A stretch of DNA of 51,021 bases from the IMG/VR virus record IMGVR_UViG_3300045413_000082, positions 1 through 51,021 of that record. The stretch is one strand, 5' to 3'. The notes under the pieces were generated by a model that worked only from the letters and a program-made list of their open reading frames with translations, searched no databases and was not told where the DNA came from. A program made the translations under genes and the position numbers. Below are positions 1 through 51,021 of the stretch, piece by piece (position 1 is the stretch's first letter; every line of letters starts with the position of its first letter). The DNA comes from a virus.

Positions 1-2
1 CC

Positions 3-8
3 TATACT
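3..8 (+). promoter_or_regulatory. -10 element of a promoter whose -35 lies outside the window
   Basis: TATACT lies 15 bases before the Shine-Dalgarno AAGGAG (23-28) of the first gene. The spacing resembles the other plus-strand promoters in this window, which also place TATATT or TATTAT just upstream of AAGGAGTGAAC. The -35 box would lie before base 1, so this is only half a promoter and is inferred from context. Confidence 0.4.
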
Positions 9-36
9 CAGGCATCTTCAACAAGGAGTGAACATC

Positions 37-567
37 ATGAGCAATCACAATCCGTTCGCGACCGTCTTCGGCAGCTCGCTGCGCGTCACCGATCACTACG
101 AGACCGGCCTCGGCCGCAAGAGCGGTGCCGACCTTGAGGTCCGTCGCGTCAACCGCGACGGCGTCGAGGAGGTGCAGATCGAGGTGAAGGCGTGGAGCGA
201 CACCGGCAAGCGTCGCAACACCCAGTACGTCTCGATGTCGCTGACGCCCGAGATCGCCCGCCTGCTGGTCAACGCTCTCAGCAAGACGCACCCCACTGCG
301 CCGGCGATGGAAACCTTCGGCGAGATGGAGCGTCGGGCGCGTGACTTCTACGGCTTCAACAAACGCCGCGCCGCCGACATCAGGATCGGCGACCGTATCA
401 AGACGAGCAAGCACGGCACGCATCCGGTGAAGTACATCGAGAAGATGGCCGGCAACAGCATCGGCGCGATCCAGTACTGCTTCATGCTGGGCGACGGCGT
501 GCTGGGCCCGGACGTCTACGCCTTCGCCGACGACATGCTCGACATCGAGCTGCCGGCCGCCGCCTGA
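37..567 (+). CDS. Early hypothetical protein, 176 aa
   Basis: I do not recognise this protein. It is soluble-looking, with no signal peptide or membrane segment, and mixes charged and hydrophobic residues in an alpha/beta-like pattern. ATG 37 is chosen over the in-frame GTG at 28 because AAGGAG (23-28) lies 8 bases upstream of it, and the GTG is itself part of the recurrent AAGGAGTGAAC leader. It is the first gene of the plus-strand early cluster. The stop is embedded in the recurrent CCTGATCGTCAAC spacer (563-575). The role is unknown; the position suggests an early host-takeover gene. Confidence 0.8.
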   Translation: MSNHNPFATVFGSSLRVTDHYETGLGRKSGADLEVRRVNRDGVEEVQIEVKAWSDTGKRRNTQYVSMSLTPEIARLLVNALSKTHPTAPAMETFGEMERRARDFYGFNKRRAADIRIGDRIKTSKHGTHPVKYIEKMAGNSIGAIQYCFMLGDGVLGPDVYAFADDMLDIELPAAA

Positions 568-596
568 TCGTCAACCACCGCACAGGAGCGAGCGCC

Positions 597-1094
597 ATGA
601 AGAAGTTCGAATTGACCGACGAGAGCAAGATCGTCGGCAGCACCAAGGTGTTCCGTATTCGCGCACTGAGGGACTTAACCGACGTGAAGGCTGGCGCTCT
701 CGGCGGCTGGCTGGCGTCCGAGTTCAACCTGTCGCAGGCGGGCGACGCATGGGTCGACGACGAGGCCGTCGTGATCGAGAACGCCATGGTCATCGGCGAC
801 GCCGTCATCGCCGGCTACGCCCGGGCGATGGGTGCTGCCATCATCGCCGGCAGAGCTGTCGTCTCTGGGTACGCCGTCGTCGCCGGCAACGCCGTCGTCT
901 TCGACGACGCCAACGTCATCGGCAACGCCACCGTGACCGGCGTCGCCCGCATCTACGGCCGCGCCCGCATCGTCAACACCGCCATCGTCAGCGAGTACGC
1001 CTGCGTCGGCGGAAGGGCCGTGGTCCGCAACGACACCCGCATCGGCGGCCACGCCCGCATCGAGCCGGAGGAAGTCACCGTCGTGCCCCATTGA
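597..1094 (+). CDS. Beta-helix (hexapeptide-like repeat) protein, 165 aa
   Basis: After a short N-terminal segment, residues ~45-155 consist of repeating short units of the form A-x-V-x-G-x-A (for example GNATVTGVARIYGRARI). This is the signature of a left-handed beta-helix or polymer-forming fold, as in hexapeptide acyltransferases and the YdcK-like proteins of enterobacteria and phages. No transferase catalytic histidine motif is obvious, so it may be a structural or binding repeat protein rather than an enzyme. The start follows CAGGAG (582-587). It is placed among early genes, not virion genes, so a tail role is unlikely. The cellular role is unknown. Confidence 0.75.
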   Translation: MKKFELTDESKIVGSTKVFRIRALRDLTDVKAGALGGWLASEFNLSQAGDAWVDDEAVVIENAMVIGDAVIAGYARAMGAAIIAGRAVVSGYAVVAGNAVVFDDANVIGNATVTGVARIYGRARIVNTAIVSEYACVGGRAVVRNDTRIGGHARIEPEEVTVVPH

Positions 1095-1118
1095 CGGCCA
1101 CGACGGAGAGTGTATATT
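1091..1118 (+). promoter_or_regulatory. Sigma70-like promoter (TTGACG-16-TATATT)
   Basis: TTGACG (1091-1096) and TATATT (1113-1118) are separated by 16 bases. The -35 box overlaps the TGA stop of the preceding gene (1092-1094). The recurrent AAGGAGTGAAC leader follows at 1126-1136, so the predicted transcript has a leader of only ~10-15 bases. It is near-consensus for host sigma70 polymerase. Confidence 0.6.
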
Positions 1119-1139
1119 CACCAGCAAGGAGTGAACAGG

Positions 1140-1553
1140 ATGAAACTCTATCAGGAACTGGCGGTCCTAGTCGGTGCCTACCACCGCTGCAGGGTCTCGA
1201 CTGACCCCGCCGTGGCTGCCTTCGCGTCGAAGCATGTGGAGCGGCTGTCAGAGCTGGAGAAGTTGCTGCCGTCAGGCGGCGGCTTCGACCTCGGCTCGCA
1301 TCTCGACATCGACAACAGCACCGACGAGCGGCTGGTGATCAGGACGTCGTTCCACCACATGAACGACGCCGGCTTTTACGACGGCTGGACCGATCACCAG
1401 ATCGTCGTCCGTCCTAGTCTCGTGTTCGGGATGGCGTTGCGCATCGCTGGCAGGAACAGGAACGACATCAAGGAGTATATGTACGAGGTCTTCCACGAGA
1501 CGCTCACCACCGACGTCCCAGTCGAACTCGACGAACCCATCAACACGGAGTGA
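1140..1553 (+). CDS. Early hypothetical protein, 137 aa
   Basis: No recognised family. The N-terminal ~45 residues look helical, with a possible short coiled coil (KHVERLSELEKLL), followed by a more beta-like, acidic C-terminal half. ATG 1140 is chosen because it follows the AAGGAGTGAAC leader (1126-1136) and a sigma70-like promoter. Its stop TGA is the TGA inside the next gene's GGAGTGAAC, so terminating ribosomes finish on the next Shine-Dalgarno, which favours coupled translation. Confidence 0.75.
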   Translation: MKLYQELAVLVGAYHRCRVSTDPAVAAFASKHVERLSELEKLLPSGGGFDLGSHLDIDNSTDERLVIRTSFHHMNDAGFYDGWTDHQIVVRPSLVFGMALRIAGRNRNDIKEYMYEVFHETLTTDVPVELDEPINTE

Positions 1554-1559
1554 ACGGCC

Positions 1560-1847
1560 ATGGGCATCGCAATCAGCAAGTTTCTCGGGCCGTCGTATCT
1601 CGCGTCGGCGCTGATCAACGGCGACAGCAGCAGTCTGGAGAGCCTCGCCGACCGTCGTGGCCTTCGATGGCTGGAGGCGTGGATTGCCACCAGCTACGGC
1701 GCAGGCGCGCAGGTCGTCGACTGCGCCGACGCCGGCTTCCGCCGCAACATGTCCCCCGACGTGACGGCCCCCCGCGCCGGCCTTCGCACGATGCCCGCCC
1801 TTTGGGTGGGTGGCGACACCCAGCTCTACACCGTTCTGATCCCCTGA
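1560..1847 (+). CDS. Early hypothetical protein, 95 aa
   Basis: A small protein of no recognised family, without a signal peptide or clear membrane segment. The start follows GGAGTGAAC (1547-1555), whose TGA is the stop of the upstream gene. After the stop comes CCTGATCCGTCAAC (1843-1856), a one-base-longer version of the recurrent spacer. Confidence 0.7.
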   Translation: MGIAISKFLGPSYLASALINGDSSSLESLADRRGLRWLEAWIATSYGAGAQVVDCADAGFRRNMSPDVTAPRAGLRTMPALWVGGDTQLYTVLIP

Positions 1848-1869
1848 TCCGTCAACAAGGAGTGAACGC

Positions 1870-2070
1870 ATGACCAACCCGAAGATGACCGTGGCCCAGC
1901 TGCGCGAACGGCTCAGCTGCATCAGCGCCGAGCACGACAACGCACCTGTCACGGTCTGGCTGCCCGGGTCGCGCATCGACCTCGCCGGCTTCATAACGCT
2001 CAAAGCGAACCTCGACGGTGAGGTGCTGATCGAGGGCAATCTGCGTCCCGGATCGGCGCTCGAACAATGA
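1870..2070 (+). CDS. Early hypothetical protein, 66 aa
   Basis: A small protein with a predicted N-terminal helix (MTVAQLRERLSCISAEHDN) and a beta-rich remainder. This pattern resembles a widespread class of tiny phage proteins that begin with 'T-V-x-x-L-x-x-L' and have no known function. The start is set by AAGGAGTGAAC (1857-1867). It overlaps the next gene by ATGA (2067-2070). Confidence 0.7.
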   Translation: MTNPKMTVAQLRERLSCISAEHDNAPVTVWLPGSRIDLAGFITLKANLDGEVLIEGNLRPGSALEQ

Positions 2071-2339
2071 GGTGGGACGCCGTCATCGCCTCCAGCCTCT
2101 GGTGGCTGCGCCGCCGGATCGCCCGCAAGGAGCGCATCTCGCCGGCCGCCGTCGTCCGCGACGTCGGGCCGCCGTTGCCACCCTACTTCGTTGGCACCCT
2201 GCAGGCGCGACTGCTGCATGTCTCGAACGCGGTCTCGCTGGTCGACAACGACGACATCGTCTGCCAGTTCCCCCGCATGGTGACACCGCTGCGCCCGGTC
2301 TACGACACGGGCCCCCGCCTGCGCTTCCAAAAGGAGTGA
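2067..2339 (+). CDS. Early hypothetical protein, 90 aa
   Basis: The start codon overlaps the upstream stop (ATGA), implying translational coupling. The N-terminus is basic (W-W-L-R-R-R-I-A-R-K), with no family recognised. The stop TGA (2337-2339) lies inside the AAGGAGTGAAC (2331-2341) that serves the next gene. Confidence 0.65.
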   Translation: MRWDAVIASSLWWLRRRIARKERISPAAVVRDVGPPLPPYFVGTLQARLLHVSNAVSLVDNDDIVCQFPRMVTPLRPVYDTGPRLRFQKE

Positions 2340-2345
2340 ACACAC

Positions 2346-2633
2346 ATGGCTAGGTTCTTCGGTTCGGTCAAAGGTAAACGCGGCGAGGCAACCCGCCTCG
2401 GCAGCCGCGTCAGCGGTCTCGACATGTACGCCGCCAGCTGGTGCGGCGCGATCCACGTCCGGCTGTACGCCGTCGAGGCGGCCGATTACGTCACGGTGCG
2501 CATGGTGCCGTGGAAGGGGCGCGGCACCGAGGTGGTGCTCTACGACGGCCCCGTCGGCCGCTACGCCCCCACCCAGCTGCTGCAGGCGGCGCGCAATCCC
2601 CGTGGCTTCAAGCTGACAGCGAGGGCATCATGA
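2346..2633 (+). CDS. Conserved phage hypothetical protein, 95 aa (MARFFGSVKG-type)
   Basis: The opening 'RFFGSVKGKRGEATRLGS-S-GL' followed by 'W-GAIHVRLY' matches a family of small proteins seen in many actinobacterial and proteobacterial phages that starts 'R-x-GSAxGxRGxATRLGTKxSGL'. I recognise this from memory, not from a search. The function is unknown. The fold is probably a small beta barrel: after the conserved N-terminus the sequence alternates short beta stretches. The start is fixed by AAGGAGTGAAC (2331-2341). Confidence 0.75.
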   Translation: MARFFGSVKGKRGEATRLGSRVSGLDMYAASWCGAIHVRLYAVEAADYVTVRMVPWKGRGTEVVLYDGPVGRYAPTQLLQAARNPRGFKLTARAS

Positions 2634-2827
2634 CCGACTTCATCATCTCACTGCATGGCAGCGTCTGCATCCTGACGCCGCGCAACGACGCTGCGCGCGA
2701 GTGGCTCGACGAGAACATCGCCGAGGACGCCTTGACGTGGGGCCCCGACAGCATCGTGATCGAGCCGCGCTACGCCGAGCCGATCTTGATGGGCCTGCAG
2801 GACGACGGCCTGACGGTGTCGACATGA
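2630..2827 (+). CDS. Early hypothetical protein, 65 aa
   Basis: Starts in an ATGA overlap with the preceding gene and ends in a similar overlap with the next. It is small and acidic, with no recognised domain. It may adopt a short beta-alpha-beta fold (FIISLHGSVCILTP, then a helix). The function is unknown. Confidence 0.65.
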   Translation: MTDFIISLHGSVCILTPRNDAAREWLDENIAEDALTWGPDSIVIEPRYAEPILMGLQDDGLTVST

Positions 2828-3051
2828 TCACCATCTACGAGATCATCGGCGACATGATCGGCCGCAACGGCACCAACGCGGCGTACTTCTCGACACAGAA
2901 GGACGCCGAAGAAGCACTGGAGGCCTATCGTCGGTGGCAAGAGAAACTCGGCGAGACCGCGATATGCGACGGCCCGATCATGATCAAGGTCTGCAACGCC
3001 GGCGACGTCGTGGCGGTGATCAACAACGCCATCGACTACGCCACATCATGA
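2824..3051 (+). CDS. Early hypothetical protein, 75 aa
   Basis: Starts in an ATGA overlap with the upstream gene. The segment TYFSTQKDAEEALEAYRRWQE-type (residues ~20-40) is helical and charged. No family is recognised. Confidence 0.65.
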   Translation: MITIYEIIGDMIGRNGTNAAYFSTQKDAEEALEAYRRWQEKLGETAICDGPIMIKVCNAGDVVAVINNAIDYATS

Positions 3052-3074
3052 ACAGCAACGAAGGAGATCGAACA

Positions 3075-3341
3075 ATGTCCGAACCCGCCGACGACGGCAG
3101 TGTGGAGGTCACCACCACGGTCAAATCCCATCCTGTCCGCGACGACGATGACATTGTCGGCCGCCGGCCGAAGTACATGCTGTCCGCCAGCATCAAGCGC
3201 CTCGATAACGGCACACTGCTGACGGTGCGCCGCAAGTCGACCGCCGGCAGCGTGATCGTCGTCGAGAGGGCGTACCTGCAGCCGCAGCTGCTGTTCATGG
3301 CTCTCGCCGAATACCTCCAGCTCGACTGGCCGCCGCGATGA
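3075..3341 (+). CDS. Early hypothetical protein, 88 aa
   Basis: ATG 3075 is chosen because AAGGAG (3061-3066) lies 8 bases upstream. An alternative ATG at 3048 would overlap the upstream stop as ATGA and add nine residues. The first ~35 residues are acidic and probably disordered, followed by beta-rich sequence. It overlaps the next gene by ATGA. The function is unknown. Confidence 0.65.
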   Translation: MSEPADDGSVEVTTTVKSHPVRDDDDIVGRRPKYMLSASIKRLDNGTLLTVRRKSTAGSVIVVERAYLQPQLLFMALAEYLQLDWPPR

Positions 3342-4372
3342 GCACCTTTCCCCCCGCCGTCTTCGACAATATCCGCGAGGTGGGCGACAGGATGGACCCG
3401 TCGTACCTGTCGCTGATTACGCGGAAGCAGGCCTACATGCTGTTCGACAACTGCGCCTTGGACCCGAGCAGCTTCCCTAACAAGCCCTACCGTAAGGGCG
3501 ATCTCTTGAAGGTATGGGAGTACCCATGGCGGGTGGCGATGTCAGGCGATCTGCCGCGCCCCGGGGAAAAGGGTTACGCGGCGGCGAGGACCATGATCGA
3601 TTACGATATGCGTCGGATCATCGAGGCCGCGCAGTGGTTTGATTTCGGCGACATCGACGTCGAGGCAGTAAATAAAGCGGCCGCCGACGCGCAGCCGTTC
3701 ATGAACGAGAACCTCATCGTGCTGCCGTATCCGGCATGCGTGTTCAGGATGCGCGTCAAGCCGCGTGCGACCATGCGGCATCCGCAGGAGCGGCTGCTTG
3801 TGCTGCGGCAGCCGTCGCCGTCGGAACCGACCGACATATACCCGCTGGCAGTGTACGGGCTGCACGGCGAGCTGGTGCGTGTCTCCGACATATTGACCGC
3901 CGGCAAGGCGACGGAGAAAGGGGTGTCCGTCAGGAGCTATTACAACGGACGGGAGGAAAGCGAGGAGGAGGCGCGGCTGCGAGCCGGGGGGATGTACCAC
4001 ATCATGTGCGCCCTCTGGCTGATCGTGAACACGCGGAACATCAACCGACACACCGACGTGCCGGACGAGAAGCTGAACCGCGCCCGCATCAAGCGCGGTC
4101 AGCCGCCGCTGGAGCCGGTGATCAGGGTCGACACCAACGCCTACATCACGGCGCTGCAGGCCACTCAGGAGCTGGAGCGCGAGGCAGCGGCCGCCGGCGA
4201 CGGCACGAGAACGCACCGCAGCCCGCGCATGCACCTGCGCCGCGCCCACCTGCGCTACTATCATCGCGGCGAGCCCAACCAGCGCATCGTTCCGATCCAC
4301 GCCATGATCGTGAACGGCCATGCCGACATGACAGCGGCGGCGCGCGACCACTACAAGGTGGTGCAGTCGTGA
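3338..4372 (+). CDS. Conserved phage protein of unknown function, 344 aa
   Basis: This is the largest gene of the early cluster. Residues ~1-270 are mostly helical. The C-terminal ~60 residues carry a basic signature (THRSPRMHLRRAHLRYYHRG, then V-P-I-H-A-M-I-V-N-G) that I recall from hypothetical proteins of several podoviruses, where it forms a small conserved C-terminal module. The arginine/histidine density suggests nucleic-acid binding, but that is inference. The start is in an ATGA overlap with the preceding gene. Confidence 0.7.
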   Translation: MSTFPPAVFDNIREVGDRMDPSYLSLITRKQAYMLFDNCALDPSSFPNKPYRKGDLLKVWEYPWRVAMSGDLPRPGEKGYAAARTMIDYDMRRIIEAAQWFDFGDIDVEAVNKAAADAQPFMNENLIVLPYPACVFRMRVKPRATMRHPQERLLVLRQPSPSEPTDIYPLAVYGLHGELVRVSDILTAGKATEKGVSVRSYYNGREESEEEARLRAGGMYHIMCALWLIVNTRNINRHTDVPDEKLNRARIKRGQPPLEPVIRVDTNAYITALQATQELEREAAAAGDGTRTHRSPRMHLRRAHLRYYHRGEPNQRIVPIHAMIVNGHADMTAAARDHYKVVQS

Positions 4373-4758
4373 GCAGGATGAAGATCAACGTGCTGCCGCG
4401 ACAGGTGTACCGCGACCTCGTGCAGTCTGCCGATCCGCGCATCTCCTGCACCGACACCGCCTTCGCGGCTGCGGCCATCCTGCTGGCTGCGGTCAAGACG
4501 AGAAGCACGGACGTCGATGTGATCGCGAAGGAGGTCGGCTATCCGCGCCCGCTCGTGGTTCACTTCGCCCGTAACTTCCAATCGGGCGGCGTTTTCTCCG
4601 GCGAGAAGATACGTGTCGACGACTGGACCGACAGCAGCACAGGCCGCATCGCCTTCTGGGCGGACGTTCTGTGTGGCGAGGGCACGCTCGAAAAGACCTA
4701 CGACAAGCACGACCGCTGTCTCAAGAAGGCGTACTACGGCCGCCGCGCCGAAACCTGA
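4369..4758 (+). CDS. Probable helix-turn-helix protein, 129 aa
   Basis: The middle segment 'STDVDVIAKEVGYPRPLVVHFARNF' (residues ~45-70) fits a helix-turn-helix: a first helix, a G-containing turn, then a recognition-like helix. Similar small proteins occur in phages of Alphaproteobacteria. The start is uncertain. GTG 4369 overlaps the upstream stop as GTGA and has AAGGTGG (4355-4361) upstream; ATG 4378 is the alternative, three codons later. It is followed by CCTGATCGACAAC, a variant of the recurrent spacer. A regulatory role is possible but unproven. Confidence 0.65.
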   Translation: MSRMKINVLPRQVYRDLVQSADPRISCTDTAFAAAAILLAAVKTRSTDVDVIAKEVGYPRPLVVHFARNFQSGGVFSGEKIRVDDWTDSSTGRIAFWADVLCGEGTLEKTYDKHDRCLKKAYYGRRAET

Positions 4759-4786
4759 TCGACAACCGCTGGAGAAAGGAAACAGC

Positions 4787-5017
4787 ATGAGGACCGAATA
4801 CGTTGTGACCGACCACGAAGGTGATATTTCGTGGAGCGACAAGACAGAAAAGCCCGAGACGTTCCGTACGTGGAAGGCGGCCACAGCACGCGCAGTCGCG
4901 CTCGCCAAGATCATACCGGGCAAGACCATCGGCATTTATGAACTGGTCGGCGAGACGACAGCTGTCATCGACGAGCCGCTGATCGACCGCAAGCACCCCC
5001 GCGAACACTACAAATGA
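4787..5017 (+). CDS. Early hypothetical protein, 76 aa
   Basis: A small charged protein without recognised domains. A purine-rich Shine-Dalgarno region (GGAGAAAGGA) precedes ATG 4787. It overlaps the next gene by ATGA. Confidence 0.65.
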   Translation: MRTEYVVTDHEGDISWSDKTEKPETFRTWKAATARAVALAKIIPGKTIGIYELVGETTAVIDEPLIDRKHPREHYK

Positions 5018-5454
5018 CCACGCACATCATCTTCGCCATCCTGTGCGGTCTGCGGCGCGCCGCCGACATGCTAGAGCACGAACTCACCGGCGAGGCTCTA
5101 AGGCCACTGGAGGCAAGTGGCGATGCTGTAACTCGGAGCTTCACAAGCGCACCTCCGCCGCCGGTCGAGACGGTCGACCTCTTTGCGGCGACGGTGACGA
5201 ACCACGAGGAGGCGCTGCAGCTCGCGCACCTCCTCAAGGCGAAGTCCAATCTTGCGCGTTGCTACATCGTCCTCCACTCCGCGCAGACCCCCGGGCCCGG
5301 GCAGCCGGACGTCGCCGACATGGTTTTCTGGTGCCGGCTGTTCGCCGAGCAGTGGGCGAAGATGGATGGAGCTGACAGCATCCGCGCGAAGCGGCTCCGC
5401 GAGATCGCCGACACCCTTGTGCGCCTCTCGCGCTCACAGAAGGAGACGGCGTGA
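5014..5454 (+). CDS. Early hypothetical protein, 146 aa
   Basis: No family recognised. A proline-rich stretch (SAPPPP, residues ~46-51) separates a short N-terminal helix from a mostly helical C-terminal half. The stop and the next start share TGATG (5452-5456). Confidence 0.65.
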   Translation: MTTHIIFAILCGLRRAADMLEHELTGEALRPLEASGDAVTRSFTSAPPPPVETVDLFAATVTNHEEALQLAHLLKAKSNLARCYIVLHSAQTPGPGQPDVADMVFWCRLFAEQWAKMDGADSIRAKRLREIADTLVRLSRSQKETA

Positions 5455-5723
5455 TGCCTGCCAACTTCATGTACGGACGCGAGATCGGGGAACAGATCAG
5501 TGGGCGCATCTGCTGGTGTTGCCAGCGCGAAGTACTCGACGGTCGCCGCCACGCCGGTTTTTGTTTCGAGTGCTTCGAGCAATGGTACGACGGCAACCTG
5601 CCGCATCCAGACAACCTCGATCCGGTGAAAATCGCCAACTACGTCCGCTCCAAGCATCACCTAGCGCCACTGACCGCAGAGCAGGTCGAACGCAACTATC
5701 GTAGTGAGTACGGCGATGGCTGA
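5454..5723 (+). CDS. Zinc-ribbon-like protein, 89 aa
   Basis: Two cysteine pairs, CWCC (residues ~20-23) and CFEC (~37-40), sit 13-14 residues apart. This is the spacing of a small treble-clef or zinc-ribbon knuckle. The rest is helical and charged. AAGGAG lies about 10 bases before ATG 5454; an in-frame GTG at 5451 is the alternative. Such proteins usually bind nucleic acid or protein partners, but the partner is unknown. Confidence 0.65.
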   Translation: MPANFMYGREIGEQISGRICWCCQREVLDGRRHAGFCFECFEQWYDGNLPHPDNLDPVKIANYVRSKHHLAPLTAEQVERNYRSEYGDG

Positions 5724-5901
5724 CTTCAAGAAGACCGACATAACGGAGCGGCTGCGTGAGAAGATCATCGCCGACGCCTACGAGGACAACCGTATCACGG
5801 ACTGGCATCTGGCGCAGCGGCTCGTGCTCGACCGTCTGGATGCGCTGATCGAGATCGAACGCCTGCGCGCCGAACTGGCCGAGGCAGAGGAAGGACGATA
5901 G
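5716..5901 (+). CDS. Small helical protein, 61 aa
   Basis: Residues ~25-60 are a strongly predicted amphipathic helix rich in L, E and R that ends EIERLRAELAEAEEGR, so it probably forms a coiled coil. GTG 5704 is an alternative in-frame start. It overlaps the previous gene by 8 bases. No family is recognised. Confidence 0.55.
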   Translation: MADFKKTDITERLREKIIADAYEDNRITDWHLAQRLVLDRLDALIEIERLRAELAEAEEGR

Positions 5902-5918
5902 CAAAAGGAGCGATGAAC

Positions 5919-6119
5919 ATGAGCGACAAGAATGTGTTGAAGGTTACTGTCACCGATACGGCCACCGACAAGGTGCTCACCGAGTACACGGTCACCGGCG
6001 ACAACTATGTCGTTGTCTGCGGCGTGAACCGTTACGTCGACAAAGTGGTGATGCGTAACACGAGCCATTTCAAGAAGAAGGACATCGTCACGGTCAAAAC
6101 GAGGGCGTTTTCCGTATGA
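5919..6119 (+). CDS. Early hypothetical protein, 66 aa
   Basis: ATG 5919 is preferred over ATG 5913 because AAGGAG (5905-5910) is 8 bases away from it but only 2 from the earlier one. The sequence alternates short beta-like strands rich in V, T and K, suggesting a small beta barrel. It ends in an ATGA overlap with the next gene. The function is unknown. Confidence 0.6.
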   Translation: MSDKNVLKVTVTDTATDKVLTEYTVTGDNYVVVCGVNRYVDKVVMRNTSHFKKKDIVTVKTRAFSV

Positions 6120-6448
6120 CCAGCGCAGTCCACGACCCGAGAGATCACCCCCGCGAGTTCTGGATGTGGGGCTGCGAGTGCGCCATCGGCACCAAGCTGT
6201 ACTGGCACATCCACTACAAGGCGTTCCGCTACGGCCAGTGGACGCCCGCCACCCCGTACGCCTGCTCGCCGTGGGTGTGGGCGCTGGAGTTCGCCAACCA
6301 GATGAAACAGAGGGTAAGTATCGACGGCGGTCCCCTATATCGGGAGGTGACGATCAGCGGCCCTCATGTAACGTGGGAGGAGTGTGCATGGAAGTACAAG
6401 ATAGCGCGTGGCAATCGCCAGAGCCAGCAGCCGGGGTACGTCAAATGA
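6116..6448 (+). CDS. Early hypothetical protein, 110 aa, tryptophan-rich
   Basis: Unusually rich in W and Y (for example FWMWGCECAIG, LYWHIHY, CSPWVWALEF), yet without a clean membrane span. No family is recognised. It is coupled to both neighbours by ATGA overlaps. Confidence 0.6.
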   Translation: MTSAVHDPRDHPREFWMWGCECAIGTKLYWHIHYKAFRYGQWTPATPYACSPWVWALEFANQMKQRVSIDGGPLYREVTISGPHVTWEECAWKYKIARGNRQSQQPGYVK

Positions 6449-7026
6449 ACAAGCCGCTGCTTCTTATAGACTTCGACGGCGTCATCTACATCGACGGGCC
6501 GCCGACGTCCGACAACAGCCTGAACGGTGACATGGTTCCGGGCGCGCTGGAGTTCATGCGCGGCGCTTTGCTGTACTTCGACATCGCTATCAACAGCCAT
6601 CGCTCGCTGCAGTACCCCATGGGCGGTGTGACGGCGATGCGCGACTGGTTGCTGACGCAGGCGCTTAGGGTCATGCCCAACGACACGACGTGGCTGCACA
6701 TGATCCAGTTTCCGCTCGGCCAAGCGTCAGCCGCCGTCCACATCGGCGCTCGGTCGATCACCTACGCCGGCCAATGGCCCACCCACAGCGAGCTGCTGGA
6801 GTTCCGTCCGTGGCACGACCTCGCCGGACTGCGCGACGGCAGCACCCGCGCCGTCCATCTCAACATCGGGCCGGCGAAGTACTTCGGGTTGTTGCACAAG
6901 CACATCGAGGCGCTGAACGCCCTGATAGAGCTGGCCCCCGACGATCCGACGACCAAGGACGTCCTAGCGGATGCCTTCGCGACGCTGCCGCTCAAGATCG
7001 TCGGTGACAGGGTGGAGCTGCTATGA
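6445..7026 (+). CDS. HAD-superfamily hydrolase-like protein, 193 aa
   Basis: The N-terminus reads LLLIDFDGVIY, which is HAD motif I (nucleophile D9 and general acid D11). A hydrophobic strand ending in N50-S51 (FDIAINSHRS) fits motif II. The C-terminal half contains less obvious equivalents of the metal-binding acidic motif; 'LAPDDPTT' is a possible region. HAD enzymes mostly dephosphorylate small molecules or nucleotides, and phage versions include polynucleotide or deoxynucleotide phosphatases. The substrate cannot be told here. It sits between small early genes and is coupled to both by ATGA. Confidence 0.7.
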   Translation: MNKPLLLIDFDGVIYIDGPPTSDNSLNGDMVPGALEFMRGALLYFDIAINSHRSLQYPMGGVTAMRDWLLTQALRVMPNDTTWLHMIQFPLGQASAAVHIGARSITYAGQWPTHSELLEFRPWHDLAGLRDGSTRAVHLNIGPAKYFGLLHKHIEALNALIELAPDDPTTKDVLADAFATLPLKIVGDRVELL

Positions 7027-7277
7027 CCATCGAGATCGCGCCTTGGATACGGCAGGCCTACGACCTCAAAATGCCGCTCCACAATCGCTCCGGCGAGCGC
7101 TGCAGGGTGATCTGCCTCGACCGTCTCAGCGGCCACCAGCGGCCGATTGTGGCCCTCTGCGTGGCCCCCCATACCAGCGACGGCCAGCCGGCCGAGATGG
7201 CCCGCTACTACAGGCCGGACGGCCGCGCCTACGACGGCGACGCCGAGAGCCCTCTCGATCTGGTCGAGCCCAAATAG
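7023..7277 (+). CDS. Early hypothetical protein, 84 aa
   Basis: The last gene of the first early operon, starting in an ATGA overlap. It has no recognised motif. A promoter for the next operon follows within 30 bases, and no hairpin terminator is seen between them. Confidence 0.6.
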   Translation: MTIEIAPWIRQAYDLKMPLHNRSGERCRVICLDRLSGHQRPIVALCVAPHTSDGQPAEMARYYRPDGRAYDGDAESPLDLVEPK

Positions 7278-7303
7278 TACCGGAAGGGGACTATCTAGGC
7301 ATG

Positions 7304-7332
7304 TTGACAACGGCGCTCCGTGTCTCTATATT
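7304..7332 (+). promoter_or_regulatory. Strong sigma70 promoter (TTGACA-17-TATATT) with inverted repeat over the -10
   Basis: A perfect -35 TTGACA (7304-7309), a 17-base spacer, then TATATT (7327-7332). The -10 box is flanked by TGTCTC (7321-7326) and GAGACA (7333-7338), a perfect 6-base inverted repeat centred on it. A protein dimer bound there would block polymerase, so it is a candidate operator. It drives the zinc-finger gene at 7363. Confidence 0.75.
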
Positions 7333-7362
7333 GAGACATCATCAATTCATGGAGTGAACGCC

Positions 7363-8316
7363 ATGTCGACCGACCTGAACGACGACCTCTCGGACCTCCT
7401 CGGTGGCGCGCCGGTGGCGCAGCCGCAGCAGCGCCAGCTGCCGCAGGACGAGCAGCTCGCCCGCATCCGCGACAGCATCCCGGCGGCCCCGATGGGCCAC
7501 AAGGAGACCTGCCCGAAGTGCCGTGGCACCGGCCGGTTCACGACCTACAGCGGCCGTACGCTCGGTGAGTGCTTCGCCTGCAAGGGGAAGGGCCATCACG
7601 TCTACAAGCAGTCCTACGAGCAGCGCCTCGCGGCGCGCACGAAGGCTGCACAGCGCCGCGCCGCCGACGTACAGTCGAGCTGGGCGGACTTCGTCGCCCG
7701 CCGCCCCGAGGTCGCTGCTTGGCTCGACGCCAAGGCCGCCACGTTTGAGTTCGCCCACTCCTTGCGCGAGGCCGCCATCAAGTTCGGCGACCTGACCGCC
7801 GGCCAGCTCGCGGCCGCCGAGCGCTGCATGGCGCGCGACGTCGAGCGCGACCAGCAGCGCGCCGCCGCCAAGGCTGCTCAGCAGTCGCGTGCGCAGGAGG
7901 CGTCCGTGGCCGTGCCGCAGGCCGCCGCCCTGTTCGCCGTCCTCAACGAGCGCAAGGGCAAGGTGATGATCGCGGGCTTCCAATTTTCACTCGCTCCGTC
8001 GCACGGCCGCAACGCCGGCGCGATCTACGTCAAGGATGGCGGTGTCTACGTCGGCAAGATCGTCCCGGGCACGCACGTCTTCTACCCCGGCCACGACTTC
8101 GACCCCGCTCGCGGTGAGGCCCTCAAGCAGGCCATCACCGATCCGGCCGGCACCGTGCGTGCCTACGCCGCCGAGACGGCGCGCCGCCTCGCGGAGGCCG
8201 CCGCCGAGGGCCGCGAGCTGACGCTGCCTTGCGGCTGCTGCGGCATCATGCTGACCGACCCGGTCTCGGTCGCGCGCGGCATCGGCCCGATCTGCGCCGG
8301 CAAGTGGGGCTTCTGA
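7363..8316 (+). CDS. DnaJ-type zinc-finger protein with C-terminal Cys motif, 317 aa
   Basis: Residues 50-76 carry two CxxCxGxG-type knuckles (C50-P-K-C53-RGTG and C70-F-A-C73-KGKG), the central zinc domain of DnaJ, but without a J domain. The middle (~85-180) is helical and alanine-rich. The C-terminus ends with a cysteine motif 'CGCCGIMLTDPVSVARGIGPIC' split across ~295-315, typical of DUF6011, a small putative zinc module of phage and plasmid proteins. ATG 7363 follows GGAGTGAAC (7351-7359) and its own promoter. It could bind DNA or act in replication; marine podoviruses of the HMO-2011 type also carry a DnaJ central domain in their replication region. Confidence 0.75.
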   Translation: MSTDLNDDLSDLLGGAPVAQPQQRQLPQDEQLARIRDSIPAAPMGHKETCPKCRGTGRFTTYSGRTLGECFACKGKGHHVYKQSYEQRLAARTKAAQRRAADVQSSWADFVARRPEVAAWLDAKAATFEFAHSLREAAIKFGDLTAGQLAAAERCMARDVERDQQRAAAKAAQQSRAQEASVAVPQAAALFAVLNERKGKVMIAGFQFSLAPSHGRNAGAIYVKDGGVYVGKIVPGTHVFYPGHDFDPARGEALKQAITDPAGTVRAYAAETARRLAEAAAEGRELTLPCGCCGIMLTDPVSVARGIGPICAGKWGF

Positions 8317-8333
8317 TAAGGAGTGAGCTGAGC

Positions 8334-8546
8334 ATGCAAGTACGTTTCCCGCCGCGTGGCGATCTCTGCATCAAGGCGTCGAGGGGCAGTCGGCCCCTGA
8401 CGCCGATGGAGCACTTCCTGTACTACTACGAACCTCCCGGCTCTAGCCCCGAGAGAACAGCGGCACGGAGAGTGTTCCGCGACGCACTGCGCGCCGCCAT
8501 CAAGTTTGCTGTCGAGCAGAAGGAGAACACCAATGCCGCGTCGTAA
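8334..8546 (+). CDS. Hypothetical protein, 70 aa
   Basis: Follows AAGGAGTGAGC, a one-base variant of the recurrent leader. The C-terminal half is helical and basic. Its end overlaps the next gene by 14 bases. No family is recognised. Confidence 0.65.
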   Translation: MQVRFPPRGDLCIKASRGSRPLTPMEHFLYYYEPPGSSPERTAARRVFRDALRAAIKFAVEQKENTNAAS

Positions 8547-8781
8547 ACCGCCGTCGCAACCGAGAGGCCAGAGCGGACTGCTGCACCGCGCCGGGGAGGT
8601 GTTGTGGGGCACGAGCTACGTCGTGGCGATGGCTGACTGCATCGGCCGCGACCGCAAGCAGGTTCGCCGCTGGCTCGACGGCCTGTACGTCATCCCCAAC
8701 GATGTATGGGTAGCGCTCGCCGCCGAGACCGACCGTCGTCGCGCCGATCTCACCGCGCTGCGTAAGACGTTGCCGCTCTAG
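8533..8781 (+). CDS. Probable small helix-turn-helix DNA-binding protein, 82 aa
   Basis: Residues ~28-55 (VVAMADCIGRDRKQVRRWLDG, then I-P-N-D-V-W) fit an XRE/YdaS-like helix-turn-helix in which the second helix carries KQVRRWLDG, typical of recognition helices. The first 15 residues are basic and proline-rich. The stop codon TAG shares CTAG with the stop of the opposing helicase gene. It may be a regulator of the flanking promoters, but this is inferred. Confidence 0.65.
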   Translation: MPRRKPPSQPRGQSGLLHRAGEVLWGTSYVVAMADCIGRDRKQVRRWLDGLYVIPNDVWVALAAETDRRRADLTALRKTLPL

Positions 8782-10145
8782 TCATACCAATTGAACACGC
8801 GGTTCTGTTCGCGGGCCCGCATCTGCAGCGATGCCCATATGCGGTCTTCGACCGTGTTGTTGGCGATGGTCTCATACGACAGCGTCTCGGCCGCCTTCTG
8901 GCCGTGGCGCGCGAAGCGCAGACCGACCTGTTCAAAATGATCCAAGTTCCACGGCAGGCTGCACCACGCCACGATGTGGCCGCCGTACTGCATGTTGAGC
9001 CCATGGCCGGCGGACGCCGGATGCAGGATGATCTGCCGCAGCTTGCCGTCGTTCCATCGACGATAGGCGTCCTCCGCCTGCCGCCGCGAAGTCTTGTCGC
9101 CCAGCACCGGCGCGTCAGGGTAGCGCCGGCGCAACTCCGACAGCTGCTCCTTGTAGTCGTATATGATCGCCACAGGGTCGCCCTTCGCGCTGGTGACGAC
9201 GTCGTCTATGGCGTCGAGGCGGAAGTAGTTCAGCCGCCGACCGACCTGTCGACCGTCTTCGTACGTGTAGTAGAAGCCGGCGGCGAGCTGCTGCAGCTTG
9301 TTCTGCACCTGCGCCCTTCCTCCGGGCAGCAGGATGTCGTCGTCGATCTCGACTGTCATGTCGTGATCGAGTTTCTCGTACAGCTCGCGCAGCTCGGTCG
9401 GCAGAGTGACGTCGACCTTGATGTGTCTGATCGGCGGCGGTCGCCAGTCCTTGTCGCCGAGGATGAACGTCATCGGCCGTATCGCGTCCATCGTCTTCTG
9501 CAGCGTGTCCGGCTTCGGATCGTAGATCGGCACCGGTGCCACGAACGAACGCGGCTCCATGTTCGCCTTGCGCCAGACGTCGAACGAGCGACCGAGGGTT
9601 CGCCCCCTGTCGATCACGCGGATCGCGCCGAACAGGTCGGCGACGTCGTGCGGCTGCGGCGATCCGGTGAGACCGCAACGGTGGTGGAAGCCCTGCGTCA
9701 GCTTGAGCAGCGGCTTCCAGCGCTTGCCGGTGCCACCCTTGAACTTGCTCAGTTCGTCGATGGCGAGAGCCTCAAAGCCGGCATCGGGCCACGTCGCCAG
9801 CAGATCGATCACGTTCTCGTGGTTGGTGACGACGATCTCGGCACCGCTCTCGACTGCGGCGTCGCGTTCCTTGCGGTCACCGGTGGCGACGGCGATTTTC
9901 AGGTGCTGCAGATGCGACCACCGCTCCGCCTCCTGCCGCCACACCAGCTCCGCCACGCGCAGCGGCGCGGTGACCAGCACCCTGCGCACCTCGCCGTCGC
10001 GCAGCAGCTCGTCGGCGGCGGTGAGGTAGGTGACAGTCTTGCCGCCGCCGGGGCGCGCGAAGATCACGCTCTCGTTGCGCTCGTAGATGTGCGTCGCGCC
10101 GCTCTGTTGGTAGTGGCGCATGTCATTCTTGGTCAGCAGCTTCAT
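8778..10145 (-). CDS. SNF2/DEAD-like superfamily 2 helicase, 455 aa
   Basis: Motifs appear in order: Q-like Y-Q-Q near residue 13, Walker A ARPGGGKT (30-37), DEAx box as AIDELSKFKGG (about residue 125-135), LTGSP (motif III), and in the second lobe HPASAGHGLNMQ (motif V) with QVGLRFARHGQ (motif VI). This is the compact SNF2-type helicase common in phages, thought to remodel or unwind DNA at replication forks. ATG 10145 is chosen because it overlaps the upstream nuclease stop as ATGA; the more distant in-frame start is not supported. It is the second gene of a two-gene minus-strand island inside the plus-strand early region. Confidence 0.9.
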   Translation of the reverse strand: MKLLTKNDMRHYQQSGATHIYERNESVIFARPGGGKTVTYLTAADELLRDGEVRRVLVTAPLRVAELVWRQEAERWSHLQHLKIAVATGDRKERDAAVESGAEIVVTNHENVIDLLATWPDAGFEALAIDELSKFKGGTGKRWKPLLKLTQGFHHRCGLTGSPQPHDVADLFGAIRVIDRGRTLGRSFDVWRKANMEPRSFVAPVPIYDPKPDTLQKTMDAIRPMTFILGDKDWRPPPIRHIKVDVTLPTELRELYEKLDHDMTVEIDDDILLPGGRAQVQNKLQQLAAGFYYTYEDGRQVGRRLNYFRLDAIDDVVTSAKGDPVAIIYDYKEQLSELRRRYPDAPVLGDKTSRRQAEDAYRRWNDGKLRQIILHPASAGHGLNMQYGGHIVAWCSLPWNLDHFEQVGLRFARHGQKAAETLSYETIANNTVEDRIWASLQMRAREQNRVFNWYD

Positions 10146-10477
10146 GCGGTGGTCGCCCGCGCCAACGTGTACAGCCCTGCACAGTTCGCCTTGAAGATGT
10201 CGAACGAGTGGATTACCCAGACAAGGAAACCGCGACGGCGCAAATCCTTGTGCCATGCCTCCTGTAGTGGCGTAGGTCTTTCACCCGGCCGCTTGAACTC
10301 CACGAACACAACACAGCCACCAGAGGGGGGTAGCAGGATGCGGTCGGTCATGCCCGGGGCCCCGGGTGACACGAACTTGAGCAGCCTGAAGCCCAGTGTT
10401 TCGGCGTGTTTCCGGCACTGGGCCTCGGTCTCCCGCTCCAGCTTCTTTTTTGGTTGACGTGGGGGTCGTGATCGCAT
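10142..10477 (-). CDS. VRR-NUC domain nuclease, 111 aa
   Basis: A stand-alone VRR-NUC (PD-(D/E)xK fold): a helix with E16/E18, then G-A-P-G-M-T-D45, then VVFVE60-F-K62, and a final Q-x-x-W-H-x-x-L-R-R-R-G segment. These are the expected catalytic residues. Family members are structure-specific DNA nucleases (FAN1-type Holliday junction or flap cutting). ATG 10477 is chosen because GGAGTGAAC lies just upstream (minus strand, 10484-10492); a longer reading frame to 10534 lacks this. It is coupled by ATGA to the helicase, a pairing often seen in phages. Confidence 0.9.
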   Translation of the reverse strand: MRSRPPRQPKKKLERETEAQCRKHAETLGFRLLKFVSPGAPGMTDRILLPPSGGCVVFVEFKRPGERPTPLQEAWHKDLRRRGFLVWVIHSFDIFKANCAGLYTLARATTA

Positions 10478-10504
10478 AGGTGTGTTCACTCCATTCCTCA
10501 CAGG

Positions 10505-10534
10505 AGCATACGACGAGATGGCTAAGAAGATCAA
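10505..10534 (-). promoter_or_regulatory. Possible promoter for the nuclease-helicase operon
   Basis: On the minus strand TTGATC (10534-10529) and TATGCT (10510-10505) are 18 bases apart and lie just upstream of GGAGTGAAC (10492-10484). Both boxes deviate from consensus by two bases, and the region also codes for the plus-strand gene starting at 10518, so the call is weak. Confidence 0.35.
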
Positions 10535-10694
10535 GCGGCGTTACCACCCCTCGACGGGGGCGGACCACGTCTACTTCAGCGTCAACGCCCGCAAGTCGAC
10601 ACTGCGGGCCATCGACGCCGCCGTCCGCGCCGCCGGAGTGTCGCGCTCGTACTGGATCGTGCAGCAGCTGGAGCGGCTGCTCAAGATCAAGTAG
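10518..10694 (+). CDS. Ribbon-helix-helix DNA-binding protein, 58 aa
   Basis: The length and pattern fit an Arc/CopG-type repressor: a basic N-terminus (KKIKRR), a beta strand HVYFSVN (17-23), helix A (26-39) and helix B VSRSYWIVQQLERLL (41-55). ATG 10518 follows CAGGAG (10501-10506). It is transcribed divergently from the nuclease-helicase pair and precedes the replication genes, a typical spot for a local repressor. Ribbon-helix-helix dimers bind inverted repeats such as those over the promoters at 7.3 and 18.5 kb, but this link is speculation. Confidence 0.7.
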   Translation: MAKKIKRRYHPSTGADHVYFSVNARKSTLRAIDAAVRAAGVSRSYWIVQQLERLLKIK

Positions 10695-10740
10695 TTGACG
10701 TCTCATCGATCTCCTGCCAAGCATCACACAGGTGAACGAC

Positions 10741-11943
10741 ATGCCAATCCAGTCTTCGGTACAGGCCCACGCGACAGTCATGGGCAGCTCGACCGCCGAG
10801 CGCGTCATCAACTGCCCCGGATCGGTGGCGCTGTCGGCGCGGTCGCCGAAATTGCCGCCGTCCGAGGCGGCCGAGAAGGGTTCGGCGCAGCATGCGCTGA
10901 TCGAGCATCTGCTCGCGAACGGTGGCAACTCCGACGACTATGTCGGCACCAAGATCGGAGCCATCGAAATAACGGAGGAGATGGCGGAAGCAGTCGATAC
11001 TGCGATGGCGAGCGCCGAGCTGCTGCTCAAGGACTATCCGCTCGACCAGTTCATCGAGCACCGCGCCGTCATCATCGAAGACGAGGTATTCGGCACCGGT
11101 GACCTGTGGGGTGTGTCGGCAGACGCCAAGAAGGTGATCATCGCGGATCACAAGTTCGGCTACGTCGAAGTAAAGCCCGACAATCATCAGGGCCTGTTCC
11201 TCGCCGCCGCCGCCATCGAGGACACCACACCGATCAGCTACGACGATGGCACGAGCACGTCGTTGAAGGAGCTGTACGCCGAAGTCGAGACGTTCCGCAT
11301 CGCCGTCATCCAGCCGGCATTTGAACCGGCCCACGTCTACAAGGACTACAGACGCGACGAGATCGTGGCGTTCCGCCGCCAGATCGAGATCGCTGTCTCG
11401 ACGGCGAAAGCGCCGAACGCACCTGTCGTCAAGGGCGACTGGTGCAAGTGGTGTCCGGCGCAGATCGCCTGCCCGCTCTGGCGGCAGGCCGCCGACGACA
11501 TCGTCGACATCACCAAGCACGGCGAAGAATGGGCGCTGTCGAACCTTGCGAAGGTGCTTGACGCCGGAGAAGCGTTCGTGCCTCTCTACGAGAAGGTGCG
11601 CGAGCGCGTGAAGCACGAGCTGGACAACGGCCGCAAGGTTCCCGGCTGGCGGCTCGGCGTCGGCCGCAAAATGTATTTCTGGAAAGAGACGTCAGCCAAG
11701 AAGCTACTCGCACTTTTGCGCGGTATCGGGTTCAAGAACGACGACATCGTGAAGCCGATCTCGCCCGCGCAGGCACGCAAGCTGACCACCAAGGACAATC
11801 CCGATCTGGAAGACATGATCGGGCAGAAAACGAGCGCACCCTCGCTCGTTCGCGACAGCGACACCACGACCGCGCCCGCCATTCCGGTCGCCGCGTTCAA
11901 ACGTGCCGCCGTCACGCTCGCCGGCTCACGCCGGCATGGGTAA
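10741..11943 (+). CDS. DUF2800 family RecB/Cas4-like nuclease, 400 aa
   Basis: A PD-(D/E)xK exonuclease of the DUF2800 type: AER-x-x-x-C-P-G-S near the N-terminus (C25), H51, then G120-D121 and A-D136-H-K138-F-G with the following Q of N-x-Q. Near the C-terminus is W-C-K-W-C-P-x-x-x-x-C, which with C25 could hold an iron-sulphur cluster as in Cas4 and AddB. ATG 10741 is preferred over an in-frame GTG at 10732. In phages this family sits with an ssDNA-binding protein and family A polymerase, as here. A recombination or end-processing role is expected. Confidence 0.85.
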   Translation: MPIQSSVQAHATVMGSSTAERVINCPGSVALSARSPKLPPSEAAEKGSAQHALIEHLLANGGNSDDYVGTKIGAIEITEEMAEAVDTAMASAELLLKDYPLDQFIEHRAVIIEDEVFGTGDLWGVSADAKKVIIADHKFGYVEVKPDNHQGLFLAAAAIEDTTPISYDDGTSTSLKELYAEVETFRIAVIQPAFEPAHVYKDYRRDEIVAFRRQIEIAVSTAKAPNAPVVKGDWCKWCPAQIACPLWRQAADDIVDITKHGEEWALSNLAKVLDAGEAFVPLYEKVRERVKHELDNGRKVPGWRLGVGRKMYFWKETSAKKLLALLRGIGFKNDDIVKPISPAQARKLTTKDNPDLEDMIGQKTSAPSLVRDSDTTTAPAIPVAAFKRAAVTLAGSRRHG

Positions 11944-11980
11944 CAGCAACAGGTAACAGGTAACAGGTAACAGCAACAGG
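11939..11980 (+). repeat. Iteron-like heptamer repeats
   Basis: The short gap holds four copies of GGTAACA (11939-11945, 11952-11958, 11959-11965, 11966-11972), with GCAACA inserted after the first and fourth copies. The upstream TAA stop lies in the first repeat, and the last one runs into the Shine-Dalgarno AGGAG. It may be a replication-protein binding array, a slippage product, or an mRNA leader element. Confidence 0.75.
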
Positions 11981-11991
11981 AGCTAGGAACT

Positions 11992-12930
11992 ATGAGTACA
12001 GGAAGATCACTCGCTGCCTTCAAGTCAGCGGGCCTGCCGGCCGTCGACATGGGACAATTCCGCCAAGCTGCCGTCAACGCACGGCAGACGCTGGCGGCGG
12101 CGTCCCAGCAGAACACCCTGCTTCGCATGGGCCGTGACGGCCTGTGGATTTACGGTGTCGACGACGTCGATGTGCAGGACGGCTCGCTGTGGGCGATCAA
12201 CCCATTCTCGATTGCGATGGGCTTCGTCGCATGGGGAGCGCAAACAGGGCCGGATGGGAAGCCGGGGCCGAACAAGGGCAAGCTGCTCGGTGAGCGCATG
12301 GCCTTGATCACCGACCCCCAGCCGGACCTTGCCACGCTGCCGGTCATCCCCGATCTGCCGACGTCATCGGCTGAATGGAAGGCGCAGGCCGCCTTCGACA
12401 TCCTCTGCCTCAACGGCGAGGATGCGGGCGTTCAGCTCCATTACAAGGTGACATCGGTCGGCGGCGTGCGCGCGGTCGAAGGTCTGCTTGCACAGGTGAT
12501 CAAGCAGATCGACGCCGGCGGGGATTGCATCCCCGTAGTGCAACTCGCGAGCGACAGCTACGATCACAAGACGTGGGGAAAAATCTACGTACCGGTGTTC
12601 GACGTCGTCGAGTGGAAGGCACGCGACGCCACCACGTTGGACAGTGCCGAACCGGGCGACGAGCAGGCCGCCGACGCAGGTGATCCCGATGGCGAGCAGC
12701 CGACCGAGCCGCAGCAGGAACCGGGCGAGCCCGAGCAGGGCGAGCCCGATCAGGCTCCCGCTCGTTCGCAGTCCCGCAACGCTCGACGCGCGCCGGTTGC
12801 GACCGGGGCGCAGAAGGCAGCACCGACCGGTCGCCGACCCGCAGTCGCGGCCGGCGAGGTCACCGCGAAGACGAAGGCAACGCCTCCGGTCGAACGTGGC
12901 GGCCACGTAGTTCGTCGCCGGCGCAAGTAG
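11992..12930 (+). CDS. Candidate ssDNA-binding protein, 312 aa
   Basis: The first ~210 residues are a beta-rich globular domain starting MSTGRSLAAFKSAGLPAV, a beginning I recall from phage proteins placed between DUF2800 nucleases and family A polymerases. The motif LWAINPFSIAMGFVAWG is characteristic. The last ~100 residues are disordered: first acidic (EPGEPEQGEPDQ), then basic (RRRRK at the end). An OB-like core with a disordered tail fits an ssDNA-binding protein, but the tail is basic at the end rather than acidic as in bacterial SSB. The function is inferred from context. Confidence 0.55.
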   Translation: MSTGRSLAAFKSAGLPAVDMGQFRQAAVNARQTLAAASQQNTLLRMGRDGLWIYGVDDVDVQDGSLWAINPFSIAMGFVAWGAQTGPDGKPGPNKGKLLGERMALITDPQPDLATLPVIPDLPTSSAEWKAQAAFDILCLNGEDAGVQLHYKVTSVGGVRAVEGLLAQVIKQIDAGGDCIPVVQLASDSYDHKTWGKIYVPVFDVVEWKARDATTLDSAEPGDEQAADAGDPDGEQPTEPQQEPGEPEQGEPDQAPARSQSRNARRAPVATGAQKAAPTGRRPAVAAGEVTAKTKATPPVERGGHVVRRRRK

Positions 12931-12952
12931 CGTCGGCTGCGGACCCTGAGAC

Positions 12953-12974
12953 CCCGCCGGCTGCGGCCGGCGGG
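12953..12974 (+). terminator. GC-rich hairpin between ssDNA-binding candidate and DNA polymerase
   Basis: A perfect 9-base-pair stem (CCCGCCGGC / GCCGGCGGG) with a TGCG loop, followed by CTTTCG. The stem resembles an intrinsic terminator or attenuator, but the U tract is poor. It ends only 11 bases before the polymerase start codon, so it could also affect polymerase translation. Confidence 0.5.
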
Positions 12975-12985
12975 CTTTCGCCGCC

Positions 12986-15082
12986 ATGAGCGAGTGGGTA
13001 GTCCACCTCGACGTCGAGAGCCGCAACGACGGCACCGCCGATCTGCTGGAGGTCGGCGCGCACGTCTACTGGCATCACCCGACGAGCCATATCACCTGCG
13101 CCGGCTACGTTGTGCGGAGAGCCGACAAGCCGTTCGATCCCGAGACCGTACGTCCGTGGCGTGTGCTGGCCGACCAGCCGATGCCCGCCGAACTCGCCGA
13201 CGCTCTCAACGATCCTGACGTCACCATCAAGGCGTGGAACGCGCAGTTCGAGCGTCAGGCGCTCATGTCACATGCGCGCAGCAGCAACGTCATCGCGCTG
13301 GACGCCGTATCACGCATCGAGCGCTACCAATGCACGGCTGCGCGGGCGCGGGCGGTGGCGCTGCCCGGTAAGCTGGAGCTGGCGGCGCGCTGTCTCGGCA
13401 TACCGCAACAGAAAAACATGGACGGCCACCGCCTGATGCTGAAGTGGTGCAAGCCGTTGCGCGACGGCAGCTACGCCGACGATCCCGACGAGTACGAACG
13501 ACTGGTCGCCTACTGCCTGCAGGACGTGAAGACCGAAGGCGGGATGGACATCGTCCTGCGCGACCTGACGCAGGAGGAGTGGCAGGATTACTGGATCAAC
13601 GAGCGCATCAACGACAAGGGCATCCCGGTCGATGTCGGTCTGGCGCAGGCCGTTCAGCACTACGCCACCGCCGAGGCGGCGGCGATCAGGAGGGCGCTGG
13701 CGAAGGCGACATGCAACGCCGTCCAGACGCCACGCCAGTTCCAGAAAATCAAGGACTGGGTCTGGCCGCGTGTTGACGACAAGGTTCATCAGCTGATGAC
13801 CGGCTACGAGGACGGCGAGAAGAAGATCAGCCTCGACGCCTATACGCGGGAGATGATCCTCGACGATCCCGACATCAATCGCACGATAGACCCGAAGGTT
13901 CTGGAGGTCGTGGAGCTGATCGACGACGCCGGCCGCGCCTCCGTCTCCAAGTTCGAGAAGCTGGTCAGCCGCAGCATCGACGGCCGCGTGCCCGGTTCGT
14001 ACATCCTGAACGGCGGCGGCCAGACCGGCCGCTACAGCGCCGTCGGCGTGCAGACACACAACCTGTATCGCGAGACGCTGGAGCGCGTCGAGGACGTGGT
14101 CGACGCGATCATGCAGCAGGCACCGGTCGAGGAGGTCGTCAAGGCGGCCGGCGTCGACAAGGACGGCAGCCCCTATACGATCCTCGACATCTTGGCGCGC
14201 CTGATGCGGTCGAGCATCGTCGCCGAAGACGGCAACCGGCTGGTGTGGGGCGACTACTCGGCGGTGGAAGCGCGAGGACTGCCGTGGCTGGCCGACGATG
14301 TAGACGCAGCTCCGTTGCTGCGGCAGTTCGAGCGCAACGAAGACGTTTACCTGACCGACGCCTCCGACATCTTCAACGAACCGATCACCGACAAGAAAGA
14401 CCCGCGCCGTCAGATCGGCAAGGTCACACGTTTGTCGTTAGGTTTTATGGGTGGCGCTGGCGCATTGATCAAGATGGCGCGCAACTACGAGATCAAACTC
14501 GAACGCGACATCGCCGAGTACTACAAGCGCGCCTTCCGCGCCGCCAACCCATGGGTCGAGCGTTTCGGACGGAAGCTGCACAACGCCGCCTGCAACGCCG
14601 TCCGCAACCCCGGCACCGTCTACGAAGCCGGTCGCGTCGCCTACCTGCAGCAAGGCGCTACGTTATGGTGTCTGCTGCCCGGTGGCCGGATCATCTGCTA
14701 CCCCGACGCCCGCGTCACGATGGTCGACGGCCAGTACGGCCCGCAGATGGAATTGTCAGCGATCAAGGGTCAATGGCGGCCCAAGGGCGACGACGCATGG
14801 CCGCGCGTCACGCTCTGGATGGGCATTTTGCTGGAGAACTGCACGCAGGGCGTATGTGCTAGCCTGCTACGTTCAGCGATACGGCTGCTGGATGACGCCG
14901 GCTGGCCGATCTGCATGCACACCCATGACGAGATCGTGCTGGAGGTGGCGGCCGACGAAGTCGACGACGCGAAGATGGCGTTGAGAGACGCGATGCTCTA
15001 CCCACATGACTGGTTAGGCGGACTGCCGCTCCACGTCGATGTCGAGGCTGGTATCGTCTACAAGTCCGCGCACAAGACCTAG
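12986..15082 (+). CDS. polA-like: Family A DNA polymerase with 3'-5' exonuclease domain, 698 aa
   Basis: The replicative DNA polymerase. Exonuclease motifs: Exo I HLDVES (D9, E11), Exo II AWNAQFE, Exo III YCLQD. Polymerase motif A is DYSAVEARGLPWL (D423), motif B RRQIGKVTRLSLGFMGG (~474-490), and motif C HTHDEIVLEV (D648). There is no 5'-3' exonuclease domain, as usual for phage enzymes. ATG 12986 is preceded by a strong hairpin and by no recognisable Shine-Dalgarno sequence, unlike nearly every other gene here. This may limit its expression. Confidence 0.95.
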   Translation: MSEWVVHLDVESRNDGTADLLEVGAHVYWHHPTSHITCAGYVVRRADKPFDPETVRPWRVLADQPMPAELADALNDPDVTIKAWNAQFERQALMSHARSSNVIALDAVSRIERYQCTAARARAVALPGKLELAARCLGIPQQKNMDGHRLMLKWCKPLRDGSYADDPDEYERLVAYCLQDVKTEGGMDIVLRDLTQEEWQDYWINERINDKGIPVDVGLAQAVQHYATAEAAAIRRALAKATCNAVQTPRQFQKIKDWVWPRVDDKVHQLMTGYEDGEKKISLDAYTREMILDDPDINRTIDPKVLEVVELIDDAGRASVSKFEKLVSRSIDGRVPGSYILNGGGQTGRYSAVGVQTHNLYRETLERVEDVVDAIMQQAPVEEVVKAAGVDKDGSPYTILDILARLMRSSIVAEDGNRLVWGDYSAVEARGLPWLADDVDAAPLLRQFERNEDVYLTDASDIFNEPITDKKDPRRQIGKVTRLSLGFMGGAGALIKMARNYEIKLERDIAEYYKRAFRAANPWVERFGRKLHNAACNAVRNPGTVYEAGRVAYLQQGATLWCLLPGGRIICYPDARVTMVDGQYGPQMELSAIKGQWRPKGDDAWPRVTLWMGILLENCTQGVCASLLRSAIRLLDDAGWPICMHTHDEIVLEVAADEVDDAKMALRDAMLYPHDWLGGLPLHVDVEAGIVYKSAHKT

Positions 15083-15086
15083 CGGC

Positions 15087-15114
15087 TTGCAGTACGATGC
15101 ACAAGATGTATGAT
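15087..15114 (+). promoter_or_regulatory. Possible promoter upstream of primase-helicase
   Basis: TTGCAG (15087-15092) and TATGAT (15109-15114) are 16 bases apart. The -10 overlaps a broken copy of the leader cassette on the opposite strand, so its resemblance to TATAAT may be accidental. A predicted transcript would carry the hairpin at 15148-15180 in its leader. Confidence 0.35.
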
Positions 15115-15123
15115 GTTCACTCC
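15109..15123 (-). other. Orphan copy of the early-gene leader with a lost start codon
   Basis: On the minus strand GGAGTGAACATCAT is followed by A instead of G, so the ATG seen after this leader at 37 and 19479 is ATA here. The frame downstream closes after about ten codons, so it no longer serves a gene. It looks like a relic of an intergenic cassette. Confidence 0.55.
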
Positions 15124-15147
15124 CTGATGTGCCGGTGCCGGAATGAC

Positions 15148-15180
15148 AACGGCCCCGCACACGGTGGTGGCGGGGCCGTT
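15148..15180. terminator. Perfect 11-base-pair hairpin between polymerase and primase genes
   Basis: AACGGCCCCGC (15148-15158) pairs perfectly with GCGGGGCCGTT (15170-15180) across an 11-base loop. There is no T run after it on the plus strand, so termination would be weak or factor-dependent. It could end the polymerase transcript or form part of the primase mRNA leader. Confidence 0.5.
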
Positions 15181-15232
15181 GGGCTGCTGTTCGCAGCTCG
15201 ACCGCCCCGACGACGCAAGGAGTGAACGGTCC

Positions 15233-17668
15233 GTGAAAGCCGCCGGGGTCGATCTCGACACATTTCTATCTGCAGTCTTCGACGGTGTCAATCCGGCGGA
15301 AGAAGCGGTCTGTCTGGCCGACATCCGCCCGGGGCCGCCGACGCCTGACGGCAAACCCGGCCGCGACATCTTCCCCGCCCGTCCGTGGCGGCCCGGGCGC
15401 TCGCGCATCCAAGGCTCGACGTACTACTGCATTTCGACTGTGCGGCCGCAGCCGAAGCTGCAGCGCACGTTGGGCGACGTCGTCAAGACCTACGTCGTTG
15501 TGCTGGACGACGTCGGCACCAAGATCGACGAGAAGAAGTTCGCCGGCAAGCCGTCGCCGCACTACATCCTCGAAACGAGCCCCGGCAATTTCCAGTGGGG
15601 CTACTTCATCGAGCCCAGCGATCCTCTCCGCGCCGCCGGCCTGATCAACGCTCTGGCGGAAGCGAAGGTGAGCCTCATCAAAAAAGGCGACAACCCGAAG
15701 GATGACGTCTGGGCCGGCTGGACCGACAGAGGCGCGAAGGGCCAGAACCGCGTCGTGCGCGTGCCGGGATCGATCAACAAGAAGCACGGACAGAAGTTCG
15801 CCAGCCGCGTCGTCGAATGGTTCCCGGGTGATCGGCGCTGGTCGCTCGATGCTCTGGCCGCCGAATACGGCGTCACGATCTCGGACGCCGCCGCCAACAG
15901 CTCGACCGGTCGCGTCACATGGAAAGGGACGACCACCAACGACCGGGTCTATAACTGGTTGCAGGAGATCGACTACGTCCTCGACGGCCCGAACGCCGAC
16001 GGCTACGCCAGCATCATCTGCCCATGGGCAGACGAGCACACCGACCCTCGCGAAGACGCTCGCTGGGCGGTCGGCGAAGGCCTGACGGGGGCCTTCAATT
16101 GTTTCCATGGTGCCTGCCAGCACCGCCATACACGCGACCTGTTGGAATGGGCCAAGGCCAAGGGCGGCCCCGATTTCAGTGCTGAACAGGCCCGCCATAT
16201 CGAGCGGCTGGGGCAAAAGCTGCTGGCAAGCCTAGGGCCTGCAGGGCGGCCCCGGGGGCGATCCCGGGGGGCCGGCCGGAAGGCCCCGCCCCAGCCCGCC
16301 GGAGGGCCTCCTGACGCTGGCGCGGCAGCGGCCGGCACCGAGGCCGCGCCCGACGTAACATCGCTCCTGACCGAGATACTGGACGGTCTGCCGATAGTAC
16401 AGAGATCGCAACTACCTTCGGTCGAGCGCACCGCCGGCGGCGGCATCAAGATCGAGCAGAAGCCGACGGCCGAGAACGTCGGCTTCGTGGCGGCCGCTGC
16501 CGGCTTCGTGATCCGCAAGAACGAGCTGTCGGGCGAGGTCGAGATCACACACGATGCCGCCCAGCTCGACGTGTTCACGTCGCCGGCCGACCGTCAGCGC
16601 ATCGTGCGCGAGCTGCTGGTGTCAGCATGTCAGAGGAGCGGTATCAACGTCAGGGGCACGCTGCAGTCTTCTCTTGAGGCGCTCGCCGCCGGCAACGGCT
16701 ATCACCCCATCGTCGACTGGGCGACGTCGGCCAAGTGGGACGGCAAGGACAGGATCGCCACCCTCGCACGAACGCTGACGACCAAGGACGAGCCGTGGCG
16801 CGACACCGCCGTCCGTCGCTGGCTGCTGCAAGTCGCGGCCGCCTGCACGAACTGGCAGCGACCTGTGCCGGTGGCGATCCCCTATGTGCTGACGCTGGTC
16901 GGCCCGCAGGGCATCGGCAAGACGTCATGGTTCCGCTCCCTGCTGCCACGCGACGGCGTGCAGACCGAGGCGGCGCTCCATCTCGACAGCATGCGCGCCG
17001 ACGACCAGAAGCGAAAGGTGTTGTCGTCGCCCATCGTCGAGCTGGGCGAGCTGGAGACGACGTTCGGCCGATCAGAGATGGGAGCACTGAAGGCGTTCTT
17101 GTCGAACACCGTCGACCGCTACCGCCTGCCCTACGACCGTGATGTCACTATACGTGTTCGTTGCACGGCGTTCGGTGCGTCGGTGAACGAAACCGAGTTC
17201 CTGTTGGACCCGACCGGAGCGCGGCGCTTCTGGCCGGTCGAGGTCACGCACTGCAACTGGCAGCACGGCCTCGATCTGCAGCAGCTGTGGGCACAGGTGT
17301 TCGAGCTGCTGGCCGCAGGCGAGCGCTGGGTGCCCGATGAGGAGGAGGCGAAGCTGCATGTGGTCGCCGCCGAGCGGCATCGTCACATCACCTACGCCGA
17401 GAGCCTGCTCGACGAGCTGGTGCTGCGGAAGCGGCAGATCGAGGACGATGAGTGGACATTCGCCTCCGCCGCCGAGGTCGGCAAGTACTACCGCCTCGAC
17501 AGCAGCACGGCGAACTGGCGCGCCGTCGGTCGCGCTCTGCGCAAACTGTTCGGCGATCCGGCATCATCGAACGGCAAGCGCGGATGGCGTGTGCCGATCC
17601 GCAAGCATGAGTTCTCGCAGGGCTACATCGCTTTCACCGGCGCACCCAAGCTGCAGGTCGTGAAATGA
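15233..17668 (+). CDS. Primase-helicase: prim-pol domain plus VapE/D5-like ATPase, 811 aa
   Basis: The N-terminal ~185 residues resemble RepB-type archaeo-eukaryotic primases: VVLD92-D93 (metal-binding), S-P-H110-Y and RVPGSIN (176-182). Residues ~262-296 have cysteine/histidine pairs (ICPWADEH, CFHGACQHRH) that may bind zinc. A disordered G/P/A linker (~335-375) precedes a VapE-type helicase with Walker A GPQGIGKT (557-564), Walker B PIVELGELE and the sensor-like F-G-A-S-V-N-E. GTG 15233 is chosen because AAGGAGTGAAC (15217-15227) lies 5 bases upstream. It would make primers and unwind the fork. Confidence 0.88.
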   Translation: MKAAGVDLDTFLSAVFDGVNPAEEAVCLADIRPGPPTPDGKPGRDIFPARPWRPGRSRIQGSTYYCISTVRPQPKLQRTLGDVVKTYVVVLDDVGTKIDEKKFAGKPSPHYILETSPGNFQWGYFIEPSDPLRAAGLINALAEAKVSLIKKGDNPKDDVWAGWTDRGAKGQNRVVRVPGSINKKHGQKFASRVVEWFPGDRRWSLDALAAEYGVTISDAAANSSTGRVTWKGTTTNDRVYNWLQEIDYVLDGPNADGYASIICPWADEHTDPREDARWAVGEGLTGAFNCFHGACQHRHTRDLLEWAKAKGGPDFSAEQARHIERLGQKLLASLGPAGRPRGRSRGAGRKAPPQPAGGPPDAGAAAAGTEAAPDVTSLLTEILDGLPIVQRSQLPSVERTAGGGIKIEQKPTAENVGFVAAAAGFVIRKNELSGEVEITHDAAQLDVFTSPADRQRIVRELLVSACQRSGINVRGTLQSSLEALAAGNGYHPIVDWATSAKWDGKDRIATLARTLTTKDEPWRDTAVRRWLLQVAAACTNWQRPVPVAIPYVLTLVGPQGIGKTSWFRSLLPRDGVQTEAALHLDSMRADDQKRKVLSSPIVELGELETTFGRSEMGALKAFLSNTVDRYRLPYDRDVTIRVRCTAFGASVNETEFLLDPTGARRFWPVEVTHCNWQHGLDLQQLWAQVFELLAAGERWVPDEEEAKLHVVAAERHRHITYAESLLDELVLRKRQIEDDEWTFASAAEVGKYYRLDSSTANWRAVGRALRKLFGDPASSNGKRGWRVPIRKHEFSQGYIAFTGAPKLQVVK

Positions 17669-18036
17669 AACCTCACTACGACGACATCGTGAAGGCCGCC
17701 AAGACGCCGCCGCTCTGGTGGGACGAGAACGGCACCCCGCGCTTCGCGGAGTTCGAGCCGACGATGTGCGCCAACGTCTACGCCAAGCAGGCAATGTTGA
17801 TGCAGGTCGTCTGCCCTCGCTGCCGCGCGACATGCGACGTGGTGGTGTCCTGCGAACAGACCGATCTCGACATCCAGTCTGACCTCGCGGCCCGCGATGT
17901 CGGCGGCCTGTACGGACTGCTACCACATTTCGGCCACTGCCCATATCCGTACCGTCCTGAGCTGATCGCCGTCCGCTCGATCTGGCGGCGCATCGACACG
18001 ATGGTGTGGCGGCGGCTCTATCCGAGGGAGAAGTGA
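17665..18036 (+). CDS. Zinc-ribbon-like conserved phage protein, 123 aa
   Basis: Contains CPRCRATCDVVVSC (residues ~51-64) and a later H-F-G-H-C, enough for one zinc site. The start overlaps the primase stop as ATGA, so it is translationally coupled to the primase-helicase. Similar small cysteine proteins follow replication genes in other phages. The function is unknown. Confidence 0.65.
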   Translation: MKPHYDDIVKAAKTPPLWWDENGTPRFAEFEPTMCANVYAKQAMLMQVVCPRCRATCDVVVSCEQTDLDIQSDLAARDVGGLYGLLPHFGHCPYPYRPELIAVRSIWRRIDTMVWRRLYPREK

Positions 18037-18038
18037 AG

Positions 18039-18464
18039 ATGCTGGACATACTGGAGTTCACCGCGATGTGCATCGCAGCACGCAACCTGATCAATATATT
18101 CGGACGGAAGGAAGCGACCAGCGAGTACAGTAAACAGCCATATAGCACCTTTGGCTTGTCGGTGGGGGCGCAAGCGGCCACTCCAGAAATCCCGAGCGAG
18201 CTGGCGGACGCCATGCTAGAGGACAGCATCAAGGGCGCGCTGGCTGAGTGGTTCGACTGGATGAACAAGCGCAAACCGAACGCAGTCGCCATCGTGTGGC
18301 GCGTGTTGCCTACCGTGACGACGTACAGCGACGACGGGCCGCCTCACACAGCCATCCTTCGTTTCAGGGCCCATCTGTTGACGCAGGCCGAGGTCGACGC
18401 CGGGCCGACCGAGGCGAAACCCGCTGAAAACCCCCAGACGGGGCCGCTTGACAGCAAGAAGTGA
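18039..18464 (+). CDS. Hypothetical protein, 141 aa
   Basis: Begins two bases after the upstream stop; GGGAGAAG precedes ATG 18039. Mostly helical in the first half (residues ~60-85 acidic), with an extended proline-rich C-terminus. The end of this gene contains a promoter for the next. No family is recognised. Confidence 0.65.
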   Translation: MLDILEFTAMCIAARNLINIFGRKEATSEYSKQPYSTFGLSVGAQAATPEIPSELADAMLEDSIKGALAEWFDWMNKRKPNAVAIVWRVLPTVTTYSDDGPPHTAILRFRAHLLTQAEVDAGPTEAKPAENPQTGPLDSKK

Positions 18465-18476
18465 ACTTACCATAAT
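18448..18476 (+). promoter_or_regulatory. Sigma70-like promoter (TTGACA-17-CATAAT)
   Basis: A perfect TTGACA (18448-18453), a 17-base spacer and CATAAT (18471-18476). The -10 is inside an 11-base palindrome ACCATAATGGT (18469-18479), a possible operator. It lies partly in the coding end of the upstream gene and drives the DUF932 gene. Confidence 0.65.
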
Positions 18477-18483
18477 GGTGGAA

Positions 18484-18501
18484 CCTGCCAATTCCGGCAG
18501 G
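18484..18501 (+). other. Small hairpin at the predicted 5' end of the DUF932 mRNA
   Basis: CCTGCC (18484-18489) pairs with GGCAGG (18496-18501) across AATTCC. The stem begins within a few bases of the expected transcription start, a position where hairpins protect mRNAs from decay. Confidence 0.45.
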
Positions 18502-18516
18502 ATGAAGGAGTGAACA

Positions 18517-19323
18517 ATGCCTTTCGACAATCCCGCCATCGGCATGACCAACGAGCAGATCATGAAGGTCGCGCCGTCGGTCTTCGCCACGGGCCCCGCG
18601 CCCGACGTGTCGGAGAAGTACAGCTACCTGCCGACCTACACCGTGCTCGACCAGCTCCGCTCCGGCGGCATGGTCGTCGCCTCCGCCCGACAGGGCTTCG
18701 TCAAGGCGGTCAGCGGCCGCGCCTACGCGATCCACGAGCTGCGCTTCCAGAAGGCCGGCAGCGACATCGCCAACCGGACGAAGGAGCTGGGCATGCTGAC
18801 GCCCGAGCTGATCCTCCGCAACAGCCACAACCGTACGTCGGGCTTCGGCCTGCAGTCAGGCTTCCGCCGCCTGATCTGCATGAACGGCGCGACCGTGGTC
18901 GACGCCAGCCTCGGCGTCCGGCTGCGGCACTACAGGTGCGACCCCAGCCGCGCGACCGACGCCGCGTTCGAGATCATCGAGAACTTCGGCCGCGTCGTCG
19001 ACAAGGCCGCGTCGTGGCAGAAGGTCATGCTGACCGGCGACCAGCGCGTGGCGCTGGCGCGGAAGGCCGTCGAGATCAGGGGCACCTCGCTCGCCATCGA
19101 ACCCGGCGAGATGCTGGCGGCCCGTCGTTCGATGGACGAGCGCGACGACCTGTGGTCGACGTTCAACGTCCTGCAGGAGAACCTGACCAACGGCGGCACC
19201 GAGGGCCGCAACGCCAAGAACGGCGTCCGTCGCCTGCGGGGGATCAAGTCCCTCGCCGTCGATGCGGACATGAACCGCAAGCTGTGGACGGCCGCTGCGG
19301 AGTTCGCTACCGCCGTCGCCTGA
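18517..19323 (+). CDS. DUF932 (phage/plasmid-like) protein, 268 aa
   Basis: Matches the DUF932 family: the C-terminal signature WSTFNVLQENLTNGG, then VRRLRGIKSLAVDADMNRKLW, is typical. The family is common on plasmids, prophages and lytic phages, its biochemical role is unknown, and no catalytic motif is visible. ATG 18517 follows GGAGTGAAC (18507-18515). It has its own strong promoter and is followed by a terminator, so it is a one-gene unit, likely highly expressed. The stop is in the recurrent CCTGATCGTCAAC (19319-19331). Confidence 0.8.
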   Translation: MPFDNPAIGMTNEQIMKVAPSVFATGPAPDVSEKYSYLPTYTVLDQLRSGGMVVASARQGFVKAVSGRAYAIHELRFQKAGSDIANRTKELGMLTPELILRNSHNRTSGFGLQSGFRRLICMNGATVVDASLGVRLRHYRCDPSRATDAAFEIIENFGRVVDKAASWQKVMLTGDQRVALARKAVEIRGTSLAIEPGEMLAARRSMDERDDLWSTFNVLQENLTNGGTEGRNAKNGVRRLRGIKSLAVDADMNRKLWTAAAEFATAVA

Positions 19324-19385
19324 TCGTCAACGAGATGCCCCCGGCGCGCTCCGCAAGAGAGCATTATGCGCCGGGGCTACCGGGG

Positions 19386-19421
19386 ATCGCCGGCAGGGAT
19401 GTAGCCCTCTCTGCCGGCGAT
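19386..19421 (+). terminator. Intrinsic terminator after the DUF932 gene
   Basis: ATCGCCGGCAG (19386-19396) pairs perfectly with CTGCCGGCGAT (19411-19421); three further inner pairs leave an 8-base loop. TTGCGTTTG follows, a T-rich tail. It sits 60 bases after the DUF932 stop and directly before the next promoter. Confidence 0.75.
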
Positions 19422-19450
19422 TTGCGTTTGTCCCATAGATGTGCTATTAT
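19422..19450 (+). promoter_or_regulatory. Sigma70-like promoter (TTGCGT-17-TATTAT)
   Basis: TTGCGT (19422-19427) and TATTAT (19445-19450) are 17 bases apart. The -35 box begins in the T-rich tail of the preceding terminator. GGAGTGAAC (19467-19475) and ATG 19479 follow. Confidence 0.6.
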
Positions 19451-19478
19451 GGTCGCGTTGCAACATGGAGTGAACATC

Positions 19479-19781
19479 ATGCAACCCGATGATCTGGCAA
19501 TTCCCGCGTTTCTCCGTCGCCCGTCCGACGGCAAGAAGTTTCGCGCCCCGCGCTGGCGCAAGCTGGTCGCTTCCCGGCCGGAGGGCGAGCGGTGGGCCAC
19601 CGCCAGCCGGTGGGAGGTCTTCATCGACAACGACGTTCCCAAGCTGGCGGTCGGCCAGCGCCTCGTGTGGGTGGTCGAGGGTCGCAAGTGGGCGCGGTTG
19701 CACGACAGCGAGCAGCAGGTCAAGATCGGGATGCGCGACTGGCTGCGCATCAAGGCCGACGCCCGACAGGTGCAGGCATGA
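19479..19781 (+). CDS. Hypothetical protein, 100 aa
   Basis: A small basic, tryptophan-containing protein with no recognised domain. The start is fixed by the exact cassette GGAGTGAACATCATG, identical to the one serving the first gene of the window. It is coupled to the next gene by ATGA. Confidence 0.7.
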   Translation: MQPDDLAIPAFLRRPSDGKKFRAPRWRKLVASRPEGERWATASRWEVFIDNDVPKLAVGQRLVWVVEGRKWARLHDSEQQVKIGMRDWLRIKADARQVQA

Positions 19782-20281
19782 GTGACCCCGTCACCTACGC
19801 CGACGTCAACGCGGCGTGGTCACCAGTACTGCCGCTGCCGCCGATCACCGGCAAGGAGACGGCGCGGATATTCCGTAAAGTTCTGCGCGGGTTCAGTTGG
19901 CCTCGCGGCGAACGTCTTCCCTTGTGGGCGCGCCGAGCAGTGAGAACGTGGGCCGCGCCCAGAGGCACTGATGGTCCGCTCGGCCCCGGGCTGCCACGGA
20001 TGATCCACGATGCCTCGCATCTGGTCTTCAAGAAGTTGCATCCGACGTTCAGGCTCCACAGCGTTGCGCACGCCAAGCTGGAGCTGAAGATGATCCAGCA
20101 TGTGCTGGCGAAAGGCTGGCATGTGCCGAAGCCCAAGAAGCCGTCGCCTACGACGGACGAGCGGCGGGCCACCCGACTGGCGTCGCTTCAGGGGCGGCGC
20201 AAGCGCTGGCTGTCGAAGCAGAAGCGGGCGACGACGGCGTTGCGCAAGCTGGATCGGGCGATCAGGCGGCTCGCCGTCTAG
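19778..20281 (+). CDS. Conserved phage protein with His-rich motif, 167 aa
   Basis: The central segment MIHDASHLVFKKLHP followed by LHSVAHAKLE (residues ~70-105) has regularly spaced histidines, a pattern I recall from hypothetical proteins of alphaproteobacterial phages. It could form a metal site. The C-terminal ~60 residues are highly basic (RRKRWLSKQKR), suggesting nucleic-acid binding. The TAG stop shares CTAG with the stop of the opposing Rz1 gene. Confidence 0.65.
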   Translation: MSDPVTYADVNAAWSPVLPLPPITGKETARIFRKVLRGFSWPRGERLPLWARRAVRTWAAPRGTDGPLGPGLPRMIHDASHLVFKKLHPTFRLHSVAHAKLELKMIQHVLAKGWHVPKPKKPSPTTDERRATRLASLQGRRKRWLSKQKRATTALRKLDRAIRRLAV

Positions 20282-20538
20282 TCGAACCACTCCACCAGCC
20301 GGCGCTGGCGCGCCGCGCACTCCCTGAACTTCACGGCGAGGTCGACAAAGGCCTCGCCGTTTTCATTCAACGTCTTGGCCGGATCGGGCCGTACAGGCTC
20401 ATCGCACAGGAGGAGCAGGCTTGCGTCCGGCCGGACCTTGGTCGCGACCGGCACCTCCGTCGAGAACCCGAGACACGCCGTCGATAGTGGCGCGATACAC
20501 AGGATCGGTAACACACGGCCCACCGCTCGACTGAACAT
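20278..20538 (-). CDS. Rz1: Outer-membrane spanin lipoprotein (Rz1-like), 86 aa
   Basis: A signal sequence ends in the lipobox LSTAC22, so the mature protein would be a ~65-residue outer-membrane lipoprotein. It overlaps the Rz gene out of frame by 140 bases, the classical Rz/Rz1 arrangement. GGAG lies 9 bases before its ATG on the minus strand. It is less proline-rich than lambda Rz1. With Rz it would fuse inner and outer membranes in the last step of lysis. Confidence 0.85.
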   Translation of the reverse strand: MFSRAVGRVLPILCIAPLSTACLGFSTEVPVATKVRPDASLLLLCDEPVRPDPAKTLNENGEAFVDLAVKFRECAARQRRLVEWFD

Positions 20539-20800
20539 AGCGTATCTCCGTCTTGGTGGCGACGCCGAGCGCGCCGATGGTCTTCACTTCTTCCGTCAAC
20601 TGGTTGAGTTGCTCGCGGGATTTCTCGGCGGCCTCCCGCGTGATCCGCAGTGTCTCTCGCGCCAAGCCCTCCTTGAAGGTGGAGAAGGCCAGCTGCTCCT
20701 CGTGCAGGTCGTCCTGCGCCCACGACAGCCGCAGCGTCTGCACCCCGAGAGCGAGGGCGAGCGCCGCCAGCCCGATCAGCGGCAGAGGGATGCCGAACAT
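20399..20800 (-). CDS. Rz: Inner-membrane spanin (Rz-like), 133 aa
   Basis: One N-terminal membrane segment (IPLPLIGLAALALALGV, residues ~4-20), then a charged helical periplasmic domain (~25-85) expected to form a coiled coil, as in lambda Rz. A C-terminal CVTDPVYRATIDGVSRVLD follows. ATG 20800 is chosen because it shares TGATG with the stop of the preceding 43-residue membrane gene, and the longer open frame upstream lacks a signal. It is a partner of Rz1. Confidence 0.85.
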   Translation of the reverse strand: MFGIPLPLIGLAALALALGVQTLRLSWAQDDLHEEQLAFSTFKEGLARETLRITREAAEKSREQLNQLTEEVKTIGALGVATKTEIRYVQSSGGPCVTDPVYRATIDGVSRVLDGGAGRDQGPAGRKPAPPVR

Positions 20801-20931
20801 CAGCGGACCATCGCTATGATCGCCACGACAGCGGCGGCGAAGATGACGACCGCCGCCACGGTGTGGTTCTCGACCCACATCGTCGCCTCTTCAATGGCGT
20901 CCACGATCCAGTAGCCGATTGCCTTCATCAT
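20800..20931 (-). CDS. Tiny one-span membrane protein, 43 aa; candidate holin or pinholin
   Basis: An open frame from ATG 20931 to TGA at 20800 encodes an amphipathic start (MMKAIGYWIVDAIEEATMWVENH) followed by one clean membrane span (TVAAVVIFAAAVVAIIAMV) and a final arginine. It overlaps the lysozyme stop (ATGA) and the Rz start (TGATG), so it is embedded in the coupled lysis chain and very unlikely to be chance. By size and place it could be a holin, antiholin or lysis regulator. Confidence 0.7.
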   Translation of the reverse strand: MMKAIGYWIVDAIEEATMWVENHTVAAVVIFAAAVVAIIAMVR

Positions 20932-21365
20932 GTGATCCTCGGCTCGAAAGCCGCTCCCCTGAACTGCTCACGCTCGCCGTTGCGGCGGCTGGTGATCTCG
21001 GGTGGGATATGCCAGCGGTCAAACTGCGCCGCCGCTCCGGCCATGTCGCCGTCATTGATGCGCTTCAGCATCGTCGAGGTCAAGAAGGCGTTGACGCCCA
21101 CGTTGAACGCGAAGCTGACGAGGGCATCGAAGGCGTGCTGCGGTATGGGAACCTTCACCCCTTTGTCGACGGCCTGCTCGAACCTGTCGAGGTTGCGCCG
21201 CAGGTCATCTTCTGCCTTCTGCTGCGTGATCGGCGGGCCGTTAGGCACGACGCCGACTGTGTTGCCATAGCCGTCTGTCCATATCCCAACGGTGTCGCGG
21301 TACGGCTTCAGCCGGCAGCCCTCGCGGCCGATCAGGAGCTGCAGCCCCTGATCGCTCGTCTTCAC
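20928..21365 (-). CDS. GH24 lysozyme endolysin, 145 aa
   Basis: A T4/P22-type lysozyme that cleaves the glycan of peptidoglycan. The catalytic E-8-D-5-T triad is exact: E15, D24, T30 in LLIGREGCRLKPYRDTVG-x-x-T. The N-terminus has no signal or anchor, so export would need a holin. GTG 21365 is chosen because it overlaps the upstream stop as GTGA; the longer frame is the shadow of the upstream gene. It ends in ATGA with the small membrane gene. Confidence 0.92.
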   Translation of the reverse strand: MKTSDQGLQLLIGREGCRLKPYRDTVGIWTDGYGNTVGVVPNGPPITQQKAEDDLRRNLDRFEQAVDKGVKVPIPQHAFDALVSFAFNVGVNAFLTSTMLKRINDGDMAGAAAQFDRWHIPPEITSRRNGEREQFRGAAFEPRIT

Positions 21366-21691
21366 CGGAACACCGCATAGCCGATGACGATGATGGCGAA
21401 GACCAGCCATCCCTTCTCGCCGCAGCGGTCCTTGGTGACGGCGCGCACGAACATCGCCATGCCGACGATGGTGACGGCGCGGCACGCGGCCACCGCCTGA
21501 ACGGCCCAGTCCGGCCATGCGTTCATGCCGACGAACTCAGGCACCGTCTCGCGCACAAGCGAAGCCGTAACCATCACCATGATCGCCGCCAGCACCTCCT
21601 TCCGCTGCGAGCGCGGCCAGTGCCACACGCTGACAGCCAGCATCAGGAGGCAGGCCGCGAACATGGCCCGCACGAAATCGAGAGGTGTCAT
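21362..21691 (-). CDS. Four-span membrane protein of the lysis cassette, 109 aa
   Basis: Four hydrophobic segments: ~7-23, ~31-46, ~63-85 and ~95-108. It is coupled by ATGA to the membrane gene before it and by GTGA to the lysozyme after it. A holin role is likely from position, but two other multi-span proteins in the cassette compete for that label. Confidence 0.7.
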   Translation of the reverse strand: MTPLDFVRAMFAACLLMLAVSVWHWPRSQRKEVLAAIMVMVTASLVRETVPEFVGMNAWPDWAVQAVAACRAVTIVGMAMFVRAVTKDRCGEKGWLVFAIIVIGYAVFR

Positions 21692-22038
21692 TGCTTGCTC
21701 CTGTAGGCTTCGACGAGAGACGCCGTCGCTTCCTCGACCGGCGGTATGTGGGCTCCGATCTTGCCTGCCTTCTTGCAATCTCGGAAAACCTGTTCGGTCA
21801 CGATGGTCAGCGACAGCGTCAGAAGGTAGATGCCGATGCAGCCTAGGACGTTGAATTGAGGAGTGAACACCAGACAGAGAGCACCCATGATCGCGAACAT
21901 GCGACCCCAGCGGCCGAGCCGCGTCTTCGGGGCGGCGAGCTGGAACAGCCGCATCAGGAGGAACGTACCTATGCCAACGAGCGGTCCCCAATACCACCAG
22001 CCTAGGCCGTTGATGAAGTCCCACAGGAATTGGTTCAT
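21688..22038 (-). CDS. Membrane protein of the lysis cassette, 116 aa
   Basis: Hydrophobic stretches at ~15-35 (YWGPLVGIGTFLLM) and ~46-80 (FAIMGALCLVF, then VLGCIGIYLLTLSLTIV) suggest two or three spans. A charged C-terminal tail of ~35 residues is probably cytoplasmic. It is coupled by ATGA on both sides. The role is unknown: holin, antiholin or superinfection exclusion. Confidence 0.7.
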   Translation of the reverse strand: MNQFLWDFINGLGWWYWGPLVGIGTFLLMRLFQLAAPKTRLGRWGRMFAIMGALCLVFTPQFNVLGCIGIYLLTLSLTIVTEQVFRDCKKAGKIGAHIPPVEEATASLVEAYRSKQ

Positions 22039-22379
22039 GGCGGCGGCTCTTTGCTCTCAGGTAGAACTTTGTCGATCAGCGTGTTGCCGATGCGGGGCGC
22101 GCGGCGAATGATGGCATCGCGCAGCGTGAGGAGAAGCTGGAACAGCGCCAGATGTCCGACGCCGCACAGCAAGCCCAGCAGCAGCGCGAACGGGCCGGCG
22201 TAGCCGAACTTGTCGGCGACAGGATAGAGCGCGACGGTGACGACCGAACTCGACGCTATGCCGAGGAACACCGAGCTGCCTCGAACGCCGTCGCGGATCG
22301 CCACCACGGCCGCCGTCAGGCCGGCGACGAACACAGCCGTCAGCAACCAGTCCAGATGCGCGGTTATCCATGGGAGCAT
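22035..22379 (-). CDS. Three-span membrane protein, probable holin, 114 aa
   Basis: Three predicted spans (residues ~10-28, ~36-55, ~62-84) with a charged C-terminal tail (RRAPRIGNTLIDKVLPESKEPPP), the topology of class I holins. It is the first gene of the lysis chain in transcription order. ATG 22379 follows the upstream virion gene by four bases. Confidence 0.65.
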   Translation of the reverse strand: MLPWITAHLDWLLTAVFVAGLTAAVVAIRDGVRGSSVFLGIASSSVVTVALYPVADKFGYAGPFALLLGLLCGVGHLALFQLLLTLRDAIIRRAPRIGNTLIDKVLPESKEPPP

Positions 22380-22383
22380 GTCG

Positions 22384-23307
22384 TCACGGCGCAACCATCG
22401 GGCCGATCCCGGCCGCCGTCGTCGGTCGGCGGGCGTACTGAGCCGCGAGCCAGTCGTAAACATCGCCGCCTATGTTGCTGAAGCGATAGCCAAGCATACC
22501 CGGGGAAGCGTCAGCCGCCATCTGACTGAACATGCCGCGACCTGTCATCGGGTTCAGTACCGACAGGGGCGCGTCAACAACACGATCCAGCGCGCCATGC
22601 GCTCTGGTACCGACGTCGCCCGGTGTCGAGATAAACCCATGTGTTGCCTCAAGCGGCAACATCGCCGGCATCAGCACTCCACCACGACCGGCTCTGAGAG
22701 CCCACGCCGGCAATCTGTACATCATCAGCGGCAGCGTGGTCATCAATCCGACGGCGTTGGCGGCTGCGGAGCCGTACGGCCCGAGCCGCTCTTGCGCCCT
22801 CTCGGTGCGCCGCACGTTTTCGGCATGAGCAGACGTAAAGTCGGTGCCGTCGGCATAGCTGCTCAGCATTCCGAGCAGGTTGTCTTGCAGGCCCAGCGTC
22901 GCCTGATCCGACGCCACTCGGGCAAAGTCGGCCACCGGTCGCAGGAACTTGGGTATGCTGTTCTCCAGCTCGCGCGTGCTGTTCGCCAGCCGCCCCGGCG
23001 GGCCCACTCCGTACTTGGTGTACAAGTCCTGCAGAGCGCCACGCTCTATGTCACGTATCTGCTTGTCGGTCGCGCCAAGGCGAGCGTATTTCTGGGCGTG
23101 ATCGCCGGCGAAGCGTTGTATGCGACGCTCCGTGAGGTAGTCATTCAGGCTGGTCTGCGGAGCGCTGTAGTTCGACGGAGGAGCAGACTTCCACGGCTGT
23201 CCGCGCACTGTCAGCATACCGTCGAGCGGCGATCTCGTGATGTCGTCGTACGATCTACCCGCGACGTTGTCGCTGGCGTCGAGGAACATGCTGCCGGTGC
23301 GCATCAT
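22384..23307 (-). CDS. Virion-associated protein of unknown function, 307 aa
   Basis: Lies between the internal virion genes and the lysis genes. It is mostly helical, with a glycine/hydrophobic middle (~200-245: AAANAVGLMTTLPLMMY, then PAWALRAG). ATG 23307 overlaps the upstream stop as ATGATGA. A structural or ejection role is inferred from position only. Confidence 0.6.
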   Translation of the reverse strand: MMRTGSMFLDASDNVAGRSYDDITRSPLDGMLTVRGQPWKSAPPSNYSAPQTSLNDYLTERRIQRFAGDHAQKYARLGATDKQIRDIERGALQDLYTKYGVGPPGRLANSTRELENSIPKFLRPVADFARVASDQATLGLQDNLLGMLSSYADGTDFTSAHAENVRRTERAQERLGPYGSAAANAVGLMTTLPLMMYRLPAWALRAGRGGVLMPAMLPLEATHGFISTPGDVGTRAHGALDRVVDAPLSVLNPMTGRGMFSQMAADASPGMLGYRFSNIGGDVYDWLAAQYARRPTTAAGIGPMVAP

Positions 23308-24098
23308 CGATTGAACCTCGGCCCGAACAGCTGCAGCAGCTTGCGGCCGTCGATGCCGCGCAGGAACGGGTTCGCATCCACGAACGACTGCGGCACCAGC
23401 GCCTGCACTTGGGTGTCGGGCGCACGCAGGACGGCGGACGCCCAGCCCGGGCCGAGGAGATGCGCGAGGTACAGCTCGGTGTGCGTCGGCATGCGGCCGA
23501 GGTCTTTCTGCAGCAGGCCGGCGTTCTGCTTGGTCAGGTACTGGACGGCGCGCCACTGTTGGCCGCGATCCGTGCGGCCGTCTTCGGTCAGCTCAAGCTG
23601 CGGAGCCTGCCTCATGATGCTGCGCCACGTCGGCATGATGAACTGGAAGCGGCCGGTCGCCCCCGATTTCTCGTTCACGGCCGTGTCGTTGTCGGCGCTC
23701 TCGGCGCGGCTCAGGTTGGTGTAGTAGCTGGCGGGGTCGTAGAAGCTGCTGTCCTCCGTCGTCACCTTGCTGGGATCGAAGGCAAGCGGCACCTTGTCGG
23801 TGTCGAGGCTGCTGTTGGGAGGCGGCCCGGGCGGAGCGTAGCTGGTGTAGTTCTCCAGCATGCCGGGTTGCAGCTGCGGCTGCCGTGGCATCGACTGCAG
23901 GATCGACCGCAGCCGGTCGGCGGCATTCCTCTGGATGCGCTGCTCCGCCTCCTTACGCTGGGCTTGCAGCAGGCCGAGCATGCCGCCGTAGGGGTTGGCC
24001 CCAGCGCCGCTCAGCGGCTGCATGCCGGGGAGATTGGACAGGCTCAGGCCGCCGCCGCCCAGCATGCCGCTGAAATCGTAGGGATTAACGGCGGGCAT
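23304..24098 (-). CDS. Virion lytic-transglycosylase-like protein, 264 aa
   Basis: Residues ~125-220 resemble the soluble lytic transglycosylase fold: SRAE133-S, then SGATGRFQFIMPTW (substrate-binding GxGQF-like loop) and ELYLAHLLGPGWA (helix that packs against it). E133 would be the catalytic acid. The N-terminal ~120 residues are G/P/Q-rich. Enzymes like this are carried inside podovirus heads and locally open the cell wall during DNA entry. It overlaps the preceding gene by 14 bases. Confidence 0.75.
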   Translation of the reverse strand: MPAVNPYDFSGMLGGGGLSLSNLPGMQPLSGAGANPYGGMLGLLQAQRKEAEQRIQRNAADRLRSILQSMPRQPQLQPGMLENYTSYAPPGPPPNSSLDTDKVPLAFDPSKVTTEDSSFYDPASYYTNLSRAESADNDTAVNEKSGATGRFQFIMPTWRSIMRQAPQLELTEDGRTDRGQQWRAVQYLTKQNAGLLQKDLGRMPTHTELYLAHLLGPGWASAVLRAPDTQVQALVPQSFVDANPFLRGIDGRKLLQLFGPRFNR

Positions 24099-27000
24099 CT
24101 TCGCCCGCCTGACTGACCGCCTCGGAGTTCGCGAGGATGATGTAGGGCTTGATCTTGTTCGACAGCAGCCTGCGCGAGGCGGCGTCGAGCGACGCCGACG
24201 ACATGCCGCGCTCGAACAGATCGCGATTGAAGATCATCTCACGCAGCGCCGCCTCTTTCGCGGCAGTGCGAAGTTCCATAAGACGTTTGGTTATCCCTGT
24301 CGCTGTAGCGCCGACTACCGCACCGGTGAAGGTTCCGCCTCCGGGGACGCTCGACCCCAGAGTGGCACCGACAAGCGCACCGCCCGCCACCGACGGCAGA
24401 TCACTGCGCAGGCTCTGGATGAGACGATGGCCGACGCTGAGATCGCGGACGTCCGGTGTGGTGACATCTTCCGGCGTGTGCGAGCCGACGCCGGCGCGTG
24501 CGCGATCACGCGCTGACTCCATGGTGTACGCCTTGTCGAGTTGGCGCAGACGATCCCGCACGCCCGGCGGCAACAGTACCTCCGCGAGATCGCTCTCCTC
24601 GTCGAGGATTTTGGCGAAGGAGTTGCCCGCCGGCTTGGAGCGGGCCCTGTCGGCACCTCCGAGAACGCGCCTGACGATGTCGTCATAGTAGGCACGCGCC
24701 ATACCCTCGCGGCCTTCCTTCGACTGTATGAGGCCCATCGTTTCGCCCGCCATCTTGGCGCGCTCGGAACCTTTCAGGCCGACCAGACGCCGTATCACAT
24801 CCGATGGTTCGGCGTTGAGATAGAACCGTGCCGCGCTCGACATGATCGCGTCCTCGGTGTTGATGATGCCCTCCTTCGCCAGCGCCCGCAGACCCGGCGA
24901 CTTTTCTTTCGCTATACGGAGGAAGTCATCGGCACTACGCTGAGCGCTGGCGATACGCTCGAACTCCTTCTGCAGCTCAGGAAACGGCTTGAGGGCGGGG
25001 CCGTACTTGTCGTTCCACTCCTTGAGCCTCGAACCGATCACCTTGCCGTTGACGTCAAGCACAGAGGACGCCATGTCGGCGCGTATGTATTGAACGAAGG
25101 CGGAGTACAGCTCAGGGTCGGCACGGATTTGCGGCACCATGGGGGAGATGACATCGCCGCCCTTGATGCCGGGTACGAATACTGCGGGCCCAGCGCCAGT
25201 CATATCTCCAGACTGCAGTACAGGCCCCAATGCGCTGTTCCTGAACGGCTCCGCGATATTTTCCCTGAAGTAAGTACGCGCCTTCGCATATCGCTCAGCC
25301 AGACCGGGCAAAGTACTGCGCTCTACAGCGTCGTCGACACCTTTGAGCAACGTCGACAGATACTCCCTAGTCGTCGGATGCTGCGTCTCCCGCAGTTCAT
25401 CGGTGATGCGTTCACGCAGGCCCTTGATGCGCTCGTAGGGCACGTTGGCTAGGAATTGCGGATTTCTCTCGGCTGTCTGCCAGTTGTGCAAATAGTCGTC
25501 GATCTTATCGAGAACGACGTCCTTCGGCGGCCGCATGATATTCGGCAGCCGATCCAATCGCCCGCGTCGGAACGCCGCCTCGTACACGGCATCAAGCGCG
25601 TCGCGAATGCTGTAGAGTTCCACCTTGGCGTCCAGCGCAGGATCGGCGGCGTCGAACAGCTCACCTGCGTGGACTTTGTTGACATCCTCGCGTGCATCGA
25701 AACGCCGATACAGGTTAGACGAGGCATCACTCTTAGCCTGAGTACGACCGCCGACCGGTGTCGGTGGCATGTCGGCCGAGACCACCTGTTGCGCCTTGCG
25801 GGCATTTTCTTCAAGCAGATCGGCCTGCGCCATGAGGCCTTGGCTGACGCGCTCGCTGGCAGCACGCTGTTGCGCTATCGTGCCTTGCACACCCTCGACT
25901 GCGGTCTTCGCGGCCGCGCCGTCAGGCATGTCCACAGGATGCCGCATGCTGTCGTCGAGCGCGGTGTCGTTGCGCAGCCGTAGCTCAGCCGGCGTGAGGC
26001 GGGAGCCCGGATTGAGCGGGTCTTGGATGGGCGTCGCCTTGTTGGCCTGCTGGCGCTCGATGCCCAACAGCGGTACGTCGTCCATGATCGCTCCGGGGGA
26101 GGGAGCGTACCCCGGTATCTTGGGCGCTGATTTCTCTGCTTCGGTGTACTTGTCGAGCAGATGACGAGGATGCCTGCCGAGCAACGCCGCCAGCCGCGTA
26201 CCGGTCTCGGCGTAAGTCTCGCTCTTGAACAGGTCGAAGGGGTTCACTTTCGAGAACATCTCGGCGACGCGGGCAGGCATGCGCATCAGTGGCAACAGGC
26301 TGCCGACGCCCATCGCACCAGCTTCGGCGGTGTCTCGATACTCCTTCGGCGCGATATTGTACGCCGTCGATCCGGCGAAGCCGCCGACGGCCGGTGGTAC
26401 CACATACGTGCGATAGGGGCCCATCGCCTCTATCTCCGGCAGCGTTGTCGCTACGGCCCTGTTGGTCACGGGCGACAGGCTTTTCACGGCGGGCACCGCC
26501 GGCGTGAACGCTCGCGACAGCCAGCCACCGAGAAGTATCTGCGACCCCAGCTCGGAGGTGTTGTGCAGGCCACGCGCAGCCCAACCTTCAGGACGCCACT
26601 CGGGGTTCTCCGGCATCACTCCGTATTCGCGCATCAACCCCATGAGCGGATTGTGCTCTGGCCCGACCTGCGCCAGAAGCTTGTCACCCCATCCGCCCAC
26701 GCTGTCGATGAAGTCGGGCTCACGTCGCGGCACGGGACGGCCGAAGATGACGTCCTGCCCATCTGACATGAACCGGGCGGCGTTCCGCGTCCACTGCGGT
26801 AGCTTGAGCACCAGACCCGGGACCGCCGAGAACAGGTCGTAGAGCGACCCGACGCCGTGTCCAATCGGGCTCATAATCTGCTGAAAGGACGTCGGCGGCG
26901 GATACTGCTTCTTGCCTTTCGGAGCTTCCACCTCCGCCGGCGCAGGGCCCGCTATCTCGTTGAGTAGCTGCCACGGATCGACTTTAGTTGTCGTCTTGTT

Positions 27001-27120
27001 GGCGGGCGGCGGTGCCGGCTTCGGCACGACAGACACAGCAGGAGGAGCCTTCTGCTGCGTAGGCGCAGGCGATATTCGTTCGCCGGCCCCCACGCTGTCG
27101 AGGATTTCCTGCGGGTTCAT
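24085..27120 (-). CDS. Large internal virion (ejection) protein, 1011 aa
   Basis: The largest gene in the window. A disordered P/A/K-rich N-terminus (~1-70) is followed by long helical regions, a glycine/hydrophobic patch around residues 230-290, and another near 930-965 (VGATLGSSVPGGGTFTGAVV). No enzymatic domain is recognised. Size, helix content and place between other internal virion genes match podovirus ejection proteins that form a channel across the envelope. Confidence 0.7.
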   Translation of the reverse strand: MNPQEILDSVGAGERISPAPTQQKAPPAVSVVPKPAPPPANKTTTKVDPWQLLNEIAGPAPAEVEAPKGKKQYPPPTSFQQIMSPIGHGVGSLYDLFSAVPGLVLKLPQWTRNAARFMSDGQDVIFGRPVPRREPDFIDSVGGWGDKLLAQVGPEHNPLMGLMREYGVMPENPEWRPEGWAARGLHNTSELGSQILLGGWLSRAFTPAVPAVKSLSPVTNRAVATTLPEIEAMGPYRTYVVPPAVGGFAGSTAYNIAPKEYRDTAEAGAMGVGSLLPLMRMPARVAEMFSKVNPFDLFKSETYAETGTRLAALLGRHPRHLLDKYTEAEKSAPKIPGYAPSPGAIMDDVPLLGIERQQANKATPIQDPLNPGSRLTPAELRLRNDTALDDSMRHPVDMPDGAAAKTAVEGVQGTIAQQRAASERVSQGLMAQADLLEENARKAQQVVSADMPPTPVGGRTQAKSDASSNLYRRFDAREDVNKVHAGELFDAADPALDAKVELYSIRDALDAVYEAAFRRGRLDRLPNIMRPPKDVVLDKIDDYLHNWQTAERNPQFLANVPYERIKGLRERITDELRETQHPTTREYLSTLLKGVDDAVERSTLPGLAERYAKARTYFRENIAEPFRNSALGPVLQSGDMTGAGPAVFVPGIKGGDVISPMVPQIRADPELYSAFVQYIRADMASSVLDVNGKVIGSRLKEWNDKYGPALKPFPELQKEFERIASAQRSADDFLRIAKEKSPGLRALAKEGIINTEDAIMSSAARFYLNAEPSDVIRRLVGLKGSERAKMAGETMGLIQSKEGREGMARAYYDDIVRRVLGGADRARSKPAGNSFAKILDEESDLAEVLLPPGVRDRLRQLDKAYTMESARDRARAGVGSHTPEDVTTPDVRDLSVGHRLIQSLRSDLPSVAGGALVGATLGSSVPGGGTFTGAVVGATATGITKRLMELRTAAKEAALREMIFNRDLFERGMSSASLDAASRRLLSNKIKPYIILANSEAVSQAGEDARR

Positions 27121-27121
27121 A

Positions 27122-28528
27122 TCACTTCAACGTCTTCCAAGCCTCGATAGCCTGCTTCAGCAGCTCATCTCCGCCGAGGTTCGGATTGCGATCCTTGTAG
27201 CCGTTGTAGAACTCCCACAGCGTGACGCGCTTGCCGTTGGTGGCGGTGCGCGACAGATCGAAACGGTCGTTGTCGCCGAGATAGTTGCGGATGCCTGATG
27301 CACTGTTGCGTCGACCGGCGACATACTTGTCCGCCAGCTCGGCGCGGTACATGGCACCGAGTTGCTGCGACTTCATCCAGTTGAACATCACGATGTTCAG
27401 TTCTTCCGGGTTGGTGATGTTCGCGATCACGTTCGCCATGCGCTGTGCGTCGCCTTCAGTCTGCACACCCTTCTGTTGTTGCTGCATATCGAGCACGAAG
27501 CCCTGCAGAACGGCCTTCATCTTGCCGACGTCGGTGGCGGCGTTCTGTATCTGCTGACCCCACTTGCCGCCGAGCCCAAACGCCTCCGCTATTCGCGCTG
27601 CGGTGACGGCGATGGGAGCCAGCAGGCCGGGAACCTGCGTACCCGGCGGCGGCTGGGCGAAGTTCAGCGCCGACAGGTTATTCTGCGCCGCCTGTCCTGC
27701 GCTCGACACGGCGGCGTAGTATTCGCGCTCCTCCTTCTTCTCCATCTCGATGCGTTCAGGCAGCTTGTACATCTCCTTCGCATCTTCGTCGGTGAAGGTC
27801 TTGTTGGCATGCGTGCCGCCCGGGGCCTGCGTCGGCCACACGCCATAGGCCTGCTTGAACAGCTTGGCGTACTCCGCCTCCTGCAGCTGCCGCATGACCT
27901 CTGTATCGTCGGCGTTGTACATGACGCCGGCTTTCTGCGCCGCCTGCATCTGCGCCTTCGCGTTGGCGGCGGCGATCTTGCGCAGCTCGGCATCCTGCTT
28001 CATCACCAGCTTCATGCCGCTCGACTGCGCGTTCAGCACGCCGCGCTCGACTGCCGACCGCTGGGCGAGCAGGGTGTTGCCGCGCTGGGCGATCTGCGCC
28101 GCCTCGTCCTTGTCGATGCCTTCGCCCATCGTGATCGGCAGGCTCTTGAGGTTGGTCGTCCGCAGGATGTTCTGATCCTCGCTCGTGCGGTCGGCCTGCA
28201 GCGTCGGCACCGCAGCGCCGAGTGCGTTGCCGATGCTCTCGCCGAAGCTGCCGGTGCGCGTCGGAGCCAGCATGCCGGCGGCGGCGGACATCATCGGCAG
28301 ATTGACGCGCCCCGTCCGTGTCGCGACCAGCGCCCTCGTCGCCTCATCGACGATGCGCGACATGTCGGCCACCTTGGCGCGACGGCGCTGCAGGACGTCG
28401 TTGTACTCGGTGTCGGCCGCCTTCTGACGGTCTCGCAGCTCCGTCAGGTAGCCTTGGGCCGCAGACGGGTCGTACACCGGGTTGCCGAGGCCCAGCACAC
28501 CTCCGAGGATGTTGAGATCGCTGCTCAT
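27122..28528 (-). CDS. Internal virion protein with QTEGDAQRM motif, 468 aa
   Basis: Predominantly helical, with long coiled-coil stretches (residues ~25-70 and ~150-260, rich in A, Q, R and E). Near residue ~365 is KGVQTEGDAQRM, a motif that recurs in the 166-aa protein encoded at 37.9 kb. Similar K-G-x-Q-T-x-x-D-A-x-R motifs are known to me from internal or tail-associated proteins of other phages. It is probably ejected with the DNA. Confidence 0.65.
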   Translation of the reverse strand: MSSDLNILGGVLGLGNPVYDPSAAQGYLTELRDRQKAADTEYNDVLQRRRAKVADMSRIVDEATRALVATRTGRVNLPMMSAAAGMLAPTRTGSFGESIGNALGAAVPTLQADRTSEDQNILRTTNLKSLPITMGEGIDKDEAAQIAQRGNTLLAQRSAVERGVLNAQSSGMKLVMKQDAELRKIAAANAKAQMQAAQKAGVMYNADDTEVMRQLQEAEYAKLFKQAYGVWPTQAPGGTHANKTFTDEDAKEMYKLPERIEMEKKEEREYYAAVSSAGQAAQNNLSALNFAQPPPGTQVPGLLAPIAVTAARIAEAFGLGGKWGQQIQNAATDVGKMKAVLQGFVLDMQQQQKGVQTEGDAQRMANVIANITNPEELNIVMFNWMKSQQLGAMYRAELADKYVAGRRNSASGIRNYLGDNDRFDLSRTATNGKRVTLWEFYNGYKDRNPNLGGDELLKQAIEAWKTLK

Positions 28529-30045
28529 GATGCCGCCAGCATGCCGAGGAGAGGACCGTCAGTGGGCAGCGGCGGGCGGCGCATCGGGCGCGGCATCGCC
28601 GGCGCTGCACCGCTGCGCGACAGCCAGCCGCCGCGAGCGAAACGAACGGGGCCGCCGCTCTGCCGCGTGATGTATATCAGCGGACTGACGCGAGGCACCG
28701 TAGGATCGTCTGCCGCTCCGTAGTAGTCCCAGTCGCCCGGGGGGCCTCGCCAGTTCTTCTCACGATGCGTCGGCTGCACGATCCAGTTGTTGGGCTCACG
28801 CGCCTTCAGACGGGTCAGCTCGCCGTAGCGGGCCCGCAGGCGCTGTCTGGCGAGATCGTCGTCGGCCTCTCCCTCGACGTGGCCGCCGTCGCGGTACGTC
28901 TGGATGCGACCGCCTTCCGCCTTGTTGTTGAACAGGCTGGCGAGGCCGAGGCCGGCACCGAGCAGCTGGGCGAACGGCGCTGCCTGATAGGTGGTGGCGG
29001 GACCAGTCGTCTGCTGCACCTGTCCTGCCGGGGTCTGCAGTCCACGGATCATGTTGTTCATGAAGGTGGTCTGCGTCTTGGGGTACTCGCGCTGTTCGAG
29101 GAAGTTGTTGTACATCATGTCGAGCAGCTGCTGCTCGCGACCCATCTGCTGGTTGCCGATGCCCTCGAACACGCCGGCACCGGTGATACCCGCCCGCTGC
29201 GTCTGGTTGGCGATGGCCGCCATATCCTGTCCGAGCGTGCCGGCGGTGGTGCGGTCGACGTTGGCGAGGTTGCCGCGCAGGGACGCCAGCGACGTCTCGG
29301 AGCTGCGGTCGGCGTTGGCGAGGTTGCCGGCGGTCGATGCACCCTGCAGCGAGCGGCTGGCGTCGGCACCGAACTGCTGCGCCCCCGTGTTGTAGGCACC
29401 GGAGTACAGGCTCGACAGAGCGCCGAGCAGGCTGTCGCCCTGATCGCGGACGGCGCGGTTGGTGAAGTCGCCGTGCCGCGTCGATCCGAGCATGCCCTGA
29501 CGGACGAAGTTGTCGTTGATGTTCGGCAGCACGTTCTCGAACAGGTTGCGATTGCTGAGTTCGGTGATCCTGTTCGCCACCTGATCGGTGAACGGGTTCA
29601 TGTAGTCCGAGACCCTGTCGGGCCACTCCTGCATGCCCCTCGTGAGCCCCGGCTGGGCGCTGTTCAACGCCCTCGGCAGGCCAGTGACGGCGTCGATGGA
29701 CGGCTGCGCCGCCTCCGACGCAGTCGGGCCGCTGGCGGCACCCATGGTGATGTCCGACGCCGCGTTCATGCCCGGTTGCCAGCTGTTGGCGGCCGTCCGG
29801 CCCATGCCCCATCCGGTCTGGGTGTCGCCGGTGAAAGGAGCGAAGCGCGCCTCGCGCAGCGCATCGTAGGCCGCAGGCGCTGGTGCAGTGAACTTCTGGT
29901 ACGGCTCGGCCGCCACCACGTTGGCCTTGCCGAGCAGGCCCTGCTGGTAGGCCTCGAACCAAGGCGGCAGCGACGGCGTCGTCGAGTTGTACGTCGTGAC
30001 GCTGGGCGGCGGCGAGCCCGAGAACAGGAAGTCGGTCAGGCTCAT
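28525..30045 (-). CDS. Internal or tail virion protein, 506 aa
   Basis: Residues ~135-330 contain VSDYMNPFTDQVANRI-type sequence, followed by RNLFENVLPNINDNFVRQGMLGS-like sequence. This is a pattern I recognise from 'tail/virion' proteins of many podoviruses. A glycine/hydrophobic segment at ~350-375 precedes a basic, disordered tail with RFARGGWL. The start overlaps the upstream stop (ATGA). Confidence 0.65.
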   Translation of the reverse strand: MSLTDFLFSGSPPPSVTTYNSTTPSLPPWFEAYQQGLLGKANVVAAEPYQKFTAPAPAAYDALREARFAPFTGDTQTGWGMGRTAANSWQPGMNAASDITMGAASGPTASEAAQPSIDAVTGLPRALNSAQPGLTRGMQEWPDRVSDYMNPFTDQVANRITELSNRNLFENVLPNINDNFVRQGMLGSTRHGDFTNRAVRDQGDSLLGALSSLYSGAYNTGAQQFGADASRSLQGASTAGNLANADRSSETSLASLRGNLANVDRTTAGTLGQDMAAIANQTQRAGITGAGVFEGIGNQQMGREQQLLDMMYNNFLEQREYPKTQTTFMNNMIRGLQTPAGQVQQTTGPATTYQAAPFAQLLGAGLGLASLFNNKAEGGRIQTYRDGGHVEGEADDDLARQRLRARYGELTRLKAREPNNWIVQPTHREKNWRGPPGDWDYYGAADDPTVPRVSPLIYITRQSGGPVRFARGGWLSRSGAAPAMPRPMRRPPLPTDGPLLGMLAAS

Positions 30046-31139
30046 GCGCCGCTCCTCATGTAGCGCTCGACCGGCTTGGCGTCGGGAGAGAACTTGCCCT
30101 TCGCCAGAGCTGCACCCTTGTGTTTGCGGATGTTCTTGCGGAACTGGTCGAGCAGCTTCGCGCCTGCGTCGGGCGAGCCGTTGCCCAGCATCGCCACCGT
30201 CTCGGCGTCGATCACGTACTCGTTGTTGGACAACCGAGCAGGGATCGTGTCGGCGCGGCCATCGCCTGCGCCGCCCTGCATGTACGGGTCGGACAACATA
30301 CCGCCGCGCGCCGCAGCGGTTATCGGCACGTCGGGCAGTCGGTTGTCCTCAAAGAATGACGTCTCGCCTGCCATCTGCGGCTCGTTTCTGTCGGCCGCCG
30401 GGTTGCGACGACGGTTCAGGCTGGCGGTGGGGAACTTGTAGTTGGCCCACGACGCCGGTCTCTGTGGCGGCGCTACCGTGGGCGATGTGCCGGATGTGCG
30501 ACTGTTGCCGGCGCTCAGCATTCCGACGGCGGCGAGGGCGGCCGGTATCGCCCACTTGTTGTTGGCGAGCCAGCCGGGTGATGCAGCAGCAGCTCCTTTG
30601 TCCCCAGCAGCCTTGGCGACAGTGCCGGCGACCGCGTCAGCGCCTGAGCCGGATATGTTCGGGTTGGTGCTGTTACCGACCACGGTCTCTGGGACGGCGG
30701 TCCCGAACAGGCCGGCGACGTTGAACGGGCTCTCGTAGCCGCTGAAGCCGAGCATGCGGGCGGCGGTGGGCGTGACGCCGCCGAGTGCTCCGCCTTTCAG
30801 TGTGTCGCCGAGCGGATCACGGAAGCTGTTCAGCGCATTCGAGGTCAGTGCGCCAAGCCCAGCTCCGACGAGGCTCTGGCCCCATCCACCGAGGGCGTCA
30901 CCACCCAGATCGAGCCACTCGGTGACCGGCGCGGCTCCGATGGCCGACGCGGCGACGGGTGCGATCCACGAGAACAGTTCGCCGAGGAAGAACTCGGGGA
31001 GGCCGGTGTCGGGGTTCTTGGTCGGAGGGCCCCACGCACGCGACAGCATGCCGAGTTCGCGCTTGTTCAAGTGAACAAGTTCTGTGTCGCCGAAGCGACC
31101 TGCGTTTCTGACATTTCGTGCGGCGCGACGAAGCATCAT
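30042..31139 (-). CDS. Virion protein with conserved C-terminal motif, 365 aa
   Basis: Glycine/alanine-rich with hydrophobic stretches that could insert in a membrane (~55-110 and ~195-215). The C-terminal GRADTIPARLSNNEYVIDAE, then TVAMLGNGSPDAGA, is a conserved motif in internal virion proteins of many podoviruses. Two tandem ATGs occur at the start. The 73 bases before it (31140-31212) hold only a short CCCC/GGGG inverted repeat and no clear promoter. Confidence 0.65.
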   Translation of the reverse strand: MMLRRAARNVRNAGRFGDTELVHLNKRELGMLSRAWGPPTKNPDTGLPEFFLGELFSWIAPVAASAIGAAPVTEWLDLGGDALGGWGQSLVGAGLGALTSNALNSFRDPLGDTLKGGALGGVTPTAARMLGFSGYESPFNVAGLFGTAVPETVVGNSTNPNISGSGADAVAGTVAKAAGDKGAAAASPGWLANNKWAIPAALAAVGMLSAGNSRTSGTSPTVAPPQRPASWANYKFPTASLNRRRNPAADRNEPQMAGETSFFEDNRLPDVPITAAARGGMLSDPYMQGGAGDGRADTIPARLSNNEYVIDAETVAMLGNGSPDAGAKLLDQFRKNIRKHKGAALAKGKFSPDAKPVERYMRSGA

Positions 31140-31212
31140 GATCCCCGTAGCAATGGGGCCGGCACAGCGATGCCCGGTCAGCCGCCTGATCCGGTCATAC
31201 TACCAGCACCCG

Positions 31213-31452
31213 TTAGTAGGCGTCCAGAGCCCCCGTGAGGGCTTCCGCCCATGACTGCCAGTCCTTGTAATCCGTGGTCCGGGGCACCGTATAAGCCACC
31301 AGCGACGGCACTATAGCGATCTCGTTGCCCCACACCCCCCACAGCTCCTCATCCGGCGGCTGCGGCAGGTACAGGGACGGATTGTATCCGACGAAGGCGG
31401 CAGCCCACTCGGACCACTTCATATTCTGCGTCTGAGGCACGAATACAGCCAT
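31213..31452 (-). CDS. Small virion-region protein, 79 aa
   Basis: Tryptophan-rich and acidic (WSEWAAAFVGYNPS, then WQSWAEALTGA), with two similar W-x-x-W-A-x-A segments, perhaps a duplicated helix. It lies two bases after the tail hub gene. The role is unknown. Confidence 0.6.
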   Translation of the reverse strand: MAVFVPQTQNMKWSEWAAAFVGYNPSLYLPQPPDEELWGVWGNEIAIVPSLVAYTVPRTTDYKDWQSWAEALTGALDAY

Positions 31453-31454
31453 CG

Positions 31455-33008
31455 CTACGTCTGGCGGCGGTTGTCGCCGTCCTCGACATGGGCGAGAATG
31501 TTGCCGGCCTCGAAATCTCCTCCGGCGACGTTGCTCTCGAACTCGAACTGGATGAGCCGCTGGGTCACCGTGAGCCCCGGCGTCTTGTCGGCCGACCCAG
31601 CGGTGCCGGTGTTGGGGTCCGGTATCGTCACGTCGTCGCCGATCTGCGGAGGCGACTTCACGGTGGCGTTGGCGGCACCGTACACCCGCATGGTCAGGTC
31701 GCCGGTCTGGGTGAAATCGGGCTCGACGACGGACACTGACAGCGCACGATCCTGACCGGGGGCGTTGGCCGACGGCGCGATCAGTGATTTCTGGTTGGTG
31801 CGGAAACGCGACCTGACCGCCAGCGTCGTGGGCACGAGGCCGGACACTTCATCTACGCCGTACTCGTGTTGCCACAGCGACACGAGGCTGCTGGTGTTCA
31901 GTCCGGCGTCGACCATGAGTGGATATGGGAACACTTGCTCGTAGAAGCCGCACGAGCGGCCGTTACCCGGAAGGGATGTGTCGTACCAGTAGTTTTCGCC
32001 GTAGTTGTAGACGAGGGCATGGTTGCACTCAGTCGACTGCAGCGTCGGGAAACACCACCAGATTTCATCCCACGACGGTATCTTGAGACCGAAAATCTTG
32101 GGCAAGTACGATGTGTTGACGTTGTTATAGAACCACGCATGGTTGAAGGTGTTGGGGATGTCCTTCATCACGCCGTTGAACATCACGAAGCCCGAGACGG
32201 ACGGCCAGTAGTAGACACCGTTATGTTCGACGACGGCTTGCGCCGACATGATGGACGAGGACGCGGAGATGGTGTCAAAGCCGAAGACCGAACTACCGCC
32301 TACGAAAGTCACGCGCGACAAGGCGTCGAGGCTCCAGAACAGCCCCGCCGGCGACGTGCCCGGGCCACCTCTCAGCGGCAGGCCTCTGACGATCTTGCTG
32401 GCCGTCGGGCGCACGGCCCCCGACCCAGCACCGGTCAGGTTTGTCGGAGCGTTGGCGACCGACCATCCGAGATAGCCGTCGGAGCCGTAATTGAACAGGT
32501 AGGGGTGCAGCACCACGATGCCGCCGCTCACACTTGAGCTGGCAACCGCCGTCAGGGCGGCGGTCGTCGTCATGTTGCCGTAGTAGACCGGGCCGGTGGT
32601 GTCGTTGGCGATGTTGGTCAGATTGGGCGCTGCATGCGCCAAAATGTAGTTGAGCGTCGATCCGGTATCGAACTCGCTGGCGAACTGCCAGAGGTTACTG
32701 GCATGGGTGGCAAAACCCGCAGGCGTGCGATCTGAAACGCCAGTGGTAGTGCCGGTCGCCAGCTCGACATTGAGGCGCTCCAGCTTGTTGGCGCTGCCGA
32801 TGTGCATGTAGGCATAGGCGTTGATCGTCGCGGAGTACATCCCGCGACCGATGCCGGCGAGACCTCGTGACAGCTCCCTGAAGCCGCCGATTTTCTTCGG
32901 CTTCCCGCGATAGAAACGACACCACTCAGCGTCGGTGTAGGCCTGCGCCGAAAACAGTGTGCCGTCGCGCTGGACGCCGGGGGACGAGCTGATGGGGACG
33001 ATACCCAT
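31455..33008 (-). CDS. Tail hub / DNA stabilisation-like protein, 517 aa
   Basis: Opens with MGIVPISSSPGVQRDGTLF and continues as a beta-rich protein with W-x-F-x-x-E-x and repeated strand motifs, resembling the P22 gp10-type packaged-DNA stabilisation proteins found in many podoviruses. It probably closes the portal and carries the tail tip. There are no enzymatic motifs. Assigned from fold appearance and place between internal and fibre genes. Confidence 0.65.
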   Translation of the reverse strand: MGIVPISSSPGVQRDGTLFSAQAYTDAEWCRFYRGKPKKIGGFRELSRGLAGIGRGMYSATINAYAYMHIGSANKLERLNVELATGTTTGVSDRTPAGFATHASNLWQFASEFDTGSTLNYILAHAAPNLTNIANDTTGPVYYGNMTTTAALTAVASSSVSGGIVVLHPYLFNYGSDGYLGWSVANAPTNLTGAGSGAVRPTASKIVRGLPLRGGPGTSPAGLFWSLDALSRVTFVGGSSVFGFDTISASSSIMSAQAVVEHNGVYYWPSVSGFVMFNGVMKDIPNTFNHAWFYNNVNTSYLPKIFGLKIPSWDEIWWCFPTLQSTECNHALVYNYGENYWYDTSLPGNGRSCGFYEQVFPYPLMVDAGLNTSSLVSLWQHEYGVDEVSGLVPTTLAVRSRFRTNQKSLIAPSANAPGQDRALSVSVVEPDFTQTGDLTMRVYGAANATVKSPPQIGDDVTIPDPNTGTAGSADKTPGLTVTQRLIQFEFESNVAGGDFEAGNILAHVEDGDNRRQT

Positions 33009-33020
33009 GACCGCTCCCGA

Positions 33021-33428
33021 TCAGACTGTCAGATCGCGCGCCCGCACGAACAGGGCGTGGACAGCGGCCTTGTCCATGCCGAGGGCGGCACCGATCATCA
33101 GCACCTTCGGATGCGTGCTGTCGAAGAACTGGGCACCGCTGCCGTAGTCACCCCCGCCCCACAGGATCATCGCCTCTTTGTCGCCTGACGCGGCGACCAG
33201 TGCGTTCACGTTCTCCAGCTTGCCGTCGGAGTTGAGCACCAGACGGAGGAGGTGTGAGGCGACGACGACCGGCGGCTCCTTGATGTCAGCAGGGTCCGGC
33301 GTGTTGCCGGCGGCGAGCCACGCATTGAACGCCTGACGGTCGCGGTTGCCGTTATCGACCGGGATGATCCGCCCGGTGGCGACCTCGATCACCTCCCCGG
33401 TCTCGGTCATCTTGTAGGTGTTCGCCAT
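33021..33428 (-). CDS. Tail-fibre-adjacent protein, 135 aa (possible chaperone)
   Basis: Sits directly after the 833-residue fibre gene. It is mixed alpha/beta; the first 25 residues are beta-like and polar, and residues ~30-60 contain 'FNAWLAAGNTPDPAD', similar to the pattern (W-L-A-x-G-N-x-P) of tail fibre assembly proteins. Fibre assembly chaperone is possible but not certain. Confidence 0.55.
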   Translation of the reverse strand: MANTYKMTETGEVIEVATGRIIPVDNGNRDRQAFNAWLAAGNTPDPADIKEPPVVVASHLLRLVLNSDGKLENVNALVAASGDKEAMILWGGGDYGSGAQFFDSTHPKVLMIGAALGMDKAAVHALFVRARDLTV

Positions 33429-33429
33429 C

Positions 33430-35931
33430 TTAAAGCTCCGCGTCAGCCGTGTAGTGCAGATAGCTCATGCTCTGAGCGCCAGTGTATCCGGTATGGAGGA
33501 AAGATTTACGCGAGACGTTGAACGGGCCGGAGCCCCACGACGGCGACACGTTGTGCGTGAACGTCGTGCCGGCGTGTCCGGTGTAGGAGAGCTTGCTCGA
33601 ATTGCCGTTGCCGTCGTAGTACGCCACCGTCGGCGCGGTACGCATCTCCACCTCGAACTCCACGGAACCACTGTCGACATAGGCGTTTGCGAAGAACACC
33701 TCCGATCCACCAACCAAGCCTTCGGTGGTAGCTGCGCCCGGTGCTCCTGTGTAGTCGTAGCTCTTTTGGTAGTACCGCTTGCAGCGCTCCAGCTCCTGCA
33801 CGAACGTCACGTACTGGAAATCGGGGAGCGTAGAGCCGACTTCGATACGAAGTTCAGTGAACTTGAACCACTTGGTGGTCACCGCGCCGCAGTTGACCAC
33901 AACCTCGATCTCTACTCCGTTGGAGCAATCGCCCATGGCGAGAGCTTCTTTCTTCACCGTCGTCGCCGAAGATATTCCGGTCGGGAACGATATGCCAGTC
34001 GCGCTGCCAATGCTCGTCACAGCCGAGAAATCATCAGCGGCATTCGCCTTGTTGATGTAGATGTCGGCCGTGAGGGTTGAGCCGACATCATGGCTTGCCA
34101 GAACTCCGACGCTGATGGTTTGGTTCTTGAAGCGGCGCGCGTCGCGTGACTCCATGCGATAGCGCATATAAACCTTGCCCGTACCCGTCACGGTCACGGC
34201 CGCGAGCGCGAGGCCGAAGGCTGTGCGCCCGATCTCGCAAGCCGTATCGTGGGCGATGGTGCCAGCGCTAACAGCCGTTCCCGACGCCTTCGCCGCCATG
34301 CGGTCGACCGCCCCGTACTGATAAGAGGACGAAATGTTGGGCGCGGTGACACGCTGGGCAACCACCATGCCGCCATTGATGACGCTCGGCATGAGGCCGA
34401 CAGGGGTGGCGGGCGTCGGCGCTACAGCCCACGCCGGTGCGCCGCCCACTACGGTCAGAAGGTAGCCTTCGGTGCCAACAGCAAGCCTCGCATCGACACC
34501 ACCCGCGCGCACCCACAGGTCGCCGTTGGTCGTCAGCACCGTGATAAGAACGCGAGCAGCTGCAGCGTCAGCAGCAGCTATCAGCGAGCGACCGAAAGAT
34601 GTGATAGCCGTTGTCGCCGCTGTCGCAGCGCCAGTGAAATACGCCAGCAGATCGGCGGCCGGCGTTGTCGAGGCCAGAGCCGAGATAGCATTCGGTATGC
34701 CGGTCAGCGAACCCCACGCCGCCGTGATCGTCCGGTTGACGACATTGGTGACGTGCCCGCGTGAGTTCACGGTTATCTCGGGCGACTGGGACGCCGATCC
34801 GTAGGTGGCGGGAGTGACGCCGGAGACGTCGTGCGCGATTGTACCGGTTGTCGTGATCGGGCCGCCCGTCAGATCGGTACCGGTGGCGACGTTGGTGACG
34901 GTGCCGGACGTAGCTGTGAAGGCGATGCTGACGGTGGTGCCGTTCGATCTGAGGATGCTGAAGTTGCCTTGCGTCACCACGACGCCGGGGTCGGCACCGT
35001 TGGTGCGGAAGGTGACCGTGTACGCGCCGCTGGTGTTGTTGTAGACGAACCAGTATCCGGCTCCGGTGCCAAGTTCGATGATGCGATTGCCTGTCAGCAC
35101 GCCGGTGTAGTTCTGCACCTGCGCCGCCACCTCGGTGGCTGACAGCACAGTCGTACCTGCGCCGCCGCCGGTGGCGATGGAGATGGCCGTGACGGACTGC
35201 ACCGGCTGGCGGCCGTAGCCGACGGTGCGCAGGTTGGTGCCGTCGCTGAAGACGACGCAGCTCTCGCCCGGTGCCAGCTGCTTGGTCCCAGCACCGTCGA
35301 TGGTCTCGGCACCGCTCGGATCGAGGGTCAGAGTGCCGCTGCCGTCGTTGCGCACGAAGCAGAACCATCCGTTGGTCAATGTGGCGGCCGACGTGAACGT
35401 GAACGAGATCGCGCCGCCGGTGTTGACGTACACCGTCATTCGGCCGGCGGTGTCGATGTTGTAGTTCGCGTTCTTGGTCGAGATCGGGGCGTCGACCATG
35501 ATGGTGTTGAGGTAGGCCTTCAGGCCGTAGCTCACCAGCGACGCTGCGGTGGCTGACGACGTTCCGGTGCCCTCTTGCCATGCACGCCACGAACCAGCCT
35601 GCGTTGTGGTGGCGCGCAGGTAGAATATCCATGCCTGACCGCTGCCGACCGAGCCGAGAGTTCCACCGGCGGCGTCCTTCACCGTGACGGTGTTCGCGCC
35701 GGCGTTATAGATCATGAGGTCTTGGCCGGCGGATACGAGCCGCGCGTCGGGCATGATCAGCGATAGACCGCCGGTCGACGGCGTGACGTCGATCTTGTGG
35801 GCGGCGAAGTTGGTGCCGGCACCGGTCTGGAAGGCCCACACCAGCGTCGTGTCCGCCGATATGCTGAGCGCCAGATAGTCGAGCTGGGCGGGCGACTTGT
35901 TATCGCCGCCGAAGACGTCGGTGTAGCTCAT
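33430..35931 (-). CDS. Tail fibre protein, 833 aa
   Basis: A long, T/S/G/A-rich beta-structured shaft with fibre repeats such as VTNVATGTDLTGGPITTTGT, and 'TYGSASQSPEITVNSRGHVT', both familiar from phage fibres. The C-terminal ~250 residues form a separate globular receptor-binding region that ends in a module with FVQELERCKRYYQKSYDY, found at the ends of many phage fibres. It would recognise the host surface. Confidence 0.85.
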   Translation of the reverse strand: MSYTDVFGGDNKSPAQLDYLALSISADTTLVWAFQTGAGTNFAAHKIDVTPSTGGLSLIMPDARLVSAGQDLMIYNAGANTVTVKDAAGGTLGSVGSGQAWIFYLRATTTQAGSWRAWQEGTGTSSATAASLVSYGLKAYLNTIMVDAPISTKNANYNIDTAGRMTVYVNTGGAISFTFTSAATLTNGWFCFVRNDGSGTLTLDPSGAETIDGAGTKQLAPGESCVVFSDGTNLRTVGYGRQPVQSVTAISIATGGGAGTTVLSATEVAAQVQNYTGVLTGNRIIELGTGAGYWFVYNNTSGAYTVTFRTNGADPGVVVTQGNFSILRSNGTTVSIAFTATSGTVTNVATGTDLTGGPITTTGTIAHDVSGVTPATYGSASQSPEITVNSRGHVTNVVNRTITAAWGSLTGIPNAISALASTTPAADLLAYFTGAATAATTAITSFGRSLIAAADAAAARVLITVLTTNGDLWVRAGGVDARLAVGTEGYLLTVVGGAPAWAVAPTPATPVGLMPSVINGGMVVAQRVTAPNISSSYQYGAVDRMAAKASGTAVSAGTIAHDTACEIGRTAFGLALAAVTVTGTGKVYMRYRMESRDARRFKNQTISVGVLASHDVGSTLTADIYINKANAADDFSAVTSIGSATGISFPTGISSATTVKKEALAMGDCSNGVEIEVVVNCGAVTTKWFKFTELRIEVGSTLPDFQYVTFVQELERCKRYYQKSYDYTGAPGAATTEGLVGGSEVFFANAYVDSGSVEFEVEMRTAPTVAYYDGNGNSSKLSYTGHAGTTFTHNVSPSWGSGPFNVSRKSFLHTGYTGAQSMSYLHYTADAEL

Positions 35932-36590
35932 GATCCACGCCTCTTGGTGCCGCGATCAATAATTCGCAGCAAGTCCTGCATGCTCACAGCGCTCTGCGCG
36001 TCGTCGCGCAGCTCCTTGATCGACGCCCGCTTGTCGGCGTTCCAGCCACAGAACGGCCCCGCAGCCACGAGGCACTCGTACAGCAGCAGGTCGGGCACTT
36101 CTTCCGTCAGGTAGTTGGTCTGGTTGCTACTGTCCAGCAGCTTCGGCGTTGCGTGGTAGAGAACCTCGAACGGGTAGGCGAGGTTCGGCGAAGGGAACAG
36201 CAGCCAGTGCTCCTCATCGTAGTCGGCGTAGTACTCGGGCTCGTCGTAGGTCGTGCGGTTCGGCCAGTAGACCAGAGAGTACTCGTACGAGCGCGGCAGC
36301 AGCGGCTTGCGCGTCAGGTACGACGTACCAGTCCCGAAGTTCATCGAGATCGTGTCGAGCCAGTCCGCTGGCTTCGCCACCACGCCGGAACTCGACGCCG
36401 TCATGGTGCTCGTCACGGTCGACTGAAAGCCCGGTATCTTGAGCCGCCGCGCCAGCGTGATCTCGGCGCGGTTTATGATGCGCGGTATCTGCGCCGTCAC
36501 CGTGGCGTCGGCGGTGGCGTTGCCGCGCTGCGTCCACGCCTGAATGTCGGTCACGAGGGAGGTGTAGTTCATACCTGTCGGCATGCTCAA
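35928..36590 (-). CDS. Head-to-tail adaptor protein, 220 aa
   Basis: Fits the podovirus head-tail adaptor type: N-terminal helix TDIQAWTQRGN, then QIPRIINRAEITLARRLKIPG (the alpha-helical docking region), a central beta region with FGTGTSYLTRKPLLPRSYEY, and a final helical part. Such proteins (P22 gp4, T7 gp11 type) form the ring below the portal. ATG 36590 is in an ATGA overlap. Confidence 0.75.
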   Translation of the reverse strand: MSMPTGMNYTSLVTDIQAWTQRGNATADATVTAQIPRIINRAEITLARRLKIPGFQSTVTSTMTASSSGVVAKPADWLDTISMNFGTGTSYLTRKPLLPRSYEYSLVYWPNRTTYDEPEYYADYDEEHWLLFPSPNLAYPFEVLYHATPKLLDSSNQTNYLTEEVPDLLLYECLVAAGPFCGWNADKRASIKELRDDAQSAVSMQDLLRIIDRGTKRRGS

Positions 36591-36829
36591 TCCTCCTCGT
36601 ACGTCATCGGCTCATCAGGACGCCGGAACGGAAGGTTGATCTTGTCGGGCGTCTTCGCCGGCAACCTGTAGGGGTCGAGCACGTCGCGACAGCCTTCGTC
36701 GTCGCACACCTTCAGTCCCTTGAAGTTCACATCGGACTGCAGAGCCGTGAGCGAAAACTTGCGATGGCAGCGGTCGCACAGACCTATGCCGTAGGTCGCT
36801 TCGTCGGAGGTGTCGAGAAAAATAGGCAT
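36587..36829 (-). CDS. Small zinc-binding protein between connector genes, 80 aa
   Basis: CDRCHRKF and CDDEGC (residues ~18-52) form a probable zinc ribbon. It is tightly coupled on both sides (TGATG with the upstream adaptor-like gene, ATGA with the next). Small cysteine proteins in this place occur in other podoviruses, with unknown role. Confidence 0.7.
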   Translation of the reverse strand: MPIFLDTSDEATYGIGLCDRCHRKFSLTALQSDVNFKGLKVCDDEGCRDVLDPYRLPAKTPDKINLPFRRPDEPMTYEED

Positions 36830-37890
36830 CAGGTGTACGCAGAGATGTCGGGGAAGATGGTGACGTCGCTGCCGTCGCGATCCTCTGCCTGCGCCGGCAT
36901 GAACGCCATGACTTGCTGTTGCCGCAGATCGGCGAGGCGCTCTTTCTTCGCCTCCTCGAACGTCTCGCACATATACACCGCCAGCGCCTTCGTGACCACA
37001 GCGTACCAGTTGCGTGGCACATCCAGTGTCTCACGCAGGCTGGTGACGTCGGCGATGTAGCGCTGTTGATACGCCATGATGTGGTAGTAGCGGTAGTCGG
37101 AACGTGGCACCTGCCACAGCCACAGCACGACCTGATCGACCTGACGGTCGAGCCAGCCCTGCAGCGGCTGCCCCGGCTGCAGACGGTTCGGCATCTGCAT
37201 GTACTCGGTGCGCGTCATCGTCGAGAGCGGAATGTCGGTGGGCGCGCCGCCGAAGTACACCTCTCGCGCGATCAGCGTCGTTCCGTTGGTGATACGGACA
37301 CGCCAGTAGGTGGCCGGCGCTCCCTCGACCTGAACCCATGACCACGTACGGTCGGTGGCGGTGACCGTGTAGGTCGAACCGACCTGCAACCACGTCACTC
37401 CGCTGTCGACCGAACGCTCGACGACGAACTGCACCGTCGCGTTGACCGCGCCCCAGAGGATACCGACCTCGTACAGCTGCGTGGCGGTGGTGAATACGAT
37501 GCGAACGTTGCCGTTGGTCGACGTCTGCGTCAGCAGCGTCTCGAAATTGTCGTCGACAGCGTTGGCGACGGTACCGCCGGCGCTCGACGTCACGGTGCCA
37601 CCCGTGAGCCGCGTCGGCTTGCGGAGAGTGCGGTCGAGGAGGTTGAAGGTGCCAGTGGGGGCCGTCACGGCGGCCTGCCCTTCGTACAGCGGCAGGATGA
37701 TCTGCTGTTGCTGCCATGTGTAGATGCGGATATTCGGCATCTCCGACAGCAGCAAGTTCAGCGCCCGCATCGAGCGGACGAGCAAATCCGACGTCAGCAT
37801 CTGCGCCGGAATACCGGCGCGCAACGCCGCATCTTCGATGAGCTGGCCTACTCGATAGACATACGTGCCATAGGTGCCCGAGGTCGCCAC
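36829..37890 (-). CDS. Connector/adaptor-like protein with inserted discoidin-like domain, 353 aa
   Basis: The N-terminal ~85 residues (IEDAALRAGIPAQMLTSDLL, then VRSMRALNLLLSEMPN) and the C-terminal ~130 residues (TRTEYMQMPNRLQPGQPL, then W-L-D-R-Q, ALAVYMCETFEEAKKERLADLR) look like one podovirus adaptor domain. Residues ~91-214 between them have the N-x-x-D-G/D-N-F-E-T, V-R-I-V-F, and 'YWRVRI' pattern of F5/8-type C (discoidin) jelly rolls. The domain could be exposed on the neck and bind carbohydrate. Confidence 0.65.
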   Translation of the reverse strand: MATSGTYGTYVYRVGQLIEDAALRAGIPAQMLTSDLLVRSMRALNLLLSEMPNIRIYTWQQQQIILPLYEGQAAVTAPTGTFNLLDRTLRKPTRLTGGTVTSSAGGTVANAVDDNFETLLTQTSTNGNVRIVFTTATQLYEVGILWGAVNATVQFVVERSVDSGVTWLQVGSTYTVTATDRTWSWVQVEGAPATYWRVRITNGTTLIAREVYFGGAPTDIPLSTMTRTEYMQMPNRLQPGQPLQGWLDRQVDQVVLWLWQVPRSDYRYYHIMAYQQRYIADVTSLRETLDVPRNWYAVVTKALAVYMCETFEEAKKERLADLRQQQVMAFMPAQAEDRDGSDVTIFPDISAYT

Positions 37891-37894
37891 TCAG

Positions 37895-38395
37895 TCACCT
37901 GATCGGCCCGAGCATGCCGGCTAGCGGCTGCGCGCCGGCCACAGGCAGAGCGCGGCGACCGCGCGGCTTGCGCCCGACGATGCCCGTCGTGGTGCGACCC
38001 TCCATCGGGTTCATGGGCGGAGCGGGGAGACCGCCGAAGGCGAGCTTCTTGTCCTTCTTCTTCTTGGCCTTTGGCTTGATCTTGCCACCGCGTGCGCGCC
38101 TGAGACGTTCATACGTCTCGAACTCGCGCTTCGTACCGCCCTCGTTCTGGTCGCCTTTCACACCACGCGCTTTGAGACCTTCACGAAGCTCGTGAAGCAT
38201 ACGCTGTGCGTCGCCCTCAGTCTGGCTGCCCATAGAGTTGCGAAGCTCGTGAAGCATACGCTGTGCGTCGCCCTCAGTCTGGTCGCCCTTAGAGTTGCGG
38301 ATGGTATTGATCACGCCGCCGTCGCTTTTCTTGCGGACCTTGCCGCCGGCGTAGAACTGCACGAGACGACGGCCCTTGCTGTCGCAGTATTTCAT
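37895..38395 (-). CDS. Virion-region protein with 19-residue tandem repeats, 166 aa
   Basis: Contains two nearly identical 19-residue units built on QTEGDAQRMLHELR and a third, degenerate one (KGDQNEGGTKREFETYERLR). The C-terminal half is strongly basic (KIKPKAKKKKDKK) and ends PLAGMLGPIR. The QTEGDAQRM core is shared with the internal virion protein at 27.1-28.5 kb. A scaffold-like or DNA-contacting role inside the particle is possible. The start follows GGAGAAG on the minus strand. Confidence 0.65.
   Translation of the reverse strand: MKYCDSKGRRLVQFYAGGKVRKKSDGGVINTIRNSKGDQTEGDAQRMLHELRNSMGSQTEGDAQRMLHELREGLKARGVKGDQNEGGTKREFETYERLRRARGGKIKPKAKKKKDKKLAFGGLPAPPMNPMEGRTTTGIVGRKPRGRRALPVAGAQPLAGMLGPIR
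38184..38297 (-). repeat. Two-copy 57-base tandem repeat within a gene
   Basis: Copies 38184-38240 and 38241-38297 are nearly identical; differences are limited to about four bases. The period of 57 keeps the frame and encodes the 19-residue protein repeat. Near-identity suggests recent duplication. Confidence 0.85.
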
Positions 38396-38440
38396 GTGAA
38401 CTTCTCCATCTTCAGGCTTTCGATACCGGTCTCCGAAGTG

Positions 38441-39220
38441 TTAGCTGACAGGACCAGTTCGGGTTCCTGTCGCAAGCCACGTGATGTTGCTGTCACCTGT
38501 CACGGAATTGCCCGCAGCGCCGCCAGCGCCGCCCGACACGTTGTTGCTAAAGCAGTTGTCCACGCCGTTGCTGGCCGTCGAGCCTGCAGTACCCCAAGCG
38601 CCGCCGTTGCCGCCAGCACGCGCGTTGGCGCTGCCGCCAGCGCCACCCGTACCAGCCGCGCCCGACGATCCCGCAGTGCCATTAGCGCCGGGGTCATTGA
38701 GAAAGGCACTGGCACCAGTTCCTCCAGCGCCGCCGTTTCGTCCCTGACCGCCGCCGCCGCCGCCGCCGCCAGCCGTGCCGCCGCAGTCATCCCACACGCC
38801 CGCGCCGCCGCCGCCACCACCGCCGCCGCCGCCGCGAATGTAGCCGCTGCCGTTGTTGACCCGGAACGTGTAGCCGCTGATGCCAGACGCAGACAACGCC
38901 GTGCCGCCGCCTCCGGCCGCGCCGGGGCCAGACAGCCCGTTACCGTTGCCGCCAGCGCCACCAGCGCCGGAGATCGTGCCGTTGTTGACCAGCGTGACGG
39001 TGACGCCCGAAGGCCACGAGCCGGGTACGAGCGCAGCCGTGCCCGTCGAGGTCGAGTAAATCTCGACGCCCGAGTTGATCGTGATCTGGCAATCCCCAGC
39101 ACCGGAATAGCCAGCGGTGTTGGCGACCGTGCGCAGGTTCTGGCTGGAGGCGTCGGCCGAGATCGTGACGAGGAAAGCCGCCGCCCCCCGCGCCACACCA
39201 GAGAGGCGTGTCGGGATCAC
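38441..39220 (-). CDS. Glycine-rich adhesin-like protein, 259 aa
   Basis: After ~95 residues of beta structure ending LVNNGTISGAGGAGG, more than 110 residues are dominated by runs of glycine broken by short inserts (GGGGGGGGGAGVWDDCGG and GGAGGTGASAFLNDPGANG). This matches the glycine-rich tip architecture of phage adhesins such as the gp38 of T2-like phages, where polyglycine helices display variable receptor-binding loops. GTG 39220 is chosen because it forms GTGA with the upstream stop. It lies in the fibre gene cluster. Confidence 0.75.
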   Translation of the reverse strand: MIPTRLSGVARGAAAFLVTISADASSQNLRTVANTAGYSGAGDCQITINSGVEIYSTSTGTAALVPGSWPSGVTVTLVNNGTISGAGGAGGNGNGLSGPGAAGGGGTALSASGISGYTFRVNNGSGYIRGGGGGGGGGGAGVWDDCGGTAGGGGGGGGQGRNGGAGGTGASAFLNDPGANGTAGSSGAAGTGGAGGSANARAGGNGGAWGTAGSTASNGVDNCFSNNVSGGAGGAAGNSVTGDSNITWLATGTRTGPVS

Positions 39221-39981
39221 GTCGAGAGGTCTCCACCCACGGAATAGGTGTCGGCTGCGATGTAGAGGATACCCGCCTGCGCGTACTGACCTGCGCACTT
39301 CAGACCGTTGCGGTTGCGCAGCGTCGTGCCCGACGCCGTGATCGTGACTTGGCCCGCGCCGAGCTGGACGATGGCGCACGAGAACCCGGCCGTGAGGCCC
39401 GACGGAACCGTGAGCGTGCTCGCGCTCGCGTTGTTCATCGTCACGGTCTTGCCGTTGTCGCTGTTCTGCAGCGTGTAGCTCGTGCCGGTCTGGGCGTTGA
39501 CGTTGCTCGACGTAGTCAGGTAGGCGTCAGCGGACGCCGTTCCTGATAGCGCCAAAGCGTTGCTGCCAATGGTCGCGCCGTTGAGGGCGAGCGAGCCCAT
39601 GGTCATAGCTTGGCTGAGCATGACCGCGTTCAGCTCGGCGGCCGAGACGCCTCCCTCGACCTTCTGCCACACGCCGGCGGTCGCGTTGTAGACAGCGCGG
39701 TCGTTGGCGCTCCACAGGATACCGAGCTGTGTACCCGCCACCGACACGACGTAGTAGTTGCCGTCGGAACCGACGCCGTTGGCGAGGGTCGGTGTGTTCG
39801 TGCTGGCGTTCCACGTACCTTGGTACGCAGCGACGCCGAGTGCCGCGCTCAAGGCAGCCATCGACACCGCCGACGGGTATCCGCTGGAGCCGCTGAGATT
39901 GGCTAGGACGGTGTTATTGGCCGACCACGGAACAGGCGGCCCTGCGACTACACCATATCCGGCTACTGCTGGGTCAGCCAC
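39217..39981 (-). CDS. Tail fibre or spike-like virion protein, 254 aa
   Basis: Beta-rich and T/S/A/G-rich. 'AAYQGTWNASTNTPTLANGV' and GNYYVVSVAG are a widespread fibre/collar module. The C-terminus (ASTLTVPSGLTAGFSCAIVQ, then GAGQVTITASG) is another module common in fibres and baseplate-type proteins. It is coupled by GTGA to the adhesin-like gene, so the two probably form one fibre complex. Confidence 0.65.
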   Translation of the reverse strand: MADPAVAGYGVVAGPPVPWSANNTVLANLSGSSGYPSAVSMAALSAALGVAAYQGTWNASTNTPTLANGVGSDGNYYVVSVAGTQLGILWSANDRAVYNATAGVWQKVEGGVSAAELNAVMLSQAMTMGSLALNGATIGSNALALSGTASADAYLTTSSNVNAQTGTSYTLQNSDNGKTVTMNNASASTLTVPSGLTAGFSCAIVQLGAGQVTITASGTTLRNRNGLKCAGQYAQAGILYIAADTYSVGGDLST

Positions 39982-39987
39982 GAGCCG

Positions 39988-40611
39988 CTACCCCGCTAGT
40001 CCAACGCCCTGATAGCCGTCGAGGCGAGCGCTGCCCGCGCCGGTACCGTAGAGGCGGAAGGCCGCGATGGGCATGGAGTAGTTGCCGTCGGCCGCAGCAG
40101 CGAGCGCCGTAAGCGACGGATGGTTGAACCATACCGCCGTGCCCGGATCGAAAGTCGAGGCATAGATGTCCTCGAACGTGTGCTGCAGCGTGTAGGTCGT
40201 CGAGACCTGCGTGATGCCGAGCCCGATGTTGACGGGAGCCAGCCGGCGGTCGACCGGCCACATGGCGGTCTCGCCCTGAGCGGCGTAGCCCGCCGACACA
40301 GCAGCGGCGGCGGCGTTCGCCGCGATGCGGGTGATCGTCGCCATCGCGACCGACAGGATCACGGTGTTGGCGTTCGGGCCGGCCATCGCCAGCGAGAACG
40401 TCTTGCCGTTCACGTCCGTGCCGTAGAACGTGAACGTGACGGCGGACAGGTTGTTGGCCGACGTCAGGCTCGGCCGCTGTCCCTGATTGGGCAGCGTGAC
40501 CGTCGAGCTGGCGAGGGTGAGATCACCCGCGCCACCCAGTGTCTGTAGAGCTGCAACAGCCGTTGTCGATGCCGCTGAGATCGTCAGGGTCTTGTGGAAC
40601 TCCGAGGACAT
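39988..40611 (-). CDS. Virion protein, 207 aa
   Basis: Alanine/threonine-rich, beta-structured, without recognised catalytic motifs. Its place between the capsid and fibre genes and its composition suggest a head decoration or fibre component. The family is unknown. Confidence 0.55.
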   Translation of the reverse strand: MSSEFHKTLTISAASTTAVAALQTLGGAGDLTLASSTVTLPNQGQRPSLTSANNLSAVTFTFYGTDVNGKTFSLAMAGPNANTVILSVAMATITRIAANAAAAAVSAGYAAQGETAMWPVDRRLAPVNIGLGITQVSTTYTLQHTFEDIYASTFDPGTAVWFNHPSLTALAAAADGNYSMPIAAFRLYGTGAGSARLDGYQGVGLAG

Positions 40612-40627
40612 CTGCGCTCCTGCGCTG

Positions 40628-41338
40628 TTAGCGCTGCTTGGCCGTCAGCACATAGTCGAGGGTCAGGGTCTTCGCCGCAGCGGCACCGTTCAGCAGGCCG
40701 ATGGTGATGGCGAGCGCGGCGGTGGAGAAGTTGGACACGGTCGACGACTGCGCGACGTAGGCGTCGTTCAGGTAGACCGCCCAGATGCCGAGGGACGCGA
40801 TGTAGACGAACGCCACCGTGACGAAGGTGTCGTTAGCCATCGTCGCCACCGACAGCGATGTCGCCGTTCCGCTGGATCGCATCTGCGCCGTGAGCGCCGC
40901 AGCGCCGGACGCCTTGTAGAAGAACATGCCGTTGGTCGGCAGCGACGCCACAGGCGTCGTGTCGACGGTCGCGAGACCGATCACGATGCCACTGTCGGTG
41001 GCGTCGCTCAGCTTGAAGCGCGCCTTGACGACGAAGTCCTTGTTGGTCGCCAAGTTGTAGTTGGCGACCTTGCTCTGCAGCGAGACGGCGTCAGTACCGC
41101 CGGTGTCGGTGGTGAGGGCGAGCCAGCCGCCATCGCCGGCCGCCAGAGCGGCGGCCGACGCCGCGCCAACGGTGGTGACGGTCCAGTCGCCGGCGGCGTA
41201 GACGTCGAAATCGTTGAAGTAGAGATGCGAGCGCGCGGGATCGAGCTGGAAGACCCAGTCCGACATGTCCGCGCTTTCAGCCAGCGGATTGAGGCCGTTG
41301 GGAAAGCGGCTCAGGGGGCCAGACAGCGGTAGCAACAT
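40628..41338 (-). CDS. Virion protein, possible jelly-roll/lectin-like fold, 236 aa
   Basis: Beta-rich with a pattern (LYFNDFDVY, then W-T-V-T, VVKARFKLSDATDSGIVIGL, FFYKASG, FVTVAFVYIASLGIW) reminiscent of concanavalin-A-like laminin-G folds. This suggests a surface decoration or glycan-binding protein. It is the first gene after the capsid gene and has a good Shine-Dalgarno, AAGGAG, 11 bases before the ATG. Confidence 0.5.
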   Translation of the reverse strand: MLLPLSGPLSRFPNGLNPLAESADMSDWVFQLDPARSHLYFNDFDVYAAGDWTVTTVGAASAAALAAGDGGWLALTTDTGGTDAVSLQSKVANYNLATNKDFVVKARFKLSDATDSGIVIGLATVDTTPVASLPTNGMFFYKASGAAALTAQMRSSGTATSLSVATMANDTFVTVAFVYIASLGIWAVYLNDAYVAQSSTVSNFSTAALAITIGLLNGAAAAKTLTLDYVLTAKQR

Positions 41339-41455
41339 GATCGCCTATCTCCTTGCACTGATGTCAGCGGGGGCGATCTTGGTAGACCGCCTCCCGCCGC
41401 CCCCATCTGGGCGGGGCATCACTCCCGCCCGACGGAGGTGAGGGAGGTCGGCCAG
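41339..41455 (-). other. GC-rich gap after the major capsid gene
   Basis: At 117 bases it is the longest non-coding stretch of the virion block. On the minus strand it holds imperfect GC hairpins (CCGCCC / GGGCGG; CCGAC / GTCGG) but no T run and no clear promoter. It may reduce read-through after the heavily used capsid gene. Confidence 0.35.
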
Positions 41456-42367
41456 CTACGCGCCCGCCGACATGTAGTAGTCGCGCCAGTCGGTGACGCC
41501 GACCGCGTAACGCGAGGTCGCCTTGTAGCGCATCGTGTCGGTGTCGAAGTCGCCCTCGGTGGAGCGCTGGATCGGGCGGCGCATCATGATCGACATGCCG
41601 CGATTGACACCGGTGCGGATACCCCACTGGGTGGTCGAGGTCTGGCGGGTGATGACCTTGACGCCGCCCTCGATCATGCCGAGCGAGTTGACGGCGTTGA
41701 GGGCGTTGTTCGCGTTGCTCGGAGCGAGGATCGACTTCAGCAGCACCTCGCCTTGGAACATGTTGGCCGGATTGACCAGCAGCTCCTTGCCGGTGAGCGA
41801 GATCGGCTTGCCGTCGTTGTCGACGGCGTTGTGGATTTGGATCAGCAGCTGCTCCAGCGACGTCTGCGACAGCGCGGCGGCGGTCGACAGCAGGTTCGAG
41901 GCGGTGCCGCCGAAGATGATGTGCGCCGACGACGCCAGCGCCAGACCGTCACCGATGGGGTAGCTGGCGTTGGTCGCGCGGTTGAGCAGGTTGGCGGCCA
42001 CCAGCTCCTTGGTCTCGATCATCGACTGAGCGAGATGCTCGGCGTAGATGCGACCGATGGAGATGTGGGCACCGTCCTCGACCAGCGTCTTGGTGAGGGC
42101 GTAGGCCAGACCATAGACGAAGTACTGGTAGCGGGTGTTGTAGAGGATGCCGCCGCCGCGATAGACGACCGGCTGTCCGTCCGGCAACTCCGGTGCCGAA
42201 CCGAGGCCGAACATGGTGGCCTCCTCGTGGTACTGGCGCTTCTCGCCCTCGCGCTCGCGGAGGAACGCCTTGTACTCGTCCTTGCGCTGGTCGTAGATGC
42301 CGTCGAAGGCGTCGTTGAGCAGCGGCTCGACGACGTAGCGGAAGTCGGTGTCGCGCATGATAGACAT
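41456..42367 (-). CDS. Major capsid protein, 303 aa
   Basis: The size, position after scaffold and decoration genes and sequence fit an HK97-fold capsid. The N-terminal helix is charged (FLREREGEKRQYHEEATMFG), followed by a region where TRYQYFVYGLAYALTKTLVE and a long spine-like helix (EHLAQSMIETKELVAANLLN) are seen. A basic, beta-rich C-terminal segment (MRRPIQRSTEGDFDTDTMRY) resembles the capsid P-domain strands. GGAG precedes the ATG. It would be the most abundant structural protein. Confidence 0.85.
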   Translation of the reverse strand: MSIMRDTDFRYVVEPLLNDAFDGIYDQRKDEYKAFLREREGEKRQYHEEATMFGLGSAPELPDGQPVVYRGGGILYNTRYQYFVYGLAYALTKTLVEDGAHISIGRIYAEHLAQSMIETKELVAANLLNRATNASYPIGDGLALASSAHIIFGGTASNLLSTAAALSQTSLEQLLIQIHNAVDNDGKPISLTGKELLVNPANMFQGEVLLKSILAPSNANNALNAVNSLGMIEGGVKVITRQTSTTQWGIRTGVNRGMSIMMRRPIQRSTEGDFDTDTMRYKATSRYAVGVTDWRDYYMSAGA

Positions 42368-42397
42368 GGATCGGTCTCCTGCTCCTCAGTCGGCGGT

Positions 42398-42967
42398 TTA
42401 GATCGCCACCTTGTTCGATACGTACTGGTGACGGGCGATCTTGCCCTGCACGATGACGTAGGTGTCGCCCCACGCATTGTTGACGTAGGGGGCCAGCGCC
42501 TCGACGCGGAACTGACCTTGGTTGCCCGCGCCGACCAGCGATCCCAGCATCGAGCCGGAGAACCCGGGCGGGTATGCGCCGGCGGTAATGGAAGCGAAGT
42601 CTGCCTGATCGCCGATGGCCGTCTGCGCCAGAGAGGCGTTCGACTGGATTTCGTAGACGATGTCGGGGTCGTCCCAGTAGTAGACGAAGTACGGCTCGCT
42701 GGTGTCGGGTGCGGTCGACGCCGGCCAGTACGGCAACACCATGCGGCGACCGGACAGCGTGTACTCGACACCGATGAAGACGCCCGCGATGTCGTCGTTG
42801 CCGGCGGAGATGATGAGGTTGCCGCTGGAATTGAACTTGACCGGCACGCCCTTGTAGAGCGCGGTCGCGTAACCCGAAGCGATGCCACTCTGGAGGCGCT
42901 TCGGACGCATGGTGCCCGACGGATGGTTGACCGGCCGGAGGCCAAACGGTGCGGAAGTGGACGGCAT
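42398..42967 (-). CDS. Capsid decoration/minor head protein, 189 aa
   Basis: Opens with SAPFGLRPVNHPSGTMRP, the beginning of a conserved podovirus head protein found next to capsid genes. Beta-rich throughout, with 'DIAGVFIGVEYTLSGRRM' and FYWPASTAP-like motifs. It probably binds the outer capsid. It is immediately upstream of the capsid gene in transcription order. Confidence 0.7.
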   Translation of the reverse strand: MPSTSAPFGLRPVNHPSGTMRPKRLQSGIASGYATALYKGVPVKFNSSGNLIISAGNDDIAGVFIGVEYTLSGRRMVLPYWPASTAPDTSEPYFVYYWDDPDIVYEIQSNASLAQTAIGDQADFASITAGAYPPGFSGSMLGSLVGAGNQGQFRVEALAPYVNNAWGDTYVIVQGKIARHQYVSNKVAI

Positions 42968-42988
42968 TGGCTCTGCTCCTTGTCGTTC

Positions 42989-43813
42989 CTACTCGAAACC
43001 TTCGCGCGGTGCGCGGACGTTGCCTCGTGCGTGCGGTGCGAGGGGGTTCTCCTCCTCGTTCTCGTAGATGAGACGCGAACCCCGGCCCTTCAGCGCCTCG
43101 TTGTGCGCATCCAGTCGACCGTAAATCCCGCGCTCTCGCTCGCGTGGCATGTTGTGGTGCAGCTCGGTCATGTACCGCTGGTACAGCGGTGCACTGATCT
43201 CGGCCGCGATCATCTCGTTGATCATCACGCACCCGGCATACTCGGCCGACGTTGCCTTGTGCTGCTCCCATCCGGGTCCGAGGTCTTCGTGCCTCAGAAG
43301 GCGGTAGCCTGCACGAAGACGGGCGGCCACAGGGTCGCGGGTGTTCGTGGTCGTGAGCCACACTCGGTGTAGCCCGGACTTCTTCGGGAGGTCCGGTAGG
43401 GCCACCTGAAAAAATCCTGTACGAAGCATGGCTACACGCTCGTCGTCTGTCAACTCCCGGTCTTCCGAAAATTGACGGTCGCCGTATTCGCGCGGATCGC
43501 GGCTGCGGGAGCGCTCGGCGCGGGGGTTGGTTTCCCCTTGTTCTTCAGCGGCTTGCGCCCCGCGACGCCGTACCTGCCGCTCCCTGTTCTCGGCCACCTT
43601 GGCGTTGATCGGGGCGTAGTCACCCGGCGGTGCCGGCGCGACAGGGCCACGGAGATCGCTGCGTTGTTCGCTGCGGGCGAGATCGGCGGCCGCGTCGGCC
43701 TCGAACGTGTCGCCGCCGTCGTTGTCCTGAAACTGCGGACGACGACGCACCGATTGCATCTGCTGCGGCCCGGGCTGAACCGGCGCACGACGGCCAAGAC
43801 GAGTGTCACTCAT
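42989..43813 (-). CDS. Head-region protein of unknown function, 274 aa
   Basis: The first ~120 residues are disordered, rich in R, D, A and P, and highly charged. The remaining ~150 are helical and end in 'YQRYMTELHHNMPRERERGI' plus acidic and basic clusters. It lies between the scaffold and decoration genes, where a second scaffold component or internal capsid protein is plausible. No family is recognised. Confidence 0.55.
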   Translation of the reverse strand: MSDTRLGRRAPVQPGPQQMQSVRRRPQFQDNDGGDTFEADAAADLARSEQRSDLRGPVAPAPPGDYAPINAKVAENRERQVRRRGAQAAEEQGETNPRAERSRSRDPREYGDRQFSEDRELTDDERVAMLRTGFFQVALPDLPKKSGLHRVWLTTTNTRDPVAARLRAGYRLLRHEDLGPGWEQHKATSAEYAGCVMINEMIAAEISAPLYQRYMTELHHNMPRERERGIYGRLDAHNEALKGRGSRLIYENEEENPLAPHARGNVRAPREGFE

Positions 43814-43836
43814 TGGATGCTCCTGAATGTGAGTTG

Positions 43837-44856
43837 TTAGCGAGGCTGCGGACCCTTGCTGTAGGCCGCCAGTATCCTGTCACGGCGCTTCTTCATGGCG
43901 GGGTCTTTGCTCGTGAGGTCGATGCCGGCCTCCTCCATACCCTTGAGCTGTTCCGGCGTGAGGCGGAACCTGCCTCCACCGAGACCTTCGCCACGACTGC
44001 CGCTGCCGCCGAGCGGTGGGCCGCCGTCGTCATCATCGTCACGCTGCCGGCGACGTCCTCCGTCGTCACGCGACTGCCGCGTCGGCGGACGATAGACGTG
44101 CGGCATGTGCTTCTTCAGTCGGGCGTCCAGCTCCTCCCAGTAGTCGTCGTCGTCGCCCTCGAAACCGTCGTTGCGGACTTCCTGATCGATCAGCCTGATC
44201 TGGCGCTGTGTCGTGTCGTCGCTCTCGGGATCGATCCACGGTCTGGCGTCGAGGAACGCCTCCATCTTGCGCACCGCCACACGGTTGCGACCCCGATCCT
44301 GTGGTTGCTGCCGCTGCTGGGGTTGCTGCGGCTCGTCGCCCCCCTCCGCCGGCTGCATGTACTGCTGCAGTCGTTCGGCGTGGCTCCGCAGCTGGTTGTA
44401 GTAGTTCTCGGCGTTCCGCATCACCGTCGTCGCCTCGGTGGCGGTGCCGCCGTCGCCCTTGTCGATCGCCTCCTTGTGGCGGCGCTGGGCCTCCGCATAG
44501 GCGGCGCGAGCGGTGTCGGCCTCGGACCTCAAGGTCCGCATCGACTGCTCGAACTGGTTGCGCGTCAGCGCCGCCAGCATGCGCTCCTGACCGTCCACTC
44601 TGGCGGCCAGCTGCTCGATCAGCTGCTGGGACTGCTCACGATTGCGACGGTCGGCCATGCGCCGTCGCTGGCTGCGCGTCGGTCGCTGCCCCTCGGCCGC
44701 GCCCTGCTCGGCCGCGTCGTCGTCGGCTGCCGGATCACGCCCGAGGCGCTCGTCCTCGCCTTCCTTCTTCTGCTTCGGAAACTCGACGGTGACGTCACCG
44801 TCCTTGTTCTCGGTGACGACAGGTGAAGGTTGTTCCGTATCGGTCGTTACAGACAT
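43837..44856 (-). CDS. Scaffolding protein, 339 aa
   Basis: A typical scaffold profile: acidic, lysine/glutamate-rich N-terminus (~1-60), a long coiled-coil region (~65-170), a Q/P-rich linker, and a compact basic C-terminus (MKKRRDRILAAYSK) for capsid binding. Its place before the capsid gene supports this. It directs procapsid assembly and is normally removed at packaging. Confidence 0.75.
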   Translation of the reverse strand: MSVTTDTEQPSPVVTENKDGDVTVEFPKQKKEGEDERLGRDPAADDDAAEQGAAEGQRPTRSQRRRMADRRNREQSQQLIEQLAARVDGQERMLAALTRNQFEQSMRTLRSEADTARAAYAEAQRRHKEAIDKGDGGTATEATTVMRNAENYYNQLRSHAERLQQYMQPAEGGDEPQQPQQRQQPQDRGRNRVAVRKMEAFLDARPWIDPESDDTTQRQIRLIDQEVRNDGFEGDDDDYWEELDARLKKHMPHVYRPPTRQSRDDGGRRRQRDDDDDGGPPLGGSGSRGEGLGGGRFRLTPEQLKGMEEAGIDLTSKDPAMKKRRDRILAAYSKGPQPR

Positions 44857-44869
44857 CGTGATGCTCCCG

Positions 44870-45310
44870 TCAGATGAATGCGATGATCTTGAGCGGATCG
44901 CCGGTCACGCGACCGATCAGCTCAAGGTCGTTGAAGATGGCGAACAGCGCCTTGTCGCCGCCCTCGGTGCCCATCGGCACCTCGAAACGGTCGCCGCCGT
45001 GCTTCGCGACGCGGACGAAGTCACCCGGCTGACACCAGTCGTTTTCGGGCCACGGCTCCAGCGTCGTGCGGTTCTTGAAGGCGACAGGGCCGAGGGCGAT
45101 CACCTTGGCGACCTGCGTGTTCCATTTCTCGGCGTCGCGCGTCTCGTCGGAGATGTGGATGATGCCCCTCGTGCCGGCGAACTTCTTGGCCTGCCGCAGC
45201 TGCACGAGAACGCGCGATCCGAACGGCGCGATGCCCGGATCGGCGGCGGGCCATGCGTCGAGGATGCTCTGCGACGCCACGCTCTGAATTGGTGATGCTG
45301 TGATGCTCAT
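44870..45310 (-). CDS. GroES-like co-chaperonin domain protein, 146 aa
   Basis: Residues ~28-135 fit the Cpn10 beta barrel: PFGSRVLVQL as the first strand, a mobile-loop-like segment KKFAGTRGIIHI (42-53) whose hydrophobic GII-H matches the GroES loop that docks on GroEL, then TQVAKVIALGPVA, WCQPGDFVRV and FNDLELIGRV. T4 Gp31 is a precedent for a phage GroES analogue that folds the capsid protein. Its place between the scaffold and the portal supports a capsid-folding role. Confidence 0.7.
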   Translation of the reverse strand: MSITASPIQSVASQSILDAWPAADPGIAPFGSRVLVQLRQAKKFAGTRGIIHISDETRDAEKWNTQVAKVIALGPVAFKNRTTLEPWPENDWCQPGDFVRVAKHGGDRFEVPMGTEGGDKALFAIFNDLELIGRVTGDPLKIIAFI

Positions 45311-45498
45311 GTCTCGTCGTCCATGCGTTGGTTGTGCTTGATCACTTCTTCGTACAGCAGCTTGGCTTCTTGGAGACCACGGATGTAGCCGCTGTTCTCC
45401 GTCAATGCGACGGGGTCCAGTGGACGCTTGAGAAGAAACATCGTCGCGTCCGACGGGATTTTGGCTTCGAGTTCGGCGAGGAAGAAGCGCGCCGCCAT
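45307..45498 (-). CDS. Small helical protein, 63 aa
   Basis: Coupled to the GroES-like gene by ATGA and starting one base after the upstream stop. Helical, with acidic and hydrophobic faces. No family is recognised. It could be an accessory of the assembly proteins on either side. Confidence 0.6.
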   Translation of the reverse strand: MAARFFLAELEAKIPSDATMFLLKRPLDPVALTENSGYIRGLQEAKLLYEEVIKHNQRMDDET

Positions 45499-45499
45499 G

Positions 45500-45607
45500 C
45501 TACTTCTTCACAGGCTTCGGTCGGCCGTCGGCTTTCGCGACCGGCGGCTTGCCGCCCATGGCGATGCGCTTCTGTGGCCGTACTTTCGAGTTGTCCTTCT
45601 GGCTCAT
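45500..45607 (-). CDS. Tiny basic peptide, 35 aa
   Basis: Starts in ATGA overlap with the RyR gene and ends one base before the next start, so it fills the gap exactly. It is made almost wholly of K, R, P, G, S and D, hence unfolded and very basic (pattern R-P-Q-K-R and K-P-V-K-K). It might bind DNA or stick to acidic scaffold. It is too short for family recognition. Confidence 0.6.
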   Translation of the reverse strand: MSQKDNSKVRPQKRIAMGGKPPVAKADGRPKPVKK

Positions 45608-46083
45608 GACGCCTTCTCCTCTGCTGTCGGTTCGATGGTGATCTCGTCGTAGGCCTTGTCGGCGATGATCTTCTCCAGCTCGGGGTCGTTGACCTCGGCT
45701 GCCGGCACCGCCAGCGGCATGTTCGTACTGATGTCGCTCGGCGCAGGCATCAGGGCCCGCACCACGTTGATGAACAGGATGTCCTTGGTCTTCTGCTCCG
45801 CCGGCAGGTCGGCGTACATCATCACGCAGGGGTGCGTCTTGGCCGCCTCGTCTACATGCGGGCCGTACTTCCAGCCGTCGGCGAGCCTGATGGCGAGCCA
45901 GTAGCCATGCAAACTCTCGGGCGTCATGAAAGGGTTGGCAATGATCCCTTCGACGGCATCGATTGTCGACTTCTTCCGCCACTCCGGCGCGTTCGACCAA
46001 GAGGGAATGATGTCCAACTCGGCCGCCTCGTTGTATGCGCGGCTGGCCTCGTAGGTCACCTGTGCGATGCGTTCGATATTCAT
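45604..46083 (-). CDS. RyR-domain protein, 159 aa
   Basis: Residues ~6-111 match the RyR domain first known from ryanodine receptor channels: a W-x-x-A-P-E-W35 segment, N50-P51-x-x-T-P-E, H59, D69-G-W-K-Y-G-P75, H84-P-C86, D92-L-P and Q97-K-T-K-D-I-L-F104. The spacing and residues are very close to the known prokaryotic RyR consensus. The last ~45 residues are acidic and disordered. It sits next to the portal, GroES-like and scaffold genes. The function of prokaryotic RyR domains is not settled; ligand or peptide binding is suspected. Confidence 0.8.
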   Translation of the reverse strand: MNIERIAQVTYEASRAYNEAAELDIIPSWSNAPEWRKKSTIDAVEGIIANPFMTPESLHGYWLAIRLADGWKYGPHVDEAAKTHPCVMMYADLPAEQKTKDILFINVVRALMPAPSDISTNMPLAVPAAEVNDPELEKIIADKAYDEITIEPTAEEKAS

Positions 46084-46096
46084 GATGCTTGTCCTT

Positions 46097-48775
46097 TCAT
46101 CGTGGGTTGATGCCGGTACCCGTTGACACTCCGATCTTCTCGCCAGAGCGCAGCTCGGCGTCGGCGATGGTGAGCGCCGTTGCGTTGTCCTCGCGGTTCA
46201 TCTGGTGGCGGATGTCGGTCTCGTCCGCCCTCTGCGCGATGTCGGCTACATGCTGGCGGTCGTCCTGATCGGCCTTGCGGGTCTCGATGGCGACCTTGAC
46301 CGCGCGATCCTCCGCGCTCTCCTGCGCCTGCTGCTCGATCTTACGCTGCTCGGTCGCCTGACGACCCTGCGCAATGCCTGCCTGCGTCTGGGCCGCGATG
46401 TTGGCGGTGGCGATGGCGGCCTGCGCCGGGTCCATCGGCATCGGCGGCTGAACCTTCGCGGCCATCTGCTGCATCTGGCCCAGCAACGGCATCAGCTTCT
46501 GGTAGCGCTCGCTGATCCTCTCGACCGCGATCCCCGACGTGGCGGCGAACATCAGATCGATCTTGCGGCCCAGCTCGGGCTCCTTCAGCCGCAGCATCTC
46601 CACCACGGTGGCCTTGCCTTCGATTGTGTGCGCGCTCACGAACAGCGCCAGCAACTTCTCGTCGGTGCCGACGACGGCCTCCAGCTTCTCGTCGACTATC
46701 GCGAGCACGGTGGCTGCGTAGTCCATCGCCATGTGCTCGCGAAGGTGCTGCAGCATCGGGCCCGCCATCTGCGGTCCTGACGGCGACTGCAGTCCGAACA
46801 GCGGCGACTTGACCCAGTCGGCATGCACCTCGACGTGAGCGGGATGGTTCTGCTCTGGGAACGCCGTCACCGGTCGGCCGAGCGCGATAGCCACGTTCTC
46901 GTTCACCGCCGGCATCTCGGTCGGCGTCGGCGGCTTGACCAGCAGCTTGTCGATGTTGTCGAACTGTCCAGCCTCAAGGATCGTCTTCTCGACCTCGTAG
47001 GCGTTATAGGCGAGGGGGTTCAGCTTGGCGCGCTCGCCCAAGAAATTGGCTCGCGTCCAGCGCTGGGTGTCGGAGTTGATGCGAGGATCACTGACAGGTG
47101 CGACGACGCTGTCGCCCTCGAAATCGAACTTGGTGACCTCGGTGTCGCCGTCGGTGTCGGCGAAGGAGACGTTGTCGACGATCTGTCGACCGAGACGGAA
47201 CAGGCCAGCGAGCAGCCGACCCATGGTGCGATGCTGGCGGGCGAATATCGACGAATAAACGACCGTGCCCTCGTCGACCAGCATCATCATGGTGCCGACG
47301 GGGATGTCCTGACGCCCTTTGCCGACGATGTCGTCGAAGTTCGTGCGCACGACGCCCTTCGCCGCATCGATCAGGAAGCCCAGCATCTTGAACAGGACTT
47401 CCGACGGCGCATGGAACGTCGACTGCATCACAACCTTGCGGATGTCGTCGGTCTGTGTGGCGTTCTCGATCTCGGTGAAGACACCGACCTCCGACCGCAC
47501 GTTCTGTCCCGACTGGCCGGACTTCAGCTTGACGCCGCCTGCGTTGTTGTTGGCGTGTGCGCTGTCGAGCACCGCTCGCGCGGCACCGGTGGCAGCGCGC
47601 GGAATGCCGGCCAGCAGATGCGGGATGCCGATGGGCTTGCCGCCCCTGAACGGCATGAAGCCGAACTCATAGAGGAAGTCGAGCCGCTTGCGGCTCTCGT
47701 CCTTCTTCTCCCAGTTCCGATAGAGCGCCAGCGGCCGTTGCGTGTCCTTGTCCATCGTCAGGATGTAGGGCCGCATGTCGCCCTCACCGTCCCAGAACAA
47801 CGACGTCTCGTAGAGTGTCCGGCTGTTGTCGACGTTCTCGCCAGTCGGCTGCACTCCGGTGGTCTTGTCGGCAGCCGCCTCGACCTTGTTGCGTTCGGGC
47901 TCGGTCGACGGCGATCCGAGATCGATGTCAGCGTAGAGGCCGCTGCGCATGCGCTGTTCGAGCTGACGCTCGCTGACGGTCAGCTCATGCGTGATGCGTT
48001 CGCAGTCGTAGAAGTTGTCGTCACTCGGCGGACGATGCACCTTGTCGGAGGAGATGAAGGCGACGCGGGCGCGCTTGCCCTCCTTCCACAACTTCATGTA
48101 GGCCGAGCCCGAGAACGGCAGCTGCGCCATCGTCTGCTCGACCTCGTCGGCGAAGTTCTCCATCTGGCGGCGCGTCATCCAGTTCGCCCAGCGCGCCACC
48201 CTCTTGGCTCTGTCGTACTTCTCCTTCGTCACCGCTCCCTCGACGTGCGGCTTGGCCGGCCCCTTCGGCGGCAGCAGCTCGCGCAGCACGCGCGACGTGA
48301 AGTCGGAGCACACCTCGCCCACCAGCGGCATGGTGACGGTCGACGCACCCGGGAAGCTCGCACCACCCGGTGCCTTTCCTGTGAAGCCGCTGTCCTCGAT
48401 TGCGCGTGCGTAGCGAGCGTCGGCGTTCTTGCCGCTCTCGATGTCGCGCCCGATGTCCTCGTGGGTGTTGAGCGCCAGCAGCTCGATCTTGGCCTTCAGG
48501 CTGTCGACTTCCACGAGATTCTGGAAGTGCTTGCCGTTGTCGGTCTCGACTTCCTTGTCGTGATCGAGATCGATGACCGCACCGCCGTCTTCGGTGTAGG
48601 TCACCCCGTTTTCGGCGGCGTTCTTGGCGTCGTCGGCGCGATCCTGCGCCTCTGCCCCGAGGATCGTCGGAACGTCACCGGTCTCTGACGGCGGAGGGGT
48701 GGGGTCGATCTGATCTTGCGAGGCGAGCGGCCCGAGACCCCCCGGACCTGAACCCTGACGCGGACGTCTAGCCAT
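46097..48775 (-). CDS. Portal protein (P22-like), 892 aa
   Basis: The portal ring through which DNA is packaged. A disordered N-terminus (~1-95) precedes a long alpha/beta core with AGIPRAATGAARAVLDSAHANNN, a signature I associate with podovirus portals, and a long helical C-terminal barrel (~780-890) rich in A, Q, R and E, as in P22, where the barrel extends into the capsid. The start follows a short gap after the last upstream gene. Confidence 0.85.
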   Translation of the reverse strand: MARRPRQGSGPGGLGPLASQDQIDPTPPPSETGDVPTILGAEAQDRADDAKNAAENGVTYTEDGGAVIDLDHDKEVETDNGKHFQNLVEVDSLKAKIELLALNTHEDIGRDIESGKNADARYARAIEDSGFTGKAPGGASFPGASTVTMPLVGEVCSDFTSRVLRELLPPKGPAKPHVEGAVTKEKYDRAKRVARWANWMTRRQMENFADEVEQTMAQLPFSGSAYMKLWKEGKRARVAFISSDKVHRPPSDDNFYDCERITHELTVSERQLEQRMRSGLYADIDLGSPSTEPERNKVEAAADKTTGVQPTGENVDNSRTLYETSLFWDGEGDMRPYILTMDKDTQRPLALYRNWEKKDESRKRLDFLYEFGFMPFRGGKPIGIPHLLAGIPRAATGAARAVLDSAHANNNAGGVKLKSGQSGQNVRSEVGVFTEIENATQTDDIRKVVMQSTFHAPSEVLFKMLGFLIDAAKGVVRTNFDDIVGKGRQDIPVGTMMMLVDEGTVVYSSIFARQHRTMGRLLAGLFRLGRQIVDNVSFADTDGDTEVTKFDFEGDSVVAPVSDPRINSDTQRWTRANFLGERAKLNPLAYNAYEVEKTILEAGQFDNIDKLLVKPPTPTEMPAVNENVAIALGRPVTAFPEQNHPAHVEVHADWVKSPLFGLQSPSGPQMAGPMLQHLREHMAMDYAATVLAIVDEKLEAVVGTDEKLLALFVSAHTIEGKATVVEMLRLKEPELGRKIDLMFAATSGIAVERISERYQKLMPLLGQMQQMAAKVQPPMPMDPAQAAIATANIAAQTQAGIAQGRQATEQRKIEQQAQESAEDRAVKVAIETRKADQDDRQHVADIAQRADETDIRHQMNREDNATALTIADAELRSGEKIGVSTGTGINPR

Positions 48776-48805
48776 CTGGGCTGGCTCCCTTACTACAACG
48801 CGCCG

Positions 48806-51021
48806 TCAGCTGTCCAGCTGCTGGCTACGGTCGTCCAGAAAACGACCCAGTATCTGCATCTGCGAGCTGTTGCCATCGTCGTTGACATACCCGCCGGCAG
48901 CGTGTCGCCTTCCGGTCGCGATCTGCATGAGCATGTCTTCGGGGTTGATGCCGAGTTCGTAGGCGCGTTTCATGACGTGGTCGGAAAGCAGTTCCAGCTT
49001 CGGAGCGCCGAGCATGGTCTTCACACCCGTCGCGGGCCCGAGAATAGTCCACTGCCTCGCCTGACCGGGCACGGCTTCGATGCCGAGCGGGTCCGTCACA
49101 TTCTGCTTGTACCACGGAAGGACGAGACGCCCCTCAGTGCCCGACATCGCTATGTTGGGGTCCGCTGACTGCCGTACATCAGCGAGGCCGACACCGCGAG
49201 AGTAGTGGGCGTCCGGCACCGCCCAGTTGGTCTGGAAGCCGAGCGACGGCACGCCCGACGCCCACATGTAGAGCGGCACCTTGACCTTGCTGGTGTCGAC
49301 GAAGTCGTTGTCGTGGAACTTCTGCATCCCGATAAGGGTCGATGACGGATGCGCAGCAGGGCGCACGTATTCGAGTTCGGGAGGGAAGTTCTTCCGTCTC
49401 TTGCTCTCAGGGAGCGACATGAACCTGCGGTACTGATCGAACATGCCGCGTTCGGCGAAGGAGTTGGCGGCGAGGCCGCGCTCCAGCTCCAAATGAACAG
49501 GGCTCTCGGGGGACGCCAGAGAGGTGTAGGTGTTGAGGCGACGGTAGTACTTGTCGGCGAGTTCGTCGCCGTACCTCTGCCGCAACTTCTCCCACAGGGG
49601 GTCCATGCGGTACCAGACCTGCGGCCCGTGGATCAGGCCGGGGTACTTCATCGCCTCCACCTGAATGTCGATCAGGCGCTGGGCGTTACCCGGCGTCATG
49701 ATGTTGTTCGCAGCGATAGCGCCGGGAGAGTTGTCGCGCGGGTTCTTCGACAGCCGTATCACCGAAGCGCCATCGACGTTGCCGACGGCATCCTTGAACT
49801 GTTCGTAGAGCGACTGACGGTTATGTCCGAACAGCCGCATCATGCTGTCGCTCTCGGGCCCGACCTGCGCATTCGCCCGCTCGGCGATCAGGCGCGGATC
49901 ATCCCAGATACCGGGGAACTTGTTGTTGTACACTGGACCGATCAGTGGTCGCGACAGGCCTTCAAGTTCAGATGCGTCGCTCGACCTCACCGCAGGCGCT
50001 TCGACCTTGCGGCCCTTCTTGAAGCCTTCGTACTCACCGTAGCGGTCGACATAACTATCGTGTGCACGTCGACGACTTTTGTATGTTTGCCGAGCCAGTT
50101 CCGGGTACTCGTCTTCGGGCATACCGGGAAAATGTAACGGCATCATTTTGCGAACATACTCGTGCGCACTATCTTGCAGATGACGCCAACCGGGCACTCC
50201 CGTGGAAATCACAAGCGCTTCCGACAAGTTCGTGAACGGATAGTCTGCACTCATCTTCTGGTACGCCTGACCTCCATCCTTGAAGCGCTGAACAGGTGGA
50301 CGCATCAGCTCCTCGACGGGCACGTTGTCGAGTTCACCTCTGTACGGACGAGGGCGCATCAGCTCCTCGGTCGGCACGCCGTCCAGCTCGTAGCGGTAGA
50401 CCGGATGCGAATTCCAGTCGGGGGCCACAGTCTTGCGCCGGATGGGGGCGTACATCCGCATCAAGTCCTCGACGCGGCCTCCATCCTTGAAGCGCTCGTA
50501 GTCGATGCGACCGCCGCGTCGCCACGCAACGCCGTTACCCGGACCACCGCCGACGTTACCAACAGTCCCGGTTGTGGCACCTGTGTCGGTGCTACCTTGA
50601 TCCGCCGAATTACCTGTGCCGCCCGCGCTGCCACCCGGGCCGGTGCCAGCGCCTTGCGCTTCAGCGGCCGCGATAGCGAGACCGACATCGTGCGCGACGT
50701 TGTTGGTCGACATCATGTTGCTGATCGCCAGATTGCTCAGCGCGCCCGGGCCCATGAGACCCTCAAGGGCCATCGCCCCAAGGCCGACGATGCCTGTCGG
50801 TCCTATGCCCATCAGACCAGAGAGGGCATTGAGGCCGACGGCCGCGATGGCTGCAGGGTTGCCGCTGCTGATGGCGTTGCCGATGTTACCGATGCCGATG
50901 CCGGTGACCGGGCTGATGCCGACGATCATGCCTTGTCCCGCCTGACCATTGATGCCGGCGGCTCCGGCGTCGAGCATCGACAGCATGCCGAGCGCCTGCG
51001 GGTTGATCGACGGAGCGGGGC
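48806..51021 (-). CDS. Large virion-region protein with C-terminal conserved domain, partial at window edge
   Basis: Open to the right edge, so the start is outside; ATG 50986 is only the first internal methionine. The N-terminal visible ~150 residues are glycine-rich with hydrophobic patches. Next come repeats: RFKDGG occurs twice and DGVPTEELMRP/DNVPVEELMRP are a near-identical pair. The last ~430 residues form a conserved globular domain (LVERANAQ-like, WEKLRQRYGDELADKYYRRLNTY, then GIEAVPGQARQWTILGPATG) recalling DUF7178 of other phages. No function is known for it. It is placed upstream of the portal, so it is likely structural or injected. Confidence 0.65.
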   Translation of the reverse strand, partial: PAPSINPQALGMLSMLDAGAAGINGQAGQGMIVGISPVTGIGIGNIGNAISSGNPAAIAAVGLNALSGLMGIGPTGIVGLGAMALEGLMGPGALSNLAISNMMSTNNVAHDVGLAIAAAEAQGAGTGPGGSAGGTGNSADQGSTDTGATTGTVGNVGGGPGNGVAWRRGGRIDYERFKDGGRVEDLMRMYAPIRRKTVAPDWNSHPVYRYELDGVPTEELMRPRPYRGELDNVPVEELMRPPVQRFKDGGQAYQKMSADYPFTNLSEALVISTGVPGWRHLQDSAHEYVRKMMPLHFPGMPEDEYPELARQTYKSRRRAHDSYVDRYGEYEGFKKGRKVEAPAVRSSDASELEGLSRPLIGPVYNNKFPGIWDDPRLIAERANAQVGPESDSMMRLFGHNRQSLYEQFKDAVGNVDGASVIRLSKNPRDNSPGAIAANNIMTPGNAQRLIDIQVEAMKYPGLIHGPQVWYRMDPLWEKLRQRYGDELADKYYRRLNTYTSLASPESPVHLELERGLAANSFAERGMFDQYRRFMSLPESKRRKNFPPELEYVRPAAHPSSTLIGMQKFHDNDFVDTSKVKVPLYMWASGVPSLGFQTNWAVPDAHYSRGVGLADVRQSADPNIAMSGTEGRLVLPWYKQNVTDPLGIEAVPGQARQWTILGPATGVKTMLGAPKLELLSDHVMKRAYELGINPEDMLMQIATGRRHAAGGYVNDDGNSSQMQILGRFLDDRSQQLDS

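Follow-up and report, generated by a model that had tools for sequence, protein, structure and literature searches.

Why does a phage carry an animal-type RyR domain in its head gene cluster? The gene in question lies in a viral record of 51,021 nucleotides (IMGVR_UViG_3300045413_000082), which we analysed over its whole length and refer to here as the window. Our results suggest that its product is probably an anti-Thoeris protein of the RyDEP family, encoded by an optional gene of the head operon, with a pocket that would bind 2′cADPR and/or 3′cADPR and would likely serve as a sponge for these signals. Homology, predicted fold, residue conservation and optional presence come from the present analysis, and ligand binding, one case of cleavage and rescue from Thoeris come from published work on homologues.

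The RyR gene and its neighbours

The gene occupies positions 45604..46083 on the minus strand (ATG at 46083, end at 45604), where a preliminary description of this DNA had correctly located it, and encodes 159 residues. An AAAGGA ribosome-binding site 5′ of the ATG, a GC3 of 0.856 resembling that of the portal gene (0.861) and of most neighbours, a spacing of 13 nt from the portal gene, an ATGA overlap with the following gene and the family matches below together establish it as a real, well-embedded gene. Its base composition (GC3) gave no sign of recent import, and promoter and terminator scans stayed near shuffled expectation and were uninformative on expression timing. The product consists of a core (residues 1–112) followed by a disordered acidic tail (residues 113–159; 45607..45747, minus strand) with a pI of 4.05 and low model confidence.

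In a profile search, the Pfam RyR family (PF02026) matched the protein with 36.5 bits (E = 5.9e-9), above the gathering cut-off of 27.4 bits, with the match covering just profile positions 26–72 of 91. Strong matches were also obtained to three phage families of unknown function, including phrog_5154 (residues 2–121, E = 4.5e-32); a sequence search recovered RyR structures as well, and phage homologues aligned over residues 1–112 with 39–50% identity. An AlphaFold2 (AF2) model built from 68 aligned sequences has a pLDDT above 90 over residues 1–110, with four main helices in the core. It superimposes on predicted phage RyR proteins (BFVD) with an rmsd of 1.0–1.7 Å over about 110 residues (E down to 1.3e-9), and matches solved RyR domains in the PDB with a Foldseek probability of 1.00 at E values of only around 1e-3 to 1e-2, consistent with an RyR/R12 fold. 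Given the phrog_5154 span, the phage homologues over residues 1–112 and the confidently modelled core, we are confident that the predicted protein carries a whole RyR domain despite the partial Pfam span. The earlier claim of a complete RyR domain thus held up in both the profile search and the structure comparison, and each of the motif residues that it listed (W35, N50-P51, D69-GWKYGP, H84-P-C and Q97-K-T-K-D) is present. RyR structures such as 3nrt from B. thetaiotaomicron have the Pfam family and fold in common with the window protein, which differs from them in being no channel, in having a single repeat and in an identity of 15–30% in the structural matches. PADLOC and NCBIfam returned nothing for RyR.

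Upstream of the RyR gene lies the gene for the 892-residue portal (head-to-tail connecting) protein (46097..48775, minus strand), which matches phrog_1216 weakly and is homologous to annotated portal/connecting proteins, with 37% identity over 95% to a protein of Caulobacter phage RW. Downstream, and all on the minus strand, follow a 35-residue basic peptide with a QKRIAMG motif (45500..45607), the start of which overlaps the RyR stop; a 63-residue protein (45307..45498), the conserved neighbour on the upstream side of the GroES-like gene, with HMM matches in most relatives; a GroES-like (Cpn10) protein (44870..45310) with 53% identity to RW GP090, annotated as GroES, and a Pfam Cpn10 match below cut-off; and the major capsid protein (41456..42367; PF25209, 30.9 bits; 57% to the annotated major capsid protein in locus L003). 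This largely agrees with the neighbourhood first described, except that the label 'scaffold' for a 339-residue gene product is confirmed by no Pfam or PHROG match. The basic peptide had been presented as a coupled partner of RyR. The ATGA overlap is real, but 32 of 54 relatives lacking RyR also have a K-R-x-A-M-G-like motif in the portal–GroES interval, which argues that the peptide is a part of the head module, not specific to RyR, and that RyR was inserted before it.

The predicted ligand pocket

RyR-domain phage proteins were recently reported to bind 2′/3′cADPR, the bacterial Thoeris signals (PMC13232231; preprint, May 2026), a report that overtakes the earlier view of prokaryotic RyR domains as having no settled role and makes the suggested binding of a small molecule right in kind. 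RyDEP itself (DyoEdafos gp78) cleaves these signals as a glycosidase, giving ADPR, with H75 and D117 as catalytic residues, W78 stacking on the adenine, H100 contacting the phosphate and Q54 also mutated as an active-site residue (PMC13232231). Among eight other phage RyR homologues tested, six bound 2′/3′cADPR and two bound neither, and none of the eight cleaved them, although conserved; two of them, one from a Ruegeria phage and one from a Pectobacterium phage, bound with nanomolar affinity and protected phage from Thoeris (PMC13232231). Elsewhere, RyR is listed but not characterized (PMC13288928, PMC5468394), and it is absent from the text of a survey of NAD+–ADPr in viruses (PMC9503650). 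We took PDB chain 35tm to be DyoEdafos RyDEP because, with its sequence numbering checked, it has exactly the published residues at those numbers (PMC13232231).

Aligned with this chain at a constant offset of 16, the window protein has all four ligand and catalytic residues: H59 (codon 45907..45909, minus strand, as are all codons below) corresponds to catalytic H75, W62 (45898..45900) to W78, H84 (45832..45834) to H100 and D101 (45781..45783) to catalytic D117. H59 is invariant in 174 aligned RyRs; conservation counts at H59–W62 and G70-W71-G74 are in part built in, because the search for loci used patterns covering these positions. RyDEP and the window protein thus have in common the RyR/R12 fold, the H-x-x-W, HP and K-D motifs and these four residues; they differ in overall sequence (identity 0.29–0.32, among the lowest of all relatives), in Q54 and in the acidic C-terminal tail of the window protein.

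The N-terminal part of the domain is divergent. In 67 contig relatives we derived a signature, H-x-x-N-x-x-x-C-x-x-x-G-D-x-S-Q (our own definition, not a published one), of which H11, N14, C18, G22D23 and S25Q26 are invariant or nearly so and which is shared by the RyRs that we looked at from Ruegeria and Pectobacterium phages. At these positions, in the end of helix 1 and the helix 1–2 loop (residues 11–27; 46003..46053), the window protein instead has Y, S, N, E-L and I-I. Nearby, in the segment R36 to S39 (45967..45978), R36 replaces a Q conserved in 99% of the same 67 relatives, and S39 aligns with RyDEP Q54, a position also taken by S in the sponge-like majority. With the signature missing and R36 in place of a near-invariant Q, the ligand specificity of the window protein may differ from that of its relatives. 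The combination of Y11 with I25-I26-P27 is found, among 174 RyRs, only in the window protein, RyDEP and Mycobacterium phage Aegeus gp81 (I-V-P), a close relative of RyDEP. As these are few residues, and as region-by-region identity never made RyDEP the closest relative, we regard them as weakly suggesting that specificity has changed and do not count them as evidence for catalysis. A tree of 81 RyR domains, with few columns, did not place the window protein reliably, and protein scans of viral contigs and bacterial genomes returned no near relatives, leaving no near kin by which to date the insertion.

These comparisons bear on whether the protein cleaves its presumed ligand. As a glycosidase-type RyDEP converting 2′/3′cADPR to ADPR it would be the first outside mycobacteriophages, and the retained H59/D101 dyad, the missing signature and the Y11 and I25-I26-P27 residues would all fit. 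We nevertheless consider this unlikely: the eight other homologues tested were inactive despite their conservation, identity to RyDEP is low and, because S39 stands at the Q54 position, we do not file the protein as glycosidase type. The gene setting differs too. RyDEP sits in an NAD+ salvage operon with NARP1 neighbours, and Aegeus gp81 lies between two NARP1-type genes; the window gene lies in a head operon, and the NARP1-type enzymes NAPRTase (PF04095) and ribose-phosphate pyrophosphokinase (PF13793) are absent from the record in searches with positive controls, a context that is not strictly defining. For want of Q54, the window protein is likelier to be a sponge than an enzyme. With sponge-type homologues it has in common the S at the Q54 position and the loop length, and it is 44% identical to the RyR of Pectobacterium phage Nepra, one of the phage RyR sequences looked at, which may not be the exact homologues assayed in PMC13232231. 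It differs from them in R36, in the absent H11/N14/C18/GD/SQ signature and in location, since RyR lies among replication genes in those Ruegeria and Pectobacterium phages that we examined.

RyR genes in head modules

To place the gene in its genomic setting we compared the portal–GroES interval across related phages. Probing viral contigs with the portal sequence by itself gave no relatives, and a portal alignment did recover them. The nearest portal relatives are those of Caulobacter phages RW, GB2A, RLK and KcrB (37%) and of a Manatee Spring phage, and remoter ones come from phages of Roseobacter, Pelagibacter and lakes. Most relatives looked at have portal, small protein, GroES-like protein, further genes and capsid in this order, with Roseobacter CRP-901 as an exception, and most of the loci that we checked retain the rest of the head module. 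RyR was present in none of 113 related portal–GroES intervals (58 viral or phage loci and 55 bacterial-assembly loci); in the 58 viral or phage loci, the median distance between portal and the conserved gene that follows it is 178 nt. Some intervals hold other genes: an unrelated 146-residue protein in RW, a Phage_gp49_66 protein in locus L111, and other small or bigger open reading frames in larger gaps. By this comparison, RyR is an accessory gene that entered a conserved head operon between its portal and KRxAMG peptide genes, and the portal–GroES gap of this phage group is an accessory slot. Phage_gp49_66 (PF13876), which stands alone in the slot in L111 (2530–2847), forms a fusion with RyR in Vibrio phage FGH (L009:4677–5345) and may be another counter-defence cargo.

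Head-operon placement of RyR was seen in at least three settings and is not the rule, as several other phages looked at have RyR among early or replication genes. In locus L082, the gene for an RyR with the sponge signature immediately precedes those for homologues of three window proteins (the 189-residue protein, the major capsid protein and the 236-residue protein), at a different site within a related head module; in this locus an HNH endonuclease (2262–2795) is also inserted, separating the capsid gene from the head gene after it. F116-like phages have RyR in front of a C-terminal domain, in a protein whose gene is flanked by the decoration gene and the following structural gene, an arrangement found at 29 loci among L008–L090, and Shewanella Y11 and Pseudoalteromonas Y7 have the same C-terminal domain at the same place without RyR. 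These F116/Hollowayvirus-like fusions (phrog_11782) resemble the window in having RyR in a head gene cluster but differ in their position, their capsid family and their fusion to a C-terminal domain, the window protein being free-standing. Across L008:5001–5831, L180:3477–3938 and L181:3480–3965, RyR is an optional N-terminal domain of this head-module protein, the RyR-less forms of which are annotated, probably wrongly, as 'alanyl-tRNA synthetase'.

Other arrangements were also observed. A DHH phosphoesterase (phrog_4771, residues 6–305) is fused to an RyR domain (residues 320–438) at L061:3398–4723, so that a single phage protein joins an apparent nucleotide-degrading enzyme to a signal-binding RyR. 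At L044:7660–8531, in a phage contig that is otherwise different, an RyR gene is directly adjacent to, and overlapped by, a true Cpn10 (GroES) gene. Finally, IMGVR_UViG_3300010965_000005 contains the same 10.3-kb stretch twice, in identical copies that run in opposite directions (L211 and L212), each with RyR between a terminase-like open reading frame and a portal relative, a duplication that is either an inverted repeat or an assembly artefact.

The head-operon position, the acidic disordered tail as a possible tether and the optional N-terminal RyR of the F116-like head-module protein would fit a protein that is carried inside the head or on its surface, enters the cell along with the DNA and acts before any new genes are expressed. 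This we judge improbable, as the tail has no recognized packaging signal, the literature searched yielded no mass-spectrometric support and late co-expression explains the gene position equally well. A structural or assembly role, the first suggestion of the preliminary description, would fit the gene's place between portal and GroES-like genes and its translational coupling to the next small gene; it is not supported on present evidence and is highly improbable, given the absence of RyR from all 113 related intervals, the short gap after the portal gene (median around 180 nt), the other genes held there and a conserved ligand pocket in a family known for nucleotide binding.

A candidate anti-Thoeris gene

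We therefore return to the anti-Thoeris reading. The pocket formed by H59, W62, H84 and D101 would bind 2′cADPR and/or 3′cADPR made by host TIR proteins and, with the signal most likely held by a sponge rather than an enzyme, the Thoeris effector would stay off. The same presumed task, sequestering cADPR-type signals, is performed by the Thoeris sponges Tad1 and Tad2, which belong to families unrelated to RyR. Inserted between the portal and KRxAMG peptide genes and translationally coupled into the head operon, the gene would yield a sponge from the portal's own operon, appearing when the trigger appears. TIR defences are triggered by major capsid proteins, as sensed by staphylococcal and streptococcal Thoeris ThsB (PMC12578639), and by the portal YonE, as sensed by the SpbK TIR (PMC12847820), so the countermeasure might be made together with its trigger. 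We infer the timing advantage, the sponge activity and a Thoeris-bearing target host.

The function of the RyDEP family was already known; what is added here is the tendency of RyR genes to lie in head operons and the divergent N-terminal part, both testable. A bolder reading, less likely than not, is that head operons are a recurrent home for RyR counter-defence, which would be produced alongside the capsid and portal proteins to which TIR systems respond, or would travel on them, with this member, its N-terminal signature lost and RyDEP-like residues gained, perhaps having a new catalytic or ligand specificity. A divergent RyR that keeps the catalytic dyad and lacks the usual N-terminal signature would be useful for distinguishing sponge from enzyme. 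What had looked like a stray animal-type domain among phage head genes thus becomes a concrete, testable candidate anti-Thoeris gene, and suggests a rule by which TIR countermeasures may be sought beside the TIR triggers, portal and capsid.
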